This document shows, in pieces, positions 1 to 64,000 of a stretch of 64,000 nt of DNA. Numbering within the stretch: the stretch's first letter is position 1; every line of letters begins with the position of its first letter. The notes under the pieces were generated by a model. It worked only from the letters and a program-made list of their open reading frames with translations. It was not told the origin of the DNA and made no database searches. The position numbers and the translations under genes were made by a program. The DNA lies in contig NZ_BTFW01000001.1 in the NCBI RefSeq assembly GCF_033242265.1, forward strand, positions 1,772,501 through 1,836,500. The letters are read 5' to 3'. Origin of the DNA: Novosphingobium sp. IK01 (lineage in GTDB: Bacteria > Pseudomonadota > Alphaproteobacteria > Sphingomonadales > Sphingomonadaceae).

Positions 1-529
1 CCGCGATCTGGTGCGCGCGGCCGGTGGCTATCGCGAATCCTATGTCCATGCCGAGGACTACGATCTCTGGCTCCGCCTGTCGGAACAGACCCGGATGACC
101 AATCTGCCCGAACCGCTGCTGGCCTATCGGGTGAGCGCCGGTCAGGTCAGTTCGCGACACATGGTGGCCCAGGCCCGCAATGCCGCGATTGCCTGGCTGG
201 CCCACCTTGCCCGCCTGCGCGGCGCGGGCGATCCGACCGCCGGGATGACCACCCTGCCCGACATCGCCCGGCTCGATGCGCTGTTCGGACCGGGCAGCGC
301 GGCCTATGTCCGCCGCCGCATGATCGAACGCCTGCTGTTTTCGCCCGATCATCTGGCCAACGAAGCCTGGCCGGTCCTGCTGGGCTATACTGCCGACATC
401 GGCCCCGATCCGGCACTCTGGCCGCAACTCAGGCCACAGCTCTGGCGGGTGGCGCTCCGGCTGCTCAGGGCCGGGCATCCCTTGCGCGCGGCCCAGGCCG
501 CCATGGCGCTGCTCCGGCACGGCGCATGA
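1..529 (+). CDS. Family 2 glycosyltransferase, C-terminal part (cut by window start)
   Basis: The reading frame is open from base 2, so only the last ~175 residues are present. The stretch GGYRES...HAEDYDLWLRLSE is the typical acceptor-side end of a GT-A fold (GT2) glycosyltransferase, where the ED/DLW motif carries the catalytic base; these enzymes transfer nucleotide-activated sugars onto polysaccharide intermediates at the inner membrane. The stop overlaps the start of the flippase gene (ATGA), which suggests translational coupling within a polysaccharide operon. The true start lies outside the window. The family call is solid; the sugar specificity is unknown. Confidence 0.8.
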   Translation, partial: RDLVRAAGGYRESYVHAEDYDLWLRLSEQTRMTNLPEPLLAYRVSAGQVSSRHMVAQARNAAIAWLAHLARLRGAGDPTAGMTTLPDIARLDALFGPGSAAYVRRRMIERLLFSPDHLANEAWPVLLGYTADIGPDPALWPQLRPQLWRVALRLLRAGHPLRAAQAAMALLRHGA

Positions 530-2043
530 GCGGGACGCCACCCGAAAGGCCCTCTCAGGAGAGCCCCCCGCAGGCCATGTCCGTGCGGACGGCGGCGGCC
601 TGGGCGCTGGTTTCGCAATATACCTCGTTCGCGATCCAGTTCGCCACGAGCGTCGTGCTCGCGCGCTGGTTCATCACGCCCGCGCAGCTCGGGCTGTTCT
701 CGATCGCCTTTGCGGCGGTGACCATCGTGGCCTTTCTTCAGGATTTTGGCGTCACCCGCTATGTCAACGGCGAGCGCGACCTGACACCCGCCAAGTTGCA
801 GACCGCCTTCACCATCTCGGTGACCTTCGCCTGGGGCATCGCGCTGCTGGCGATTGCCGGGGCGGTGCCGGTGGCGCGGTTCTATGGCGACCCGAACCTG
901 TTGCCGGTGCTGCTGGTGGTGGCCTCGTCCTATCTGCTGGTGCCGCTCTCCATCGTGCCGCAGGCGACCTGCCAGCGGCGGATGGACTACAAGTCGAACA
1001 CGATGATCGAGGTCGGCTCGTCGGTTGCCAATGCGGCCACGGCGGTGACGCTCGCGGTGCTCGGCCATGGTGCGCTGGCGCTGGCATGGGGGGCCTTTGC
1101 CCAGCAGGGTGCGCGTCTGGTGGTCAGCCAGTGGCGTGTCGGGCTGATGCTGCCCTGGCCCCTGAGGCTGGCCGGGGCGCGGCCCGTGCTCGAACTGGGG
1201 GGCACCAATTCGGTGCTGTCCACCTGCTATTCGATCACCGCGCGGGCGCCCGAGCTGGTGATCGGGCGGCTGATCGACACGGTTGCGGTCGGCCTGTTCG
1301 CGCGGGCTTCAGGGCTGGCGCTGCAATTGCGGATGCTGGTGGCGGGCGCGGTGACAGGGGTGTTCTATCCCGCGTTCCGGCGCGTGCGCGACGAGGGTGA
1401 TCCGCTCGGGCCGCCCTATCTGCGAGTGGTGGCGGCCTATACCGGGGTGACATGGCCGGCCATGGCGGGCATTGCCGCGCTGGCCCAGCCGCTGATCATG
1501 GCGCTTTATGGGCCGCGCTGGCTCGATGCGGCGCCGTTGCTGGCCTGGGTGGCGCTAGCCCAGTTGTGCTATGTCGCCCTGCCGCTCAACGGCGACCTGC
1601 CGCTGTTGCTGGGCCGCAAGCGCGGGCTGATCCACCGCAATATCCTCGAAACGGTGCTCTCGGTGGGGCTGATCGTGGCCACCGCGCCGATGGGGCTGCG
1701 CTGGGTGGCGATCTCGCGCTTTGTCCATGGGCTGATCTGGGTGGTGATCTATGCGCCGTTCATGCGCGCCATGCTCGATTTTGCCTGGCGCGATCTGGTG
1801 CGCATTCATGTCCAGAGCCTGATCGCGACAGCAGCGGCGGTCGCGCCGCTTCTGGCCAGCTATGTCTTCTGGGCCGGGCCCGGACGCTGTGGCCCCGGAC
1901 AGGCCGGGGCGATGATCGTGGCGGGGATCGGGCTCTGGCTGGTGGTGATGCGGATCATTCGCCATCCGCTGCTGGCCGAAATCCTGGCCATGCTGGGCGA
2001 AATCGCGCGCGCCCTGCCCGGACGGAAGCCCGCCGCGCGCTGA
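526..2043 (+). CDS. Polysaccharide/lipopolysaccharide flippase (Wzx-like, MOP superfamily)
   Basis: This 505-residue protein is almost entirely hydrophobic, with about 12 to 14 membrane segments after a short polar N-terminus. The start of the fold (WALVSQYTSFAIQFATSVVLARWFIT) and the QLGLFSIAFAAV stretch match the polysaccharide biosynthesis/export family that flips undecaprenyl-linked oligosaccharides across the inner membrane. It starts inside the stop of the upstream glycosyltransferase (ATGA overlap), supporting a shared exopolysaccharide or O-antigen locus. The sugar transferase at 23130-24545 could serve the same pathway, although it is 20 kb away. Confidence 0.85.
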   Translation: MSGTPPERPSQESPPQAMSVRTAAAWALVSQYTSFAIQFATSVVLARWFITPAQLGLFSIAFAAVTIVAFLQDFGVTRYVNGERDLTPAKLQTAFTISVTFAWGIALLAIAGAVPVARFYGDPNLLPVLLVVASSYLLVPLSIVPQATCQRRMDYKSNTMIEVGSSVANAATAVTLAVLGHGALALAWGAFAQQGARLVVSQWRVGLMLPWPLRLAGARPVLELGGTNSVLSTCYSITARAPELVIGRLIDTVAVGLFARASGLALQLRMLVAGAVTGVFYPAFRRVRDEGDPLGPPYLRVVAAYTGVTWPAMAGIAALAQPLIMALYGPRWLDAAPLLAWVALAQLCYVALPLNGDLPLLLGRKRGLIHRNILETVLSVGLIVATAPMGLRWVAISRFVHGLIWVVIYAPFMRAMLDFAWRDLVRIHVQSLIATAAAVAPLLASYVFWAGPGRCGPGQAGAMIVAGIGLWLVVMRIIRHPLLAEILAMLGEIARALPGRKPAAR

Positions 2044-2147
2044 GTATTGCCCGCAGGCCCCCTCCACCATGCGTAATGATCCTTTGCAGATTCTCATGGC
2101 AGCGCCATGGCCGCCCGCCTAAAGTGCCAGGCGGAGAGGATGACAGG

Positions 2148-3128
2148 ATGATCAGGCTGCCCTGTGCTTTGGCCCGTGCTCTGGCAGCTCTGCTCGGTGT
2201 GCTGGCCTGCGCCCTGCCTGCATGGGCGCAGGACGAAGCGCCGGGGCCGCCCGCTGGCATTCCCCCCTCAGAGACAATCGCCATGGGCCGCGATGACCTC
2301 GCGCGGATGACCGTCCCGGTCCGCATCAATGGCGCAGGGCCCTTTGCCTTCATGGTCGATACCGGCGCCCAGCGCACGGTCCTCACCCATGCGGTCGCCC
2401 GCAAGCTGGCCCTCGCCCCGGCGGGACAGGCCGTGCTGGTCAGCGTGGCCGGGACCGATACCGTCGACATCGTCCATGTGCGCGAACTCATGCTGGGCAG
2501 CCGCCGCTTTGCCGATCTGGAGACCCCGCTTGTCGATGACGCGGGCCTCGAAGCCGAAGGGATCCTTGGCCTCGACAGCCTTCAGGGCCAGCGCGTGACC
2601 ATCGACTTTGCCGCAAACCGCCTGACCATCGACGATGCCGCCGCCGAACCGGCTGCCCCGACCGGAAATCCGGCCATCGGGGATTTCGCCATCGTCGTGC
2701 ACGCGCGCCACCGCTCGGGCCAGTTGATCATGACCGAAGCGGTGATCGACGGGGTTCGCACCAGCGTGATGATCGACACCGGATCGGACACCTCGATCGG
2801 CAATCCCGCCCTTCAGCGTGCGCTTCGGCGCGCGCCCGGCCACGGGCACGGGAGCGAGGAAGCCCGGCTCGTGGGCGTGACCGGACAGGCCATCGCCGCA
2901 CAGACAGGACAGGCCCGCAGCCTCAGGATCGGCCGGATCGCGATTGCCAACCTGACACTCGCCTTTGCCGATTCCGGCGCCTTCGCCCGGCTCAGGCTGG
3001 CGCATCGCCCGGCCCTGTTGCTGGGCATGCACGACCTGAGCGCCTTTCGCGCGGTGGCCATCGATTTTTCGCGGCACAAGGTGCTGTTCGGCATCGCGAC
3101 CGACGAAAAGGCGCCCGCAGCACCGTGA
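2148..3128 (+). CDS. Secreted retroviral-type aspartic protease (two DTG motifs)
   Basis: The start chosen is the ATG at 2148, preceded by a GGAGAGGA ribosome site and followed by a classic signal peptide (basic MIRLPCALAR, hydrophobic core, cleavage near AWAQ). The mature 326-residue product has two repeats of the retropepsin-like fold, each with its own active-site motif (FMVDTGAQ and VMIDTGSD), so the two lobes may form an intramolecular active site as in pepsin. Location is probably periplasmic. The upstream part of the same open frame has no gene character. The substrate is unknown. Confidence 0.8.
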   Translation: MIRLPCALARALAALLGVLACALPAWAQDEAPGPPAGIPPSETIAMGRDDLARMTVPVRINGAGPFAFMVDTGAQRTVLTHAVARKLALAPAGQAVLVSVAGTDTVDIVHVRELMLGSRRFADLETPLVDDAGLEAEGILGLDSLQGQRVTIDFAANRLTIDDAAAEPAAPTGNPAIGDFAIVVHARHRSGQLIMTEAVIDGVRTSVMIDTGSDTSIGNPALQRALRRAPGHGHGSEEARLVGVTGQAIAAQTGQARSLRIGRIAIANLTLAFADSGAFARLRLAHRPALLLGMHDLSAFRAVAIDFSRHKVLFGIATDEKAPAAP

Positions 3129-3167
3129 TCCCATCGCGAGGGTGGCGCATCGCGGCAAATTGCCTAT

Positions 3168-5018
3168 GTGAAGATGATGCCTCCCGAACGCCCATCCAAT
3201 CCCGCCGCCCGCCATGATGGCTGGCGCACGCTGCAACGGTTCCTTCCCTATCTCTGGCCCCGCGACAATCCCGGTCTGCGGCGCCGGATCGTGGTGGCCT
3301 GCCTGTTCATCCTGGCCTCGACGGGGGTGCAGCTGACGCTGCCCTACCTGCTCAAGTGGGCGGTCGATGCGATGAACATGAGCGGGCCCCGGCTGGGCAT
3401 GGTGGCGATGTGGACGGTGCTGGGCTACAGCGCCGGGCGCTTCCTGGGCCTTGCCTTCGACAACTTGCGCAACATCGTGTTCGAGCGCGTGGGGCAGGAC
3501 GCCACGCGGGCGCTGGCCGAACATGTCTTTGCCCAGCTTCACCGCCTTTCGCTGCGCTTCCATCTCGCCCGCCGCACCGGCGAGGTGACCAAGACCATCG
3601 AGCGCGGAACCAAGAGCATCGACACGATGCTCTATTTCATGCTGTTCAACATCGCCCCCACCATCCTGCAACTGGTGGTCGTGGCGGTGATCTTCTGGGT
3701 CACGTTCGGATGGGGACTGGTCATGGCCACCGCGCTGGCGGTGGCGGCCTATATCTGGGTGACGCGCACGATCACCGAATGGCGCACGCAATTGCGCGAG
3801 AAGATGAACCGGCTCGACGGGCAGGCGCTTTCGCGCGCAGTGGATTCGCTGCTCAACTACGAGACGGTCAAGTATTTCGGGGCCGAAAAGCGCGAGGAAG
3901 CCCGCTATGGACAGGCCGCGCGCGCCTATGCCGAGGCAGCGGTTGCCAGCGAGAACAGCCTGGGCCTGCTCAACATCGCGCAAGGGCTGGTGGTCAACCT
4001 GCTGATGGCAGGCGCGCTGGCCTATACCGTGTGGGGCTGGTGGCACGGGCAGTTCACCGCCGGGCAACTGGTCTTCGTGCAGACCTACCTGACGCAGCTG
4101 TTCCGCCCGCTCGACATGCTCGGCATGGTCTATCGCACGATCCGGCAGGGGCTGATCGACATGGCCGAGATGTTCCGCCTGATCGATACCCAGGTCGAAG
4201 TGGCCGATGCGCCCGGCGCGCCCGCGCTGGTGGTGCGCCACCCCTCGATCGTGTTCGACAACGTGGTCTTCGGCTATGATCCGGGGCGCACGATCCTCCA
4301 CGGCCTCTCGTTCGAGGTGCCAGCGGGCAGCCGCGTGGCCATCGTCGGGCCATCGGGGGCGGGCAAGTCGACCATCGGGCGGCTGCTGTTCCGCTTCTAC
4401 GATCCGCTTGCGGGCCGCATCCTGATCGACGGGCAGGACATTTCGGGCGTGACGCAGGCGAGCCTGCGTGCGGCCATCGGCATCGTGCCGCAGGATTCGG
4501 TCCTGTTCAACGACACCATCGGCTACAACATCGCCTATGGCCGCGAAGGGGCCGATGCCGCCGCCGTCGAGGAAGCCGCACGGGGCGCGGCCATCGCCGA
4601 TTTCATCGCCCGCCTGCCCCAGGGCCTCGACACCGAAGTGGGCGAGCGCGGGCTCAAGCTTTCGGGCGGCGAGAAGCAGCGCGTGGCGATTGCCCGCACG
4701 CTGGTGAAGAACCCGCCGATCCTGCTGTTCGACGAGGCGACCAGCGCGCTCGACACCCGCACCGAACAGGACATTCTCCACACCCTGCGCGCGGTCGCCG
4801 CCAACCGCACGACCCTCTCGATCGCCCACCGCCTCTCGACGATCGCCGACAGCGACGTGATTCTCGTGCTCGATCAGGGCCGTCTGGCCGAACAGGGCAG
4901 CCACGCCGACCTGCTGCGCGCAGGCGGGCTCTATGCCGAAATGTGGGCGCGACAGGCCGCCGAAGGGGAAGAGGCTGAAGCCGTGGCGGGAGCAGTTGCG
5001 GGGGCAGCAGGGGCCTAG
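3168..5018 (+). CDS. atm1: Atm1-type ABC exporter (heavy metal/glutathione-conjugate transporter)
   Basis: A 616-residue fused ABC half-transporter: about six N-terminal membrane segments (residues ~35-330), then an ATPase with Walker A GPSGAGKST, signature LSGGEKQR, Walker B ILLFDEATSALD and an H-loop histidine (SIAHRLST). The membrane domain motif NLRNIVFERVGQDATR is typical of the Atm1/HMT1 class, which moves glutathione-linked metals or persulfides out of the cytoplasm; the structurally studied NaAtm1 comes from a related genus. A GTG at 3168 opens the frame; the ATGs at 3174 and 3177 are equally likely starts. Confidence 0.9.
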   Translation: MKMMPPERPSNPAARHDGWRTLQRFLPYLWPRDNPGLRRRIVVACLFILASTGVQLTLPYLLKWAVDAMNMSGPRLGMVAMWTVLGYSAGRFLGLAFDNLRNIVFERVGQDATRALAEHVFAQLHRLSLRFHLARRTGEVTKTIERGTKSIDTMLYFMLFNIAPTILQLVVVAVIFWVTFGWGLVMATALAVAAYIWVTRTITEWRTQLREKMNRLDGQALSRAVDSLLNYETVKYFGAEKREEARYGQAARAYAEAAVASENSLGLLNIAQGLVVNLLMAGALAYTVWGWWHGQFTAGQLVFVQTYLTQLFRPLDMLGMVYRTIRQGLIDMAEMFRLIDTQVEVADAPGAPALVVRHPSIVFDNVVFGYDPGRTILHGLSFEVPAGSRVAIVGPSGAGKSTIGRLLFRFYDPLAGRILIDGQDISGVTQASLRAAIGIVPQDSVLFNDTIGYNIAYGREGADAAAVEEAARGAAIADFIARLPQGLDTEVGERGLKLSGGEKQRVAIARTLVKNPPILLFDEATSALDTRTEQDILHTLRAVAANRTTLSIAHRLSTIADSDVILVLDQGRLAEQGSHADLLRAGGLYAEMWARQAAEGEEAEAVAGAVAGAAGA

Positions 5019-5166
5019 CTCCCCAGCCGGGCCGACCCGCCACCGGTTGTGCAATGCACCAATTGCTGCAATAAACCTTGCGGGTGCAGCATCCCGGACG
5101 GGATGGGCAGGTTCGTACACCGGTCGGGCCGCCGGTGGTGAAAACCATGCCTGGAGACTTGCGCCC

Positions 5167-6729
5167 GTGATCCGCGTCCATAGCCTGCTTCGTTGGTGGC
5201 GTGCCCATATCGACCGGGACATCGACCACCCGGCCGTCGTGCGCCGCGTTTTCGAGGAAAGCGCCTGGACGCCCCGCTTCATCTTCATGGTGGTGATGTC
5301 GGCGGGCATTGCCGAGCTGGGCCTGCTGCAATCCTCGCCTGCGGTGGTCATCGGGGCCATGCTGATCTCGCCCCTGATGGGGCCGATCATGGGGCTGGGG
5401 TTCGGCCTCGCGCTGTTCGATTTCGCCAGCCTGCGCCGCTCGGCGCTGGCGCTGGGGCTGGCGGTTCCGCTCGCGGTGGCCTTCACCGCGCTGATCGTCG
5501 TGTGCTCGCCGCTCAAGTCGGCCACGCCGGAAATTCTCGCGCGGACCAAGCCCAACCTGTTCGACCTGATGGTGGCGCTGTTTTCCGCGCTGGCGGGCAC
5601 GTTTGCGCTGATCCGGGGCAAGGGCGAAACCATCGTGGGCGTGGCCATCGCCACCGCGCTGATGCCGCCTCTGGCCACGGTGGGCTTTGGCCTGGCCACG
5701 GGCAATGGCGCCATCGCCTGGGGCGCGGGCGCCCTGTTTGCCACCAACTTCGTGACGATCGCGCTCTCGGCCACGATCATGGCGCAGATCTATGGTTTTG
5801 GCCATCGCCTCTCCACGCACCAGACATGGTTGCAGACCGGGCTCCTGCTGGGGGCTTTCATCATCATGGCGATCCCGCTGGGGCTGGCCCTGCAACATAT
5901 CGCGGGCGAGGCGGTGACCACCAGCCAGGTCCGCTCGGCGCTGGCCGAGGCGACGGGCCGCGATGCCCGCATCACCCAGCTCGACATCGATTTCCAGAGC
6001 ACGCCGCTGGCCGTTCGCGCGGTGATCCTCACCCCGCGCCAGAATGCCGTCTCGAACGAGCAACTCGCCACAGCCCTTGAAACCCGGCTGGGCCGCCCAG
6101 TCGCGCTTCAGGCCGACGAGGTGCTGATCGCCCCCTCGTCCAACGGGCTGGACGAAGCGCGCAGCGCCCTTGCCCGCGCGCAGGACCTGCAAATGCAGGA
6201 ACGCCAGACCGAGCGGATGAAAGCCCTGCTCGCGCTGGCCGCCGGGACCGCGCCCGACGACGTGCTGATCGACCGCGACGGACGCCGCGCCCTGGTAGCG
6301 GCCCGCCCCCTGCCCGGTGCAGGACTGGCCAGCTATCGCGAACTGGAAGCCCGCATCGCACGCATGGCCGATGGCTGGACGGTGACAGTCACGCCGCCCG
6401 CCGGGCTGGCCCTGCTGCCGATCCGGCAGGCGCCAGCCAAGCCAACGCCGGACAGACATGCCCCGGATACCCAGACCCCGGCCCCGCCCGCGTTGTCGCA
6501 GGACGCGCAAGATGCCCTCGCCGTCGACCTGTGGGCCGCAAGGCGCTGGAACTGGGAGGCCCTTGGCATTCCCGGCTGGGTCGAAACCCCGCCCCCGGCC
6601 CCTTCTCCGGCCCAGAGCGAGGCCCAGGCCATCGGCAAGGCCGCAACGGAGGCAGGTCTTGCCCCCGTTCCGGGCGGTTCGCGCAAGGGCGGCATGATCC
6701 TGCTCGCGCCCATGCCGAAGGGGGAATGA
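5167..6729 (+). CDS. DUF389 family membrane protein
   Basis: The start is taken as GTG 5167, with a GGAG site 10 bases upstream; the longer open frame back to 4933 overlaps the exporter gene and has no coding character. Residues ~35-270 contain six to seven hydrophobic segments with the DUF389 signatures VVIGAMLISPLMGPIMG and GVAIATALMPPLATVG. A soluble C-terminal half follows, ending in a Pro-rich tail. DUF389 proteins are of unknown function, with transport sometimes suggested. It is followed after 4 bases by an antiporter gene, so an operon with the next two transporters is likely. Confidence 0.8.
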   Translation: MIRVHSLLRWWRAHIDRDIDHPAVVRRVFEESAWTPRFIFMVVMSAGIAELGLLQSSPAVVIGAMLISPLMGPIMGLGFGLALFDFASLRRSALALGLAVPLAVAFTALIVVCSPLKSATPEILARTKPNLFDLMVALFSALAGTFALIRGKGETIVGVAIATALMPPLATVGFGLATGNGAIAWGAGALFATNFVTIALSATIMAQIYGFGHRLSTHQTWLQTGLLLGAFIIMAIPLGLALQHIAGEAVTTSQVRSALAEATGRDARITQLDIDFQSTPLAVRAVILTPRQNAVSNEQLATALETRLGRPVALQADEVLIAPSSNGLDEARSALARAQDLQMQERQTERMKALLALAAGTAPDDVLIDRDGRRALVAARPLPGAGLASYRELEARIARMADGWTVTVTPPAGLALLPIRQAPAKPTPDRHAPDTQTPAPPALSQDAQDALAVDLWAARRWNWEALGIPGWVETPPPAPSPAQSEAQAIGKAATEAGLAPVPGGSRKGGMILLAPMPKGE

Positions 6730-6733
6730 CGCC

Positions 6734-7909
6734 ATGTATGGAAACACGCCGACCCTGGGGCTTTTGCTGCTGATTGCCTGTCTGGTGGCCATCGTGTGCC
6801 GCCGGCTGGGCCAGCCGTTCACCATCGGGCTGGTGCTGGCCGGCATCGGCTTAAGCATTTCGGGCTACAAGAGCGGCATCACGCTGACCCCCGAACTCGT
6901 GTTCAGCGTGTTGCTGCCCCCGCTCGTGTTCGAGGCCGCGCTCCATCTGGGCTGGGGGCAGTTCCGCCGCGAAGGCGCACTGGTGCTCAGCCTCGCCTTT
7001 GGCGGCACCCTGCTGTCGGCAGGCGTGGTGGCGGGCGGCATGCACTGGCTGGCCGGCTGGGGCTGGCCCGCCTCGCTGCTGTTCGGAAGCCTGATCGCGG
7101 CGACCGACCCGGTGTCGGTGATCGCCATGATGAAGGAGCAGCACGCCGACAAGCGCCTGCGTTTCCTGATGGAGGCCGAAAGCCTGATCAACGACGGTGC
7201 CGCCGCCGTGCTGTTCGCGCTGGTCGCCGCATGGGTGGCAGGATCGGCCACGAGCCCGGCCGGCATCGCCATGACCCTGATCAGCACCGTGGGCGGCGGG
7301 GTCGCGCTCGGGCTGGCCGTGGCCGGGGGGCTCCTGCTGATTGCCGGGCGCTCCGATGATCATCTGGTCGAAACCACCCTGACCGTGCTGGCTGCCTATG
7401 GCTCGTTCATGCTGGCCGAGGACCTGCATGTCTCGGGCGTGCTGGCCACGCTTTCGGCGGGGATGCTGATCGGCAACCGGGGCCAGCGCCGGGCCTTGAG
7501 CGAGGTGGGCGGCAGGGCCATCATCCGGTTCTGGGAATTCGCGGCCTTTCTGGCCAATTCGGTCGTGTTCCTGCTGATCGGCAGCCGCGAGGCAGCCCAG
7601 CCCATCGCCGCCTTCTGGCTTCCCGCCGTGATCGGAACAGTGACCGTTCTGGCCGGGCGCGCGGCGGCGATCTATCCGATCACGCCGTTCTTCGCCAGAA
7701 CCCGCATGGCGACGGACAAGCTCACCCGCCACATCCTGTTCTGGGGCGGCCTGCGCGGAGCCATGGCGCTCGCACTGGCACTCGGCGCCCCCGAAAGCCT
7801 GCCCGAACACGATGCGCTGGTCAGCGTGGCCTTCGCGGTGGTCGCTTTCTCGATCTTCGTCCAGGGGCTGACGATGCCCTTGCTGCTGCGCAAGAGCGCC
7901 ACACCATGA
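6734..7909 (+). CDS. Cation:proton antiporter (CPA1, NhaP-like)
   Basis: This 391-residue protein is built of about 12 membrane segments. It carries the CPA1 core motifs: LLPPLVFEAAL in the fourth segment, the ion-binding ATDPVSV motif, and ESLINDGAA. These define Na+(K+)/H+ antiporters of the inner membrane. The usual long cytoplasmic C-terminal tail is absent, which makes it a compact member. It sits 4 bases after the DUF389 gene and 13 bases before another membrane protein. Confidence 0.85.
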   Translation: MYGNTPTLGLLLLIACLVAIVCRRLGQPFTIGLVLAGIGLSISGYKSGITLTPELVFSVLLPPLVFEAALHLGWGQFRREGALVLSLAFGGTLLSAGVVAGGMHWLAGWGWPASLLFGSLIAATDPVSVIAMMKEQHADKRLRFLMEAESLINDGAAAVLFALVAAWVAGSATSPAGIAMTLISTVGGGVALGLAVAGGLLLIAGRSDDHLVETTLTVLAAYGSFMLAEDLHVSGVLATLSAGMLIGNRGQRRALSEVGGRAIIRFWEFAAFLANSVVFLLIGSREAAQPIAAFWLPAVIGTVTVLAGRAAAIYPITPFFARTRMATDKLTRHILFWGGLRGAMALALALGAPESLPEHDALVSVAFAVVAFSIFVQGLTMPLLLRKSATP

Positions 7910-7922
7910 ATCAGGCGCGACC

Positions 7923-9122
7923 ATGACCAATATCGTCCTCATTCTGGGCAGTCTGGCCATGGCCGCCCTGTGCCTGTCGCCCGCCGTGCTGCGCGCGCGC
8001 AGCTGGCGCGCGACGGTCACGCCGCTGGCCTCGATCATCGGCTCGGGCTTTCTGGTGGTGGGGCCGATCCTGGCCGACACCGCCGGGTCGCTGGCCTGGG
8101 TCGCGATGGCCGCACTGTGCGCGGCGGGCTACCTGTTCGGGGCGGTGATCCGCTTCAACATTATTCATGTCGAGGCCAACCTCGCCCATCTGCCACGCCG
8201 GGCGGCCTTTCTCGAAAAGGCCTCGAACACCGCCCTCTCGCTCGCCTATTTCGTCTCGGTCGCCTATTATCTCAACCTTCTGGCCGCCTTTGCCCTGCGC
8301 GCGGCGGGCATCGTCGATCCGTTCGCGATCCGCCTGCTGGCCAGCACGATCATCGTGGTCATCGGCATCATCGGCGGGCGCGGCGGGCTTCATGCGCTCG
8401 AACGGCTCGAAGTGGGCACGGTGGGGATCAAGCTGTCGGTGATCGGCGGGCTGATGCTGGCGCTGGGGCTGGCCTATGCGATCGCCTGGCAGCACCACGC
8501 GCTGATCACCGCGACCAGCACCCGAACCCCGACACAGGCGCTGCGGACCGTGCTCGGGCTGGTCATCCTCGTGCAGGGGTTCGAGACATCGCGCTATCTC
8601 GGCGCGGCCTATGACCCGGACTTGCGCGTGCGCACGATGCGCCATGCCCAGTGGATCTCGACAGCCATCTATATCGGCTTCGTGTTCCTGCTCACGAACC
8701 TGTTTCGCGACGGGCTCGGCCCTTCGGGCGGCGAGACGGAAATCATCGACATGGTGCGCCCGCTCGGCTGGGCAGTCGTCCCCCTGCTCACGCTGGCGGC
8801 CATCGCCTCGCAATCCTCGGCGGCGGTCGCCGACATGAACGGCGCCGGGGGGCTGCTCCACGAGGTTTCATCGGGGCGGATTCCGGTCAGGCTGGGCAAT
8901 GCGGCCACGGCCCTCGCCTCGCTGACGATCACCTGGAGCGGCGACATCTACCAGATCATCACCTGGGCATCGCAGGCTTTCGTCGCCTATTACGGCCTGC
9001 AATCGGTTCAGGCCGCCCTGTGGGCCGCGCGCCTCGGGCAATGGGCGCGCGTCGCCCTGTTCTGTGGCGCCATCGGCCTGTCGGTGCTGGTGATCGCATG
9101 GGCGGTTCCGGCAGGCGCCTGA
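7923..9122 (+). CDS. Polytopic membrane protein, APC-superfamily-like permease
   Basis: This 399-residue product has roughly 11 to 12 predicted membrane segments. The early stretch ASIIGSGFLVVGPIL resembles the unwound first helix (GSGxx) of amino acid-polyamine-organocation permeases, and the later QGFETSRYLG stretch resembles the sixth helix. I do not recognise a specific substrate. It follows the antiporter by 13 bases on the same strand and ends the run of three membrane genes. Confidence 0.55.
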   Translation: MTNIVLILGSLAMAALCLSPAVLRARSWRATVTPLASIIGSGFLVVGPILADTAGSLAWVAMAALCAAGYLFGAVIRFNIIHVEANLAHLPRRAAFLEKASNTALSLAYFVSVAYYLNLLAAFALRAAGIVDPFAIRLLASTIIVVIGIIGGRGGLHALERLEVGTVGIKLSVIGGLMLALGLAYAIAWQHHALITATSTRTPTQALRTVLGLVILVQGFETSRYLGAAYDPDLRVRTMRHAQWISTAIYIGFVFLLTNLFRDGLGPSGGETEIIDMVRPLGWAVVPLLTLAAIASQSSAAVADMNGAGGLLHEVSSGRIPVRLGNAATALASLTITWSGDIYQIITWASQAFVAYYGLQSVQAALWAARLGQWARVALFCGAIGLSVLVIAWAVPAGA

Positions 9123-9155
9123 GAAGGGCGCTTCAGCCCGCCGGGTTTTCCCGCC

Positions 9156-9356
9156 TCACTTCACCACGTCGGCGCCGTGCCAGACCACGGCCTGGGCCAC
9201 CTTGATGCAGTCCATGCCGCCGTCATAGGTCATCGAGGGCGATCCATAGAGGCGCCAGCCTTGTGCGAGGGCTTCGGACACGCGCTCGCAGAAGGCGCGG
9301 TCGTCCTTGCCGGTGAGCAGGCGGTAGATCGGGCGGTCGTCGGGGGTGGTGTGCAT
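9156..9356 (-). CDS. DUF1737 small protein
   Basis: A 66-residue protein whose core, YRLLTGKDDRAFCERVSEAL followed by a Trp-Arg-Leu-Tyr-Gly-Ser-Pro stretch, matches the DUF1737 family. These are short cytoplasmic proteins of unknown role in proteobacteria. It converges on the membrane operon and is separated from hslU by a palindromic repeat. Confidence 0.7.
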   Translation of the reverse strand: MHTTPDDRPIYRLLTGKDDRAFCERVSEALAQGWRLYGSPSMTYDGGMDCIKVAQAVVWHGADVVK

Positions 9357-9394
9357 GGGGGTATTCTAGAGCGGGTGGAAGGCTTGCGGCAAGG

Positions 9395-9507
9395 GGCCCC
9401 CTCCACCACGCGTTCCGCGCGGTCCCCCTCCCCGCAAGCGGGGAGGATCTGATCCTCCCCATGAAATGGGGAGGGGGACCGCCCGCGCAGCGGGTGGTGG
9501 AGGGGGC
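9395..9507. repeat. Long GC-rich palindromic intergenic repeat
   Basis: Two arms starting and ending with GGCCCCCTCCACCACGCG... and ...CGGGTGGTGGAGGGGGC fold back on each other, with inner arms CCCCCTCCCCGC/GGGGAGGATC and GATCCTCCCC...GGGGAGGGGG nested inside. The element fills the gap between hslU and the DUF1737 gene and could fold into a very stable cruciform in RNA, acting as a terminator for hslVU. The sequence CAGGCCCCCTCCACCATGCGT at about 2054-2074 looks like a half copy, which suggests a dispersed extragenic repeat family. Confidence 0.7.
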
Positions 9508-9513
9508 GAGCCC

Positions 9514-10815
9514 TCAGAGAATGTACTTCGACAGGTCCGCGTTGGCGGCCAGCCCGCCCAGACGCTCCGCCACATAGGCCTCGTCGATGGCGACGGTCGT
9601 GCCCACGCGGTCCTCGGCATCGAAGCTGACTTCTTCGAGCAGCTTTTCCATGACCGTCTGCAAGCGACGGGCGCCGATGTTCTCGACCGTCTCGTTCACT
9701 TGCGCCGCGGTGCGGGCAATCGCGCGCACGGCTTGCGGCGTGAAATCGAGGGTGACCTGCTCGGTCGCCAGCAGCGCGCGGTACTGTTCGACGAGATTGG
9801 CGCGGGTTTCGGCCAGAATCCGCACGAAATCGTCCTCGCTCAGCGCCTTCAACTCAACGCGGATCGGCAGGCGGCCTTGCAGTTCGGGCAGCATGTCCGA
9901 AGGCTTGGCCACATGGAACGCGCCCGAGGCGATGAACAGCACGTGGTCGGTCTTCATCGGGCCATACTTGGTGGCCACCGTCGTCCCCTCGATCAGGGGC
10001 AGGAGGTCGCGCTGCACGCCCTCGCGGCTGACCGAGCCGCCGCGCACGTCGGACACCGCGATCTTGTCGATCTCGTCGAGGAAGACGATACCGTTGGTCT
10101 CCGCATTCTGGAGCGCCACGCGGGCCACGTCGTCCTGGTCCATGCGCTTTTCGGACTCTTCATCGACCAGCTTGTCCCAGGCATCGGCCACGCGCATCTT
10201 GCGGCGCTTGAGCGCCTGACGGCCAAAGGCCTTGCCCATCATGTCCGACAGGTTGATCATGCCCAGATTGCCGCCCATGCCGGGGATCTCCATCGACGCG
10301 GAGGGCTGGTCCTCCACCTCGATTTCCACCTCGACATCGTTCATCGCGCCTTCGGACAGGCGCTGGCGGAAGCTTTCGCGGGTGGCCTCGCTGGCCCCAT
10401 CACCGACAAGAGCCTTGAGCAGGCGGTCCATCGCCGCCTTGCTGGCCGCCTCGCGCACGGATTCGCGGCGGCGTTCCTTTTCAAGGCGGACGGCTTCCTC
10501 AGCCAGATCGCGGGCGATCTGCTCGACATCGCGGCCGACATAGCCGACCTCGGTGAACTTGGTCGCCTCGACCTTGACGAAGGGCGCATCGGCCAGCTTG
10601 GCCAGACGGCGGCTGATCTCGGTCTTGCCGCAGCCCGTGGGCCCGATCATCAGGATGTTCTTGGGAGACACCTCGTCGCGCAGGTCTGCCGAGAGGTGCT
10701 GGCGGCGCCAGCGGTTGCGCAGGGCCACGGCCACCGCGCGCTTGGCTTCGGTCTGGCCGACGATATGGGCGTCGAGCGCGCGGACGATGGCCTTGGGGGT
10801 CAGGGTATCGAGCAT
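9514..10815 (-). CDS. hslU: ATP-dependent protease ATPase subunit HslU
   Basis: The 433-residue AAA+ unfoldase of the HslVU (ClpYQ) protease, starting [20 protein letters not shown]. It has Walker [10 protein letters not shown], the GYVGRD pore loop, the I-domain (about residues 110-240), Walker [11 protein letters not shown], and the conserved C-terminus LSKYIL that docks into HslV. The start ATG shares one base with the hslV stop (TGATG), so translation is coupled. The open frame upstream of 10815 is only the antisense-like extension through hslV. Confidence 0.97.
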
Positions 10816-11372
10816 CAGATTTCTTCCAGGGTCACGCGGTCGTTGGTGAACACGCAGATTTCGGCAGCCACCTGCATGGCGCGGCGGGCGATCTTCTCGG
10901 GGTCGTCCTCGTAGGCATCGAGCGCGCGCGCCGCCGAGAGCGCATAGTTGCCGCCCGAACCGATCGCAGTAATCCCGCCTTCGGGTTCGAGCACGTCGCC
11001 ATTGCCGGTGAGCACCAGCAGCGTCTCGGCATCGGCCACGATCATCAGGGCTTCGAGGTTGCGCAGATATTTGTCGGTGCGCCAGTCCTTGGCGAGTTCG
11101 ACGGCGGCGCGCATGAGCTGGCCGCGATGCTGTTCCAGCTTGCGTTCGAGCCGCTCGAACAGGGTGAAGGCATCCGCCGTCGCCCCGGCAAACCCGGCGA
11201 TCACCTTGCCATCGCCGATGCGCCGCACCTTGCGCGCATTGGGCTTCATGACGGTGTTGCCCATGGAAACCTGGCCATCGCCCGCGATCACGGTGCGGCC
11301 GTTCTTCTTCACCCCGATGATGGTGGTGCCGTGCCACTGGACCAGGCCGTGGCTCGCCTTGCTGTCGTTCAT
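10815..11372 (-). CDS. hslV: ATP-dependent protease peptidase subunit HslV
   Basis: A 185-residue proteasome-like peptidase. The start [10 protein letters not shown] at 11372 gives the usual length; an in-frame upstream start at 11402 would add ten residues. Processing after HG exposes the catalytic threonine (Thr16 of TTIIGV). The [10 protein letters not shown] and [14 protein letters not shown] stretches are conserved family features. It forms the double hexamer that degrades proteins fed by HslU, whose gene overlaps its stop by one base. Confidence 0.97.
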
Positions 11373-11471
11373 GGCCGCGATATGGGATCGCGCAGCCAGC
11401 ATTCAAGCGGGCGAGGCATGAGGGTGGGGCAAGCGGGTGGGGCAAGCGGGCTCCCCCGAGCCGCCTTCCGG

Positions 11472-12005
11472 TTACAGCTTGCAGGCGTAGAGGAATTCCG
11501 GGTCGCAGTGGGTGCCCACCCAGAATTCGATGTCGGCGATCTTGGCAAAGCCGAAGCGGTGGTAGAACCGCTGGGCCTCGGGGTTGTCGCTGTAGACCGT
11601 CAACTGGATCTCGTCGGCGCCCTGCGTGCGGGCCTGCGCGATGGCCCAGTCCATCAGGCGGCGCCCCAGCCCGCCGCCCAGCCGCGCGGGATCGGTGTAG
11701 AGCTGCTTCAATTCGAGCGGGCGGGTGGACGTGCTGAATTCGCGCGGCAGCGTGCTGTCGAGAACGAGCTTGCAGAACGCGACCAGCGCGCCCTCTTCCT
11801 CGATCACCGCGATGCGCATGCCCGGATCGGCCAGTTGGCGCGCGGTCGTCGCGTCGCTGTGCGCCTCTTCCATGAAGGCGGCAAAATCCGCCGGATCATA
11901 GAGATGCTCGAACTTGGCGGCCACCGCCCGGCGCGCGAGCGCGGCCAGCGGCAGGGCATCATCGGGGGTGGCAAGGCGCAGCACGGGCGAGGAAGCGGTG
12001 GTCAT
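11472..12005 (-). CDS. GNAT family N-acetyltransferase
   Basis: A 177-residue single-domain GNAT protein. The acetyl-CoA binding motif A is visible as [20 protein letters not shown] (the R/QxxGxG/A loop), and the C-terminal motif B as [19 protein letters not shown]. The substrate is unknown; proteins of this type acetylate small amines or protein N-termini. It is transcribed in the same direction as hslV but ~100 bases downstream of the next gene, so it may be monocistronic. Confidence 0.8.
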
Positions 12006-12061
12006 GGCGCTCGCATAGCCCCCGCCCGGCCTCTTGACCAGATGGCCCCAACGCCCCCAAT

Positions 12062-12511
12062 TCAGCCCGCAGGCTTGGGCGCCACCGGAGCGGGAGTCTT
12101 GTCCTTGGGGGGCCGCGTATAGGGCACGAACTTGTCGAGGCCGACAAAGCCGCGCCAGAACCCGCTGGTCCGGTCGCGCAACTGGATCGTATCGACCGAG
12201 CAGAGCTGCGCACTGGTCAGGCGGGTGACCAATATGTCGTCGCTGCGCAACTGGTCGGCGCCCAGCCGGGGCTTTTGCAGATAGAGCGTGCTGCCCGCAT
12301 CATAGAGGATGCCGATCCCCTCGAAAATCTGCGAGCGGGACACGGTGGGCATATAGATGCAGTCGACCGGCTTGCCCGCCTCGCGCCCGGCCAGCGCCTT
12401 GTCGAGCTGCTCCTGCGGGGTCAGCCGAGGCTTGGCCTGAACAGCCGGTCCGGCCAGGGCCAGACCGCCCACGGCCAGCGAAACAGCGAGTAACCGGGCC
12501 AGCTTCGTCAT
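12062..12511 (-). CDS. Conserved secreted/periplasmic protein of unknown function
   Basis: 149 residues with an N-terminal signal peptide (MTKLARLLAVSLAVGGLALAG, cleavage near VQA-KP). The mature part is small, with two cysteines (PVDCIYMP and SAQLCSVDT) that could form a disulfide, and a Pro/Lys-rich tail. I recognise no domain. Genes like this are seen in sphingomonads, but that is a memory-based impression. Confidence 0.6.
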   Translation of the reverse strand: MTKLARLLAVSLAVGGLALAGPAVQAKPRLTPQEQLDKALAGREAGKPVDCIYMPTVSRSQIFEGIGILYDAGSTLYLQKPRLGADQLRSDDILVTRLTSAQLCSVDTIQLRDRTSGFWRGFVGLDKFVPYTRPPKDKTPAPVAPKPAG

Positions 12512-12620
12512 GATACGCCTCGATTTCTGTGCGGTTCACGAAATGTCGAAGAGGCTTATATCCGATATGGGCTGAACCGGGCGTGAAAAAAGATGTCCTG
12601 CGCCCGGTTCCACATCCTGT

Positions 12621-14063
12621 TCAGGCCGTGCCGCCCACCGTCAGCCCGTCGACCAGAACGCTGGGCTGGCCCACGCCGGCCGGCACGCTCTGCCCGCTCT
12701 TGCCGCACATGCCCACGCCCTCGTCGAGCGCGAAATCGTTGCCGATGCCGATCATCTTGTTGAGCACGGTCGGCCCGTCGCCGATCAGGGTCGCGCCCTT
12801 GATCGGGTCGCCCAGCTTGCCATCCCTGACCATATAGGCCTCGGTGCAGCTGAACACGAACTTGCCGCTGGTGATGTCGACCTGCCCGCCGCCAAACGAC
12901 TTGGCAAAGATGCCGTTCTTCACGCGCGAGAGCAGTTCCGCCGGGTCGTCCTGTCCGCCGCGCATGAAGGTGTTGGTCATGCGCGGCAGCGGCGCATGGG
13001 CATAGCTTTCGCGACGGCCATTGCCGGTCGGCGCCACACCCATCAGCCGCGCGCTCAGCCGGTCGTGGATATACCCCTTGAGCACGCCGTCCTCGATCAG
13101 CACGTTTTCCTGCGTGGGCGTGCCCTCGTCGTCGATCGAGAGCGAGCCGCGCCGCCCCTGCCCGCCCAGCCCCAGCAGCGTGCCATCATCGACCACGGTG
13201 ACGCCCGGCGCTGCCACGCGCTGGCCGATGCGGCCCGAAAAGGCGCTGGTGCCCTTGCGGTTGAAATCGCCCTCAAGCCCATGGCCGACCGCCTCGTGCA
13301 GCAAGACGCCGGGCCAGCCGGGGCCGACCAGCACGGTCATCTCGCCCGCAGGGGCCGCCACTGCCGAAAGGTTGACGCGGGCCTGGTGCAGCGCCTCGTC
13401 GATCCCGCGATTCCAGGTTTCGGGCAGCAGCAGGTCGTCATAAAGGCGCCGCCCGCCGATCCCGAACGAGCCGGTCTCGCGCCGCCCGTTCTCCTCGACC
13501 ACCACGCTGATGTTCAAACGCACGAGCGGGCGCACATCGTGGGCCACGAAGCCATCGGCGCGCACGATCTCGACCACCGACCACGAGCCCGAGAGCGAGG
13601 CCGAGACCTGCACCACGCGCGGATCACGCGCACGGGCCGCCGCGTCGATCTCTTCGAGCAGGCGCACCTTGGTTTCAAACGGCACCTGATCGAGCGGCGA
13701 GGCATCGGTATAGAGATGGCGGTTGTTGTGGCGCGGGGGCGGCGCGGGCTGGCCCTTGGCGGGGTCGAGCAGGCGCAGCGTCTCGCCCGCGCGCGCAATG
13801 GCGGCGGCGGTCAGCGCATTGGCATGGGCAAAGCCGGTCATCTCACCCGAGACCCCGCGCAGGCCGAACCCGGCATCGCGCGAATAGTCGGCGGTCTTGA
13901 GGCGCCCGTCGTCGAAGCCGAAGCTCTCGCTCGCCACGAATTGCAGGAACAGCTCGCCATCGTCGCAAGCCGAAAGCGACTCGCGCGTGAGGCGCAAGGC
14001 ATCCTCGGGCGTGAGCTGGCCGGGGCGGTAGAGCAGCGAGCGGGTATCGGCAGAAAGGGTCAT
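12621..14063 (-). CDS. tldD: Metalloprotease TldD
   Basis: The 480-residue catalytic subunit of the TldD/TldE protease. The zinc site is visible as LLHEAVGHGLEGD, the HExxxH motif with a downstream acidic ligand. The C-terminal TSGKFVFSCTEAYMVRDGKLG block matches the family. TldD with TldE trims unfolded peptides and matures some peptide products such as microcin B17. No tldE is present within the window, which is common. Confidence 0.95.
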   Translation of the reverse strand: MTLSADTRSLLYRPGQLTPEDALRLTRESLSACDDGELFLQFVASESFGFDDGRLKTADYSRDAGFGLRGVSGEMTGFAHANALTAAAIARAGETLRLLDPAKGQPAPPPRHNNRHLYTDASPLDQVPFETKVRLLEEIDAAARARDPRVVQVSASLSGSWSVVEIVRADGFVAHDVRPLVRLNISVVVEENGRRETGSFGIGGRRLYDDLLLPETWNRGIDEALHQARVNLSAVAAPAGEMTVLVGPGWPGVLLHEAVGHGLEGDFNRKGTSAFSGRIGQRVAAPGVTVVDDGTLLGLGGQGRRGSLSIDDEGTPTQENVLIEDGVLKGYIHDRLSARLMGVAPTGNGRRESYAHAPLPRMTNTFMRGGQDDPAELLSRVKNGIFAKSFGGGQVDITSGKFVFSCTEAYMVRDGKLGDPIKGATLIGDGPTVLNKMIGIGNDFALDEGVGMCGKSGQSVPAGVGQPSVLVDGLTVGGTA

Positions 14064-14143
14064 CGCGCCGATATAGGCATCCGCCCGCCACTTAGCCAGC
14101 GACTGTTGCGCCAGCGCCTGGTGGGCCAGCGGATGCTGTCATG

Positions 14144-14167
14144 AAAAAAGGGACGCCGCAGCGCCCC
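14144..14167 (-). terminator. Intrinsic terminator after the zinc-ribbon gene
   Basis: On the minus strand a GGGGCGC stem, TGCG loop and GCGTCCC arm (one mismatch) is followed by six U residues. It lies 12 bases past the stop of the 14179 gene and before tldD, so it separates the two minus-strand units. Confidence 0.75.
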
Positions 14168-14178
14168 TGATCAGGCCC

Positions 14179-14403
14179 TCAGGCCGCCTTGGTTTCGCCG
14201 GTGGTGTCGGCAGGCCCGCCCTTGAGCACGAAGCGACGGTCGCAATAGCCGCATTCGACATAGCCCTTTTCGTCGATTTCAAGCCAGACGCGCGGGTGGC
14301 CGAGCGCGGAAGGCTTGAACGAGCCGTTGGAACGGATGCCGCTGGCCCCATCGCAGCTCACGCGGGTGGCATCGGTGAAGATCGTTTCGGGTGGCTGGAT
14401 CAT
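14179..14403 (-). CDS. Zinc-finger (CHCC) domain protein, NDUFS6-like
   Basis: The start is taken at MIQPPETIFTD (14403), giving 74 residues; 11 extra residues upstream look unrelated. The Cys-His-Cys-Cys zinc ligands appear in VSCDGASG, LGHPRVWLEI and VECGYCDRRFVLKGG, the signature of the zf-CHCC family. It includes the NDUFS6 accessory subunit of complex I and alphaproteobacterial homologues. No other complex I gene lies nearby. Confidence 0.85.
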   Translation of the reverse strand: MIQPPETIFTDATRVSCDGASGIRSNGSFKPSALGHPRVWLEIDEKGYVECGYCDRRFVLKGGPADTTGETKAA

Positions 14404-14520
14404 GGCCGAGCCGGTTAGCAAATGCGCGCGATGCACACAATTGCCGTTTTATCCGGGCAGATGCAGTTTTGACCGATCAGAAGCCTTTACCTCGCGTCCA
14501 TCCACAGGCAGGAAGCCCCC

Positions 14521-15489
14521 ATGCTGTCCCCCGCCACCCCGCACCACCCCGCGATCATCACCGACGAACCGGCCATCCGCATCCGCGATCTGGCCAAGGA
14601 ATATGCCGCCACCGGCAAGTCGCCGGCCAAGCGCGCGCTGCAAGGGGTGAGCTTCGACGTGCCGCGCGGGCAGATCTTCGGCCTGCTCGGCCCCAATGGC
14701 GCGGGCAAGTCGACCCTGATCAACACGCTGGCGGGCCTCGTGCTCAAGTCCTCGGGCACGGTCGAGATCTGGGGCCACGACATCGACACCGACCGCCGCA
14801 ACGCCAAGGCGGCCATCGGCATCGTGCCGCAGGAAATCGTGTTCGACCCGTTCTTCACCCCGATCGAGGTGCTCGACATCCAGGCCGGGCTCTATGGCGT
14901 GCCCAAGCACCTGCGCCGCTCGATGGACCTGCTCAAGGCGGTCCATCTGGCCGACAAGGCGCGCGCCTATTCGCGCTCGCTCTCGGGCGGCATGAAGCGC
15001 CGCCTGCTGATCGCCAAGGCGATGGTCCACACTCCCCCGGTCCTCGTGCTCGACGAGCCGACCGCCGGGGTCGATGTCGAACTGCGCCGCCAGTTGTGGG
15101 AACTGGTGTCCGAACTGAACGCCGGGGGCGTGACGGTGGTGCTCACCACGCACTACCTCGAAGAGGCCGAGCAGCTGTGCGACCGCATCGCGATCATCAA
15201 CCACGGCCAGCTGATCACCAACAAGCCCACCCGCGAACTGGTGGGCATGGCGCGCGAGAAAGTCGTCGTGCTCACGCTCGACAGGCCGCTGGCGCAGGCC
15301 CCGCAGCACCCGGCCTTCCTCAAGGCCGTGCTCAACGACCGGCAGGTCGAGATCACCTATAACAAGGACCGCAGCAACGCGGGTGAAGTGCTCGGGCTGG
15401 TCCAGGCCATGGGCGTGAACATCATCGACGTGTCCACCCGCGAGGCCGATCTGGAAGATGTCTTCGTCCGCCTGACCGCTCAAAGCTGA
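14521..15489 (+). CDS. ABC transporter ATP-binding protein (ABC-2 type)
   Basis: 322 residues with Walker A GPNGAGKST, Q-loop VPQEIVFDPF, signature LSGGMKRRLLIAKAM, Walker B VLVLDEPTAGVD and the H-loop TTHYLEEAEQL. This arrangement is typical of the ATPases that drive ABC-2 exporters (drug, polysaccharide or lipid). A GGCAGGA ribosome site precedes the ATG. No permease gene follows within the window; the next plus-strand gene is nadB, so the partner must lie elsewhere or have been lost. Confidence 0.85.
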   Translation: MLSPATPHHPAIITDEPAIRIRDLAKEYAATGKSPAKRALQGVSFDVPRGQIFGLLGPNGAGKSTLINTLAGLVLKSSGTVEIWGHDIDTDRRNAKAAIGIVPQEIVFDPFFTPIEVLDIQAGLYGVPKHLRRSMDLLKAVHLADKARAYSRSLSGGMKRRLLIAKAMVHTPPVLVLDEPTAGVDVELRRQLWELVSELNAGGVTVVLTTHYLEEAEQLCDRIAIINHGQLITNKPTRELVGMAREKVVVLTLDRPLAQAPQHPAFLKAVLNDRQVEITYNKDRSNAGEVLGLVQAMGVNIIDVSTREADLEDVFVRLTAQS

Positions 15490-15657
15490 AGGCCAAAGAC
15501 CGGCGGACCTGAAGATCGGCCCGTTTCAAGGATCGGCCCGCTTGAGGATCAACCGTCCGGGACGCCCCCTCGGACCGTACGGTTTTGATTAACGCAATCA
15601 GGTCAAGGAACAGCCCCCGGCCGTCGGAATGGCGCGCCGGGGCAGGCCCGCTCGTGC

Positions 15658-15834
15658 CTAGTTTCCGGTGCCGCCTTCCAGTTCATCCACGCTGCGCCAG
15701 CCGCCACCGGACCGGCGAAAGACCGGTTTGCCACAATGGGTGCAATCCGACGTGTAATGGAAACCATCCCAGACTACATTCCTGCGCTGTGGGCGATGGC
15801 GGTTGAACAGGCAGAGAACGCGACCGAAAAGCAT
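15658..15834 (-). CDS. 58-residue CxxC small protein
   Basis: A short open frame on the minus strand begins MLFGRVLCLFNRHRPQRR and ends with SVDELEGGTGN. It contains WDGFHYTSDCTHCGKPVFRR, a CxxC knuckle flanked by aromatic and basic residues as in minimal zinc ribbons or rubredoxin-like knuckles. Codon use fits the neighbours. The gene is too short for most length filters but fills an otherwise empty 580-base gap and has a clean stop. Function unknown; metal binding is inferred from the single CxxC pair. Confidence 0.65.
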   Translation of the reverse strand: MLFGRVLCLFNRHRPQRRNVVWDGFHYTSDCTHCGKPVFRRSGGGWRSVDELEGGTGN

Positions 15835-15875
15835 GATGACTTCGACTCCGGGTGGAAAAGGGCGGACCCCGTGAA

Positions 15876-15938
15876 CACTAACTTTCGATCATGAAGAAAT
15901 GAAATTAAATTATCGTTAGTAACTAACCAAAGTTAGTG
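15876..15938. promoter_or_regulatory. Operator-like palindrome cluster upstream of nadB
   Basis: CACTAACTTT (15876-15885) and its exact reverse complement AAAGTTAGTG (15929-15938) flank an AT-rich stretch that also contains the palindrome GTTAGT-A-ACTAAC (15915-15927). Four TTAGT/ACTAA half sites therefore occur in 63 bases, in a locally AT-rich island of otherwise GC-rich DNA. The position, about 130 bases upstream of nadB and upstream of the divergent CxxC gene, suits a repressor site. No specific regulator can be named. Confidence 0.5.
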
Positions 15939-16070
15939 CACACTCCCCGGCAGGCCCGCCACCGCGCCAAAAACCGCTGCAAACCCAAAACCCTTTGCAA
16001 ACTGCGCGTCACAGGCCCAAGAGGCCCGCGTGATGACCAGACCCACCCTCATCGCCTGCGGAGCCCGTCC

Positions 16071-17663
16071 ATGAACGCGCCCGACGTCCTCATCATCGGC
16101 TCGGGCGCCGCCGGCCTTACCGCCGCGCTCGTGCTCGCAGAGCGCTGCAAGGTGCTCGTCGTGGCCAAGGGCCGACTCGACGGCGGCTCGACCGCCTGGG
16201 CCCAGGGCGGGATCGCCGCCGTGCTCGATGAAGGCGACACCTTCGAGGATCACATCCGCGACACGATGATCGCCGGGTGCGGCCTCAACCGCCGCGAGAG
16301 CGTCGAATATGTCGTCGAACACGCGCCGCAAGCCATCGCCAGCCTCGCGCGGATCGGTGTCCCCTTCAACGAGGAAGCCGGCAGCCTCCACCTCACCCGC
16401 GAAGGCGGCCACTCGCACCGCCGCATCGTCCATGTCGACGATGCCACGGGCGCGGCTGTCCAGCAGGCGCTGATCAAGGCGGCCACGGCCCACCCGAACA
16501 TCACGCTCAAGCCCGACATGGTCGCCATCGACCTCGTCACCGACCGCCACCGCACGGCGCCTGCCGGTGATCGCCGGGTCTGGGGCGTCTATGCGCTCAA
16601 CGCGGCGACCGGCAAGGTCGAGTGCCTGACCGCGCGCGCGACGATCCTGGCGACCGGAGGCGCGGGCCGCACCTATCTGTTCAGCACCGCCCCGCGCGGA
16701 GCCACGGGCGATGGCATCGCGATGGCCTGGCGCGCCGGGTGCCGGGTCTCGAACATGGAATTCATGCAGTTCCACCCGACCTGCCTCTATCACCGCGACG
16801 TCAAGAACTTCCTGATCACCGAGGCGGTGCGCGGCGAAGGCGGACACCTGAAGATCCCCCCCGGCTATCCGGGCGAGGGCGAGCGGTTCATGCCCCGCTT
16901 CGACCCGCGCGAGGAACTGGCCCCGCGCGATGTCGTCGCGCGCGCGATCGACCACGAGATCAAGCGCCTCGGGCTCGACTATGTCCACCTCGACATCAGC
17001 CACAAGGACCCCGACTTCGTGCGCGGGCACTTCCCCAATATCCACGAGCGCCTGCTCGGGCTGGGCATCGACATGACGCGCGAGCCGATCCCGGTCGTGC
17101 CTGCCCAGCACTATACCTGCGGGGGCGTGCTGGTCGATCTGGCGGGCCGGACGGATCTGGCCGGGCTCTATGCGGTGGGCGAATGCTCGGAAAGCGGGCT
17201 CCACGGGGCCAATCGCCTGGCCTCGAACAGCCTGCTCGAATGCTTCGTGTTCGGCGATGCGGCCGCGCGCGACATTCTGGCCCGCTGGGACGATTTCGCC
17301 CCCCCGCCCGACGTGCGCGCGTGGGACGACAGCCGGGTCGCCGATTCCGACGAGGAAGTGGTGATCAAGCAGAACTGGACCGAACTGCGCCGCTTCATGT
17401 GGAACTATGTGGGCATCGTGCGCACCAACAAGCGCCTCGAACGCGCCGCGCACCGCATCAAGCTGCTCAAGAACGAGGTCAACGAGTACTACGGCAACGT
17501 GCGCGTGACCGCCGACCTGATCGAGCTGCGCAACCTGCTCCAGGCTGCCGACCTCATCGTGAAAAGCGCCCGCGCCCGCCGCGAAAGCCGGGGCCTGCAC
17601 TACAACCAGGACTACCCCGAGGCCCAGCCCGCCGCGCGCGAGACGATTCTGGTTCCCAACTGA
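16071..17663 (+). CDS. nadB: L-aspartate oxidase
   Basis: The start MNAPDVLIIGSGAAG (16071) puts the FAD-binding GxGxxG at the N-terminus; the longer frame to 15936 runs through the operator region and is rejected. The 530-residue protein has the GGSTAWAQGGIAA flavin motif, the HxxHTRE-like catalytic region, and the SEShGLHGANRLASNSLLE block of the fumarate reductase/aspartate oxidase family. It oxidises L-aspartate to iminoaspartate, the first step of NAD synthesis. nadA and nadC are not in the window. Confidence 0.95.
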   Translation: MNAPDVLIIGSGAAGLTAALVLAERCKVLVVAKGRLDGGSTAWAQGGIAAVLDEGDTFEDHIRDTMIAGCGLNRRESVEYVVEHAPQAIASLARIGVPFNEEAGSLHLTREGGHSHRRIVHVDDATGAAVQQALIKAATAHPNITLKPDMVAIDLVTDRHRTAPAGDRRVWGVYALNAATGKVECLTARATILATGGAGRTYLFSTAPRGATGDGIAMAWRAGCRVSNMEFMQFHPTCLYHRDVKNFLITEAVRGEGGHLKIPPGYPGEGERFMPRFDPREELAPRDVVARAIDHEIKRLGLDYVHLDISHKDPDFVRGHFPNIHERLLGLGIDMTREPIPVVPAQHYTCGGVLVDLAGRTDLAGLYAVGECSESGLHGANRLASNSLLECFVFGDAAARDILARWDDFAPPPDVRAWDDSRVADSDEEVVIKQNWTELRRFMWNYVGIVRTNKRLERAAHRIKLLKNEVNEYYGNVRVTADLIELRNLLQAADLIVKSARARRESRGLHYNQDYPEAQPAARETILVPN

Positions 17664-17713
17664 GAAACACCCTTGCCAGCCCCCTTGTGCCCACCGCACA
17701 GGGAGGACTGAAT

Positions 17714-17755
17714 GAAATCCGGCGGGATTATAAAATCCAAATCCCGCCGGATTTC
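17714..17755. terminator. Bidirectional hairpin between nadB and the GlsB-like gene
   Basis: A perfect 15-bp inverted repeat (17714-17728 and 17741-17755) with a 12-base loop lies between two convergent genes. There is no U-tract, so it may act as a stabiliser or Rho-independent stop in both directions. Confidence 0.65.
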
Positions 17756-17772
17756 ACTCCCGTAAACGCCGC

Positions 17773-18024
17773 CTACCAGAAATGGCGGCCCAGATAGATC
17801 AGCACGAGCGCGCCCACCACCGAGGCCAGGCACCCGGCCCGGTTGAACCCTTCGCCCACCGTGCCGCGCCCGGCCAGGCTCGAAGCCAGCCCCGCCACCA
17901 GCGCCCCGCCGATCCCCAGCAGGATCGTGCGCGCCAGCCCCATGTCGACCGCGCCGGGATAGAGCACGCGGGCGGCCAACCCCACCAGCAGACCCGAAAG
18001 CAACATCGAGAGAATATCACCCAA
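17773..18024 (-). CDS. GlsB/YeaQ/YmgE family membrane protein
   Basis: An 83-residue protein made of three hydrophobic, glycine-rich segments (LLSGLLVGLAARVLYPG, TILLGIGGALVAGLASSLAG, and a last segment ending LIYLGRHFW). This is the transglycosylase-associated family, often stress-induced in bacteria. The role is unknown; location is the inner membrane. Confidence 0.85.
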   Translation of the reverse strand: MGDILSMLLSGLLVGLAARVLYPGAVDMGLARTILLGIGGALVAGLASSLAGRGTVGEGFNRAGCLASVVGALVLIYLGRHFW

Positions 18025-18192
18025 GGGGCATCACCTTTCCTGTTTTTTGCATTGGCTGCGTAAACCACTATGCCGGGGATAAACGCACTCGAAAAATATA
18101 TTTCGCGAAGGGCAATTTCCCCTTGCATCCTTCGTTCGCCAAGGATTGCCGCGCGTCGCGCCCGCTCACGCCTTGCCCGCTTATCTTCGCGC

Positions 18193-18257
18193 CCACCCGG
18201 ATAGGGATCGAACCCTCTTGCGCGGGCGAAAAGATACCCATACTACACCACCTGTTG
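18193..18257 (-). pseudogene. tRNA-like degenerate element
   Basis: Read on the minus strand, the element has a T-arm-like GAGGGTTCGATCCCTAT, a D-arm-like TGGTGTAGTATGGG, and partly pairing ends (CAACAGG against CCGGGTG, five of seven pairs). It is about 65 bases long, too short for a standard cloverleaf, with a weak D-stem and no CCA. It may be a decayed tRNA or a tRNA mimic. No amino acid identity can be assigned. Confidence 0.3.
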
Positions 18258-18603
18258 TGGTCGCAGTGATCGCCACCAACCAAACCTAGTCAGACGTCGG
18301 GAGACCCCGCAAGGGGGACACGGACCATCCGCCAATCGGCGGACCCGTTGGCGTCGCTGCGTTTTTGGGCTCGTGCGGCACTGCACCATGACGGAAGGAG
18401 GCGTATCGTTCTTCTTCTGTTTCGATTTTGGCATGACCCTTGCGAAGGCTTCGAACGAGCGATGGCTCCGATGAGGCTCTGGCAGGGGCTGTCGCGGTCT
18501 GGGCCGTTGCAGGCAGCACCTGCTGCCACGCGGCCTGTGAACGGGTGTCTTTTGATCCGGTCCGTCGGACAAGGGCGGACCTCGTGAACAACGGGGAACG
18601 ACC

Positions 18604-20745
18604 ATGGACTTGCGGACCGGAGATGCAAACGATGGATTGGCTTGGGTGATGGCGCAGGACGAACTGGGACTGGAAGGCGGCCTGGCCGCGATGGAGCGCA
18701 ACAATGGCGCTCAGGCAGCGGAAAAGGGTACGACCATGATGGCTGACGACAAGGCCCCGGAAAAGGCACCCTCCACCAGGAAGGCGGCCAAGGCCGCCAA
18801 GGCTGCTCCAAACAACACCGGCCCAAACAACGCCGCGACCGCTGCGGTCGAGGCTGCCGCCGCCGATCTGGCCGCTGCGGCCTCGGCGGCGCTGCTCGCC
18901 AGCGCGCCCCCGGCTGCCCAGCCGCTCGATTCCAAGGCGGTCAATCCCCGCCGCTTCACGATCCGCACCGACGCCTCGCGCGATGCCAAGCTGACCGCGT
19001 TCGGCAAGGAAACCCTCGACGACCGCTACCTGCTGCCCGGCGAGACCTATCAGGATCTGTTTGCCCGCGTGGCCGACGCCTATGCCGACGATGCGGCCCA
19101 TGCCCAGCGTCTCTACGACTATATCTCGAACCTCTGGTTCATGCCCGCAACGCCGGTTCTCTCGAACGGGGGCACCGGGCGGGGCCTGCCGATCTCGTGC
19201 TACCTCAACTCGGTCGAGGACAGCCTCGAAGGCATCGTCAAGACCTGGAACGAGAACGTCTGGCTCGCCTCGCGCGGGGGCGGCATCGGCACGTACTGGG
19301 GCAATGTGCGCGGGATCGGCGAGAACGTCGGCCTCAACGGCAAGACCAGCGGCATCATTCCGTTCGTGCGCGTGATGGACAGCCTGACGCTGGCGATCAG
19401 CCAGGGCTCGCTGCGCCGTGGCTCGGCGGCCTGCTACCTCGACATCTCGCACCCCGAGATCGAGGAGTTCCTCGAAATCCGCAAGTCGTCGGGCGACTTC
19501 AACCGCAAGGCCCTCAACCTGCACCACGGCGTGCTGCTGTCCGACGAATTCATGGAAGCCGTGCGCGACGGCACCGAATTTGCCCTGCGCAGCCCCAAGG
19601 ACGGCTCGGTGCGCAACAAGCTCGATGCGCGCTCGCTGTTCCAGAAGCTGGTCGAAGTGCGCCTCGCCACGGGCGAGCCCTATATCGTCTTCAACGACAC
19701 GGTGAACCGCATGATGCCCGCGCATCATCGCGAACTGGGCCTCAAGGTCTCGACCTCGAACCTGTGCTCGGAAATCACCCTGCCCACCGGCATCGACCAT
19801 CTGGGCAACGACCGCACCGCGGTCTGCTGCCTCTCGTCGCTCAACCTGGAAACCTGGGACGAATGGCAGGGCGACAAGCGCTTTGTCGAAGACGTGCTGC
19901 GTTTCCTCGACAATGTGCTTCAGGACTTCATCGACCGCGCGCCCGACGAAATGGCCCGCGCCAAGTATTCGGCAGCGCGCGAACGCTCGGTCGGCATGGG
20001 CGTGATGGGCTTCCACTCGTTCCTGCAAAAGAAGGGCATCGGCTTCGAATCGGCCATGGCCAAGGCCTGGAACCTCAAGATGTTCCGCCACATCGCCGCC
20101 AAGGCCGACGAGGCCTCGCTGCTGCTGGCCCAGGAACGCGGCCCCTGCCCCGACGCGGCCGACATGGGCTCCATGCAGCGTTTCTCGTGCAAGATGGCGA
20201 TCGCGCCGACCGCGTCGATCTCGATCATCTGCGGCGGCACCTCGGCCTGCATCGAGCCGATCCCGGCCAACATCTACACGCACAAGACCCTCTCGGGCTC
20301 GTTCGTGGTCAAGAACCCCTATCTGGAAAAGCTGCTGCGCGAAAAGTCGAAGGATTCGACCAACGTGTGGAACTCGATCCTCGAACACGGCGGATCGGTC
20401 CAGCATCTGGAGTTCCTCTCGGCCGACGAAAAGGCGGTCTACAAGACCAGCTTCGAGATCGACCAGCGCTGGCTGCTCGAATTCGCCGCCGACCGCACGC
20501 CCTATATCGACCAGGCGCAGTCGCTGAACCTCTACATCCCGGCCGATGTCGACAAGTGGGACCTGCTGATGCTCCACTTCCAGGCCTGGGAAAAGGGCAT
20601 CAAGTCGCTCTACTACCTGCGCTCCAAGTCGGTGCAGCGCGCCGGGTTTGCCGGGGGTGTCGAGGCTGACAATACCGCGCAGGCCCGCCGAATCGAACTC
20701 GACGTCAAGCAGACCGACTACGAGGAATGCCTGGCCTGCCAGTAA
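18604..20745 (+). CDS. nrdA: Class I ribonucleotide reductase, alpha (large) subunit
   Basis: 713 residues with a GGGGAA ribosome site just before the ATG. The catalytic cysteines are visible in LPISCYLNS and SNLCSEI, with RTAVCCLSSLN after them, and the C-terminal redox pair in ECLACQ. The radical-transfer end IKSLYYLRS contains two tyrosines. Residues 1 to ~105 are Ala/Lys-rich and carry no ATP-cone, unlike many NrdA proteins, so overall activity control by dATP may be absent. The enzyme reduces ribonucleotides with the NrdB radical; nrdB lies ~1.1 kb downstream. Confidence 0.95.
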   Translation: MDLRTGDANDGLAWVMAQDELGLEGGLAAMERNNGAQAAEKGTTMMADDKAPEKAPSTRKAAKAAKAAPNNTGPNNAATAAVEAAAADLAAAASAALLASAPPAAQPLDSKAVNPRRFTIRTDASRDAKLTAFGKETLDDRYLLPGETYQDLFARVADAYADDAAHAQRLYDYISNLWFMPATPVLSNGGTGRGLPISCYLNSVEDSLEGIVKTWNENVWLASRGGGIGTYWGNVRGIGENVGLNGKTSGIIPFVRVMDSLTLAISQGSLRRGSAACYLDISHPEIEEFLEIRKSSGDFNRKALNLHHGVLLSDEFMEAVRDGTEFALRSPKDGSVRNKLDARSLFQKLVEVRLATGEPYIVFNDTVNRMMPAHHRELGLKVSTSNLCSEITLPTGIDHLGNDRTAVCCLSSLNLETWDEWQGDKRFVEDVLRFLDNVLQDFIDRAPDEMARAKYSAARERSVGMGVMGFHSFLQKKGIGFESAMAKAWNLKMFRHIAAKADEASLLLAQERGPCPDAADMGSMQRFSCKMAIAPTASISIICGGTSACIEPIPANIYTHKTLSGSFVVKNPYLEKLLREKSKDSTNVWNSILEHGGSVQHLEFLSADEKAVYKTSFEIDQRWLLEFAADRTPYIDQAQSLNLYIPADVDKWDLLMLHFQAWEKGIKSLYYLRSKSVQRAGFAGGVEADNTAQARRIELDVKQTDYEECLACQ

Positions 20746-20775
20746 TCTGCGCAGCCGTTCAAGCCGCATGAAAAT

Positions 20776-20807
20776 GGCCCGGGAAAGCCAGAACACTTTC
20801 CCGGGCC
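20776..20807 (+). terminator. Intrinsic terminator of nrdA
   Basis: A perfect 12-bp inverted repeat (GGCCCGGGAAAG / CTTTCCCGGGCC, 8-base loop) lies 30 bases past the nrdA stop. It should end most nrdA transcripts before the next gene. Confidence 0.8.
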
Positions 20808-20913
20808 GATTTGCCCCCCACTGGGCGGGGTGTCCAAAAGAGCCCTTTGCCCCGGATTGCGCATTCGCCCAATGATACATATCGGGACATTTCATGACTT
20901 GTGCATGCGGCAC

Positions 20914-20947
20914 ATCATTCGCCAAAAGCGAATGATTCTCATGAACG
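20914..20947. promoter_or_regulatory. Fur-box-like site with overlapping hairpin
   Basis: GCGAATGATTCTCATGAAC (20929-20947) matches 13 of 19 positions of the Fur consensus GATAATGATAATCATTATC. It overlaps a perfect 9-bp inverted repeat ATCATTCGC/GCGAATGAT (20914-20936). It lies ~40 bases upstream of a PepSY-type membrane gene, a family often under iron control. Confidence 0.55.
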
Positions 20948-20983
20948 TTTTTGGCATGGGAATACCTTGTAGGGGATCAGACA

Positions 20984-21376
20984 ATGCGCAAGTGGCACCG
21001 TTGGATTTCGGTGGTTTTCGGAGTTTTCCTGCTGTGGATCGCCATTACCGGCACTCTCAGCCAGATCGTCCCGCTCATGAGCGGCGGCGAAGGACCGCCC
21101 AAGACGGAAGCACAGGCCAGCACCCCGGCCAAGCCGGCGTTCGTGTGCCCGCCCGACTACATGTGCCGTCCGCGCCCCAAGGGTGGCGCCCGCTCGATCG
21201 TGGGCCTGCTGCACCATCTGCACTCGGGCGAGAGCTTCGGTCCGGTCGGCGTCCTGATCGGCACGCTCTCGGGCTTCGCGATGATCTTCTTCAGCTTCTC
21301 GGGGCTGTGGCTCTACATCCAGATGTGGCGCAACCGCAAGAATCGCGCGCTCAAGCCCGGCTGGTTCTGGAAGTAA
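20984..21376 (+). CDS. PepSY-associated transmembrane protein
   Basis: The start MRKWHRWISVVFG (20984) follows an AGGGGA ribosome site; an earlier in-frame start at 20951 lacks one. The 130-residue product has an N-terminal membrane segment (WISVVFGVFLLWIAITGTLSQ) and a C-terminal one (LIGTLSGFAMIFFSFSGLWLYI), with a periplasmic loop containing two cysteines (FVCPPDYMCRP). The W-H-RW...G...L..ITG pattern is that of PepSY_TM proteins, which often accompany siderophore uptake. It sits between nrdA and nrdB, with a Fur-like site upstream. Confidence 0.75.
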   Translation: MRKWHRWISVVFGVFLLWIAITGTLSQIVPLMSGGEGPPKTEAQASTPAKPAFVCPPDYMCRPRPKGGARSIVGLLHHLHSGESFGPVGVLIGTLSGFAMIFFSFSGLWLYIQMWRNRKNRALKPGWFWK

Positions 21377-21394
21377 CCCCTTCCCCCAACGGAA

Positions 21395-21433
21395 AAGGCG
21401 CCTCGTACCCTACGACGTGGAGCGAGGCGCCTT
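21395..21433 (+). terminator. Hairpin terminator after the PepSY gene
   Basis: A perfect 11-bp inverted repeat AAGGCGCCTCG/CGAGGCGCCTT with a 17-base loop starts ~20 bases after the stop codon. No strong U-tract is present. Confidence 0.6.
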
Positions 21434-21829
21434 CCGGTCGCCAGGGACGACCTCACCGCGAAGGGGACGCGGCTTTCGTACCGGAAGCAGGCTCCCGGAT
21501 ACCGGTTTTTCTGAAACGTTCGGATAGCGCCGCCGCCCTGACGGTCCCGCGCCGACCTCTCGGGACAATGCGCCAGCGCGCCAACCGTTCCCGCGCGTCG
21601 CACCCTGTTTTCAACTCCACGGAAAACGGCCCAGCCTGCATGGGCGCCCGCGTGAACCGGGCGCCAGCACACTTGCGCGCCAAGCCCGAATGCGCCCGCC
21701 GCGCCGCACAATGCCGCCGCGCCGGCGCACCGCCCTGTCCGGCGACCTGAGCGGGCCCCCGCGCCCCTCGCGCCTTTCAGCGCCTCCCCGTCATTCCCAT
21801 CTGCCAGAATTCCAACAGGACCACCTCCG
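21434..21829. other. Non-coding gap upstream of nrdB
   Basis: About 400 GC-rich bases precede nrdB. The open frames on both strands lack recognisable domains or ribosome sites. The nrdB promoter must be here, because strong hairpins separate nrdB from nrdA. I see no clear NrdR box. Confidence 0.5.
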
Positions 21830-22885
21830 ATGTCTCTTCTCGAAGCCCGCAAGACCTACAAGCCCTTCGAATATCCCTGGGCCTACGAATACTGGAAGCG
21901 CCAGCAGCAGATCCACTGGATGCCCGAGGAAGTGCCGCTGGGCGAAGATTGCCGCGACTGGGCCCAGAAGCTCTCGGACCACGAGCGCAACCTGCTCACC
22001 CAGATCTTCCGCTTCTTCACCCAGGCCGACGTGGAAGTGCAGGACTGCTACCACGAGAAGTATGGCCGGGTGTTCAAGCCCACCGAAGTCAAGATGATGC
22101 TGGCCTCGTTCTCCAACATGGAAACGATCCACATCGCGGCCTATTCGCACCTGCTCGACACCATCGGCATGCCCGAAAGCGAATATGGCATGTTCCTCGA
22201 ATACGAGGAAATGAAGGCCAAGCATGACTACATGCAGCAGTTCGGCGTCGATTCGGACGAAGACATCGCGCGCACGCTCGCCATGTTCGGCGGCTTTACC
22301 GAAGGCCTCCAGCTCTTCGCTTCGTTCGCGATGCTGATGAACTTCCCGCGCTTCAACAAGATGAAGGGCATGGGCCAGATCGTTTCGTGGTCGGTGCGCG
22401 ATGAATCGCTCCACTGCGAAGCGATCACCCGCCTGTTCAAGGAATTCTGCGCCGAGCGCCAGTGCCTGACCAAGGCGGTCAAGGAGGACATCCTCGACTG
22501 CTGCCAGAAAACCGTCCGCCTCGAAGACGCCTTCATCGACCTGGCCTTCGAACAGGGCCCGGTCCCCGGCATGAGCGCCAAGGAAATCAAGCGCTACATC
22601 CGCTACATCGCCGACTGGCGCCTGGGCCAGCTGGGCTTCGACCCGATCTACATGATCGAGGAACACCCGCTGCCCTGGCTGACCCCGCTGCTCAACGGCG
22701 TCGAACATGCCAACTTCTTCGAAACCCGCGCCACCGAATATTCGAAGGCGGCCACGCGCGGCAACTGGAACGAAGTCTGGTCCGACTTCGACGGTCGCCG
22801 CAAGGCCAAGGCCGCCAATCCGGCCCCGGAAACCATCGAAGTCGACATCGACATGTTCGGTGGCAACGACGTCGCGGCGGAGTGA
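21830..22885 (+). CDS. nrdB: Class I ribonucleotide reductase, beta (small) subunit
   Basis: 351 residues of the ferritin-like R2 fold. Metal ligands are visible in QADVEVQD, METIHIAAYSH (Glu98, His101, and Tyr105 as the radical tyrosine), GGFTEGLQLF, and VRDESLHCEAI. The C-terminal tail (VDIDMFGGNDVAAE) is the peptide that binds NrdA. The tyrosine is retained, so this looks like a class Ia-type dimetal-tyrosyl subunit. It follows nrdA with a PepSY gene between. Confidence 0.95.
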   Translation: MSLLEARKTYKPFEYPWAYEYWKRQQQIHWMPEEVPLGEDCRDWAQKLSDHERNLLTQIFRFFTQADVEVQDCYHEKYGRVFKPTEVKMMLASFSNMETIHIAAYSHLLDTIGMPESEYGMFLEYEEMKAKHDYMQQFGVDSDEDIARTLAMFGGFTEGLQLFASFAMLMNFPRFNKMKGMGQIVSWSVRDESLHCEAITRLFKEFCAERQCLTKAVKEDILDCCQKTVRLEDAFIDLAFEQGPVPGMSAKEIKRYIRYIADWRLGQLGFDPIYMIEEHPLPWLTPLLNGVEHANFFETRATEYSKAATRGNWNEVWSDFDGRRKAKAANPAPETIEVDIDMFGGNDVAAE

Positions 22886-22894
22886 TGCCGCAAT

Positions 22895-22996
22895 GGACAG
22901 GGAGTGCAAATCTCCCTGTCCCCCCTATCCGGCTTCTTGGACAAGACCGGGAATCGAGACAAAAAAGCGGGAGCACTTGGCCCCCGCTTTTTTGTC
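22895..22996. terminator. Tandem terminators after nrdB
   Basis: Two hairpins occur in a row. GGACAGGGAG/CTCCCTGTCC (22895-22921) is a 10-bp stem. ACAAAAAAGCGGG/CCCGCTTTTTTGT (22958-22996) is a long stem whose right arm is a T-tract and left arm an A-tract, so it can terminate transcription from either strand. The sugar transferase gene converges from the right. Confidence 0.85.
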
Positions 22997-23129
22997 TGGA
23001 CATATCTGTCATCCGATCTGCTGCACGGTGGAGTCATGAGGGGAACCAGCCTCCCCGGTCCCGCCCTCCTCGGCAAACGCGGCAAGGCAAAAACTGGAGG
23101 ATTGATCCGATGCCATCGGATCAATCGCT

Positions 23130-24545
23130 CTAGAAAGCGCGGTCGTGGATGAGGACCGTGAAGGTGGCGAACATGATCTGGACATCGCGCCAGATCGTCC
23201 AGCCGTCGAGGTATTCGAGGTCGGCCTGAAGGCGGCCGGACAGGTCGGCTTCGGTGTCGGTGGCGCCGCGGAAGCCGCGAACCTGGGCAAGGCCGGTGAG
23301 GCCCGGCTTGAGCGAGTGGCGCTGGTTGTAGCGGGGATCGACTTCCCAGAAGCGCTTCGTGCCGGCCAGGGAGCCCAGGGCGTGCGGGCGCGGGCCCACG
23401 ATGCTCATGTCGCCGCGCAGGACGTTGATCAACTGGGGGAGTTCGTCGATGCTCGTGCGGCGGATCAGGCGACCGATGCGGGTGATGCGGTCATCGTCCT
23501 TGCTGGCCGAGCGGGCGCCCGCGCTGTCGAGCTGGGCCACCCGCATCGAGCGGAACTTGTAGATCCAGAACAGGCGGTTGTTGCGGCCCTGTCGCTGCTG
23601 CTTGAAGAAGACCGGGCCCCGGTCTTCGAGCGAGATGAGGAGGGCCACGGTCAGCAGGAGCGGCGCGAGGAACAGGGCGGCGCTGCCCGCGATGGCAAGG
23701 TCCATCGCGCGCTTGGTGGCGCGACCGCGCAGGCCCAGCGGCCCGGCCGAGACGACCAGAGACCCGGTATTGTCGATGCGGCGGGCCCCCAGCACGCCCA
23801 TGGACATCACCGTCTGGTCGATGATCTCGCCCGTGATGTTCGCGCCCTTGAGGGTCATGGCCCATTCCATGCGGCGTTCGGGCGGACAACTGACGAGGAC
23901 GCGGTCCATGTTGGTCATGAACATGGCCAGGCGGTCGAGCATGTGGGGATCGCTGCGGTTGGGAACCAGCAGGTGATCGCGGGTGCTGATGTGCCAGGCA
24001 TGCGGGATGCGGACCGGCATGCCGCCATCGTCGAGAATCAGCACGTTCTGCGCCGTGGGGCCGCACAGGCGGGCGATCAGCGGCTGGATCGACGAGCGGA
24101 CCATCAGCAGCATGAGCGAGCAGGCCGCGAAGTTGGCGCCGATCGAAACGCGCGAGATCTGGTCGGAGACCTTGGCGAAGAAGGCCAGGAAGATCAGCGT
24201 GGTGAAAGCGGCAACCAGCGAGATCAGGGCCCGGCGGCGGCTGAAGCGGACGGATGTGAGCGCGGGCAGCGAATAGGCGTCGAAGCTGAGCGCGCCGATC
24301 AGGTAGAACGGCAGCAGCAGCAGCAGGTGCTGAAACGCCATCGACAGGCTGCCGTGCAGGGCCGAACCCACGCCCAGCATGCTCCCGGCCAGGGCCAGGC
24401 TGTCGGTCGCCATCAACAGCGCATAGCACTGGAGGCGGCGGTGTTCGAGCGAGGGGGCCAGCGGAAGCTTGAGCCGCTCGCGCGGGGAAAGGGTACGCGG
24501 ATTGGCGCGGGTCGCAGACTGGGCTTCAAGATCGAGCGTCGTCAT
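23130..24545 (-). CDS. Exopolysaccharide polyprenyl glycosylphosphotransferase (initiating sugar transferase)
   Basis: The start MTTLDLEAQSATRAN (24545) is preferred over a longer frame that crosses the upstream palindromes. The 471-residue protein has four to five N-terminal membrane segments (~40-150), a CoA-binding-like middle, another membrane segment, and a C-terminal bacterial sugar transferase domain: FFKQQRQGRNNRLFWIYKFRSM, DELPQLINVLRGDMSIVGPRP, and GLTGLAQVRG. It attaches the first sugar-1-phosphate to undecaprenyl phosphate at the inner membrane. It may feed the flippase pathway at 526-2043. Confidence 0.9.
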   Translation of the reverse strand: MTTLDLEAQSATRANPRTLSPRERLKLPLAPSLEHRRLQCYALLMATDSLALAGSMLGVGSALHGSLSMAFQHLLLLLPFYLIGALSFDAYSLPALTSVRFSRRRALISLVAAFTTLIFLAFFAKVSDQISRVSIGANFAACSLMLLMVRSSIQPLIARLCGPTAQNVLILDDGGMPVRIPHAWHISTRDHLLVPNRSDPHMLDRLAMFMTNMDRVLVSCPPERRMEWAMTLKGANITGEIIDQTVMSMGVLGARRIDNTGSLVVSAGPLGLRGRATKRAMDLAIAGSAALFLAPLLLTVALLISLEDRGPVFFKQQRQGRNNRLFWIYKFRSMRVAQLDSAGARSASKDDDRITRIGRLIRRTSIDELPQLINVLRGDMSIVGPRPHALGSLAGTKRFWEVDPRYNQRHSLKPGLTGLAQVRGFRGATDTEADLSGRLQADLEYLDGWTIWRDVQIMFATFTVLIHDRAF

Positions 24546-24610
24546 TTGGAGCCTATCGTCGTCGGGGCGTCTTTTAGTATCAATAAATGCAGGACAATGA
24601 TCTGCCGGGC

Positions 24611-24670
24611 AGCAAAAACGACTTTTGCTGCGATGCAATACTTGCATGCTCTTCAAGCATTGGCAAGTAT
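24611..24670. promoter_or_regulatory. Nested palindromes upstream of the sugar transferase
   Basis: ATACTTGC (24638-24645) and GCAAGTAT (24663-24670) enclose a second pair ATGCT/AGCAT around CTTCA. Just upstream, AGCAAAA/TTTTGCT (24611-24629) forms another. All sit 65 to 125 bases before the sugar transferase start in an AT-richer patch. They could be operators or a leader hairpin; no regulator is identified. Confidence 0.5.
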
Positions 24671-24712
24671 CTCTCCTTAGCGTTTTACGAAAGGTGAGTC
24701 GATTGAAAAGAC

Positions 24713-25735
24713 CTAGCGCGACGCGGCGCGCGTAATTTCTGACAGAGCGTGCCAGAGTTGCAGGTCGGCATTGCGGCTGTCGGCCAAAAGGCTGCGATGC
24801 AACGAAATCAGCCGTTCGAGCAGACGTTCGAGGCGTTTTCCACGCCAGCGCTTGAGTTGATTGGCCAGATCCGGCTTGTCTCGAAAGAAGACGCGGCGGG
24901 CAGCCATTTCCTGTTCGAGGAAACTGTTGATATCGGATCGGGTGCCCAGACGTCCGGCAAGTTGCGCCAATTGTGCGGCGCGCCGTTCAAAGGCCAGAAG
25001 AAGCCCCACCGGATTGATGCCCAATTCGCGCGCGCGGGCGAGTTCTGCGCCCATGCGGCGCGAATCGCCCGAGAGGACGGCATTGACCACGGGCATCATG
25101 CCGTCGTCCTCGGTGGCGGCGCCCACGGCGTCGAGCGCGGCGGCATCGGCGGTGCGCGGTGATTGCGGGCTGGCGTCGAGGTAGAGGGCGAGCTTCTCGA
25201 TCTCGCTGCGCGCCATGCGGGTATCGAGCGCGGTGGCGCGGGCGATGCGCTCGGCCAGATCGCCGGTCATCCGCAGGCCCGCCGCGCCCGCCATGTCGCG
25301 CACGCTGTCGATCACCGCGCGCATGTCGGGCGGATGGAACATGCCGACCAGCGCATCGGGGCGGTCAGCCAGCAGCTTGGCCACGCGCGACTTGTCGGTG
25401 GCCGACGTCGCCACGATCAGCACCGGCCAGCCTTCGACCGGGCTGGACAGCAGGGTTTCGACCGCGTCGAACGTCTCGTCGCCCGCGGTGCGGATGTGAA
25501 TCTGGCGGCGGTCGCCGAACAGCGAGACCGAGCGGGCCTCGTCGGCGAGGCGGACCGGGTCGCGGCGCAAGTCGGCGCCGGTCATCTCCACGCGCTCGGC
25601 CTCGCCCAGCAGGCGCGCAATGCGCGCAGCAGCATCTGCGGCCCCGGCTTCGTCGGGACCGCAGAAGAAGAAGATCCGGCATTCCTGTGCGGCGCGCACC
25701 GCCATGCCGGGAAAGGTTTTCTGGGTGGCTTTCAC
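24713..25735 (-). CDS. holA: DNA polymerase III subunit delta
   Basis: The start is taken as GTG 25735 (VKATQKTFPG), matching the usual family N-terminus; an upstream GTG at 25780 would overlap lptE. About 340 residues form the clamp-loader delta fold. The IFFFCGPDEAGAADAAARI region replaces the P-loop (delta has no ATPase), and MARSEIEKLALY and LERLLERLISLHRSLL are recognisable helices. Delta opens the beta clamp. It follows lptE by ten bases, a conserved alphaproteobacterial order leuS-lptE-holA. Confidence 0.9.
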   Translation of the reverse strand: MKATQKTFPGMAVRAAQECRIFFFCGPDEAGAADAAARIARLLGEAERVEMTGADLRRDPVRLADEARSVSLFGDRRQIHIRTAGDETFDAVETLLSSPVEGWPVLIVATSATDKSRVAKLLADRPDALVGMFHPPDMRAVIDSVRDMAGAAGLRMTGDLAERIARATALDTRMARSEIEKLALYLDASPQSPRTADAAALDAVGAATEDDGMMPVVNAVLSGDSRRMGAELARARELGINPVGLLLAFERRAAQLAQLAGRLGTRSDINSFLEQEMAARRVFFRDKPDLANQLKRWRGKRLERLLERLISLHRSLLADSRNADLQLWHALSEITRAASR

Positions 25736-25745
25736 CGCAGGGGGA

Positions 25746-26357
25746 TCAATGTCCGCCGGGGGTGGAAGCGGGAGCGCCACCGGTGCTTTCGCCGCTTTCG
25801 CCCTGATCGGACGGCGGCGCCGAGGACGGCGCGGGGATGGGCTGTTCGCCCCGGACGGCGGCGCGCAGGCGCGTGGCCACGCGGGTGACGATCTGGTCGG
25901 ACAGCTCGCGCGCGAGGTTCTCCTGCGCGGTCTGCTCGGCGGCGATCACCGCATATTCGCTGGACACCACGTCGAGGCCCTCGTCGACCGAGGCCGTGGC
26001 GTCGAGCGCGATGGCGCCGGTGTTCAGGTCGACCAGCTGGTAGCGCGCGCGCATCGTGCGGCGTTCGCGGGTGATCGTATCGTCGGACATCTGGCCCAGG
26101 CCCTGAAGCTTTTCGTCGAGCCGGACATCGAGGCGATAGCGCGGGTGGTTGCCGTCCGAACCCAGCCGGTCGGCCAGATCGTGGCGCACGAGCCAGCCCG
26201 ACTTGCCCGGAATCGGGGAAACCTCGACACTGGCAACAGCGGTGGCCACCGCGCCCGAGCCGCCCCCGGCGTACATCGGATGGAGGCCGCAGCCACCGAG
26301 CGCGAGCGCAAGGCCCGCGCCCATGGCGCCCGTCAGGGAGAGCGAGAGCTTAGACAA
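25746..26357 (-). CDS. lptE: LPS-assembly lipoprotein LptE
   Basis: 203 residues with a lipoprotein signal ending at the lipobox LGGCG (Cys23). The body resembles LptE, the plug lipoprotein that pairs with LptD in the outer membrane to insert lipopolysaccharide; Pro/Ser-rich residues form the tail. The gene overlaps the end of leuS by 8 bases and precedes holA, the expected synteny, which strengthens a call that sequence alone leaves modest. Confidence 0.85.
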
Positions 26358-28935
26358 CGAGGTTCACCAGTCGGTCGGGCACCACGATCACCTTCTTCAC
26401 GTCTGCCCCGTCGAGCGCACGCTGCACGTTCTGCGAGGCCAGCGCAAGGCGTTCGAGCTCTTCGCGCGAAGTGCCCTTGGCCACGGTCAGCGTGTCGCGC
26501 AGCTTGCCCTTGACCTGCACGGCGACGGTCACTTCGTCGTCCACCAGCAGCGCGGGATCGACTGCGGGCCAGGCGACGTCCGCCACCAGCCCCAGCCCCT
26601 GTCCCAGCCCATCGGCGGCGAAGGCTTCTTCGGCCAGATGCGGCATCATCGGCGCGATCAGCAGCAGCAGGGTGCGGATGGCGTCGGTGCGGCTGGCCGA
26701 GGGGGCGGCCTTTTCGGTCGCGCCGGTCAGTTCGTAGATGCGCGCGACGGCCTTGTTGAAGCCGAGCGCCTCGATGTCCTGACCGACGGCATGGACGGTC
26801 TGGTGGACCTTGCGATCCAGCGTCTTGTCCCGGCCTTCCGCGCCCGCGTCGATCTGGGCGAACAGGCGCCACAGGCGCTGGACGAAGCGCGCGCAGCCCT
26901 CGATGCCTGCTTCCGACCACGGCAGGTCGCGCTCGGGCGGGCTGTCGGACAGCATGAACCAGCGGATGGCGTCGGCGCCATAGCGGGCGACGATGTCGTC
27001 GGGGTCCACCACGTTCTTCTTGGACTTCGACATCTTGATCACGCGGCCGATCTCGACCGGCTGGCCATCGGCCTTGAGCGTGGCGCCTTCGCCGCTGCGC
27101 TCGATGTCGCCCGGCGCATACCAGATCGGCTGGCCATTGGCCGGATCGACGCGCGAATAGGTTTCGTGCGTGACCATCCCTTGCGTGAACAGGCTGCCGA
27201 ACGGCTCCTTCACATCGACCTTGCCGATGCGGGCGAGGGCGCGGGTCCAGAACCGGGCATAGAGCAAGTGCAGGATCGCGTGCTCGATGCCGCCGATATA
27301 CTGTTCGACCGGCAGCCACTGCTTGATCTGTTCAGGATCGAACGGACGGTCGGCGGGCTGGCTGGCAAAGCGCAGGAAGTACCACGAGCTGTCGACGAAG
27401 GTATCGAGCGTGTCGGTTTCGCGGCGGGCGGCATGGCCGCACTGCGGGCAATCGACATGCTTCCACGTCGGATGGCGGTCGAGCGGGTTGCCCGGCACCG
27501 AGAAGTCGACGTCTTCGGGCAGGGTGACCGGCAGGTGCTTCTTGGGCACCGGCACCACGCCGCACACTTCGCAATGGACGAAGGGAATCGGCGTGCCCCA
27601 ATAGCGCTGGCGGCTCACGCCCCAGTCGCGCAGGCGCCACACGGTCTTGCCCTCGCCCCAGCCTTCGGCCTGGGCGCGACCGATCACGGCAGCCTTGGCC
27701 TGCGCCACGCTCATCCCGTCGAGGAACTGCGAGTTGACCAGAATGCCGTCGCCCGCTTCGGCTTCCGTGCCGAACGGCGCATCGGCCTGCGCCACATCGG
27801 CGGCGACCACGCGGTGGATCGGCAGGGCGTACTTGGTGGCAAAGTCGAAGTCGCGCTGGTCGTGACCGGGCACGGCCATGATCGCACCCGTGCCATAGTC
27901 CATCAGCACGAAATTGGCGATGTAGACCGGCAGCGCCGCGCCGGTGAACGGGTGGGCGGCGGTCAGGCCGGTGTCAAAACCGAGCTTTTCGGCGGTTTCG
28001 AGTTCGGCGGCGGTCGTCCCGCCCTGCTTGCACAGCGCGATGAAGTCCTGCGCGGCGGGGTTGCCCGCTGCGGCGGCCTGGGCGACCGGGTGGTCGGCGG
28101 CCACGGCCACGAAGCTCGCGCCGAAGATCGTGTCGGGGCGGGTGGTGTAGACCGGCAGGGTCACGCCGTTCGAGAGGGTGAAGCGGAATTCCAGCCCCTG
28201 GCTCTTGCCGATCCAGTTTTCCTGCATCAGGCGGACCTTTTCGGGCCACTTGTCGAGGGTGGACAGGCCTTCGAGCAGCTCGTCGGCAAAGTCGGTGATC
28301 TTGAGGAACCACTGGTTGAGCTTGCGCTTTTCGACCAGCGCGCCCGAGCGCCAGCCGCGCCCGTCGATCACCTGCTCGTTGGCGAGCACGGTGTGGTCGA
28401 TCGGGTCCCAGTTGACCGCCGATTCCTTGCGGTAGACGAGGCCACCGGCATAAAGGTCGAGGAACAGGGCCTGTTCGTGGCCATAGTATTCCGGCTCGCA
28501 GGTCGCGATCTCGCGGCTCCAGTCGAGCGCGAAGCCCAGACGCTTCAACTGCGCCTTCATGTTGGCGATGTTCTCGCGCGTCCAGCCGCCCGGATGCACG
28601 CCCTTTTCCATCGCGGCGTTTTCCGCCGGCATGCCGAATGCGTCCCAGCCCATCGGATGGAGCACTTCGTGCCCGGTCATCTTCTTGTAGCGCGCCAGCA
28701 CGTCGCCCATCGTGTAGTTGCGCACGTGGCCGATGTGGATGCGCCCCGAAGGATAGGGGAACATCTCGAGCACGTAGCTGCGCGGCTTGGTGCTGGTGTC
28801 GTCGGCACGGAACGACTGGGCGTCGTCCCAGGCCTTCTGCCAGCGCAAGTCGGCAGTGGCGGGATCGAAGCGGCCAGAAGCGGGCTGGGTGGAAGCGGGC
28901 TGGCCGGGATTGGGCTGGGCAGGAGCGGAAGTCAT
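26350..28935 (-). CDS. leuS: Leucyl-tRNA synthetase
   Basis: 861 residues from [12 protein letters not shown] (28935). Class I signatures are clear: HIGHVRN in the Rossmann fold and KMSKSKKN before the anticodon domain. The editing domain (CP1, with [11 protein letters not shown]) lies between them. [21 protein letters not shown] Pro/Ser N-terminal extension precedes the catalytic core. It charges tRNA-Leu in the cytoplasm and heads the leuS-lptE-holA group. Confidence 0.97.
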
Positions 28936-29081
28936 GGCGCGCTCTTTAGGAAGCGGCACGCCTTATCGCAAGCGCGTGCCGCTTGGGGCGTGCCGCATTG
29001 TGGGAGAGGGGGAGAGGGGGAGAGGGGGAGAGGGGAGAGGGGAGAGGGAGGCTGTGTCGGCCCGAAGGCCGACAAAGGCAA

Positions 29082-29603
29082 TCAGAGCGCGCCGGGCAGG
29101 GCCTGGCGGCGCAAGTCGCGGGCCTTGGTCAGGATCACGTCTTCCAGCTTCTGGACGGTGGCCGCCTGTACCGGGGCATCGATCCAGCCGCCGTTCCGGG
29201 CGACCTGCCGGCTGGCGGTCACGCGCAGGGCGTCGGCGCGCAAGTCCTGATCGAGGATCGAGACGCTGACCTTCATGCGCTCGTTCGGGTCGCGCGGGTT
29301 GGTATACCAGTCGGTCACGATCACGCCGCCGTTGCTGTCGGTCTGGAGCAGGGGCATGAACGAGAGCGAATCGAGGCTCGCGCGCCACAGATAGGCGTTG
29401 ACGCCGATCGTGGTGACCTTGCTGGCGGCCAGCGAGGGATTCTTTTCGAGCTTGGCGACCTTCTTGTTGCCATGGGCCGCACAGCCCGACAGCGCCAGAG
29501 CGATGGCGCCAAGGGCAAGCGCCGGGGCCACAGTGATCTTGATTTCGGTGGTTTTGATCCCGGTGGCCTTGGCAATGTGGCGGGCGATGGCGCTGATCGT
29601 CAC
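29082..29603 (-). CDS. DUF3576 domain lipoprotein
   Basis: The start is set at GTG 29603 (VTISAIARHIAKATG) because AGGACAGGA lies just upstream; longer frames run into non-coding GC-rich DNA. The 173-residue product has a hydrophobic segment ending in the lipobox LSGC, then a conserved domain with WRASLDSLSFMPL and TDWYTNPRDPNERMKV. DUF3576 proteins are alphaproteobacterial envelope proteins of unknown role. A purine-rich AGGGGGAG repeat separates it from leuS. Confidence 0.8.
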   Translation of the reverse strand: MTISAIARHIAKATGIKTTEIKITVAPALALGAIALALSGCAAHGNKKVAKLEKNPSLAASKVTTIGVNAYLWRASLDSLSFMPLLQTDSNGGVIVTDWYTNPRDPNERMKVSVSILDQDLRADALRVTASRQVARNGGWIDAPVQAATVQKLEDVILTKARDLRRQALPGAL

Positions 29604-30031
29604 GTCAATCCTGTCCTGTCTGGCAGGGATCTTGCGAAAAACGGCATAACCGCAAGCCCTGCATGATAAAATCGTGTGAGCGCCCGGCCCTCGGGCCCAA
29701 GTCTCTGTCACTGCCTCTATCACCCCGACCCCTCGCCCGGCAAGCCGCGTTGCACGCTTGGCGCGCGGGCCGGGCGTGGGGCGGGCCTGGGCGCGCATGG
29801 GGGACATGCGGGGCGCGAGGGAGGGGAGAGGTCTGTGCCTGCCTGTCACCACTTGGCCACAGCCAGAAAAATGGTTGTGCGCCTGCGCGCTTGGGATCTG
29901 GAAATTGCGGGGGGGCAGGACTAGAAAAGCTCAAGGCGTCATGCCGGTGTCACACTCCTCCTCTTTCCGGGGATGGGTATGGGGCATGAACGGCCCGGAT
30001 TTGCGGGCAAGAACAGGAAGCAGGCAGGGTC
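29604..30031. other. Non-coding gap
   Basis: About 430 GC-rich bases between divergent genes. Open frames here read as Arg/Ala/Gly-rich shadows without ribosome sites. Promoters for both the DUF3576 gene and the 30032 gene should lie here. I see no structured RNA. Confidence 0.45.
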
Positions 30032-30904
30032 ATGAGCGGCAAGGATGGCATCAGGACGGAAGCGGGCGTTTCGCGCCGCGGCGTCGTGCGCCCCTCTTCG
30101 CTGCGGCGCGCCCTGCGGGCTCCGCTGCTGGTTGGCGCCTGTGTCGCCGCCGGTCTGGTCATCGCGCCGACCGTCAGCCGCGCTGTCACCGGCACGTTCG
30201 CTCCGCTGGCGCAGGCCCGGCTCAGCCAGGTCAGCCTTGCTGCGCGGGGCGGGATCGGCTCGTTCACGCCGGCTTCGGGCGATCCGCGTCTGGCACGGGT
30301 CATCACCGTGCGTGGCGTGGCCAACAGCCAGGCTTTCCGCTTCACCCCCGCCGGTTCGGATTCGCGGGCCGAGCGTTCGATCACCGTCGCCGTCCGCGTG
30401 AACCCGGAAACCACCGGGGTCATTCTGGTCCGTGGCGTTCTGGGCAATATCGGCACGACGCCGGGCGCCGCTGCGCCGCTGCGCATCGCGCCCAATGCGT
30501 TCAACCTGGGCATGGCGCGCGGCTATCAGAGCTTTGCCGTCACCAGCAGCCTTGGCACCAGCGGCACCAGCTTCTCGCGCGATGTCCAGCGCATCGACAT
30601 GCCCGACCTCAGCCACTTCTCGGCAGCGGGCAAGTCGGTCAGCAGCTCGATCACCTCGGCGACGCCCAGCCGTCTGGCGCCGCGCCTCGCGCTCGACGAA
30701 AAGGAACGCACCGGTCGCGCGCCGCGCACGCTCGAAGGACAGGGCGATTATCAGGTGGATTTTGGCGGCAGCTATCGCCTGACCCGCAATCTCGATGTGA
30801 CGGCGGGCATCCGCTATTCGTCGGAACGGGATCGCCTGCGTCCGCTGACCGATGGCAAGCAGGACAGTCAGGCTGTCTACTTGGGGACGCAGTTCCGATT
30901 CTAG
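30032..30904 (+). CDS. Putative outer-membrane protein of unknown function
   Basis: 290 residues with a basic N-terminus and a hydrophobic segment (APLLVGACVAAGLVIAP) that serves as a signal anchor or long signal peptide. The C-terminal third alternates polar and hydrophobic residues (DYQVDFGGSYRLTRNLDVTAGIRYSS) and ends in QFRF, a terminal aromatic typical of beta-barrel proteins. I know no family name. A ribosome site (CAGGCAGGG) precedes the ATG. Confidence 0.55.
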   Translation: MSGKDGIRTEAGVSRRGVVRPSSLRRALRAPLLVGACVAAGLVIAPTVSRAVTGTFAPLAQARLSQVSLAARGGIGSFTPASGDPRLARVITVRGVANSQAFRFTPAGSDSRAERSITVAVRVNPETTGVILVRGVLGNIGTTPGAAAPLRIAPNAFNLGMARGYQSFAVTSSLGTSGTSFSRDVQRIDMPDLSHFSAAGKSVSSSITSATPSRLAPRLALDEKERTGRAPRTLEGQGDYQVDFGGSYRLTRNLDVTAGIRYSSERDRLRPLTDGKQDSQAVYLGTQFRF

Positions 30905-30949
30905 GTATTTTTGTTTTTGAGCAAAATCCTGGTCCGATTCGGTTGAAAC

Positions 30950-30975
30950 AAGGCTCGCTCTGGCGGGCCTTTTTA
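30950..30975 (+). terminator. Intrinsic terminator
   Basis: AAGGCTCGC, loop TCTG, GCGGGCCTT, then TTTTT. A strong Rho-independent stop 46 bases after the 30032 gene. Confidence 0.85.
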
Positions 30976-31133
30976 TTGACCGAAAGCCCGCGACTCGCCG
31001 GTTCCAAAGCCTTTCCGGTCTTTATCAATTCCAGTTTGGGAAATTTATCAATTGCGACGCAGGCGGGTTGCCGCAAGCGTTTCATAATCCTAGCCTAGGG
31101 CCATCGAAGCTGGTGAGAACGGGAGTACCAGGA

Positions 31134-31856
31134 ATGACGCGAGTGGCCATCGTGACAGGCGGAACTCGGGGTATTGGCGAAGCGATTTGCCTTGCCCTCC
31201 AGGAACAAGGGCGAACCGTCGTCGCGAACTATGCAGGCAACGAGGAGAAGGCGCAGGCTTTCGCTGAACGCACGGGAATCAAGACCTATCGCTGGGACGT
31301 CGGCGATTTCGAGGCATCGCAGGAAGGCTGCGCGCGGGTTGCCGCCGAAGTCGGCCCGATCGACATCGTGGTCAACAACGCGGGCATCACCCGCGATGGC
31401 GTGCTCCACAAGATGACCTTCGATGACTGGAACGAGGTCATGCGCATCAATCTGGGCGGATGCTTCAACATGGCCAAGGCCACGTTTCCGGGCATGCGCG
31501 AGCGCGGCTGGGGCCGGATCGTCAACATCGGCTCGATCAACGGTCAGGCCGGCCAGTATGGTCAGGTGAACTATGCCGCGGCCAAGTCGGGCATTCACGG
31601 CTTCACCAAGGCGCTGGCCCAGGAAGGCGCCAAGTATGGCGTGACGGCCAATGCCATCGCGCCCGGCTATATCGACACCGACATGGTGGCCGCCGTGCCT
31701 CCGGCGGTGCTCGACAAGATCATCGCCCGCATTCCGGTCGGTCGTCTGGGACAGGCCAGCGAAATCGCGCGGGGGGTGGTTTTCCTGACCTCGGAAGAAG
31801 GCGGCTTTGTCACCGGATCGACGATGTCGATCAACGGTGGCCAGCACATGTACTGA
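31134..31856 (+). CDS. phaB: Acetoacetyl-CoA reductase
   Basis: 240 residues of the short-chain dehydrogenase fold. It has the NADPH motif VTGGTRGIG, NNAG (VVNNAGITRDG), catalytic Ser in NIGSINGQAGQ, and the YAAAK pair in VNYAAAKSG. The GQYGQVNYAAAKSGIHGFTK and PGYIDTDMV stretches are characteristic of PhaB, which reduces acetoacetyl-CoA to (R)-3-hydroxybutyryl-CoA for polyhydroxyalkanoate. The ATG at 31134 has GGGAG upstream; earlier in-frame starts lack it. phaA and phaC are not in the window. Confidence 0.9.
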   Translation: MTRVAIVTGGTRGIGEAICLALQEQGRTVVANYAGNEEKAQAFAERTGIKTYRWDVGDFEASQEGCARVAAEVGPIDIVVNNAGITRDGVLHKMTFDDWNEVMRINLGGCFNMAKATFPGMRERGWGRIVNIGSINGQAGQYGQVNYAAAKSGIHGFTKALAQEGAKYGVTANAIAPGYIDTDMVAAVPPAVLDKIIARIPVGRLGQASEIARGVVFLTSEEGGFVTGSTMSINGGQHMY

Positions 31857-31943
31857 TTGCCGGGACCGGTCGGCAAGTATGGTGTGACACGGGCCGGGGC
31901 GCATTTGCGTTTCGGCCCGGTTCGGCCCAGAACCGGCCCTCAC

Positions 31944-32231
31944 ATGACAATTCCCGATCCCATGGCAGTTCCCTATCATCCTCCGGTCAAGCATTCGGTC
32001 GAGATCGCCGGGCACAAGACCTCGATCAGTCTCGAACCGCTGTTCTGGGACTGGTTGCGCCGCGAGGCCGCGCGCGAAGGCATGCCGCTCAACGCCCTGA
32101 TCGCACAGATCGATGCCGAACGAATTGCCAGCCCCACGCCTTCGGGCCTCGCTGGCGCCCTGCGCCTTTGGCTCGCAGCGCGCGCAATGGCAGGACAGGC
32201 TGATCAGGAAAGCGCCAGGCACACCCCCTGA
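31944..32231 (+). CDS. Ribbon-helix-helix domain protein
   Basis: 95 residues from MTIPDPMAVPYHPPV. The core KHSVEIAGHKTSISLEPLFW followed by a Leu-Arg-Arg-Glu helix is the RHH_4 domain, an alphaproteobacterial family of presumed DNA-binding proteins. It follows phaB by 87 bases on the same strand. The target is unknown. It is the last intact chromosomal gene before the mobile region. Confidence 0.75.
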   Translation: MTIPDPMAVPYHPPVKHSVEIAGHKTSISLEPLFWDWLRREAAREGMPLNALIAQIDAERIASPTPSGLAGALRLWLAARAMAGQADQESARHTP

Positions 32232-32337
32232 CGGCCCGCCCCCCTGACCGTCCCACGTCTGGCTGGCGCCAGTGCACGACGCATCGGCATCTCGAACAGG
32301 CAATAACTGAGCGCGGCGAGAACCAGCGAGCAGGACA
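32204..32337 (-). pseudogene. C-terminal remnant of an acyltransferase-3 family gene
   Basis: On the minus strand, RFMSCSLVLAALSYCLFEMP followed by MRRAL is the usual last membrane helix and end of acyltransferase-3 proteins (LAALSYxLFExPxRR), which acylate surface sugars. The rest of the gene is missing. The frame runs directly into the terminal repeat of the IS3-family element at 32338, so the IS or an adjacent deletion removed it. Confidence 0.65.
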
Positions 32338-32376
32338 TGAAGCGCCCCGGGTTTCCCGGAGGCATTTTCAATTGAG

Positions 32377-33299
32377 TCATGCAACCATATCGAGGGTCTC
32401 TCTGGCTGCATAGTAGTTTGCCTCGGCCTCGGCGGGCGGGATGTAGCCGATGGGGCCGAAAAGGCGCTGGTTGTTGAACCAATCCACCCAGCGCAGGGTT
32501 GCTATTTCGACTGCCGATGCGCTTGGCCATGACCTCTGACGCCAGATCACCTCGGTTTTGTAGAGGCCATTGATGGTCTCGGCCAAGGCATTGTCATAGC
32601 TGTCGCCGACGCTGCCGACCGATGGTACGAGGTTGGCTTCGGCCAGACGCTGGGTGTAGTTCATGGCGAGATATTGAACGCCCCTGTCGCTATGGTGGAT
32701 CAGGCCATCTTCCGGCCCTGGCCTGCGGGCTTGTATCGCCTGCTCCAAGGCGTCCAGCACGAAGCCGGCGGTAGCCGACGTGCTGACCTTCCAGCCCACG
32801 ATCCGGCGGGCATAGGCGTCGATCACGAAAGCTACATAAACGAAGCCGGCCCAGGTGTGGACGTATGTAAAATCGACCACCCACAATGCGTTGGGACGTT
32901 CAACGCGGAACTCGCGATTGACTTTATCCAATGGGCACGGGGCTTTCGGATTGCTGACCGTGGTGATCGTCGTCTTGCCACGCCGAGCGCCCGCCAGCCC
33001 CATGGCCGCCATCAGGCGCTCCACGGTGCACCGGGCGACAGCCACGCCATCGCGCAGCAACTGGTGCCAAACTTTGCGTGCTCCATAGAGCCCGGAACTG
33101 GCCTCGTGGACGCGCTTGATCTGCGCCTTGATCTCGTCATCACGACGGGCACGCGCGGGGCGCCTGCCGGGATCGACCAGGCGACGTGCATGTTCATGGT
33201 AGGAGGACGGGGCGATCGCCAACTCATGGCAGATCGGCTCGATACCCAGATCCTCACGATGGGCGTCGATGAACGACATCATCATTTCTCGCGGCGGTC
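32377..33299 (-). CDS. IS3-family transposase OrfB (separated from OrfA)
   Basis: About 307 residues of the native frame. An HTH_21-type N-terminus (SFIDAHREDLGIEPICHELA) is followed by an rve integrase core with the DDE triad in WVVDFTYVHT, HHSDRGVQY and NALAETINGLYKTE. The open frame continues upstream to 33336, but those 12 codons belong to the IS110 insertion. OrfB would normally be made by frameshifting from OrfA, now impossible because 1.16 kb separates them. Confidence 0.9.
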
Positions 33300-33314
33300 G
33301 AGTATCCGTCTTGG

Positions 33315-34253
33315 TCAAGGGCGAACAGGTTGCCAATCGCGTCCTTCACGCAACAACGTGTTTGCCAGAACGATGATGCGCCGCATGACGGCGGTGATAG
33401 CCACCTTCTTTGCTTTCCCTGCATTTACGAACTGCTGATATTTGTCACGGAAATCATGATTGAAGCGAATGGCAACCAACGCAGGCATGTAAATTGCCCG
33501 TCGAAGTGATGCCCTACCACCAATAATCCGCTCTTTGCCTTGCCACTTGCCTGACTGTTGCGTCATAGGCGCAAGCCCAGCCAGAGCGGCGATCTTTTTG
33601 CTGTCGAGATGTCCAAGCTCTGGCATGTCGATCACCAACGTGGTCGCGGTCAATCTGCCGATCCCGGGAATGGTCATGAGGCGTCTGATGCGCTCATCAA
33701 GGGTGCCACGCTGCTGAGCGATCTGCGCAATCACTTGATCCAGGGCTTTGATGTCCGTGTCGATGTCATCGATCCGGCGGCAAAGTTGGTCCTTCACAAG
33801 CGGGTTGCTCGCTGTGGCGAGACGCGTCTTTGCGGTGATCTGATCTTTGACCATGGCCCGCCTAGCTGTCAGCAACTCTCTGAGATCATGAATATCTTCG
33901 CCTTCAATGCCTTGTGGGGCCAGATCAAGGACCACGCCCATTCGTGCCAACATCCTGGCATCAACGCTGTCGGTCTTGGCCAGACGGCCGATAGCCTGAG
34001 CAAAGCGCCGCGCTTGCTTCGGATTGACCTTGATGAAAGGCTGCCCCGCCAAGCTGAGGTATCGTTCAAGCCCACGATGATATGCGCCGGTCGCCTCGAA
34101 AACGACCAACACCCCCTTATTCTTACCCAGCCATGTGCATAGCTGGGCGAAACCCTCAACCGTGTTGGGCAGGCTGAGTGCTGCGTCTTGGGAATGCCAA
34201 AACGCATCCAGGCGGTCTTTCGACACGTCGATCCCGATGGTATCCTTGGCCAT
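33315..34253 (-). CDS. IS110-family bridge-RNA-guided recombinase (DEDD plus serine)
   Basis: 312 residues. The RuvC-like N-terminal domain shows Asp9 (GIDVSKDRLD), Glu53 (VFEATGAYH) and Asp95/Asp98 (KTDSVDARMLARMG). A helix-hairpin-helix motif follows (MTIPGIGRLTATTL). The C-terminal Tnp domain carries the nucleophile candidate Ser249 (GGRASLRRAIYMPAL). It is complete and all catalytic positions are present, so the element may be active. Its stop codon overlaps the -35 half of the junction promoter. Confidence 0.92.
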   Translation of the reverse strand: MAKDTIGIDVSKDRLDAFWHSQDAALSLPNTVEGFAQLCTWLGKNKGVLVVFEATGAYHRGLERYLSLAGQPFIKVNPKQARRFAQAIGRLAKTDSVDARMLARMGVVLDLAPQGIEGEDIHDLRELLTARRAMVKDQITAKTRLATASNPLVKDQLCRRIDDIDTDIKALDQVIAQIAQQRGTLDERIRRLMTIPGIGRLTATTLVIDMPELGHLDSKKIAALAGLAPMTQQSGKWQGKERIIGGRASLRRAIYMPALVAIRFNHDFRDKYQQFVNAGKAKKVAITAVMRRIIVLANTLLREGRDWQPVRP

Positions 34254-34257
34254 CTCT

Positions 34258-34430
34258 TCTTTCTACCTTTGCTTGTCGTTCGGGCCCGGAGCCCACGTAT
34301 CCGTTCAGGTCGTAAGAAAAGACGGAGGCTCGCCAAACTCGACCGCGGTCCTGCAAGACCAAGCTCCGCACGGCGCCGCCTCCGCCACAACCCGGCACCG
34401 CAGCTGCGGTGCCGGGTTGTGGCTCCCTTT
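34258..34430 (-). ncRNA. Bridge RNA of the IS110-family element
   Basis: Read on the minus strand: a 20-bp perfect stem (34384-34423), then a target-binding loop, then a donor-binding loop. Target loop: outer stem GGC..CGCC/GGCGaGCC (34380-34372, 34334-34327); left guide GCGGAGCT (34369-34362) identical to the left target; hairpin GGTC/GACC; right guide GCGGTCGAG (34346-34338), the complement of the right target. Donor loop: left guide ACGGATAC (34304-34297) identical to the element's right end; hairpin GGGC/GCCC; right guide GACAAG (34277-34272), the complement of its left end. RNA ends are approximate. Confidence 0.88.
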
Positions 34431-34450
34431 TGCCTCAGGAGCCGGGAATT

Positions 34451-34456
34451 CTCATA
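34451..34456 (-). promoter_or_regulatory. -10 half of an excision-dependent junction promoter
   Basis: TATGAG near the left end pairs with TTGACC near the right end (33313-33318, minus strand). When the two ends are joined through the CT core in a circle, the spacer is exactly 17 bp (10 + 2 + 5). In the integrated form the two boxes are 1.1 kb apart in the wrong order, so bridge RNA and recombinase would be driven mainly from the excised circle. Confidence 0.75.
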
Positions 34457-34463
34457 AGACAAG

Positions 34464-34766
34464 CTCCGCCATCGCAAAATACGCTGATGCCTTGCGCAGG
34501 ATCTCGTTGGCGCGCCGCAGTTCCTTGACCTCGCGCTCCAGCAGCTTGAGCCGGGCCTGGTCATCGGCGGCCAGCGCCGCTGGTGCCGTTCGTCGGCTCG
34601 CCTCCTCACGGCATCAGCGGCGCAGAGTCTCGGCCGTGCAGCCAATCTTGCTGGCGATCGAGGTCATCGCCTCCCACTCCGAGCCGTAATCGGCGCGATG
34701 CTCGCCAACCATGCGCACCGCGCGTTCGCGGACTTCAGGTGAAAACTTGTTCCGGGTCTTGTTCAT
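34464..34766 (-). pseudogene. IS3-family OrfA with internal stop, cut by IS110
   Basis: The frame starts [20 protein letters not shown] and continues through an HTH_Tnp_1 domain ([15 protein letters not shown]). It then meets an in-frame TGA at 34616-34614 where a Trp is expected. It resumes with [20 protein letters not shown] and the leucine-zipper end [14 protein letters not shown], and is cut there by the IS110 element. OrfA binds the IS ends and initiates OrfAB by frameshift; here it is doubly dead. Confidence 0.85.
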
Positions 34767-34781
34767 CACGAAAGCTCCTTC

Positions 34782-36635
34782 TCACAAATCGGAGCCTCCG
34801 GGAAACCCGGGGCGCTTCAGTTCACGAACCATCATTGGTATGTTCTGAAATGCGTCCTCCACCAACGCCGGATCTTCGGCCTTTCCGAAGTACCAACCCT
34901 GAAGAAAATCGCACTTCATTGAGGCGAGAAGTTCGGCTTGCGCGCGCGTCTCCACGCCCTCGGCGACGATGGTTTTTCCCAGTTTGTGGCCGATTTCGAT
35001 AATGCCCTGTACGATGGCCAGATCATCGGGTGCCGAGACGATATTAGCGACGAAGCTTTTATCGATCTTGATGCGGTCGAGCGGCAGCTTCTGCAAATGC
35101 GTCAACGAGGCATAACCTGTACCGAAATCATCAAGCGCAATCATGACACCGGCGTCGTGCAAACAATGTAAACCCTTGTGCAGGAGTTCATGACTACGCT
35201 CAAGAAACATGCCCTCGGTCACCTCGACGCAAAACCATTCGGGGGGGATACCGGTTTCGCGTGACAGTTCGAAAAATCGGTCGAGGAACTGGTCCGATCG
35301 GAAATCGGCATTGGTCAGGTTGATCGCGATGTGGCCGGGTCTAATCCCGAAGTTCCGTAGCTTGACGGCATCTTGAAACACCTGCTCCAACATAAATCTG
35401 CCAAGGGCAGCGGCTGTAGATTTGTCCTCAAGCGCTGCCTGAAACATCTCGGGCGTCAGGAGGCCACGGGAGGGATGCCTCCAACGCATCAGCGCCTCAA
35501 GCGATGGCGGTTGCGTGAGATCGAGCGGAACGACAGGTTGGTAAAACAGTGCCAACTCGTTGCGACGAAGCGCGACCTCGATCTCGCCCAGGAGTTCTGC
35601 CTTCTGGTCGAGCGCTACCTTCAGCTTAGCCTCGAAGAACTCTATGCGGTCCCGGCCCAAATACTTCGCATGGTAAAGTGCCATATCCGCTGCCTTGAGC
35701 AGCGCCGACAATGTGTCCCCATGATCGGGATATCTGGCGATCCCGATACTCGCCGAGCAGCGGCGCAACGTCCCACCAAAACGAATCGGCCGACGAATCA
35801 CTTCAAGTATTTCATTAAAGAAATGCACTGCCTGATTGTCATCCATACCGGTGACAACGAAACCAAATTCATCGCCGCCGAGACGCGAGAGTGAACCATT
35901 CTCGCCTTTCTGCACCATCAGCCTTGAGGACATGGTCTGCATTATCAGGTCACCAACGTCATGCCCGAAAGCGTCGTTGATCTCCTTGAAAGCATCGATA
36001 TCCATGAGAGCGAGGTAAAATGGCGCTTCCTGCCCTGCGCCTTCCGCAAGCAGGTCCGTAACGACCTCTCCAAACCTGCGGCGGTTGGGGATACCGGTCA
36101 AAGGATCAATGTTGGCAAGCGTATCGAGTTGCTTGTTCGCTGCCCGCAAATCCTCCTCGATCAGTTTGCGTTGTGTGACGTCGAAGCGGATCGAGGTGTA
36201 GCTATCGACCTTACCGGTTTCCGTGATGTGCGGCACGATCGTCGTGTCGACCCAGTAGAGTGTGCCATCTTTGCGCCGGTTGCAGATTTCTCCATGCCAG
36301 TTCAGACCATGCGCGATTTGGCGATATATCTGCCGGAAAAATTCTGTTCTATGAATTCCGGAGTTGAGGATGCGGTGGTTGGCTCCGATCAGTTCTTCCT
36401 GCGTATATCCACTGATCTCGCAGAATTTCTGATTAACGAAGGTGATCGTGCCCTTGATGTCCGTAATGGCAACGATGGCCGCACTGTCGAGGGCATAGCG
36501 GATGAAGTCTTCGTTTCCACTGTAATGCGGATGCGTGGAACCGTCGCCCATCTCACTTACCATCCACCGCCGTTTAGGGGCTTCCATCACCACGCCTCCC
36601 ACCTGTTCTAAGCAAAATCCTACCTTGTGCAACAC
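34782..36635 (-). CDS. PAS-GGDEF-EAL cyclic-di-GMP signalling protein, C-terminus replaced by IS
   Basis: 617 residues: a PAS/PAC sensor (~45-160), a GGDEF domain with intact RLGGDEFGF (253-257), and an EAL domain with SLEALMRW, DDFGTGYASL, KIDKSF and EGVET. It has signatures for both making and breaking cyclic-di-GMP. The last ~11 codons (KRPGFPGGSDL) come from the IS3 terminal repeat, so the native tail is lost, but the catalytic domains are complete. Base composition is clearly less GC-rich than the left half of the window, which suggests transfer. The start is uncertain; MEAPKRRW 16 codons in is also possible. Confidence 0.88.
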   Translation of the reverse strand: MLHKVGFCLEQVGGVVMEAPKRRWMVSEMGDGSTHPHYSGNEDFIRYALDSAAIVAITDIKGTITFVNQKFCEISGYTQEELIGANHRILNSGIHRTEFFRQIYRQIAHGLNWHGEICNRRKDGTLYWVDTTIVPHITETGKVDSYTSIRFDVTQRKLIEEDLRAANKQLDTLANIDPLTGIPNRRRFGEVVTDLLAEGAGQEAPFYLALMDIDAFKEINDAFGHDVGDLIMQTMSSRLMVQKGENGSLSRLGGDEFGFVVTGMDDNQAVHFFNEILEVIRRPIRFGGTLRRCSASIGIARYPDHGDTLSALLKAADMALYHAKYLGRDRIEFFEAKLKVALDQKAELLGEIEVALRRNELALFYQPVVPLDLTQPPSLEALMRWRHPSRGLLTPEMFQAALEDKSTAAALGRFMLEQVFQDAVKLRNFGIRPGHIAINLTNADFRSDQFLDRFFELSRETGIPPEWFCVEVTEGMFLERSHELLHKGLHCLHDAGVMIALDDFGTGYASLTHLQKLPLDRIKIDKSFVANIVSAPDDLAIVQGIIEIGHKLGKTIVAEGVETRAQAELLASMKCDFLQGWYFGKAEDPALVEDAFQNIPMMVRELKRPGFPGGSDL

Positions 36636-36766
36636 AGGGCAATCGCGTTTGGCTCAATAGGCTGCCAGCCCCGTGAGAATGCCGCAAAGGAAGCTTACTT
36701 TTAAAGCGCCGCGCCCTGCTGAACAAGCACTTTCCCAAGCGCTTGGGTTTATGTTATAGTCACGCC

Positions 36767-37015
36767 ATGCCAACCGTTCTTCGCCTCGATGGCCTTCGGG
36801 TCGTAATCTACACCGATGACCACCGCCCTGCCCATGTGCATGTCATTGGGGCCGAGGGGGAAGCGGTTTTCATACTGAACTGCCCAAGCGGACCACCGGA
36901 ACTTCGGGAATCCTACGGGTTTTCGCGCCGTGACGTGTCGCAAATTCAGAAAGACCTTGCCGACCACGTTGCCACCCTTTGTCCTGTATGGAGCGAGATA
37001 CATGGAGATTTCTGA
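36767..37015 (+). CDS. DUF4160 protein
   Basis: 82 residues from MPTVLRLDGLRVVIYTDDHR followed by PAHVHV. The DxHxPxHVHV stretch and the C-terminal I-x-W-x-E-I-H end are characteristic of DUF4160. Such genes are typically followed by a DUF2442 gene, as here, with a 14-base overlap. The arrangement resembles a toxin-antitoxin pair, but the activity is unproven. Confidence 0.75.
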   Translation: MPTVLRLDGLRVVIYTDDHRPAHVHVIGAEGEAVFILNCPSGPPELRESYGFSRRDVSQIQKDLADHVATLCPVWSEIHGDF

Positions 37016-37409
37016 ACAAGACTTCACCGCCGCCGTCGCCCGTGGGGAACAGACCCGGCAGGGCGGATATGCCGTCACCGCAGAATATGACCGCCGCCAA
37101 GGGCGTCTTGTCGTCGGCCTCAACAACGGCGTCACGATCATGGTCCCGGTGACGCTTCTGGAAGGTCTGGCCGATGCCGCCGACGATGATCTGACCGAGA
37201 TCGAGATCACCCCTGCGGGCCTCGGCCTGCATTGGCCCCGGCTGGATGCGGACGTGTATGTGCCTTCGCTCATGCACGGCGTGTTCGGCTCGAAACGCTG
37301 GATGGCCGCGCAGCTTGGAGCAACAGGTGGCAGGGCTTCAACCGCCGCCAAGACCGCCGCCGCCCGTGAGAACGGGCGCAAAGGCGGGCGCCCCCGCAAA
37401 CACGCATAG
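37002..37409 (+). CDS. DUF2442 protein with basic C-terminal tail
   Basis: 135 residues. The N-terminal ~85 residues hold the DUF2442 fold (YDRRQGRLVVGLNNGVTIMV, GLGLHWPRLDADVYVPSLMHG). The tail is Ala/Lys/Arg-rich and ends GRKGGRPRKHA, an AT-hook-like motif that suggests DNA contact. It overlaps the DUF4160 gene and probably forms one transcription unit with it. Confidence 0.75.
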   Translation: MEISEQDFTAAVARGEQTRQGGYAVTAEYDRRQGRLVVGLNNGVTIMVPVTLLEGLADAADDDLTEIEITPAGLGLHWPRLDADVYVPSLMHGVFGSKRWMAAQLGATGGRASTAAKTAAARENGRKGGRPRKHA

Positions 37410-37732
37410 CCCCACCGATAACGTCGGCCCCCTGACCGACCGCCCCCTATAAGGCTGGGGCGGGATGGGGATCGAGCCGCCATCGGCGGCTTGGCAAGAC
37501 CCCGGTCCGGGGTCGCGCAGGTTCGTCCAGGGCGACAGCCCTAGACGGGCCGCAGGGCAAGGGAGTGCTGGCCCGCAGGGTTGCAAACGCCCGCGCAGGC
37601 ACCGCCGGAGCAGCCCCCGGCAGGGCGAATAACAGACTTGTTTGGGGTGGTGCGAAGCGCCGGGTCCCCAAAAAGTCTGATTATGAGGCAATCAAACTTT
37701 TCAAGTTTTTCCGCATCTGCTGCCCTTACCAC
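37410..37732 (+). other. Candidate oriT/leader region of the relaxase gene
   Basis: This gene-free 320-base stretch contains two hairpins. GACCCCGG-T-CCGGGGTC (37498-37514) is a perfect palindrome. CAGACTTGTTTGGGG (37633-37647) and CCCCAAAAAGTCTG (37666-37679) pair with a small bulge, 54 bases before the relaxase start. MOBV relaxases usually act at an origin just upstream of their gene, so the second hairpin is the better oriT candidate. No nick site is recognised. Confidence 0.45.
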
Positions 37733-39319
37733 ATGGCCAGCCTCGTGTTCAACATCCGTCCCGCCGCCGCGTCCGATGTGCGCAACCTGTCCGCGCACGA
37801 ACTGCACCGTGCCCCGGACGGTAACAGCGCCATTGACCCGGCCCGATCGCACCTGAACCGCGTCCTGATCGGACCCCGCACCCAGAGCGAGGCGCTGGAC
37901 GCGCTCTTGGCATCCGGGGTCCAGCGGCCCGCCGCACAATCCGAAGCGCCCTATGTGCAGATCGTCGTCGGTGCCTCGGCCGAGTTCTTCCGCCCGGACG
38001 ATCCAGAAGCAGCAGGCACGTTTCAGGCCGACCGGGTGGAGCAGTTCGAGCGCGAGGCCATGGCATGGCTCAAGGCCACCTTCGGCGATGATCTGATCCA
38101 TGCCTCGACGCATCTCGATGAAACCACCCCGCACATGCACGTCCTCGTTGCCCCGACCTACCAGAAAGCCGCCCGCAAACCGGGCCGGAAGAAGCGCGGC
38201 GAAACGGATGCGGAGTTCGAGGCCCGCAAGCGTGAGGCGGCAGAACGGCCCACCGTGCGCACGGTGGGCCGCCGCAGCAACGCGCTGCTGTCGGCCCCCA
38301 ACAGCTTCCAGCACCTGCGCCAGAGCCTTGCCGATCATCTGACCCCGCTCGGCATCGGCTACGGCGACGATCTGCACCCGACCGACCCGGACCCGCAGAC
38401 CACCCGCCAGAAGCTCAAAAGCGAGAACGACTACCTGCGGGCATGGAATGCCTATGAGCAGGAGCAGGCCAAGGAAGCGCAAGAGACCGCCGTAGAGGCC
38501 CGCAGAGCCGCGGAGATGGCCGCAGAGCGGCAGGAGGCCCTGCGGGCGCAGGAAGAGGCTCTAGCAGCCCGTGAGGCCGCTCTGGAGCGCCGTGAGGCCG
38601 ATATCGCCCGGCAGGCGGAATAGCTGGAGCGTGGCGCGGGCAATCTTCAGGTTGCCATGCGCATGGCCGTCAGCGGCCGGCACGACCAAGAAATCGCCGC
38701 CAGCGACATGGCGGATGAACCGGAAAAGTTCGAGACCCTGCGCAGGTCTGCCCCCGATGGTCGCCCAACATGGGGCTGGCGCTGCCGGTTCTGGTCCCTG
38801 TGCTACAGCGACAGCGGCGAGCCGGTCTCGGAACGGCACCTGCCCGTGAAGGTCCGCGATGCCCTGTCCAAAGCCTTCGACCGGGTGGCTGCATGGGCCG
38901 GGGAAATCGCTGCGCAAGCCGGGAAGCTGGCTGCCAGAGAACAGAAAATCGCACAGGCGGAAGAGGCTGCGGACGGAATCCTGCTCGATGCCCGCATCGA
39001 GGCGCAGGACATTGTTCAGCAGGCGCACCGGGACGCAGAAAGCTACGGCTACCTTGCCGAGACCCTTGAGACGATCCGGCAGGCCCCACAGCCCTTGCAG
39101 CAACTGGCCCTGAACTACGAAGCCTTTCAGGAAGTCACGCAGACGGCCCTACGCCGCCTCGGGGTTGCAGAAAAGCGGCTTGATCTGTTCGGAGACTATC
39201 AGGATACGGATCCGCCGCCGGTCCTCGAACTGGTCATGGACAGGGCGCAACGGCGGGCCAAAGAGAAAACCAACGCCCTCATGGCTCGTCTCGGTTCTGC
39301 GCTGCGTCCCGGCATGTAG
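37733..39319 (+). pseudogene. MOBV-type relaxase (Mob/Pre), split by an in-frame TAG
   Basis: The first part (37733-38623, 296 residues from MASLVFNIRPAAASD) carries the relaxase histidine motif HASTHLDETTPHMHV and an Ala/Glu-rich coiled coil (ALAAREAALERREADIARQA). A TAG at 38621-38623 ends it, but the same frame continues at once (LERGAGNLQVAMRMA) to 39319 with more coiled coil and a QRRAKEKTNALMARLG end. One nonsense change in an otherwise intact ~528-codon gene is the simplest reading. The N-terminal catalytic part could still be made. Confidence 0.85.
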
Positions 39320-39405
39320 GGCAACCTTGCCACCGGCACCCATTTCACCAGCAAATTTATCCCTTCCCCCGAACCCCCATCCCTCGCGCGCACATATGGG
39401 GGGCG

Positions 39406-40260
39406 TTTGCGGACAAGTTTGGCCGCCCGGGAAAGGGCAATGACAAAGGCAAGGTTGAGGGGCTGGTCGGCTACTCCCGGCGCCATTTCATGGTGCCAAG
39501 GCCGGAGGCGCCCAGCTTTGATGCGCTGAACGCGCGCTTCCTCGAACAATGCGTGGAGCGCAGGCAGGCCATCTTGCGTGGGCATGAGCACAGCATCGGG
39601 GACAGGCTGGTGGCTGATCTGACGGCCTTCATGCCACTGCCTACGGTGCCATTTGATCCCTGCCATATGGTGACGGGGCGGGCCTCGTCGATGGCGCTGG
39701 TGCGCTATCGCACTAATGATTACTCGGTGCCAACGGCCTATGCCCACCAAGAGGTTGTGATCAAAGGCTATGTCGACCGGGTTTCCATCATCTGCGGCGG
39801 GGAGCAGATCGCGGTGCACCCGCGCAGTTATGAGCGTGAGGACTTCATCGCCAACCCGCTGCATTATCTGGCGCTGTTGGAGCAAAAGCCGCGTGCCCTT
39901 GATCAGGCGGCGCCGCTCGATGGCTGGGTGCTGGCCGAACCGATGCATCGCATTCGCCGGTTGATGGAGGCCCGCAGTGGCAAGGAAGGACGGCGCGAGT
40001 TCATCCAGGTGCTGCGGCTATGCGAGCGCTTTGAGCAACCCTTGGTGGAATGGGCGGTGGCCCGCGCGCTGGAGATGGGGGCGATCAGCTTTGATGCAGT
40101 CAAGATGATCGCGCTGGCCCGACTTGAGCAGCGCGTGCCACGCCTCGATCTGCAATTTTACCCGCACTTGCCACGCGCCCATGTTGGGCGCACTGACCCG
40201 CGCAGTTATATGGGCCTGCTCTCGCAGTCCGGCACCCCGGCGACAGGAGTGGCGGCATGA
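39406..40260 (+). pseudogene. IstA transposase fragment (IS21)
   Basis: The frame enters at FADKFGRPGKGNDKGKVEGL, a stretch that lies after the catalytic DDE core in IstA, and runs to the normal C-terminus. The N-terminal helix-turn-helix and most of the integrase core are gone, so it cannot transpose. The ATGA overlap with istB is retained. Confidence 0.85.
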
Positions 40261-41072
40261 GCGATCCCATGATGCCGCTGCCGGCCATCGAGGCAGAACC
40301 AACCAGCGTGCCGCCCGCCGTGCTGCTGGCAAACCACCTCAAAGCACTCAAGCTGCCATCCTTCGCGCGCGAATATGAGAAGGTCGCGTTTGAGGCCGCG
40401 CAGGATCGGGCCGATTACCCGCGCTATCTGCTGCGCCTGTGCGAACTGGAGCGCATCGACCGTGAACGCCGGATGGTCGAGCGTCGCATCCGCATGGCCA
40501 GGTTCCCGCATACCAAGAGTTTTGACACCTTCGACTTTGCAGCCCAGCCATCACTGAACAAGGCGCTGGTGCTGGAACTGGCGCGCGGAGAATGGATCGA
40601 GCGGCAGCGCAATGTCATTGCGCTGGGCCCCAGCGGTACCGGCAAGACCCACACCGCCCTCGCGCTGGGACTGGCCGCTTGCCAGAAGGGGCACAGCGTG
40701 GCCTTCACCACCGCTGCGGCGCTGGTCCATGACTTGATGGAGGCGCGCGACGAACGGCGACTGCGCAGCCTGCAAAAGCATCTGGCCTCGGTGAAACTGC
40801 TGATCCTCGACGAGCTGGGCTATGTGCCCTTCACCGCAGTGGGCGGTGAATTGCTGTTCGAGGTGCTCAGCCAGCGGTATGAACGCGGCAGCACGCTGAT
40901 CACCAGCAATCTGCCCTTCGATGAATGGACATCGGTGTTCGGGTCCGAGCGCTTGACTGGCGCCCTGCTCGACCGCCTGACCCACCACGTGCACATCCTC
41001 GAGATGAATGGTGACAGCTTCCGCCTCACCAGCAGCCGCAAGCGCCAGAAGGACAAGGGGGAGGCAAAATGA
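40257..41072 (+). CDS. IstB helper ATPase (IS21)
   Basis: 271 residues of the AAA+ regulator of IS21 transposition. Walker A is ALGPSGTGKTH, Walker B LLILDELGYVPF, and sensor 1 LITSNLPFDEW. It overlaps the istA fragment by four bases. The gene is complete but its partner is truncated. Confidence 0.92.
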   Translation: MSDPMMPLPAIEAEPTSVPPAVLLANHLKALKLPSFAREYEKVAFEAAQDRADYPRYLLRLCELERIDRERRMVERRIRMARFPHTKSFDTFDFAAQPSLNKALVLELARGEWIERQRNVIALGPSGTGKTHTALALGLAACQKGHSVAFTTAAALVHDLMEARDERRLRSLQKHLASVKLLILDELGYVPFTAVGGELLFEVLSQRYERGSTLITSNLPFDEWTSVFGSERLTGALLDRLTHHVHILEMNGDSFRLTSSRKRQKDKGEAK

Positions 41073-41352
41073 TCTGACAAAAGGCGGCCATCGGCAGCGG
41101 GAAATCGGCTTCCGCTCCGCTACAGCCGCTTCCCCGCTGCCGATGCTGTCCAGCCTCAACCATGGGGCTTTTTATTCAACCCAACTGGCCCCTTTTTAAA
41201 CCGGTGCCTGGCCCGTTTTTATCCCGGTGTTGACAGTCATGCTACGACGAGATCCAGCGATGTCCGGTGCGGAATCAGGTTCTGCAAGTGCGCCAATTTC
41301 TCTCGTTTCGCATCCGATAGGGGTGACTACACGAAAGTGACGTATCTGCACG

Positions 41353-41946
41353 CTAAGGGTGAACGGATCGGGAACGCTTGGGCTTTGCGTCCTTCTCCGT
41401 GGCTTCGAGGGCTTTGTAGAGGGCGGTTTTGCCGATCTTGAGGCGCGCGGCGGCTTCGCGAACGGTGAGGCCGGAAGCGATATGATCGCGTGCCTTGCGG
41501 AGCTTGTCGGGTGTGACCACTGGCCGACGCCCGCCGGGACGGCCTCGCTCGCGAGCAGCCTTGAGGCCGGCATGGGTGCGTTCCCGGATCAGATCGCGCT
41601 CGAATTGGGCAAGCGAGCCGAAGATGTTGAACACCAGCATCCCGCCGGAAGTGGTGGTGTCGATGTTTTCGGTGAGCGAGCGGAACCCGATGCCGCGCGC
41701 CGCCAGCTCGCCGACTTTCTCGATCAGATGGCTCATGGAGCGGCCAAGACGATCGAGTTTCCAGACCACCAGCGTGTCACCGCTGCGCAGATAGGCGAGC
41801 GCTTCGGTCAAACCAGGCCGATCGGCCTTCGCCCCTGATGCGTGATCGTTGAATATACGGTCGCACCCGGCATTGTTCAGCGCGTCGAGCTGAAGCGAGA
41901 GCTTTTGGTCTGCGGTCGAGACTCGCGCATAGCCGATCAGCGCCAC
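41353..41946 (-). CDS. tnpR: Tn3-family resolvase (serine recombinase)
   Basis: From GTG 41946 (VALIGYARVSTADQKLSLQL), 197 residues; the longer frame upstream enters the res region. The catalytic serine is in YARVSTADQ; WKLDRLGRSMSHL and FGSLAQFERDLIRERT are typical of the resolvase/invertase fold, and the C-terminus has the HTH_7 DNA-binding helix pair (GLTVREAAARLKIGKTALYK). It resolves transposition cointegrates at res. Confidence 0.93.
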   Translation of the reverse strand: MALIGYARVSTADQKLSLQLDALNNAGCDRIFNDHASGAKADRPGLTEALAYLRSGDTLVVWKLDRLGRSMSHLIEKVGELAARGIGFRSLTENIDTTTSGGMLVFNIFGSLAQFERDLIRERTHAGLKAARERGRPGGRRPVVTPDKLRKARDHIASGLTVREAAARLKIGKTALYKALEATEKDAKPKRSRSVHP

Positions 41947-42085
41947 AGACTGTCCGATCCTGTCCGTTTTCCCGTCATTATGCAATCTTGTCCGAATCGC
42001 CGTTGCAGGTCCAGAGTTAACGGACATATTCCTGTTGGCCGCCAGAGGACCGTCTGCCGGACACGCAAAGCGAAGGAGATGATGC

Positions 42086-44500
42086 TTGGCGAGACGGCGA
42101 CTGGTGAGCCCGGAAATCTGGGCGGGGCATTATGGCGCGCCGCTCGATGAGCGCGAGATCGCGCGTCATTATACGCTGACCAGCGACGACCTGGAAATTG
42201 TCGGCCGCCGTCGCGGCGATGCCACCCGGCTCGGCTATATCCGCGCGCTGGGCCTCGATCGCGCCCGTGCTGACATGATCCCGGCTTTGACTTTTGACAG
42301 GCTGGCGGACGAAGGCAGCCGCATCACACCCCAGCACCTTGGCGAACTCAATCCCCTGCGCCGGCATGCGACGCTGGCGGCAACCGGCATCCGCCTTGAG
42401 GAAAGCCTGACCGACGCGGCGCTGACGATGTTCGATAAACTGTTAGGCAGCATGGTGCGCCGCGCCGAGAACCGGACCCGCGACAAAGCCCTCAAGACGG
42501 TGCGCGAGTTGCAAGGTCATCTCCGGATGCTCACGGGCTCTTGCCGCCTCCTCATCGACGCGCACACCAAGGGCGTGGATTCGCTGGCGCAGATCGAGGC
42601 GCTGGACTGGCAGCGCTTCGCCGTGGCCGTCGAGCAGGCCGAAGTGCTCGGGCGACCGGAAACCGTCGATCGCACCGCCGAGTTGATCGAGCGGCATCGC
42701 ACGGTGAAACTTTTTGCCGGCCACTTTCTCAACGCCTTTGAATTTCGCGGCGCCGGTGCGGTGCAGGGTCTCCTGTCGGCGCTGGCCATCATCGCGGAGC
42801 TATACCGGACCGGCAAACGGCGCTTGCCGGATCGCGTGCCGCTGCGCTTTGTGCCATCCTCATGGCGGGCGTTCGTCCTGCGGGATGGCATCGTCGATCG
42901 TGCCGCTTATGAACTATGCGCCTTGTCGCAACTGCGCGAGCGGTTGCGAGCTGGGGATATATGGGTCGCGGGAAGCCGGCAGTTTCGCGATTTTGACAGC
43001 TATCTCATACCGCCGGCGACCTTTGCGGCGCTTCGCGAGAAGGGGCTGTTGCCGCTCGCCATCGAAACGGATTTCGATCACCATATCGAGGAAAGGCGCA
43101 CCAGGCTCGACACGGCGATCGAACAGGTGACGGTCCTCGCCCGACAGGGCGAGCTGCCTCAGGTCAGGCTTGACGAAAACGGCCTCGTCATCTCGCCGCT
43201 GAAAGCGGCAACACCGCCCGCCACCGAGATTGCCCGTCGCGCCGCCTATGATCGACTGCCGCGCGTGAAGATCACCGATCTTCTGCTGGAGGTCGATGCC
43301 TGGACTGGGTTCAGCGAATGCTTCATCCATCGTCGTTCGGGCCGGGAAGCCGACGATCGCAATGCGCTGCTCACGGTCATCCTCGCCGATGGCATCAATC
43401 TCGGCCTCACACGCATGGCGGAAACCTGCCGGGGCGCAAGTCTGCGCCAGCTCGCCCATCTTCACGACTGGCACATCAGCGAGGCAGCCTATGGCGAAGC
43501 GCTGGGAAGGCTGATCGACGCCCATCGCGCCATGCCGCTCGCCGCGCTGTGGGGAGACGGCACCACTTCGTCGAGCGACGGACAGCAATTTCATGCCGGG
43601 GGCCGTGGGGCCGCGATCGGCGATATCAACGCGCGCAGCGGCAACGAACCGGGCGTCGCCTTCTACACCCATGTCTCGGATCGATATGACCCCTTCGCAA
43701 GTCGGGTGATCGCGGCAACCGCTGGCGAAGCGCCCTATGTGCTGGATGGCTTGCTGTATCACCAGACCGGCCTGACGATCGAGGAGCACTACACCGATAC
43801 GGGCGGGGCATCGGACCATGTATTCGGCCTCATGCCCTTCTTCGGCTACCGCTTCGCACCGCGCCTGCGCGACATCAAAGAGCGTCGTTTGCACCTTCTT
43901 CCGGGCCAGGAATCCGGCCCTTTGCTTACCGGCATGACAGCCGAGCCGATCGCATTGGGTCATGTCGCGACGCATTGGGACGAACTGCTGCGGTTCGCCA
44001 CGTCGATCCGCACCGGCACCGTCACTGCTTCGGCGATGCTGCGCCGCCTGTCCGCCTATCCGCGACAGAACGGACTGGCCCTCGCGCTACGCGAACTGGG
44101 CCGCCTCGAACGCTCGATTTTCATGCTCGACTGGCTGCGCGACATCGATCTGCGCCGGCGCACCCAGGCGGGCCTCAACAAGGGCGAGGCCCGCAACGCG
44201 CTCGCCCGCGCGATCTTCTTCAACCAGCTAGGCGAACTGCGCGATCGTCGGTTCGAGAACCAGACCTATCGTGCCTCCGGCCTCAATCTGCTCGTCGCCG
44301 CCATCATCTTGTGGAACACCCGCTATCTCGAAATGGCGCTGGCGGACATCGGCACGCCCGATGAGATCGCCCGCCACATCGCACCCTTGGGCTGGGAGCA
44401 TATTTCGCTGACCGGTGATTATAGCTGGAATGTCGATGATCGGCCCGATCCGGATGCGTTGCGACCGCTGCGCGCCGTCAGCTCCCTGTTAGCCGCATGA
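42086..44500 (+). CDS. tnpA: Tn3-family transposase TnpA with shortened N-terminal region
   Basis: 804 residues, starting at TTG 42086 with AAGGAG eight bases upstream. The C-terminal ~600 residues are typical: ALWGDGTTSSSDGQQFHAG and FGYRFAPRLRDI include catalytic aspartates, and NKGEARNALARAIFFNQLGE includes the glutamate. Tn3 transposases usually have about 960 to 1000 residues. Here the first ~45 residues look normal (IARHYTLTSDDLEIVGRRRG) but then jump to a region normally ~190 residues later, so an in-frame internal deletion is likely in the DNA-binding part. Confidence 0.88.
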   Translation: MARRRLVSPEIWAGHYGAPLDEREIARHYTLTSDDLEIVGRRRGDATRLGYIRALGLDRARADMIPALTFDRLADEGSRITPQHLGELNPLRRHATLAATGIRLEESLTDAALTMFDKLLGSMVRRAENRTRDKALKTVRELQGHLRMLTGSCRLLIDAHTKGVDSLAQIEALDWQRFAVAVEQAEVLGRPETVDRTAELIERHRTVKLFAGHFLNAFEFRGAGAVQGLLSALAIIAELYRTGKRRLPDRVPLRFVPSSWRAFVLRDGIVDRAAYELCALSQLRERLRAGDIWVAGSRQFRDFDSYLIPPATFAALREKGLLPLAIETDFDHHIEERRTRLDTAIEQVTVLARQGELPQVRLDENGLVISPLKAATPPATEIARRAAYDRLPRVKITDLLLEVDAWTGFSECFIHRRSGREADDRNALLTVILADGINLGLTRMAETCRGASLRQLAHLHDWHISEAAYGEALGRLIDAHRAMPLAALWGDGTTSSSDGQQFHAGGRGAAIGDINARSGNEPGVAFYTHVSDRYDPFASRVIAATAGEAPYVLDGLLYHQTGLTIEEHYTDTGGASDHVFGLMPFFGYRFAPRLRDIKERRLHLLPGQESGPLLTGMTAEPIALGHVATHWDELLRFATSIRTGTVTASAMLRRLSAYPRQNGLALALRELGRLERSIFMLDWLRDIDLRRRTQAGLNKGEARNALARAIFFNQLGELRDRRFENQTYRASGLNLLVAAIILWNTRYLEMALADIGTPDEIARHIAPLGWEHISLTGDYSWNVDDRPDPDALRPLRAVSSLLAA

Positions 44501-44550
44501 CGTTCGCTATCCGTTCGCCCTTACCGTGCAGATACGTCACTTTCGTGTAG

Positions 44551-44964
44551 TCACCCCTTCTGGCTCGGCATAGCGGTGAGATAAGCAACGATCGCATCAA
44601 CGTCCTTCTCGGCCACCGGCGCCTTGTACACCTCACGCATCTTGGTGACGGTCGCCTTCCACTGGTCCGCCGATAGCGCAGGCTGGGTCAGCGCCATGCT
44701 GGCCGAGTGGCACGAGGTGCAGTTGGCGTTGATAACGTCGGCGTGCGGGCCGTCGGGATAGGTCGCGTCGTCGACCGGCAGGTCAACGCTAGTTGAGGCA
44801 AGCGAAAAGCCGCGCGCCGACACGCTGGCGGGCGGCGCCGGCTCGGACGTCTCGGATATCGGAACGGGCGCCTTGCGGCTGCTCGGCGCGCCGATCGAGA
44901 CGAGGATGATGCCGGTCAGGCCGATCAGGCCAGCGGCCAGCACGCCGGGGGAGAGGGTCTTCAT
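44551..44964 (-). CDS. sorB: Monohaem cytochrome c, sulfite dehydrogenase subunit (SorB-like)
   Basis: 137 residues with a signal-anchor (VLAAGLIGLTGIILVSIGA) and one haem c site, NCTSCHSAS, plus a Met in TKMREVYKAP as likely axial ligand. It lies 12 bases after the molybdenum sulfite oxidase gene, the SorAB arrangement, where it takes electrons from SorA. The last codons (GGG TGA) are provided by the Tn3 terminal repeat, so the native C-terminus may be shortened by the transposon. Confidence 0.8.
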   Translation of the reverse strand: MKTLSPGVLAAGLIGLTGIILVSIGAPSSRKAPVPISETSEPAPPASVSARGFSLASTSVDLPVDDATYPDGPHADVINANCTSCHSASMALTQPALSADQWKATVTKMREVYKAPVAEKDVDAIVAYLTAMPSQKG

Positions 44965-44976
44965 GCTACTCGCTCC

Positions 44977-46212
44977 TCAAGCCGCGATGATGGTGGTGGT
45001 CTCAATGTTGCCGCGCATGAACCCGCCCGGGTTCCAGATCGGCTTCATCGGCTGGGCGACGCCGTTGGTATTCCAGCAGCGCACCATGATGGGGTTGGGC
45101 CCGCGTCGCAGCGGCACGCGACCATCCCAGCGCCGGAAGCTGTACCTGCCCTCGTCCGCGCCGAGCGTCGTCCTGTACCAGGTGCGGCCACCGTCCGACG
45201 ACACATCGACCTTGGCGACGCCGCAATCGCCGCCCATCGCGATCCCGCCGACCGGGATCGACGCTTCATAGGCGATGGCCTGACCATCGGGCAGGCTCGT
45301 CATCCAGCTGCGCGGGATCATCCGGTTGATGGGGACAGTCGGGAAGTCCTTGGCACCGGGCGCGACATTCGCGCCGGGTGTCGCGGGGATCCTGTAGGCC
45401 TTGGCCATCCAATACTGGTCGTCAGGGCCGGGCAGTACCTCGATCGCGTTCAGCATCTTGACCCAGTAGGTCGAATACCAGCCCGGCACGATCAGCCGGC
45501 AGGGAAAGCCGTTGAGGAGCGGCAGTTGCTCGCCGTTCATGCCGAAGGCGATCATCACCTCGCCGTCGCGGGCATGGTCGATGTCGAGTGCCTTCTCGAA
45601 GTCAGGGGCGCCCGCCACGACCGGCTGATCGAGCGCGCCGAAGCGCACCTGTACCGCGCCTGCCTTGACCCCCGCGAGGTCGAGCACGTCGCGTAGCCGC
45701 ACACCGAGCCATTTGGCGTTGCCCATCGCGCCGTTGCCCCATTGGGCACCGGCGACCCGCGGCTGGAATAGCCCGCGACTGTTGCCCGAGCACTGATTGA
45801 CCGCCGCCATTTCGACCCGTGGAAGGCGCAGCAGCTGAGCGAGGCTGATCGACAGCGGCCGGTTGACGTGGCCGAAGACGTTGAGGCGGAAAGTCTCGAC
45901 ATCGATCGAGGTCGGGATGTCGGCCCAGTGCCAGCGGACGAAGAACTGGTCGTTGGGCGTGAACACCGACTTGTCGAACACGTCCATCGGCGTTTCCAGC
46001 AAGGGTGGATGGACGCGCTGGAGGATCATGCTGCCCTTGCCGGGAAAGGCGCTGGTCATCGGCCGCTCGGCATTGCCGCCGGGCAGCTTCAGGTCGACGA
46101 GCTGCTGCGCCAGTGCCGGCGCGGCGGCAAGGCCGGCGGTGCCGAGCGCGGCATGGCTGAGGAAGCGGCGACGGCTGGTCTCACTCGCCAGCCCGGCGTC
46201 GAAATTGTCCAT
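44977..46212 (-). CDS. sorA: Molybdopterin-dependent sulfite oxidase (SorA/SoxC-like)
   Basis: 411 residues from MDNFDAGLASETSRRRFLSH, with a twin-arginine signal (SRRRFLSHAALGTAG). The Mo-ligand cysteine is in AAVNQCSGNSRGLF, followed by the dimerisation domain (GGDCGVAKVDVSSDGGRTW). It oxidises sulfite to sulfate in the periplasm and passes electrons to the cytochrome encoded just downstream. The position 89 bases after a TDT exporter fits a sulfite-detoxifying operon. Confidence 0.88.
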   Translation of the reverse strand: MDNFDAGLASETSRRRFLSHAALGTAGLAAAPALAQQLVDLKLPGGNAERPMTSAFPGKGSMILQRVHPPLLETPMDVFDKSVFTPNDQFFVRWHWADIPTSIDVETFRLNVFGHVNRPLSISLAQLLRLPRVEMAAVNQCSGNSRGLFQPRVAGAQWGNGAMGNAKWLGVRLRDVLDLAGVKAGAVQVRFGALDQPVVAGAPDFEKALDIDHARDGEVMIAFGMNGEQLPLLNGFPCRLIVPGWYSTYWVKMLNAIEVLPGPDDQYWMAKAYRIPATPGANVAPGAKDFPTVPINRMIPRSWMTSLPDGQAIAYEASIPVGGIAMGGDCGVAKVDVSSDGGRTWYRTTLGADEGRYSFRRWDGRVPLRRGPNPIMVRCWNTNGVAQPMKPIWNPGGFMRGNIETTTIIAA

Positions 46213-46301
46213 GACAAGGCTCTCCTGTGGCCAGTCACGCTGGCGGATCGAAGGGGCATTCTGCAAGTGATCGGACCGACTGATCCGATCATCATGGCGG
46301 A

Positions 46302-47453
46302 TCAGTTCGGGGTGGCGATGCAGGGTGAGACGAACAGGTTGCCGCGCCATGCGCCGGCCAGCGTCTTGGCGCCGACGAGCAGCCACATCGCCGCAAGCGC
46401 GACTGTCAGCACCGTGCCAGCTATGCCGAAGAAGCCGAGGTTCAGCGTCGTGCCGAGGCGGAAGGTGGCGACGGTGTAGACGCCGAGCGGAAAGGTATAG
46501 CCCCACCAGCCCAGGTTGAACGGCACACCAGCGCGCCAGTAGCGGATGGTGATAAGCGTCGCGAGCGCCAGCCACCACAGGCCGAAACCCCACAGGCAGA
46601 GTCCGGCGACAACGCCGATCCCTTGAGCGACGCTACCGACATCGGCCAACCCGTGCGCCGCGAGGATCGCCGGCGCATCTGCCCCGAGCACCAGCATGCC
46701 CAGAGCACCCGTGCCGATCGGCCCCAGCGCCAGCCAGGAGGATGCTGCCATGCTTTCATGCGGCAACTTATGGAGTGCCATGCGCAGGATGAGGATGGCG
46801 AGGATGCCAAACGCGACCGGCACCGAATAGGCCCACAGCACATAGGAGGTCGCAAGCGTGACTAGCTGCGCGTGGGGATCGGCCAGATGCGGCGCGAGCA
46901 GCCCGCCGCTGGCACCCGCCACTTCGGCAGCGACGACCGGCAGCAGCCATACCGCGGTCATGCCGTCCAGGCTATGCTCGTGGCGGGTGAACATCAGGTA
47001 CGGGATCAGCACGCCGCAGGCGAGCGACATGGCGACGTCGATCCACCACAAGACCTGCGCGACCGGTACGATGCCATTCCCGAACCGCGCGATGCCGAAG
47101 GCGAGGCAGCCGTTGATGATTGTCGCCAGCCCCATCGGGATGGTCCCGATGAACATTGACACGGTGTTGTGCCCGAAGATGCGCCGCGCCTCATGCCCGA
47201 ACATCACCCAGCGCGCGCCATAGAGGCCGGCGAACAGCGCGAAGAGTGCGATGTTGAAGAACCACAACACCTCGCCGAATGGCTTCAGCGAGGGTCCAAT
47301 GCCGGGTACCTGCGGCAGTGCGAGCGCGAGGATGCCCGTGCCCATCGTCGCGGCGAACCAGTTGGGCGTGAACTGGCGGATCATCTCGCGGGGGTGATCG
47401 AGCCGGCTGAGCGGCTTGAGGCCGCTCAGAACGGAGTGCGTGTCGGCAGTCAT
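46302..47453 (-). CDS. TDT family transporter (TehA/SLAC1/Ssu1-like), probable sulfite exporter
   Basis: 383 residues with ten predicted membrane segments. FTPNWFAATMGTGILALAL is the conserved first helix of the tellurite-resistance/dicarboxylate transporter family, which includes the yeast sulfite pump Ssu1. The gene starts inside the stop of the LysR gene (ATGA overlap) and precedes the sulfite oxidase, so export of sulfite to the periplasmic SorA is a natural role. The substrate is inferred from context. Confidence 0.8.
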   Translation of the reverse strand: MTADTHSVLSGLKPLSRLDHPREMIRQFTPNWFAATMGTGILALALPQVPGIGPSLKPFGEVLWFFNIALFALFAGLYGARWVMFGHEARRIFGHNTVSMFIGTIPMGLATIINGCLAFGIARFGNGIVPVAQVLWWIDVAMSLACGVLIPYLMFTRHEHSLDGMTAVWLLPVVAAEVAGASGGLLAPHLADPHAQLVTLATSYVLWAYSVPVAFGILAILILRMALHKLPHESMAASSWLALGPIGTGALGMLVLGADAPAILAAHGLADVGSVAQGIGVVAGLCLWGFGLWWLALATLITIRYWRAGVPFNLGWWGYTFPLGVYTVATFRLGTTLNLGFFGIAGTVLTVALAAMWLLVGAKTLAGAWRGNLFVSPCIATPN

Positions 47454-48322
47454 GCGACCTGCTCCTTGATGAGGTCCGTCAGCGCGTCGGCCGCGCGGGT
47501 GCGATAGCGTTCCTTGTGGCGCAGCGCGTGAAAGGCGCGGTCGGGCAGCCCGAGCGGCAGCTCGACAAGGTCACCGGCCTTGAGCGCACGAGCTACGACC
47601 AATCGCGACAAGACGGCAACGCCGGCACCGGCCTCGACCGCGGTACGCACCGCCTCGTTGGACGGCAGCGTCATCGCTATCGTCAGCTGGGCCGGATCAA
47701 ACCCGCGCGTTCGCAGCACGTCCTCGAAGGTCGAGCGCGTACCGGATCCCAGCTCACGGACGATCCAGCGTTCAGTGCGCAGCCAGGCCTCGTCGACACG
47801 TTCGGCGTCCTCGCGGCCGACCAGCACCATCGGATCACGCCCGACAGTCCAGTGGGCGAGTGCCGGTTCGTCCACCTCGCCCTCGACAAAGCCGAGTTCC
47901 GCCGCGCCGCTCAGGACCTGCGCTGCCGCACCTTCGGTGTTGTCGATCGCGAGCTCAACCGCGATCTGCGGGTGGCGTTCGTGGAAGGCGGCGAGCTTTG
48001 CCGGCAACCAGTAGCTCGCGATCGTCTGGCTGGCGACGATCCGCAATGAACCACGGGCAAGCCCGGCATAGTCCGCCAGCATCGTCTCGGCATGCGCTGC
48101 CCGCCCCAGCACCGCGCGCGCTTCCTCCAGAAAGCCGCGGCCTGCTTCGGTCAGCTGGATGCCACGCCCGACGCGGTGAAACAGAGGAACCCCGTAGCGC
48201 GCTTCGAGGGCAGCAATCGCGCCGGAGGCAGCAGACTGCGTGACGTTCAGCACCTCCGCTGCCTTGGTGACGTGTTCGCGCTCCGCGACACCGACGAATA
48301 TTCTGAGCTGCTCCAGGGTCAT
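47450..48322 (-). CDS. LysR-family transcriptional regulator
   Basis: 290 residues from MTLEQLRIFVGVAEREHVTK, the LysR winged helix-turn-helix (VLNVTQSAASGAIAALEARYG), followed by a periplasmic-binding-like effector domain. The stop overlaps the TDT gene, so it heads the sulfite operon and is likely to control both this operon and the divergent sulfite oxidase at 48469. The effector could be sulfite or a sulfur metabolite (inference). Confidence 0.88.
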   Translation of the reverse strand: MTLEQLRIFVGVAEREHVTKAAEVLNVTQSAASGAIAALEARYGVPLFHRVGRGIQLTEAGRGFLEEARAVLGRAAHAETMLADYAGLARGSLRIVASQTIASYWLPAKLAAFHERHPQIAVELAIDNTEGAAAQVLSGAAELGFVEGEVDEPALAHWTVGRDPMVLVGREDAERVDEAWLRTERWIVRELGSGTRSTFEDVLRTRGFDPAQLTIAMTLPSNEAVRTAVEAGAGVAVLSRLVVARALKAGDLVELPLGLPDRAFHALRHKERYRTRAADALTDLIKEQVA

Positions 48323-48468
48323 GCAGCTTATATCGCGCAATCTGATCGATACGACCAACCGTTTGATCTGCTCATTCCAATCTGGATATCGGAACGATCG
48401 GCAGCCTTTCGTCTGTGATGGTCTTGAAGACTTGAAGCGATCCGCGCGCTTGCGGCGTTTGTTCGTCC

Positions 48469-48668
48469 ATGACCGATATGATCGAGCGCAAATCCGATCC
48501 CTACAACGCCGAGCCGACGCCCAGTGCGTTGATCGAGCGGTTCCTGACGCCGCAGGCGCTGTTCTACGTGCGCAGCCACGGGCCAGTGCCGGATCTGCCC
48601 GCCAATCATCGGATCGAGGTGAGCGGGACGGGCATGGCGAGCCGCTCTTTCTCGGTAGAGGAACTGAA
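48469..48668 (+). pseudogene. Second sulfite oxidase, N-terminal fragment cut by IS21
   Basis: The frame MTDMIERKSDPYNAEPTPSA continues with LIERFLTPQALFYVRSHGPVPDLP, the typical N-terminus of cytosolic-type sulfite oxidases (NAEPxPxxLxxxFLTPxxxFYVRxHGPVP). At 48669 the IS21 end begins and the frame is lost after a few codons. It is divergent from the LysR gene and probably was an alternative sulfite oxidase in the same regulon. Confidence 0.8.
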
Positions 48669-48769
48669 TGTTGATTTGCGCTGAGACTTGACCCGGGATT
48701 TTCATTGAGAACTGACCCGGGTGGGTATGGGTTATGTGCTGCCCTGAGCGGGCAGGGTCAAGTGTCGGC

Positions 48770-49040
48770 TTATCCCTTTCTGGCTTTGGGCGTTGTGGAA
48801 CTGGTCCTGAAGCGAAAGCTGTCATTGCCGGTTTCGAGGATGTGGCAGTGGTGAGTAAGGCGATCGAGCAAGGCAGTCGTCATCTTGGCATCGCCGAAGA
48901 TGCTGGCCCATTCGCTGAAGCTCAGGTTGGTGGTGATCACGACGCTGGTGCGCTCGTAGAGCTTGCTGAGCAGATGGAACAGCAAGGCCCCGCCGGATGG
49001 GCTGAAGGGGAGATAGCCCAGTTCATCCAGGATGATGAGG
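48770..49040 (-). pseudogene. IstB C-terminal fragment
   Basis: The minus-strand frame reads [20 protein letters not shown] and then [21 protein letters not shown] to the end [15 protein letters not shown]. Walker B and sensor 1 are present, but the N-terminal half with Walker A is missing. A further piece, GQLAERLLKLDLIM, appears across the IS256 insertion at 50339-50380. Confidence 0.85.
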
Positions 49041-50338
49041 GGGACTGTCAGGATTTCCGTGTGCGGCCGGGCGGTTGATCATCAGGCCGCCATGGCTCTG
49101 ATGAAACGTTCGCCGAAGATCACGGCAAATTGCGCCTTCGCCATGGTCCACTCACGTGGTGGCATCTTCCACTCTTTCTCCGACCGATTCAAGATCAGGT
49201 AGAGCAGCTTGGTGGCGGCCTCGTCGCTGGGGAAGTGTCCCCTGGCCCTGACAGCCCGCCTGAGCTTCGAGTTCAAAGCTTCGATGGCGTTCGTAGTGTA
49301 GATGATCCGGCGGACCTCGTCGGGGAACGCAAAAAACGGGATCACCTCGCCCCAGGCGCGCCGCCAGCTCTGGCCGATGGCGGGATAGCGCTGCCCCCAA
49401 GGGCCAGCCTCAAATGCTGTCAGCGCCTTTTCGGCGGCATCTGCGTCGGTGGCACGGTAAATCTCCTTGAGCGCGCTGGCGAGGTTCTTTCGGTCCTTCC
49501 AGGAGACGAAGTCCATCGAGTTGCGCAGCAGGTGAACGATGCAGGTCTGGACGATCGCATCGGGAAAGCCCTTCAGGCCGTCAACGACGGCCAGCAGGAT
49601 GTCTTCAACGCCACGGTTGCGAAGCTCGTTCATCACCCGAAGCCAGAACTTGGCACCCTCATTCTGCTCGAGCCACAAGCCGAGCACCTCCTTTGCGCCG
49701 TCGGCGCGGACGCCCAGCGCAATGTGGATCGCCTTGTTGCGCACCATGCCCTCGTCGCGGATCTTGACCCGGATCGCGTCGAAGAAGACCAGCGGGTAAA
49801 CCGGATCGAGCGGCCGCTGCTGCCAAGTGGCGACCTCATCGAGCACGGCGTCGGTCACCGTGCTAATCAAATCGGGTGAGACGTCGATGCCGTATAGATC
49901 GTGCAGGTGCCTGGTGATCTCGCGGGTGCTCATGCCGCGCGCGTACATCGACACGATCTTGTCGTCGAAGCCGGGAAAGCGGCGTTGATACTTGGCGATC
50001 AACTGCGGGTCGAAGCTCGACTGGCGATCGCGCGGCACGTCGATCGCCAACTTGCCGGTGTCGGTCATTACCGTCTTCCGACCGTAGCCGTTGCGCATGT
50101 TGCCGGCGCCGTCTTCGCCAGCGAGGTGGTGATCCATCTCCGCATTCAGGGCACGCTCTGTCAGCGCCTTCTTCAGCGAATCGAGCAGACCGCCCTGCTC
50201 GAAGGCGGCACTGGCAGCGCCGCCCGCCAAAAGCTGATCGAGAAGCTCATTCGGTATGGCAGGTTCTTTGCGTCGTGACATAGTGGGACTCCTTGTTGCC
50301 CATTATGCCCGGCCACACACGGAAATCCTGACAGTCCC
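49041..50338 (-). mobile_element. Complete IS256-family element
   Basis: Terminal repeats of 31 bases (GGGACTGTCAGGATTTCCGT... at 49041-49071 and its complement at 50308-50338, one mismatch) enclose one transposase. A perfect 9-bp duplication ATGATGAGG flanks it (49032-49040 and 50339-50347), so insertion into istB was direct. It may be mobile. Confidence 0.95.
49082..50281 (-). CDS. IS256-family transposase
   Basis: 399 residues. The mutator-type DDE residues appear in LVFFDAIRVKI, AVVDGLKGFPDA and YTTNAIEALNSKLR. The RNGYGRKTVMTDTGKLAIDV stretch and the C-terminal LILNRSEKEWKMPPREW are characteristic. The reading frame is complete. Confidence 0.95.
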   Translation of the reverse strand: MSRRKEPAIPNELLDQLLAGGAASAAFEQGGLLDSLKKALTERALNAEMDHHLAGEDGAGNMRNGYGRKTVMTDTGKLAIDVPRDRQSSFDPQLIAKYQRRFPGFDDKIVSMYARGMSTREITRHLHDLYGIDVSPDLISTVTDAVLDEVATWQQRPLDPVYPLVFFDAIRVKIRDEGMVRNKAIHIALGVRADGAKEVLGLWLEQNEGAKFWLRVMNELRNRGVEDILLAVVDGLKGFPDAIVQTCIVHLLRNSMDFVSWKDRKNLASALKEIYRATDADAAEKALTAFEAGPWGQRYPAIGQSWRRAWGEVIPFFAFPDEVRRIIYTTNAIEALNSKLRRAVRARGHFPSDEAATKLLYLILNRSEKEWKMPPREWTMAKAQFAVIFGERFIRAMAA

Positions 50339-50387
50339 ATGATGAGGTCGAGCTTGAGCAGGCGTTCGGCCAGTTGCCCATGCCTTG

Positions 50388-50408
50388 CCGGAAATCCTGA
50401 CAGTCCCT
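50388..50408. repeat. Solo IS256 end fragment
   Basis: CGGAAATCCTGACAGTCCC here repeats the outer 20 bases of the IS256 right end found at 50319-50338. It sits 50 bases beyond the complete element, within the broken istB. It is the scar of an older IS256 copy that deleted adjacent DNA. Confidence 0.7.
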
Positions 50409-50530
50409 GAGTAGGTCCATGTCGATCACTCCGATGCCTCCCGACTGTCAGCCGGGGGCGAGGAAAGCATGGGTCAATTCTCAGTGAAAATTTACGCCTC
50501 TCCCGGGTCAAGTCTCAGCGCAAATCAACA

Positions 50531-50828
50531 GATATACACATTCCGTCAGGGCCGTATCATCGATCGCAGCCATGAGGCGCAGCAATATCGGGCATCCGGC
50601 CTCAATCTGGTCATCGCCGCGATCGTCTATTGGAACACGATCTACATGGATGCCGCCGCCCAGCATCTGAGATCAGCAGCGGTCCCGGTCCCGGATGGTC
50701 TGCTTGCCCATACCTCCCCGGTTGGCTGGGAGCATATTGCCTTTTCCGGCGATTTCCTCTGGGATCGTGCAGCCGCTTCCGCTGGACGCAAGGCCCTCAA
50801 TCTCCCGCCGGATAGCCGCGTAGCCTAA
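50531..50828 (+). pseudogene. Tn3-family transposase, C-terminal fragment
   Basis: About 98 codons: FRQGRIIDRSHEAQQYRASG, NLVIAAIVYWNTIYMDAAA, and SPVGWEHIAFSGDFLW. This is the conserved C-terminus of Tn3 TnpA, but it differs from the TnpA at 42086 (which has NQTYRASGLNLLVAAIILW), so it comes from a different Tn3 element. It begins directly at the IS21 end and its stop is intact. Confidence 0.88.
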
Positions 50829-50884
50829 GTGTTCGCTGATTGTTCGCTCTTAGCGTTGTTTAGCGTACCATCCACGCTATGCCC

Positions 50885-51330
50885 TCTGAAGGGCTGGGAG
50901 AAGCCAACGAAACTCAACACCGACAAGGCCCCCAGCTACGGCGTCGCAATCGCCGAGTTGAAACGAGAAGGGAAGCTCGCCCTGGAAACCGAACACCGGC
51001 AGGTAAAATACCTGAACAACGTGCTCGAGGCCGACCATGGCAAGCTCAAATTGTTGATCAAGCCCGTGCGTGGTTTCAAATCGATGCCGACAGCCTACGC
51101 CACGATCAAGGGCTTCGAGGTCATGCGCGCCCTGCGCAAAGGGCAAGCCCGGGCATGGTGCCTGCAGCCAGGGATCAGGGGAGAGGTGCGTCTGATCGAA
51201 AGAGCATTTGGCATTGGCCCCTCGGTCATGACCGAGGCCATGGACGTGCTCAATCAGCATTTTGCCAATGCTGCCTGATCCCCAGACGGGGTGACGCTGC
51301 CCGGCCGTCACCAATGTTTGCAACAGAGCC
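50885..51330 (+). mobile_element. IS6-family element, 5' half deleted
   Basis: From CTGAAGGGCTGGGAG (50885) to the end GTTTGCAACAGAGCC (51330) it is nearly identical to the complete copy at 61964-62845. The first 437 bases are missing. The transposase fragment runs 50885-51278 with the second Asp (NTDKAPSYG) and Glu (NNVLEADHG) but not the first Asp. The intact right end still faces the Nit1C region. Confidence 0.93.
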
Positions 51331-51489
51331 CATACGTTTCCCTTCAGATTCAGATCAAAACATGGCTGCCGGACTGTGTGCCCGCCCCGCGCCATCCTCT
51401 CTATCAATCAGGTAGAGATATCCACCGCAGTTTTCCTTTGCCCGCATGAAGGTCGTCTAAGTCTGGTGACGATGATCTGCCCCACGCCC

Positions 51490-51640
51490 GGTGGAAGCTC
51501 GCCGACCGGGGCAATGATGCCCAATGGTTCAGGGATGCGCTGGAGCAAAACGGCATCAAGCCCTGCATCCCAGGCCGAAAATCTCATTCTTTTCCCGTAA
51601 AATACGACAAGCGCCGGGACAGGCGGCGCCACCGGTGCGT
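51490..51640 (+). pseudogene. IS5-family transposase fragment
   Basis: The frame reads ADRGNDAQWFRDALEQNGIK, then PCIPGRKSHSFPVKYDKRRDRRRH, a conserved C-terminal region of IS5-group transposases. It is cut on both sides. A different IS5-type C-terminus lies at 61770-61846 on the minus strand. Confidence 0.7.
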
Positions 51641-51795
51641 TGCATCGTCCGGCCTCGCAGGTCGTCCGGGAACTGATGCGGGAATGTGTCGAGAAACAAC
51701 GCCAGAAGCGCGAGCATACCGACGTTGTTGCGCGCAAGGTGGCTGTGGTGCGTGCGTCGATGCAGGCTGAATATACAGGACACATTGAAAATAAA
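51640..51795 (+). pseudogene. Antitoxin-like (ParD/RHH-type) fragment
   Basis: ASQVVRELMRECVEKQRQKR followed by KVAVVRASMQAEYTG matches the C-terminal half of stability antitoxins of the ribbon-helix-helix type. The N-terminal DNA-binding part is missing and the frame drifts into AT-rich DNA; no toxin gene follows. A decayed toxin-antitoxin locus is the best reading. Confidence 0.5.
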
Positions 51796-51882
51796 AAGAA
51801 AAGGCTGATAATATATCTTATGTTAAATCAATCCGCCTTGATCGCTTCGCGGTGGCACAGTTCGGCGACACTCTCCTCGCCG

Positions 51883-53262
51883 TCAGGCAAATTCGGCGCC
51901 GCGTTCGGTCTCGGTCTCCAGGACATGACGCACAAAATCCAGAGCGATGCGCAATTCGGCCCGGCTCAGCACCCCTCCCAGGGAAATCCGCACGGCTTCT
52001 ACCGGGGCTTGCCCCACACAGAACGCATCACTGACAACCACACTGAGGTCCGATGCACGCAGCCGTGCAGCAAAGGCAGACCGCTGCCAGGGCTCGGGCA
52101 AGGCCATCCACAAGTGGAACCCTTCGGGGTTGGTCATGTAGGAGCACGACGGCAAGGTTTCTGCGGCAAGATTTTGACGGGCAGCGCACTCCCTGCGCAC
52201 GGCATGGATCACCTGGCGGGCGGTGCCATCCTCGATCCATTGCGTGGAGAGCGCTGTGGCCAACGGCGAGGCCATCACCGACGCCGTGCGCAAGATGGCG
52301 CTGACCGGCCACAGGGACCGTTGATCCGGCGCGACGACATAGGCGATGCGCAAACCGGCCCCGATGCATTTCGACAGGCTGCCCACATACCACGTGATCT
52401 CGGGCGCCAGCGTGGCAAAAGCGGGGGGAGGATTGCGCGGCAGCAGGCCATAGGCATCATCCTCGATGATCGTCACGCCATGGCGCCGGGCCACCTCGAT
52501 CAAGGCTTCACGCCGGGGCTGTGAGCAGGTTGAAGTCGTGGGATTAAGCAGCGTGGGGTTCATGTAGAGCACCCGCGCGCCGTGATCGCGGCACGCCGCA
52601 TCGAGCGCGTCAGGCTCGATCCCCTCGTCGTCTATGGGCAGGCCGATCAGGCGCAGACCCAGACGCCCCGCCACGGCCTTGATGCCCGGATAGGTCAAAG
52701 CCTCGCACATCAGCATCTCGCCCGGTTGCAGCAGGGATTGCAGGATCGCCTGAAAGGCCAGATGTGTGCCGGGGCAAATCGCCAAACGCTCCTGCGTGGC
52801 GATCAACCCGCGCCATGCCAGAAGATGCGCTGCCGCCTCGCGCTGGACATAGGTTCCGCCAAAGCCCTGATATCGCAGCAAAGTAGGCAGGTCGCGCGCA
52901 ATCCTGACCAGCCCGGCCTGCATCCGGTCCGCCAATGCACGGTCCTCCGGTTCCGGCGGGAGGTTCATCGTCAGATCGGCCACCGAAGGGCGCATGGCCG
53001 GGTGCGATCTGCGTGGCTGCCCGGCCACAAAGGTGCCTTGCCCGGTGCGCGACTCGATCAGGCCGCGCTTCTGCGCTTCGACATAGCCGCGCGCGACAGT
53101 GGTGAAATTGATCCCCAGCCTTTCGGCCAGATCGCGCTGGGGCGGCAGGCGGTCTGACACGCGCAGGCGCCCTTCCCGCATGTCGTGCGCAATGGCATCG
53201 GCAATCGCCTTGTAATGCGGCTTGCCAAAGCGTGTGAGATCGGGCGTCCACCTGTCCGTCAT
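51883..53262 (-). CDS. MocR-type regulator (GntR helix-turn-helix fused to PLP aminotransferase)
   Basis: 459 residues from MTDRWTPDLTRFGKPHYKAI. A GntR winged helix (RLPPQRDLAERLGINFTTVARGY) at residues ~15-85 is followed by a type I aminotransferase fold with the PLP lysine in GSLSKCIGAGLRIAYV and the Asp in TIIEDDAYGLL. Such regulators sense amino compounds through PLP. It is divergent from the nitrilase cluster with 354 bases between, so control of that cluster is likely (inference). Earlier in-frame starts lie in the promoter region and are rejected. Confidence 0.9.
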   Translation of the reverse strand: MTDRWTPDLTRFGKPHYKAIADAIAHDMREGRLRVSDRLPPQRDLAERLGINFTTVARGYVEAQKRGLIESRTGQGTFVAGQPRRSHPAMRPSVADLTMNLPPEPEDRALADRMQAGLVRIARDLPTLLRYQGFGGTYVQREAAAHLLAWRGLIATQERLAICPGTHLAFQAILQSLLQPGEMLMCEALTYPGIKAVAGRLGLRLIGLPIDDEGIEPDALDAACRDHGARVLYMNPTLLNPTTSTCSQPRREALIEVARRHGVTIIEDDAYGLLPRNPPPAFATLAPEITWYVGSLSKCIGAGLRIAYVVAPDQRSLWPVSAILRTASVMASPLATALSTQWIEDGTARQVIHAVRRECAARQNLAAETLPSCSYMTNPEGFHLWMALPEPWQRSAFAARLRASDLSVVVSDAFCVGQAPVEAVRISLGGVLSRAELRIALDFVRHVLETETERGAEFA

Positions 53263-53298
53263 GTCACCTCCGTGGGAGCGGGACTTAGCATAGAGTGG

Positions 53299-53530
53299 AA
53301 ATGCAGTCAAAATGCATTCAATTTGCGAATCAGGCGCATCATGCGCCGGAAGGACGTCATGCTGAAATTTCAGGCAACGCCTTGGAGTAGCATTCAGATA
53401 ATCAGCATAAATTCGAGAATTTTGCGTCAATGCCGCGCGCATGCCGCATCGCCGCCTGCTCGGTTTATCGCCCTTTTCCCTCGGTCTGGCGCGCAGCACT
53501 CTCGATATTGAATGCATTTAGCGAATGCAT
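53299..53530. promoter_or_regulatory. GAATGCAT repeats between MocR regulator and nitrilase cluster
   Basis: AATGCATT occurs at 53311-53318 and 53511-53518, and GAATGCAT again at 53523-53530, giving two direct repeats 13 bases apart (GAATGCATTTAGC then GAATGCATAAAAT). A related AATGCAG lies at 53300. MocR proteins commonly bind direct repeats near their own promoter, so these are candidate operators. Confidence 0.55.
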
Positions 53531-53616
53531 AAAATTCATCCAATTGACTACATAAATGGCTTTCGACAGCCTGTAACCATCCCGACAGGGACCACTACAG
53601 GATCTGGAGAAAGCCC

Positions 53617-54099
53617 ATGCCCACCGTCACTGCCACCCCCAACCAGAAGGGCGATTTCCTTGTCGATTACGAGGAAAAGCTGTTTGAGGACGTCAAGGCC
53701 GAACCCGGCGAAAAGGCGCTGGTCACGTTCCACACCGTCGCGTTTGAAGGGTCGGTCGGCCTCGTCAACCTGCTTCAGGCCACCCGCCTTCTGCGCAAGG
53801 GATTTGAGACGAGCGTGCTGCTCTATGGTCCCGGCGTCACGCTGGGCCTGCAACGCGGCTTCCCCAAGCTGGGCGACGAGGCCTTTCCCGGCCATCTGGC
53901 GATGAACAACCAGATCGAGAAGTTCATGAAGGAAGGGGGCAAGGTCTATGCCTGCCGCTTTGGCCTCCAGGCGCTGTATGGCCATGGCGAAGGCGCGCTG
54001 ATCCCCGGCATTCGCCCCATCGCGCCGCAGGATGTGCTGGACCTGATCCTGCTTCACCGCCGCGACAACGCGTTCATCCTCGACACCTGGACGTTGTAA
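53617..54099 (+). CDS. nitB: MSMEG_0572/Sll0783 family nitrogen-starvation protein (NitB of Nit1C)
   Basis: 160 residues, preceded by a GGAG site ten bases upstream. The fold is DsrE-like ([38 protein letters not shown], and a Cys in [15 protein letters not shown]). It is the first gene of the conserved seven-gene nitrilase cluster known as Nit1C in proteobacteria, actinobacteria and cyanobacteria. Its biochemical role is unknown; the cluster is linked to cyanide nitrogen assimilation. Confidence 0.88.
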
Positions 54100-54112
54100 G
54101 GAGGCCGGGTCG

Positions 54113-55147
54113 ATGGACGAGAGCGGCTACGACAAGCGGGTGATCCGTGCGGCGGCGGTGCAAATCGCCCCCGTGCTGGATCGCGCCGGCGGCACGTTGG
54201 AACGCGTGCTGAATGCCATCGCCGAAGGGGCGGACAAGGGCGTGGGCTTCATGGTCTTTCCCGAGACCTTCCTGCCCTACTACCCTTATTTCTCGTTCAT
54301 CGATCCGCCCTATCGCATGGGCGCCAGGCATCTGGCGCTGTATGATCAGGCCGTCACCGTTCCCGGCCCGGTCACGCAGGCGCTGTCCGCCGCCGCGCGC
54401 CGCCATGCGATGGTGCTGGTGGTGGGCGTGAATGAACGCGACGGCGGCTCGCTTTACAACACGCAACTGGTGTTCGATGCCGATGGCACGCTGGCGCTCA
54501 AGCGCCGCAAGATCACCCCCACCTATCACGAACGCATGATCTGGGGCCAGGGCGACGGGTCGGGCCTGCATGCGGTGGATACCGCCGTGGGGCGGGTCGG
54601 CGCGCTGGCCTGCTGGGAGCATTACAACCCCCTCGCCCGCTATGCGCTGATGGCCGATGGCGAACAGATCCATGCCAGCCAGTTCCCCGGCGCGCTGGTC
54701 GGCCCCGTTTTCCATGACCAGATCGAGGCCGCCATCCGCCACCACGCCGCCGAAAGCGCCTGCTTCGTGGTCAACGCCACGGGCTGGCTGACGGATGAGC
54801 AGCGCGCCGCCATCGACCCGGGCGGCACCCACCACCGCGTGCTGGCGGGCGGTTGCCACACCGCCATCATCTCGCCCGAAGGCCAGCATGTGGTTCCGCC
54901 GATGACGCAGGGTGAAGGGCTGCTGATCGCCGATTGCGACCTGTCACTGGTGATGAAGCGCAAGCGGATGATGGACAGCGTGGGCCACTATGCCCGCCCC
55001 GAACTGCTGCGCCTCTACCTCGACAACCGCCCCGCCCCCGCGCTGCACCGCGCCGCCGCCCCCACCCTTGCGGAGACCCCTGATGGACCCGATGAACACC
55101 GCCTCGATGATCGCCCGGTTGCAGTCCTCCGGCATCCGGCTGAATGA
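54113..55147 (+). CDS. nitC: Nit1-type nitrilase (Nit6803/Sll0784 family, NitC)
   Basis: 344 residues. The catalytic residues are Glu51 ([11 protein letters not shown]), Lys133 ([11 protein letters not shown]), Glu140 and Cys167 ([11 protein letters not shown]), typical of nitrilases that hydrolyse nitriles to acids and ammonia. The last ~65 bases overlap the next gene. In the Nit1C cluster this enzyme is proposed to release ammonia from a cyanide-derived nitrile. Confidence 0.92.
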
Positions 55148-56237
55148 TCCGCGAGCCGGGGCCGCGAGCCGCCGTGGCGGCGCCGGCCCATCGGACCACA
55201 AGGCCGTCACCATCGATGGCGTCACCGTCATGGTTCCGGTCCACACCGCAGGCGCGTTTGACAGCCCGTTTGAGGCTGGCGTTCCAGATGCGGACGGCCA
55301 GGCCACGCTGAGCTGCGATGGCAAGGCGCTGGGCGTGATCCGCTTCCCGTCCCAGCCCAGGTTCTACGGGCTCAAGACCGCCGAGGGCGTGCCCTATTCG
55401 CAGATCGCCACACTGCACGGGCGCGATGTGCTGGCCACGACGGTGCTGCAAACCTGCATCCGCTATCAAAGCCGCACCAGAACCTGCCAGTTTTGCGCCA
55501 TTGGCCAATCGCTGGCAGCCGGGCGCACCATTGCCCGCAAAACGCCTGCGCAACTGGCCGAGGTAGCCAAGGCCGCCGTCGCGCTGGACGGTGTGAAGCA
55601 TATGGTGATGACCACCGGCACTCCCGCCACGCCCGATCGCGGCGCCAGCGTGCTGGTGGAAAGCGCCCGCGCCATCCGGGCTGCCGTGAACCTGCCGCTG
55701 CAGGCGCAATGTGAACCGCCCGATCACGATGGCTGGTTCGCCACCATGCGCGAGGCCGGGATCGACACGCTGGGCATGCATCTGGAAGCCGTGACGCCCG
55801 AAGTACGCGCCCGTATCATGCCCGGCAAGGCCAGCGTGCCGCTCTCGCGCTACATGGAGTCCTTCCGCGCCGCCGTTCCCGTGTTTGGCCGGGGGCAGGT
55901 GTCGACCTATATCCTCGCCGGACTGGGCGACAGCCGCGAGGCTTTGCTGGCGATGGCGCAGGATTTGATCGCCATCGGCGTCTATCCCTTCATCGTGCCC
56001 TTCGTGCCCATCACCGGCACCCCGCTGGAAAGCCACCCTGCCCCCTCGCCTGAGTTCATGGCATCGGTACTGGGCCCGCTGGCGGATATGCTGGCCGCAG
56101 GTGGTCTGGCGGCGGAAAAGGTGAAGGCCGGCTGTGCGCGGTGCGGCGCGTGCTCGGCGCTTTCCACCTTTGAGAAGCTGCGACAGTCATCAGGACAGGT
56201 GGCCTCAGGACAGATGGCCGCAGGACAGGTGGCATGA
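55083..56237 (+). CDS. nitD: MSMEG_0568 family radical SAM protein (NitD)
   Basis: 384 residues from [17 protein letters not shown]. The iron-sulfur motif is spaced [18 protein letters not shown] (Cys-x9-Cys-x2-Cys), wider than the usual Cys-x3-Cys-x2-Cys. Three more cysteines ([11 protein letters not shown]) near the C-terminus could bind a second cluster. The gene overlaps nitC by 65 bases and nitE by four. The tail [15 protein letters not shown] is encoded by a 15-bp tandem repeat. Confidence 0.9.
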
Positions 56238-56779
56238 TGGATCTGGCCGCTCCTCCCCCCTATCGTTCGCCCGATTACATCGTGCGCCATGCCACGCAGG
56301 ATTGGGAAAGGGCCGGTGCCGCCGCGCTTCGCCATGCGGTGTTCTGCGGCGAACAAGGCCTGTTTGCCCACCATGACCGCGACACCATCGATGCGGCAGC
56401 CACGCCCATCGTCGCCCTTTCGATGATCGCGGGCCAGCCTGACGAGGTGATCGGCACCGTGCGCATCCACAGCCCCGAGCCGGGCCTGTGGTGGGGATCG
56501 CGCCTCGCCGTTGCGGCAACCCACCGCAATGTGGGCACCATCGGCCCGGCGCTGATCCGTGTGGCGGTCAGCACGGCGCATGCCATGGGCTGCACGCGGT
56601 TCCTCGCCCATGTGCAGGCGCGCAACGAATTGCTGTTCCGCCGCATGAAGTGGCAACGGCTGAACATGATCGACCTGCATGGCAGCGCCCATGTGCTGAT
56701 GCAGGCTGACCTTGCGCATTACCCGCCGATGGCCGACGGCATCACGGGCCTGCGTACCGGCACGCGGCGGGCCGCATGA
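56234..56779 (+). CDS. nitE: MSMEG_0567/Sll0786 family N-acetyltransferase (NitE)
   Basis: 181 residues of a GNAT-like fold, with a start that overlaps the radical SAM stop. RHAVFCGEQGLFAHHDRDTI and VGTIGPALIRVAVSTAHAMG (acetyl-CoA binding) are characteristic of this Nit1C subfamily. The acceptor is unknown. It overlaps the AIR synthase-like gene by four bases. Confidence 0.9.
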   Translation: MMDLAAPPPYRSPDYIVRHATQDWERAGAAALRHAVFCGEQGLFAHHDRDTIDAAATPIVALSMIAGQPDEVIGTVRIHSPEPGLWWGSRLAVAATHRNVGTIGPALIRVAVSTAHAMGCTRFLAHVQARNELLFRRMKWQRLNMIDLHGSAHVLMQADLAHYPPMADGITGLRTGTRRAA

Positions 56780-57750
56780 GCGCGCTTGCGACCATTGCCG
56801 CCCGTTTGAACCAAAGCCGGGGCATGGCGCACAAGGGCGATATTGCCCCGGTGATGCGCGCTTTGGGCCTGAGCGGCAATGATGCCATCCCGGTGGGCGA
56901 CGACACGGCCGCCATCCCTGATGGTGATGGCCACCTGCTCTTCGCCATCGAGGGGTTTGTTGAGGACTTCATCGCCGCCGACCCATGGTTCGCAGGCTAT
57001 TGCGGGGTGATGGTCAACGTCAGCGATGTGCTGGCAATGGGCGGCCGCCCGCTGGCCGTGGTGGACGCGCTGTGGTCCACGGATGCGGCAAAGGCCGCGC
57101 CACTGCTGGCCGGCATGCGCGAGGCGGCGCGGCGTTATGGCGTGCCCATCGTGGGGGGACATTCCAACCTGCGGGCCAAAGACGGGCAGTTGGCTGTCGC
57201 CATCCTGGGCCGGACCGAAGCGCTGGTCACCAGTTTTGACGCACGGCCTGGTGATACGCTGTTGATGGCCGTGGATCTGGCCGGGCGCTTTCGCGATCCC
57301 TTTCCATGGTGGGATGCCAGCACCGGCGCCAGCGATGACCATTTGCGCGCCCTGCTGCCCATCATGCCCGATCTTGCCGCACAGGGCCTGCTCTCCGCCG
57401 CCAAGGACATCAGCATGGCCGGGCCCATTGGCACCGCGATCATGCTGGCCGAAGCATCACAAGTGGGGCTGGAAATCGATCTGGACGCCGCGCCGCGCCC
57501 GGAAGCGGCGACATGGGACCGCTGGCTACCCGCCTTTCCCAGCTTTGGCTTTGTGATGACCGCTGCGGCCCACCACGGGCCCGCCATCATCGCGCGGTTC
57601 GCACAGGCTGGCGTCGCCTGTGCGGCCATCGGCTGCGCCACCGCTGATCGCGCCGTGCGCCTGCGCATGGGCGACGATGTGGTGCCCGTGTGGCGGGGCG
57701 ATCAACCGCTGATCGGCTGCCATCCTGTTTTGGAGACCCTTCATGCCTGA
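56776..57750 (+). CDS. nitF: Sll0787 family AIR synthase-like protein (NitF)
   Basis: 324 residues related to PurM/ThiL/SelD. The N-terminal GDDTAAI (VGDDTAAIPDGDGHLLFAIE) and DVLAMGGRPLAVVDALW blocks bind nucleotide and metal. In Nit1C it probably activates a carbonyl or amide oxygen with ATP. It overlaps the next gene by eight bases. Confidence 0.9.
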   Translation: MSALATIAARLNQSRGMAHKGDIAPVMRALGLSGNDAIPVGDDTAAIPDGDGHLLFAIEGFVEDFIAADPWFAGYCGVMVNVSDVLAMGGRPLAVVDALWSTDAAKAAPLLAGMREAARRYGVPIVGGHSNLRAKDGQLAVAILGRTEALVTSFDARPGDTLLMAVDLAGRFRDPFPWWDASTGASDDHLRALLPIMPDLAAQGLLSAAKDISMAGPIGTAIMLAEASQVGLEIDLDAAPRPEAATWDRWLPAFPSFGFVMTAAAHHGPAIIARFAQAGVACAAIGCATADRAVRLRMGDDVVPVWRGDQPLIGCHPVLETLHA

Positions 57751-58030
57751 ACAACGCTTTCGCATCCGCTGGCCCGATGGCTCGCTCGAAGAGGGATATT
57801 CGCCCTCCACCATCATTCGCGAACATCTGGCGGTGGGCCAGCCCTATTCCGTCGCACTGTTCGCCACGCTGGCACGGGCCGGGCTGGAAGCCGCCAATGC
57901 CCGCGTGCGCGCCCGCTTCGGCATGGGCTGTTCCCAGGCGGTGATGCAGATCGCCACCATCAGCGCCACCGCCGCCCGCTTTGCCGGCCAACCCGATGCG
58001 CAGGTCGTGATCGAAGCCTTCCTGCCCTGA
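57743..58030 (+). CDS. nitG: MSMEG_0570 family small protein (NitG)
   Basis: 95 residues: MPEQRFRIRWPDGSLEEGYS, then STIIREHLAVGQPYSVALFA and a single Cys in RFGMGCSQAVMQ. It is the short conserved Nit1C protein that precedes the flavoprotein. It overlaps nitF by eight bases. Function unknown. Confidence 0.88.
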   Translation: MPEQRFRIRWPDGSLEEGYSPSTIIREHLAVGQPYSVALFATLARAGLEAANARVRARFGMGCSQAVMQIATISATAARFAGQPDAQVVIEAFLP

Positions 58031-58045
58031 CCTTTTCTTTGGAGA

Positions 58046-59335
58046 ATGACCATGCCGGACTCTGCCAATGCCCTGCCCCGACACGTACCAGTTTTGATCG
58101 TCGGTGGCGGCCAGGGCGGGCTTTCGCTGTCTTTTCTGTTGCAACAACAGGGGATTGACCACCTGATCCTTGAAAAGAACCGCATTGCCCATGCCTGGCG
58201 CGCCGAGCGGTGGGACAGCTTCTGCCTGGTCACGCCCAACCGCCAGTGCGTCCTGCCCGGCTTCAGCTATGCCGGTGAATATGGCGGCAAGGATCCCCAC
58301 GGCTTCATGCTGAGGGACGAAATCGTCGCCTTTCTGGAAACCTATGCCCGCCGTGTGAACCCGCCCGTGCGCGAAGGTGTCGCCGTAACGCGCGTGGCCC
58401 CGCGTGAGGGCGGCGGCTATGCGGTGCAAACCAGCGCCGGGGCGATGACCGCAGACAAGGTTATCATCGCCATCAGTGGCTATCACACACCCATCGTGCC
58501 GCGCGTGGGCGCCGCCTTGCCCGCCAGCTTGCCGCAGCTTCACTCTCTGGAATACCGCAACCCGCAAGACCTGCCCGAAGGGGGCGTGCTGGTGGTGGGA
58601 TCAGGCCAATCGGGCTGCCAGATTGCCGAAGACCTGATGCTGGCGGGCCGTCAGGTGCATCTGGCCGTGGGCGATGCGCCACGGGCACCGCGTGTCTATC
58701 GCGGGCGCGATTCCACCGACTGGCTGGAGGAAATGGGCCACTACGACATGCCCATTGCCGAGCACCCGTCGAGCGAGAAGGTGCGCCAGAACGAAAACCA
58801 TTACCTGACCGGCCGCGATGGCGGGCGCGAGATCGACCTGCGCGCCTTTGCGCTGCGCGGGATGAAGCTTTACGGCATGCTGGATGGCGTGGACGGGCAG
58901 ACCATCCGTTTCCGCCAGGACCTGACGCAGCATCTGGATGCGGCCGACGCCACTTATCTGCGCATTCGCAAAACCATCGACGACTATATCGAACGCGAAG
59001 GGATCAACGCCCCGCAAGCTGAGCCCTATGTCCCTTGCTGGGCGCCGAAAAGCGATCCCGAAACGCTGGATCTGGAAGCGCAAGGCATTGGCAGCGTAAT
59101 CTGGTGCACAGGCTTCCGCATGGATTTCAGCTTCATCGACGCGCCCGTGTTCGATGGGCGCGGCTATCCGGGGCATGATCGCGGCATTGCCACGCACGAC
59201 GGGCTCTATTTCATTGGCCTGCCGTGGCTGCACACATGGGGATCGGGCCGCTTTGCCGGGGTGGCGCGCGATGCCGCGCATATTGTGGACCACATCGCCG
59301 CGGCTCTGGCCCCGCGCGAGCAGGCGATGGCCTGA
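58046..59335 (+). CDS. nitH: MSMEG_0569 family flavin-dependent oxidoreductase (NitH)
   Basis: 429 residues with two Rossmann motifs, PVLIVGGGQGGLSLSFLL (FAD) and VLVVGSGQSGCQIAEDL (NADPH), as in flavin monooxygenases. The C-terminal GLPWLHTWGSGRFAGVARD closes the FAD fold. It ends the core Nit1C operon; a small gap of 15 bases separates it from nitG. Confidence 0.92.
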   Translation: MTMPDSANALPRHVPVLIVGGGQGGLSLSFLLQQQGIDHLILEKNRIAHAWRAERWDSFCLVTPNRQCVLPGFSYAGEYGGKDPHGFMLRDEIVAFLETYARRVNPPVREGVAVTRVAPREGGGYAVQTSAGAMTADKVIIAISGYHTPIVPRVGAALPASLPQLHSLEYRNPQDLPEGGVLVVGSGQSGCQIAEDLMLAGRQVHLAVGDAPRAPRVYRGRDSTDWLEEMGHYDMPIAEHPSSEKVRQNENHYLTGRDGGREIDLRAFALRGMKLYGMLDGVDGQTIRFRQDLTQHLDAADATYLRIRKTIDDYIEREGINAPQAEPYVPCWAPKSDPETLDLEAQGIGSVIWCTGFRMDFSFIDAPVFDGRGYPGHDRGIATHDGLYFIGLPWLHTWGSGRFAGVARDAAHIVDHIAAALAPREQAMA

Positions 59336-59375
59336 TAGCCCCCGCCTGTCACTGTCCCACAGAAAAGAGAGTTCC

Positions 59376-59420
59376 ATGGAATCATTGTCCCGGCGCACCC
59401 ATGTAAGCTGCGGTTGCTGA
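59376..59420 (+). CDS. 14-codon mini-ORF ending in Cys-Gly-Cys
   Basis: MESLSRRTHVSCGC is preceded by AAGAGAG seven bases before the ATG, and its TGA is one base before the next start (TGACATGG). It lies in the gap between nitH and the LnmK-like gene. It might be a leader peptide or a tiny precursor peptide. If the TGA were read through, six more codons (HGGKR after TGA) would follow. No homology can be tested here. Confidence 0.35.
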   Translation: MESLSRRTHVSCGC

Positions 59421-59421
59421 C

Positions 59422-60300
59422 ATGGTGGCAAGCGATGATGCCGAATTGACGCGCGCACCCGACACGCACCGGCTCGAATGGCCCTCATTCGATCCGGTGC
59501 GTGTCGGGATGCCGGAACTGTGCCGCGCCGGGCTGTCGGAAAACTGGCTTCTGAAGGCATGTGGCCATCGGCATTGGCTGGCGTTGGCCGCCGCACACGG
59601 GATGGTGAGGCCCGAGTTTCACGGCAGCCTTGGCGAACGGCTGTACCCTGCCTTCGTTGCGGTTGACGTGAAAGGGTTGGGTGCGGGGCTGGACAGCGTG
59701 GGTGAACATGACAGGCTGGACTTTGCCCTGTGCCTGGAGCGCGTTGGGCGCACACGCTTTCACAGTCGAATCACGGTCAGCGCCCAGGGGGTGGCGATCG
59801 CGCAGGTGGAAATGACCACGGCCTTTGTCCACCGCGCCGTGCCCGGCATGAACCGTTCGGCCACGCGCGCGATGGTGGCGCGGCCTTGCCGCCTGCTGCC
59901 CGCACCCGGACACCGCCCGCCGCCCTTCCGACCCGATACCTGGGACACGATCGCAGGCTTTGCGCGCCGCGAGCGGGCCGAACTGGCAGATCTGGTGCTG
60001 GACCCTGCCCCCCATGAAGATTTCAACGGGGCTGAATTTCTCTATTTCTCAGCCTTCCAGGCCATGCTCGATCGAGCAGAATGGCAATGGTGCCGACAGA
60101 CAGCACCGTTGTTCGTAACGCATCGGCGCCATATCTTCTATCTTGGCAATGCAGAACTCGGAGACAAAGTCAAAGTCACGCTGTGCGGCATACGCAAACA
60201 TGCAGGCATTCACAGCCACTGGGTTGAAATGCGCCGCAACAGCGACAATGCCATGATTGGAGTAGCCTTCACCCAAAGAAAACATTTCACATTATCTTGA
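59422..60300 (+). CDS. Pnap_2097/LnmK-like acyltransferase-decarboxylase family protein
   Basis: 292 residues, mixed hotdog-like fold: SFDPVRVGMPELCRAGLSEN at the start and FLYFSAFQAMLDRAEWQW later are characteristic of the biosynthetic Pnap_2097 group, relatives of LnmK, which processes methylmalonyl units on carrier proteins. It is the last plus-strand gene before IS701 and runs with the Nit1C genes. A role in tailoring the cluster product is inferred. Confidence 0.7.
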   Translation: MVASDDAELTRAPDTHRLEWPSFDPVRVGMPELCRAGLSENWLLKACGHRHWLALAAAHGMVRPEFHGSLGERLYPAFVAVDVKGLGAGLDSVGEHDRLDFALCLERVGRTRFHSRITVSAQGVAIAQVEMTTAFVHRAVPGMNRSATRAMVARPCRLLPAPGHRPPPFRPDTWDTIAGFARRERAELADLVLDPAPHEDFNGAEFLYFSAFQAMLDRAEWQWCRQTAPLFVTHRRHIFYLGNAELGDKVKVTLCGIRKHAGIHSHWVEMRRNSDNAMIGVAFTQRKHFTLS

Positions 60301-60334
60301 ATTTCAAACACCTGAGAGCCCGATCCAAAACTAG

Positions 60335-61765
60335 CACTACTTTGGCAGAAGTTCACTTGGGTGTTTGATGAGGCTGCATCCGCAGTGAGGGCAATGGTCG
60401 GGCGGTGAGCGGGCCAAGCGGTCAAGGATGGCTTGGCGCACTGCTGGCAAAGTGGGTTGGGGAGGCGGACCGAGGACTCTTTTTTTTCCGTCCCGCCTGA
60501 GCGAGCCTTCGGGATTGCAGGAAGGCGTAGGCCATCATCGACATCAAGGCGTGGCGGTGAAGTCCGGCCCAGGATCGTCCTTCGAAGTGATCGAGGCCCA
60601 GTTCTTCCTTGAGTTGCTGATGAGCTTGTTCGCAGACCCAGCGCGCCTTGATCGCGCCGGCGAGAGCCTTGATCGGGGTGTCGCCAGGCAGATTGGAGAG
60701 ATAGTATTTGCGCTCGCCATTCGAGCGATGCTCCCCCACCAACCAGGCTTCCTCGCCCGGCATGTGCTGGGCCCCGGCAGAGCCGATCCGCTGAGGCGCA
60801 CCATCGGCAATGCGCACGCGCATGGCCGCAAAGCGGGCCGTCAGCGGTCCCTTGGTTCCCTTGCGCCAACTGACCTGTCGCCACTTCGCGCCTTCGAGCA
60901 TTGCGTGCGCGGCAATGGATTTGACGTCCGGCACATGCCGCACCCGTGGGCGCCCGCGTCCTGCGACCGGGAAGATCAGCTGCACATCGGCCGGATAGAC
61001 CTTTTGGTGCCGGGGGATGCCCACCGCCCAGCAAAGGCTGCGCGCACTCAGTGCCTGTCGGAATGGAGCGGACAGCCCGTAACCGGCATCGGCCAGCACA
61101 CAACCGAAGCGCACGCCCGCAGCGATGATACGATCGATCTCCTCGATCGCGATCTCGGGCTTGGTACGATATTCCTGCAAAGGGGCAGGCACACCCGCCT
61201 TGTCCATGCGTGCGGTATCACTCGTCCAGCTTTCGGGCAGAAACAGCCGCAAGCTCAGCATAAGCGGAACTTCACCCGAGGCCAGTGTCACCGATACCAG
61301 TGTCTGGCAGTTTGCATTCTTGCCCAGTGCCGTCGCGTATTGGGGCGCAACGCCAACCGAAGCCTTGCCCTTCTTGGGTAGGGCAGTGTCGTCGATGATA
61401 AGCCAGGCTCCATTGCCACCGACCAATTCATCCGCCTGGCGCCACAAGGTCGCTTCCAGCGGGGCGCTATCCCACAGACCGGCCCCGATGAAATGATGCA
61501 GCCGATCATAAGCGACGGCGTCCGAACGGGCCGCCATGGGCTGGATGCTCTTGCGATCACCTGGCCCAATCAGGCCCGCGATATAGGCCGGACACATCCG
61601 GCGTCGCGTCTTGTTCCCCAACCCCTCCAGATACGGGGCAAGCCACCGCTCCAGATCCGACTGCCAGTCCTCGTCCATCGCCAGCCTCCGTCAAAGCTGG
61701 CTCCCCATGAATCACGCAATCAGCGCCATGGGAATCCCAAAAATTAAACTTCTGCCAAAGTAGTG
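60335..61765 (-). mobile_element. Complete IS701-family element
   Basis: Perfect 19-bp terminal repeats (CACTACTTTGGCAGAAGTT and complement) end at 60335 and 61765. Both are flanked by CTAG (60331-60334 and 61766-61769), the 4-bp YTAR target typical of the family. One intact transposase lies inside. Insertion occurred 30 bases after the LnmK-like gene. Confidence 0.93.
60422..61678 (-). CDS. IS701-family transposase
   Basis: 418 residues. The DDE triad is visible as WLIIDDTALPKKG, CVLADAGYGLSAPFR and the C-terminal EQAHQQLKEELGLDHFEGRSW. The stretch RTKPEIAIEEIDRIIAAGV and a final basic tail fit the family. The frame is complete. Confidence 0.95.
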   Translation of the reverse strand: MDEDWQSDLERWLAPYLEGLGNKTRRRMCPAYIAGLIGPGDRKSIQPMAARSDAVAYDRLHHFIGAGLWDSAPLEATLWRQADELVGGNGAWLIIDDTALPKKGKASVGVAPQYATALGKNANCQTLVSVTLASGEVPLMLSLRLFLPESWTSDTARMDKAGVPAPLQEYRTKPEIAIEEIDRIIAAGVRFGCVLADAGYGLSAPFRQALSARSLCWAVGIPRHQKVYPADVQLIFPVAGRGRPRVRHVPDVKSIAAHAMLEGAKWRQVSWRKGTKGPLTARFAAMRVRIADGAPQRIGSAGAQHMPGEEAWLVGEHRSNGERKYYLSNLPGDTPIKALAGAIKARWVCEQAHQQLKEELGLDHFEGRSWAGLHRHALMSMMAYAFLQSRRLAQAGRKKKSPRSASPTHFASSAPSHP

Positions 61766-61769
61766 CTAG

Positions 61770-61846
61770 GCCGTAGACTCATAAACGCGGAGCCAAATCC
61801 GCATTGAAGCCAACTGGACCATCGCGAGGAAGTTCTCGGCCAGCTT
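61770..61846 (-). pseudogene. IS5-type transposase C-terminal scrap
   Basis: On the minus strand, LAENFLAMVQLASMRIWLRV and a few more codons match the last residues of IS427/IS5-type transposases. It is cut by the Tn3 terminal repeat at 61847 and by the IS701 target at 61769. Confidence 0.6.
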
Positions 61847-61876
61847 GGGGTGACTACACGAAAGTGACGTATCTGC
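61847..61876 (+). repeat. Solo Tn3 terminal repeat
   Basis: GGGGTGACTACACGAAAGTG and the next ten bases are identical to the outer 30 bases of the Tn3 transposon at 41320. They are cut exactly by an IS6 end (GGCTCTGTTGC). The rest of the transposon is missing here. Confidence 0.92.
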
Positions 61877-61928
61877 GGCTCTGTTGCAAACATTGGTGAC
61901 GGCCGGGCAGCGTCACCCCGTCTGGGTC
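61877..61928 (-). mobile_element. IS6-family right-end fragment in inverted orientation
   Basis: GGCTCTGTTGCAAACATTGG and the following bases are the reverse complement of the right end of the IS6 copy at 62794-62845, about 52 bases long. The rest of that copy is absent. This end faces the one at 51330, so the Nit1C region is bracketed by inverted IS6 ends. Confidence 0.85.
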
Positions 61929-61963
61929 ACAATCGCCTTCATCCGCATGCTCACGCGCAGAAC

Positions 61964-62845
61964 GGCTCTGTTGCAAACTCTGATGCGGTTGCCAAGGTTG
62001 GGCCCTTGGATTGGTAAGGTCAGTTGTGATGGACGATTTCAAAGGGCGGCATTTTACCGGCGAGGTCATCCTATGGGCGGTCCGCTGGTACTGCCGGTAC
62101 GGCATCAGCTACCGCGATCTCGAGGAAATGCTGGCGGAACGTGGCATCGATGTCGATCACACGACCATCTATCGCTGGGTGCAGCGCTATGCGCCGGAGA
62201 TGGAGAAGCGGTTGCGCTGGTTCTGGCGGCGAGGCTTTGATCCGAGCTGGCGTCTGGATGAGACCTACGTCAAGGTTCGGGGCAAATGGACCTACCTGTA
62301 CCGGGCGGTCGACAAAAGGGGCGACACGATCGACTTCTTCCTCTCGTCGACCCGCAGCGCCAAAGCCGCGAAGCGCTTTCTGGGAAAGGCCCTTCGCGGG
62401 CTGAAGGGCTGGGAGAAACCAACGAAACTCAACACCGACAAGGCCCCCAGCTACGGCGTCGCAATCGCCGAGTTGAAACGAGAAGGGAAGCTCGCCCTGG
62501 AAACCGAACACCGGCAGGTAAAATACCTGAACAACGTGCTCGAGGCCGACCATGGCAAGCTCAAATTGTTGATCAAGCCCGTGCGTGGTTTCAAATCGAT
62601 GCCGACAGCCTACGCCACGATCAAGGGCTTCGAGGTCATGCGCGCCCTGCGCAAAGGGCAAGCCCGGGCATGGTGCCTGCAGCCAGGGATCAGGGGAGAG
62701 GTGCGTCTGATCGAAAGAGCATTTGGCATTGGCCCCTCGGTCATGACCGAGGCCATGGACGTGCTCAATCAGCATTTTGCCAATGCTGCCTGATCCCCAG
62801 ACGGGGTGACGCTGCCCGGCCGTCACCAATGTTTGCAACAGAGCC
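61964..62845 (+). mobile_element. Complete IS6-family element (IS6100-like)
   Basis: The ends GGCTCTGTTGCAAA and its complement lie at 61964 and 62845 (882 bp). A perfect 8-bp duplication CGCAGAAC flanks it (61956-61963 and 62846-62853), so this copy inserted directly and recently. It encodes one complete transposase. Confidence 0.96.
62029..62793 (+). CDS. IS6-family transposase
   Basis: 254 residues from MDDFKGRHFTGEVILWAVRW. The helix-turn-helix (YRDLEEMLAERGIDVDHTTI) is followed by the DDE triad in WRLDETYVKVRG, NTDKAPSYG and NNVLEADHGKLK. It is close to IS6100/IS26-group enzymes, which join replicons by replicative transposition and targeted conservative events. Confidence 0.96.
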   Translation: MDDFKGRHFTGEVILWAVRWYCRYGISYRDLEEMLAERGIDVDHTTIYRWVQRYAPEMEKRLRWFWRRGFDPSWRLDETYVKVRGKWTYLYRAVDKRGDTIDFFLSSTRSAKAAKRFLGKALRGLKGWEKPTKLNTDKAPSYGVAIAELKREGKLALETEHRQVKYLNNVLEADHGKLKLLIKPVRGFKSMPTAYATIKGFEVMRALRKGQARAWCLQPGIRGEVRLIERAFGIGPSVMTEAMDVLNQHFANAA

Positions 62846-63021
62846 CGCAGAACTGCAAGATATTGCTATGTGGGGTGATCCTTCGCGTCAAGCACTTACC
62901 CTTCGTTCTGTACTTACCGTTTCAATCGTGTCCCCTTCTCTTTGTAAACTAAACGGTGGTTTGGTTGACTGACAACCGGCTCTAGCACGTTGTAAACCTA
63001 TAAGCGCTGCGGACCCCTCAG

Positions 63022-63855
63022 TTACAAGGGCCCGTCATTGCCGGCGGGTGCCCCTTGGGCCAGACCGGTGTCGACAACGGCAGGAAGGGCCTCCGCCGAG
63101 TCTACCTCGGCCGAGGCTGTCTGCAGGCGGATAGAACTGCGGATTGACGCTGCATCGAGACGATCCTGGAAGTAGGTCTGAGACCACGCCATGTCGGCCC
63201 ATTCGTCGGGACGCGCCTGGTAAGCGCCTACGCGGCCTATGAGGCCGCACAACCAGTCTGCACACTGACAGGTCTGATATCGCTCGCTTTCCACCTGAAA
63301 GGGGGGTTCTACAATTCGGCGACGGGGCGAGGGGCCGCCATACATCGCCTGACTGGCGCGAGTCAGGATCGCATCGCGATCCTGATGTTCGTCCATGACG
63401 ATCACCATGTCGGCGTCGTTCTGATCGGCAAATTGGTTGAGGCGTTTCATCGCCTCACCTAAAACGGTCAGGTAAAGTGCTTGCGCCTTGAACTCGGCGA
63501 CAGGGCGGTTCTTTTCAAGGCCGACATAGAATACGTGTCCGCCGCTTGCGCGAATCTTGTTGAGGATGCGGTTGGCCGCTGTACGCACCTGACGATATTT
63601 CTCGACGTTGATGGTGGTGAAAAGGGCTGAACCCTTCTTCTCCCATGTCGCGGGATGTTGACCGCTTTTCTGGATCTCCCATGCCAGCATGTTGCATTTC
63701 AGCTGGTAGAACCAAGTCGAAAACTGCCGAACAGACGATGCCGGCAGGATCATGCCTCCTAGCCCGAAGACTGGACTGTCGTTGTATGCCGGATCGTCGC
63801 GCGCGACATACGGGCCGATGTGACCAAATTCATCGAGATAGGCGAAATACAGCAT
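63022..63855 (-). CDS. DUF3800 domain protein
   Basis: 277 residues: AYLDEFGHIGPYVARDDPAY (catalytic-like Asp-Glu near the start), VIVMDEHQDRDAI, and CADWLCGLIGRVGAYQARPD. DUF3800 has an RNase H-like fold and is frequent in mobile and defence-associated regions, but its function is unproven. A 23-base palindrome lies just upstream of its start. Confidence 0.8.
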   Translation of the reverse strand: MLYFAYLDEFGHIGPYVARDDPAYNDSPVFGLGGMILPASSVRQFSTWFYQLKCNMLAWEIQKSGQHPATWEKKGSALFTTINVEKYRQVRTAANRILNKIRASGGHVFYVGLEKNRPVAEFKAQALYLTVLGEAMKRLNQFADQNDADMVIVMDEHQDRDAILTRASQAMYGGPSPRRRIVEPPFQVESERYQTCQCADWLCGLIGRVGAYQARPDEWADMAWSQTYFQDRLDAASIRSSIRLQTASAEVDSAEALPAVVDTGLAQGAPAGNDGPL

Positions 63856-63875
63856 TTAGCACCCCAGAATCGCGA

Positions 63876-63898
63876 AAGCCCACGCTAAGCGTGGGCTT
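63876..63898. terminator. Palindromic hairpin upstream of the DUF3800 gene
   Basis: AAGCCCACGCT-A-AGCGTGGGCTT is an 11-bp palindrome. It may end transcription coming from the right or act as an operator for the DUF3800 gene, whose start is 21 bases away. The remaining ~100 bases to the window end show no gene. Confidence 0.55.
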
Positions 63899-64000
63899 CG
63901 GAATTGGGGCAGCCCATGAGCCGCGTCCACCGACGGTTATGGCCAGTCAACTCTCCTTTGTCAAGTAGGCGCAATGACTGCCCTCATTCTGAAGCAGAGG

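Follow-up and report, generated by a model that had tools for sequence, protein, structure and literature searches.

The question raised by this locus is whether the leader of an IS110-family element, found here within an IS3 reading frame, encodes a bridge RNA whose guides can be read against both the target and the element's own ends, and what kind of address such guides would name. The window, i.e. the complete 64,000-nucleotide stretch of Novosphingobium sp. IK01 analysed, carries the element on its minus strand at positions 33303-34463 (1161 bp including one CT core, with the second core CT at 33302-33301), and the same sequence is present in six copies in the genome. We consider it highly probable (about 0.95) that the element belongs to the IS110 group, is mobile and relies on a bridge RNA to guide its recombination.

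The element encodes a recombinase of 312 amino acids (33315-34253, minus; start codon at 34253-34251) that matches the Pfam families DEDD_Tnp_IS110 (PF01548, E 2e-21) and Transposase_20 (PF02371, E 5.8e-22), and which combines a DEDD RuvC-like N-terminal domain with a C-terminal domain carrying a conserved serine. Searched with phmmer against chains of solved structure, it returned ISCro4 (9t56, E 2.8e-29) and IS621 (8wt6, E 7.9e-28), followed by a third, unrelated chain at E 0.57. In the phmmer alignment, residues D9, E53, D95, D98 and S234 (numbered by hand count) face D11, E60, D102, D105 and S241 of IS621, whose mutation abolished recombination according to passages of PMC11208158. The noncoding ends are long on the left (210 bp from core to start codon, not 208 bp as originally given) and short on the right (12 bp before the core), which is the arrangement of the IS110 group and the reverse of that described for IS1111 in parts of PMC11208160. 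Each of the six intact copies has CT at its two junctions, and apart from this shared core dinucleotide the target is not duplicated. Taken together, these features assign the element to the IS110 group as a homolog of IS621 with the predicted catalytic residues kept.

Its ends, CT-TGTC on the left and GACGGATA-CT on the right, are those that the original prediction had named. The left end (34443-34463, minus) comprises the core CT, the right donor TGTC and a -10-like TATGAG, while the right end TTGACCAAGACGGATA-CT (33301-33318, minus), which is strongly conserved among relatives, comprises a -35-like TTGACC overlapping the tnp stop codon, the left donor ACGGATA and the core CT. Joined, they read TTGACC-N17-TATGAG, which is promoter-like by sequence and, by eye, has 9 of the 12 consensus bases. 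A promoter scan of the integrated stretch gave no matches, and its rule, by which the second hexamer must end in T, also rejects TTGACC-N17-TATGAG.

Within the leader, four guide strings lie on the minus strand exactly where they had been predicted: a left target guide (LTG, TGCGGAGCT, 34362-34370, of which GCGGAGCT at 34369-34362 had been proposed), which has the same letters as the top strand of the target and whose first base is mismatched here, as it is at most sites; a right target guide (RTG, GCGGTCGAG, 34346-34338), complementary to CTCGACCGC; a left donor guide (LDG, ACGGATAC, 34304-34297); and a right donor guide (RDG, GACAAG, 34277-34272), complementary to CT-TGTC. The two small hairpins proposed alongside them are found between the guides of each pair, the target had been read correctly as GATGGCGGAG-CT-CGACCGCCG, and both the order of the guides and their strand sense are those of the IS621 description, as had been claimed. 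A chance origin is indeed improbable, since all four strings occurred together in none of 100,000 first-order Markov sequences of leader composition and 190 nt, in which GCGGAGCT, GCGGTCGAG, ACGGATAC and GACAAG occurred singly 1287, 276, 25 and 7315 times, respectively. All four matches are present, but their description as independent is too strong for the two target guides, because GCGG/CCGC is common to both halves of the target.

We infer both ends of the predicted RNA (about 190 nt; 34254-34443, minus), for which the z-score of the fold and covariation provide the evidence. Folded from 34443 to 34254, it reaches -103.6 kcal/mol (z -5.92; none of 200 shuffles was as good) and forms two 5' stem-loops, a smaller one at 34443-34421 and a long one at 34385-34422 that is supported by fold and covariation, followed by the target-binding loop (34323-34384, minus; basal stems, LTG, an apical hairpin at 34361-34347 and RTG) and the donor-binding loop (34251-34324, minus), with the two guides of each loop flanking an apical hairpin. 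A bridge RNA filling 34258-34463 had been proposed; it does lie there, but not with that exact fit, as the basal stem of the donor loop extends into the start codon, and the first ~20 bases of that interval hold the -10-like part of a putative circle-junction promoter. Across 30 distinct leaders, RNAalifold gave 30 consensus pairs, 23 of them with compensatory changes on both sides, and 94.4% of the cells in these pairs were paired, as compared to 81.8% (sd 0.6) in shuffles, a control that ignores the relatedness of the leaders, and to 34-49% (at most 48.5%) when the partners were slid.

The basal stem of the donor loop aligned poorly and was scored from single-leader folds; it is present in 22 of 24 distinct leaders folded in this way (absent from L070 and L074) and takes in the start codon in most of them (not in L092 and L094). 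Here, it pairs CGTCTTTTCTT with letters on the GAAGAGATG side, so that the start codon of the recombinase is held in the stem. By analogy with ISPpu9, for which PMC8450116 reports that folding of the 5'-UTR limits tnp translation, this stem may act as a translation switch of the recombinase. That the structured leader is only such a switch, as in the ISPpu9 proposal, and that its guide matches are coincidental, would accommodate the position of the start codon, but we give it almost no credence, as the guide letters vary with the flanks and ends across relatives (see below) and, the two roles being compatible, a regulatory role does not remove that of a guide.

In the genome, a search with the recombinase gave 12 rows, namely the six identical full copies, the two halves of one interrupted copy and four rows from other IS110 genes of 28-33% identity. 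The full copies are identical across 1161 bp, and all six sit at GCGGAG-CT-CGA (written out, the target of the element is GCGGAGCTCGACCGCC). One IS3 type holds the interrupted copy and three of the six, a second IS3 type holds one more (L005), and the remaining two are found at loci unrelated to IS3, where the left and right flanks read AGTAGCGGAG and CTCGATGCTC (L004) and CGAAGCGGAG and CTCGACCGGC (L006). An unchanged target loop at unmatched sites, which had been set as a refutation of RNA guidance, is not seen, the two copies outside IS3 also reading GCGGAG-CT-CGA. No uninterrupted GCGGAGCTCGA was found in this genome, in which the reversed control occurs 3 times. The L006 site is the 3' end of flhB, named by eye from the translated flank; among 11 aligned congener loci, 10 are colinear across the junction and uninterrupted and one aligned only beyond it, and none of the 10 carries GCGGAGCTCGA. 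For L004, a search of 40 other genomes for the empty site did not recover its right flank.

The host IS3 of the window is split into a 5' part (34464-34819, minus), with the terminal inverted repeat at 34794-34819, OrfA as far as its AEL codons and the left target GCGGAG, and a 3' part (32338-33302, minus; Pfam rve and HTH_21), with the right target CTCGACCGCC, OrfB and the terminal inverted repeat at 32338-32363; the frame of OrfA was taken from the IS3 of L110, which is uninterrupted and was compared with it. The 3' part also retains the remainder of the ALIL pseudoknot (Rfam RF01497; match at 33323-33210, 61.7 bits), which we take to be the frameshift element of IS3. An OrfB protein search of the genome returned 8 rows, of which five keep the start of OrfB and all adjoin the element, the other three being two C-terminal pieces and a 31% relative. 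The DNA outside IS3 differs among the copies, which places IS3::IS110 units at different positions, and the four of seven copies with near-identical IS3 flanks may have spread as such units and are not to be taken as four independent events.

The seventh copy (L007/L008, C3:49483-51852) is interrupted by other DNA near recombinase codon 124-132. In L003 and L005 (C1, about 3013700 and 3025900), one IS3::IS110 unit has as its right flank the inverted left flank of another, so that the ~12-kb stretch between the inverted copies was probably inverted by recombination. At 34782-36635 of the window, a PAS-GGDEF-EAL gene seems to be 3'-truncated by IS3, with its last codons read from the IS3 end, and a candidate nhaA-I riboswitch (RF03057, 43.4 bits) lies at 5082-5137.

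Relatives of the element were collected from genome contigs (37 loci), plasmids (57 records matched, 12 regions taken) and genomes. With strict E-value limits, and with this genome counted each time, matches were obtained in 3 of 149 genomes of the genus, 5 of 396 of the order and 4 of 385 of the class, and phage records gave no match. For a permutation test we used loci with a readable leader, dropping two that had lost the left end (L054, L059) and one with an altered core (L066), which left 45 rows (nine read by eye), 31 of them distinct, and 29 pairs per side. Guides and targets in their own pairing matched at 158 of 203 positions on the left, as compared to 83.3 (sd 9.1) when permuted, and at 127 of 174 on the right, as compared to 78.2 (sd 5.8), with none of 20,000 permutations equalling the own pairing on either side; the same held when one element was drawn per distinct guide (11 left, 14 right; 200 draws of 500 permutations each).

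The clearest examples come from within clades. One is genome G515, whose two copies (L096, L098) differ in both guides and, accordingly, in both flanks: the guides of the first read GAAAACG and CTCTAGC and its flanks GAAAACG-CTCTAGC, and the guides of the second read GAAACCG and CTCTAAT and its flanks GAAACCG-CTCTAAG. Similarly, the guide reads CTCA in L065 and L074 and CTCG in L068 and L069, and their right flanks differ likewise. The target loop matches and covaries with the insertion sites, which is the check that had been suggested for it, and the donor loop matches and covaries with the element ends, in the latter case on the basis of few changes: the LDG is changed to ACAGATAC together with a right end ACAGATA in five relatives (L057, L086, L087, L088, L093), and L095 combines the RDG GGCAAG with the left end CTTGCC, whereas L066, with its altered core and a donor mismatch, is an exception to the LDG/right-end rule. 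Poor guide matches occur in L062 (right, 1/6), L101 and L094 (left, 3/7 each) and L095 (3/7 and 3/6), and the right flanks of L088 and L093 misfit the guide.

In these last two relatives, the left end lies in IS3 and the right end is joined to CTTGTCTTTCC, whose start resembles the element's own left end, possibly the outcome of a rearrangement via the donor loop on this look-alike. In L094, the left-end segment upstream of the recombinase is, by eye, a tandem repeat of roughly 66 bp. The plasmid matches L090 (NZ_CP084407.1) and L091 (NZ_CP084952.1) extend over just the initial ~170-180 bases of the element, have no annotated recombinase next to them and are possibly lone left ends. L082 (NZ_CP140002.1 45176-46336), in an IS3 on a conjugative plasmid of Novosphingobium capsulatum, is 99.8% identical to the element, which suggests a recent exchange. 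A REP-like target for the sister clade (L062-L079) was considered and rejected, its motif AAGCGGNCNTTCGC giving 16 matches in five genomes as compared to 13 for the reversed control.

The original prediction did not recognise the target as part of the IS3 frameshift element, of which it is a hairpin. The 5' hairpin of ALIL, GGCGG-AGCUCGA-CCGCC, lies at model positions 16-32, and alignments of L125 and L110 place the CT core in its apical loop. Ten of the 11 uninterrupted sites examined carry a full-length ALIL (90-119 bits), and L131, a site in this genome that reads GCTGAG, has no match at the gathering score. When 12 filled loci were scanned, five of the six in IS3 reached the ALIL threshold, weakened to 62-80 bits (L005 fell below it), as did none of the six outside IS3. 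In 396 genomes of the order, searched with the codon pattern YFAx(x)AE[L/F]DR, which permits other codons, we found 36 uninterrupted sites in 23 genomes, of which 34 read exactly GCGGAGCTCGACCG. A constraint on the RNA would explain this identity better than one on the protein alone, with common descent of the IS3 elements as the alternative.

A recombinase that recognises GGCGG...CCGCC in the DNA itself, as a hairpin or an inverted repeat, with the guide strings in the leader as by-products, would be in keeping with the usual target, which is an inverted repeat, and with other family members that target the foldable REP and attC sequences. We nevertheless regard it as very improbable, as the sites outside IS3 (L004, L006, L046, L083, L086) retain, by eye, most of the guide-matching letters but not the full repeat, and where a relative has different guides, its insertion sites differ too and fit its own guides.

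For the close element type, 38 places were examined, with L007 and L008 taken as a single place and L013 and L058 probably being one as well. Of the 38, 29 have an IS3-like flank and nine are elsewhere; 20 of the 28 places with a readable left flank are IS3-like, and nine more were called by the right flank alone, a criterion that overlaps with the guide. It is conceivable that IS110 rarely enters IS3 and that its IS3-borne copies multiplied as IS3::IS110 units, carried along when IS3 transposed or recombined with homologous DNA: this genome has four near-identical IS3 copies interrupted alike, and its inverted copies seem to have recombined. As a general account this is unlikely, given that the 29 IS3-like places have 18 different right flanks, that the sites outside IS3 use the same letters, and that Paracoccus yeei has free IS3 copies identical to filled ones, with 150 of 150 positions identical on each side of the junction (each compared with its nearest match). 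Together with the covariation and the conserved fold, these empty and filled sites in P. yeei support the reading as an RNA-guided recombinase made in the original prediction.

Escape of IS3 from the element was not supported as a general claim, since in 30 element-bearing genomes and records, 10 of which held the 11 uninterrupted sites, nine of the 11 (nine of 10 outside this genome) still read GCGGAGCTCGACCG. Sites that depart from it are the only AE[L/F]DR-pattern site of this genome, GCTGAG, which is diverged from the filled flanks (98/150 and 48/150 identical), and one Novosphingobium IS3 with a TT core. Saturation of the target is seen in this genome and not elsewhere. A near-match search with three mismatches was not used, as its 994 and 950 matches fell below those of the reversed control (1457 and 1437); its list also omits a known one-mismatch site.

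We propose that excision would join the right and left ends and so create the promoter-like TTGACC-N17-TATGAG. Transcription from there would copy the left end into an RNA of about 190 nt, which the recombinase would bind. In the donor loop of this RNA, ACGGATAC and GACAAG would read the element's own joined ends. The address, GCGGAG-CT-CGACCGCC, is the 5' hairpin of ALIL, the IS3-family frameshift pseudoknot, so that the element lands mostly in IS3 copies. The DEDD/serine recombinase would exchange strands at the shared CT, with no base duplicated, and insertion would open the apical loop and break both OrfA and the frameshift signal, with a probable loss of IS3 activity.

Much of this is known, and the original prediction had set the novelty too high. 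The IS110/IS621 mechanism, including bridge RNAs that covary with their targets and donors, is already described in PMC11208160 and PMC11208158. The element resembles IS621 in its recombinase family and five catalytic residues, in the RNA predicted in its left end with a 5' stem-loop, target loop and donor loop, in the guide order LTG-RTG-LDG-RDG and its strand sense and in the CT core; the promoter-like sequence at its joined ends may correspond to the junction promoter of IS621. It differs in its distant sequence (E 7.9e-28), in its main target, the ALIL hairpin of IS3 where IS621 targets REP sequences, and in an RTG that can match 7 bases beyond the core, as compared to 2 in natural IS621. 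ISPpu9 of Pseudomonas putida also targets REP, and the regulatory small RNAs Asr9 and Ssr9 are features of that element. ISEc21, likewise an IS110-family element, is described in sections of PMC11187229 as having a non-coding RNA upstream (here predicted), a seekRNA of 74 nt, and as inserting into some transposase genes of the IS3 family at a stretch that is conserved; its site there is formed by the codons next to the second aspartate of DDE, while here it is the end of OrfA with the frameshift hairpin, and the same sections report a natural redirection for its relative ISMch6. The literature searched, mostly outside subscription journals, yielded no report of an IS110 element that targets the ALIL hairpin. 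The mechanism, the presence of IS110 inside IS3 and natural guide changes are known already; what is new is the address, together with the reason why it may be a good one.

These loci form a clean natural data set for bridge-RNA specificity. The same element is found unchanged at sites that are related and at sites that are not, one strain has empty and filled sites of identical sequence, one genome has two copies with different programming, and in some relatives the donor guides and ends have changed together. The recombinase and its RNA could be tried as a tool with a long right target guide. Tentatively, and with more doubt than confidence, we see here an IS110 lineage whose guides are fixed on the frameshift hairpin of IS3, which would make it a specialised parasite that inactivates IS3 and whose bridge RNA might also pair with IS3 mRNA and disturb frameshifting. 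Such pairing is conceivable because the RTG shares the letters GGUCGAG with the internal loop of ALIL, which presumably pairs with the apical loop, and IS3 could not easily alter the letters of its hairpin, constrained as they would be as codons and as RNA pairing simultaneously. On how such elements pick a lasting address, this one offers an answer that can be tested: here the address is an RNA hairpin, conserved letter for letter, in a different mobile element, and it suggests a kind of target that is hard to change.
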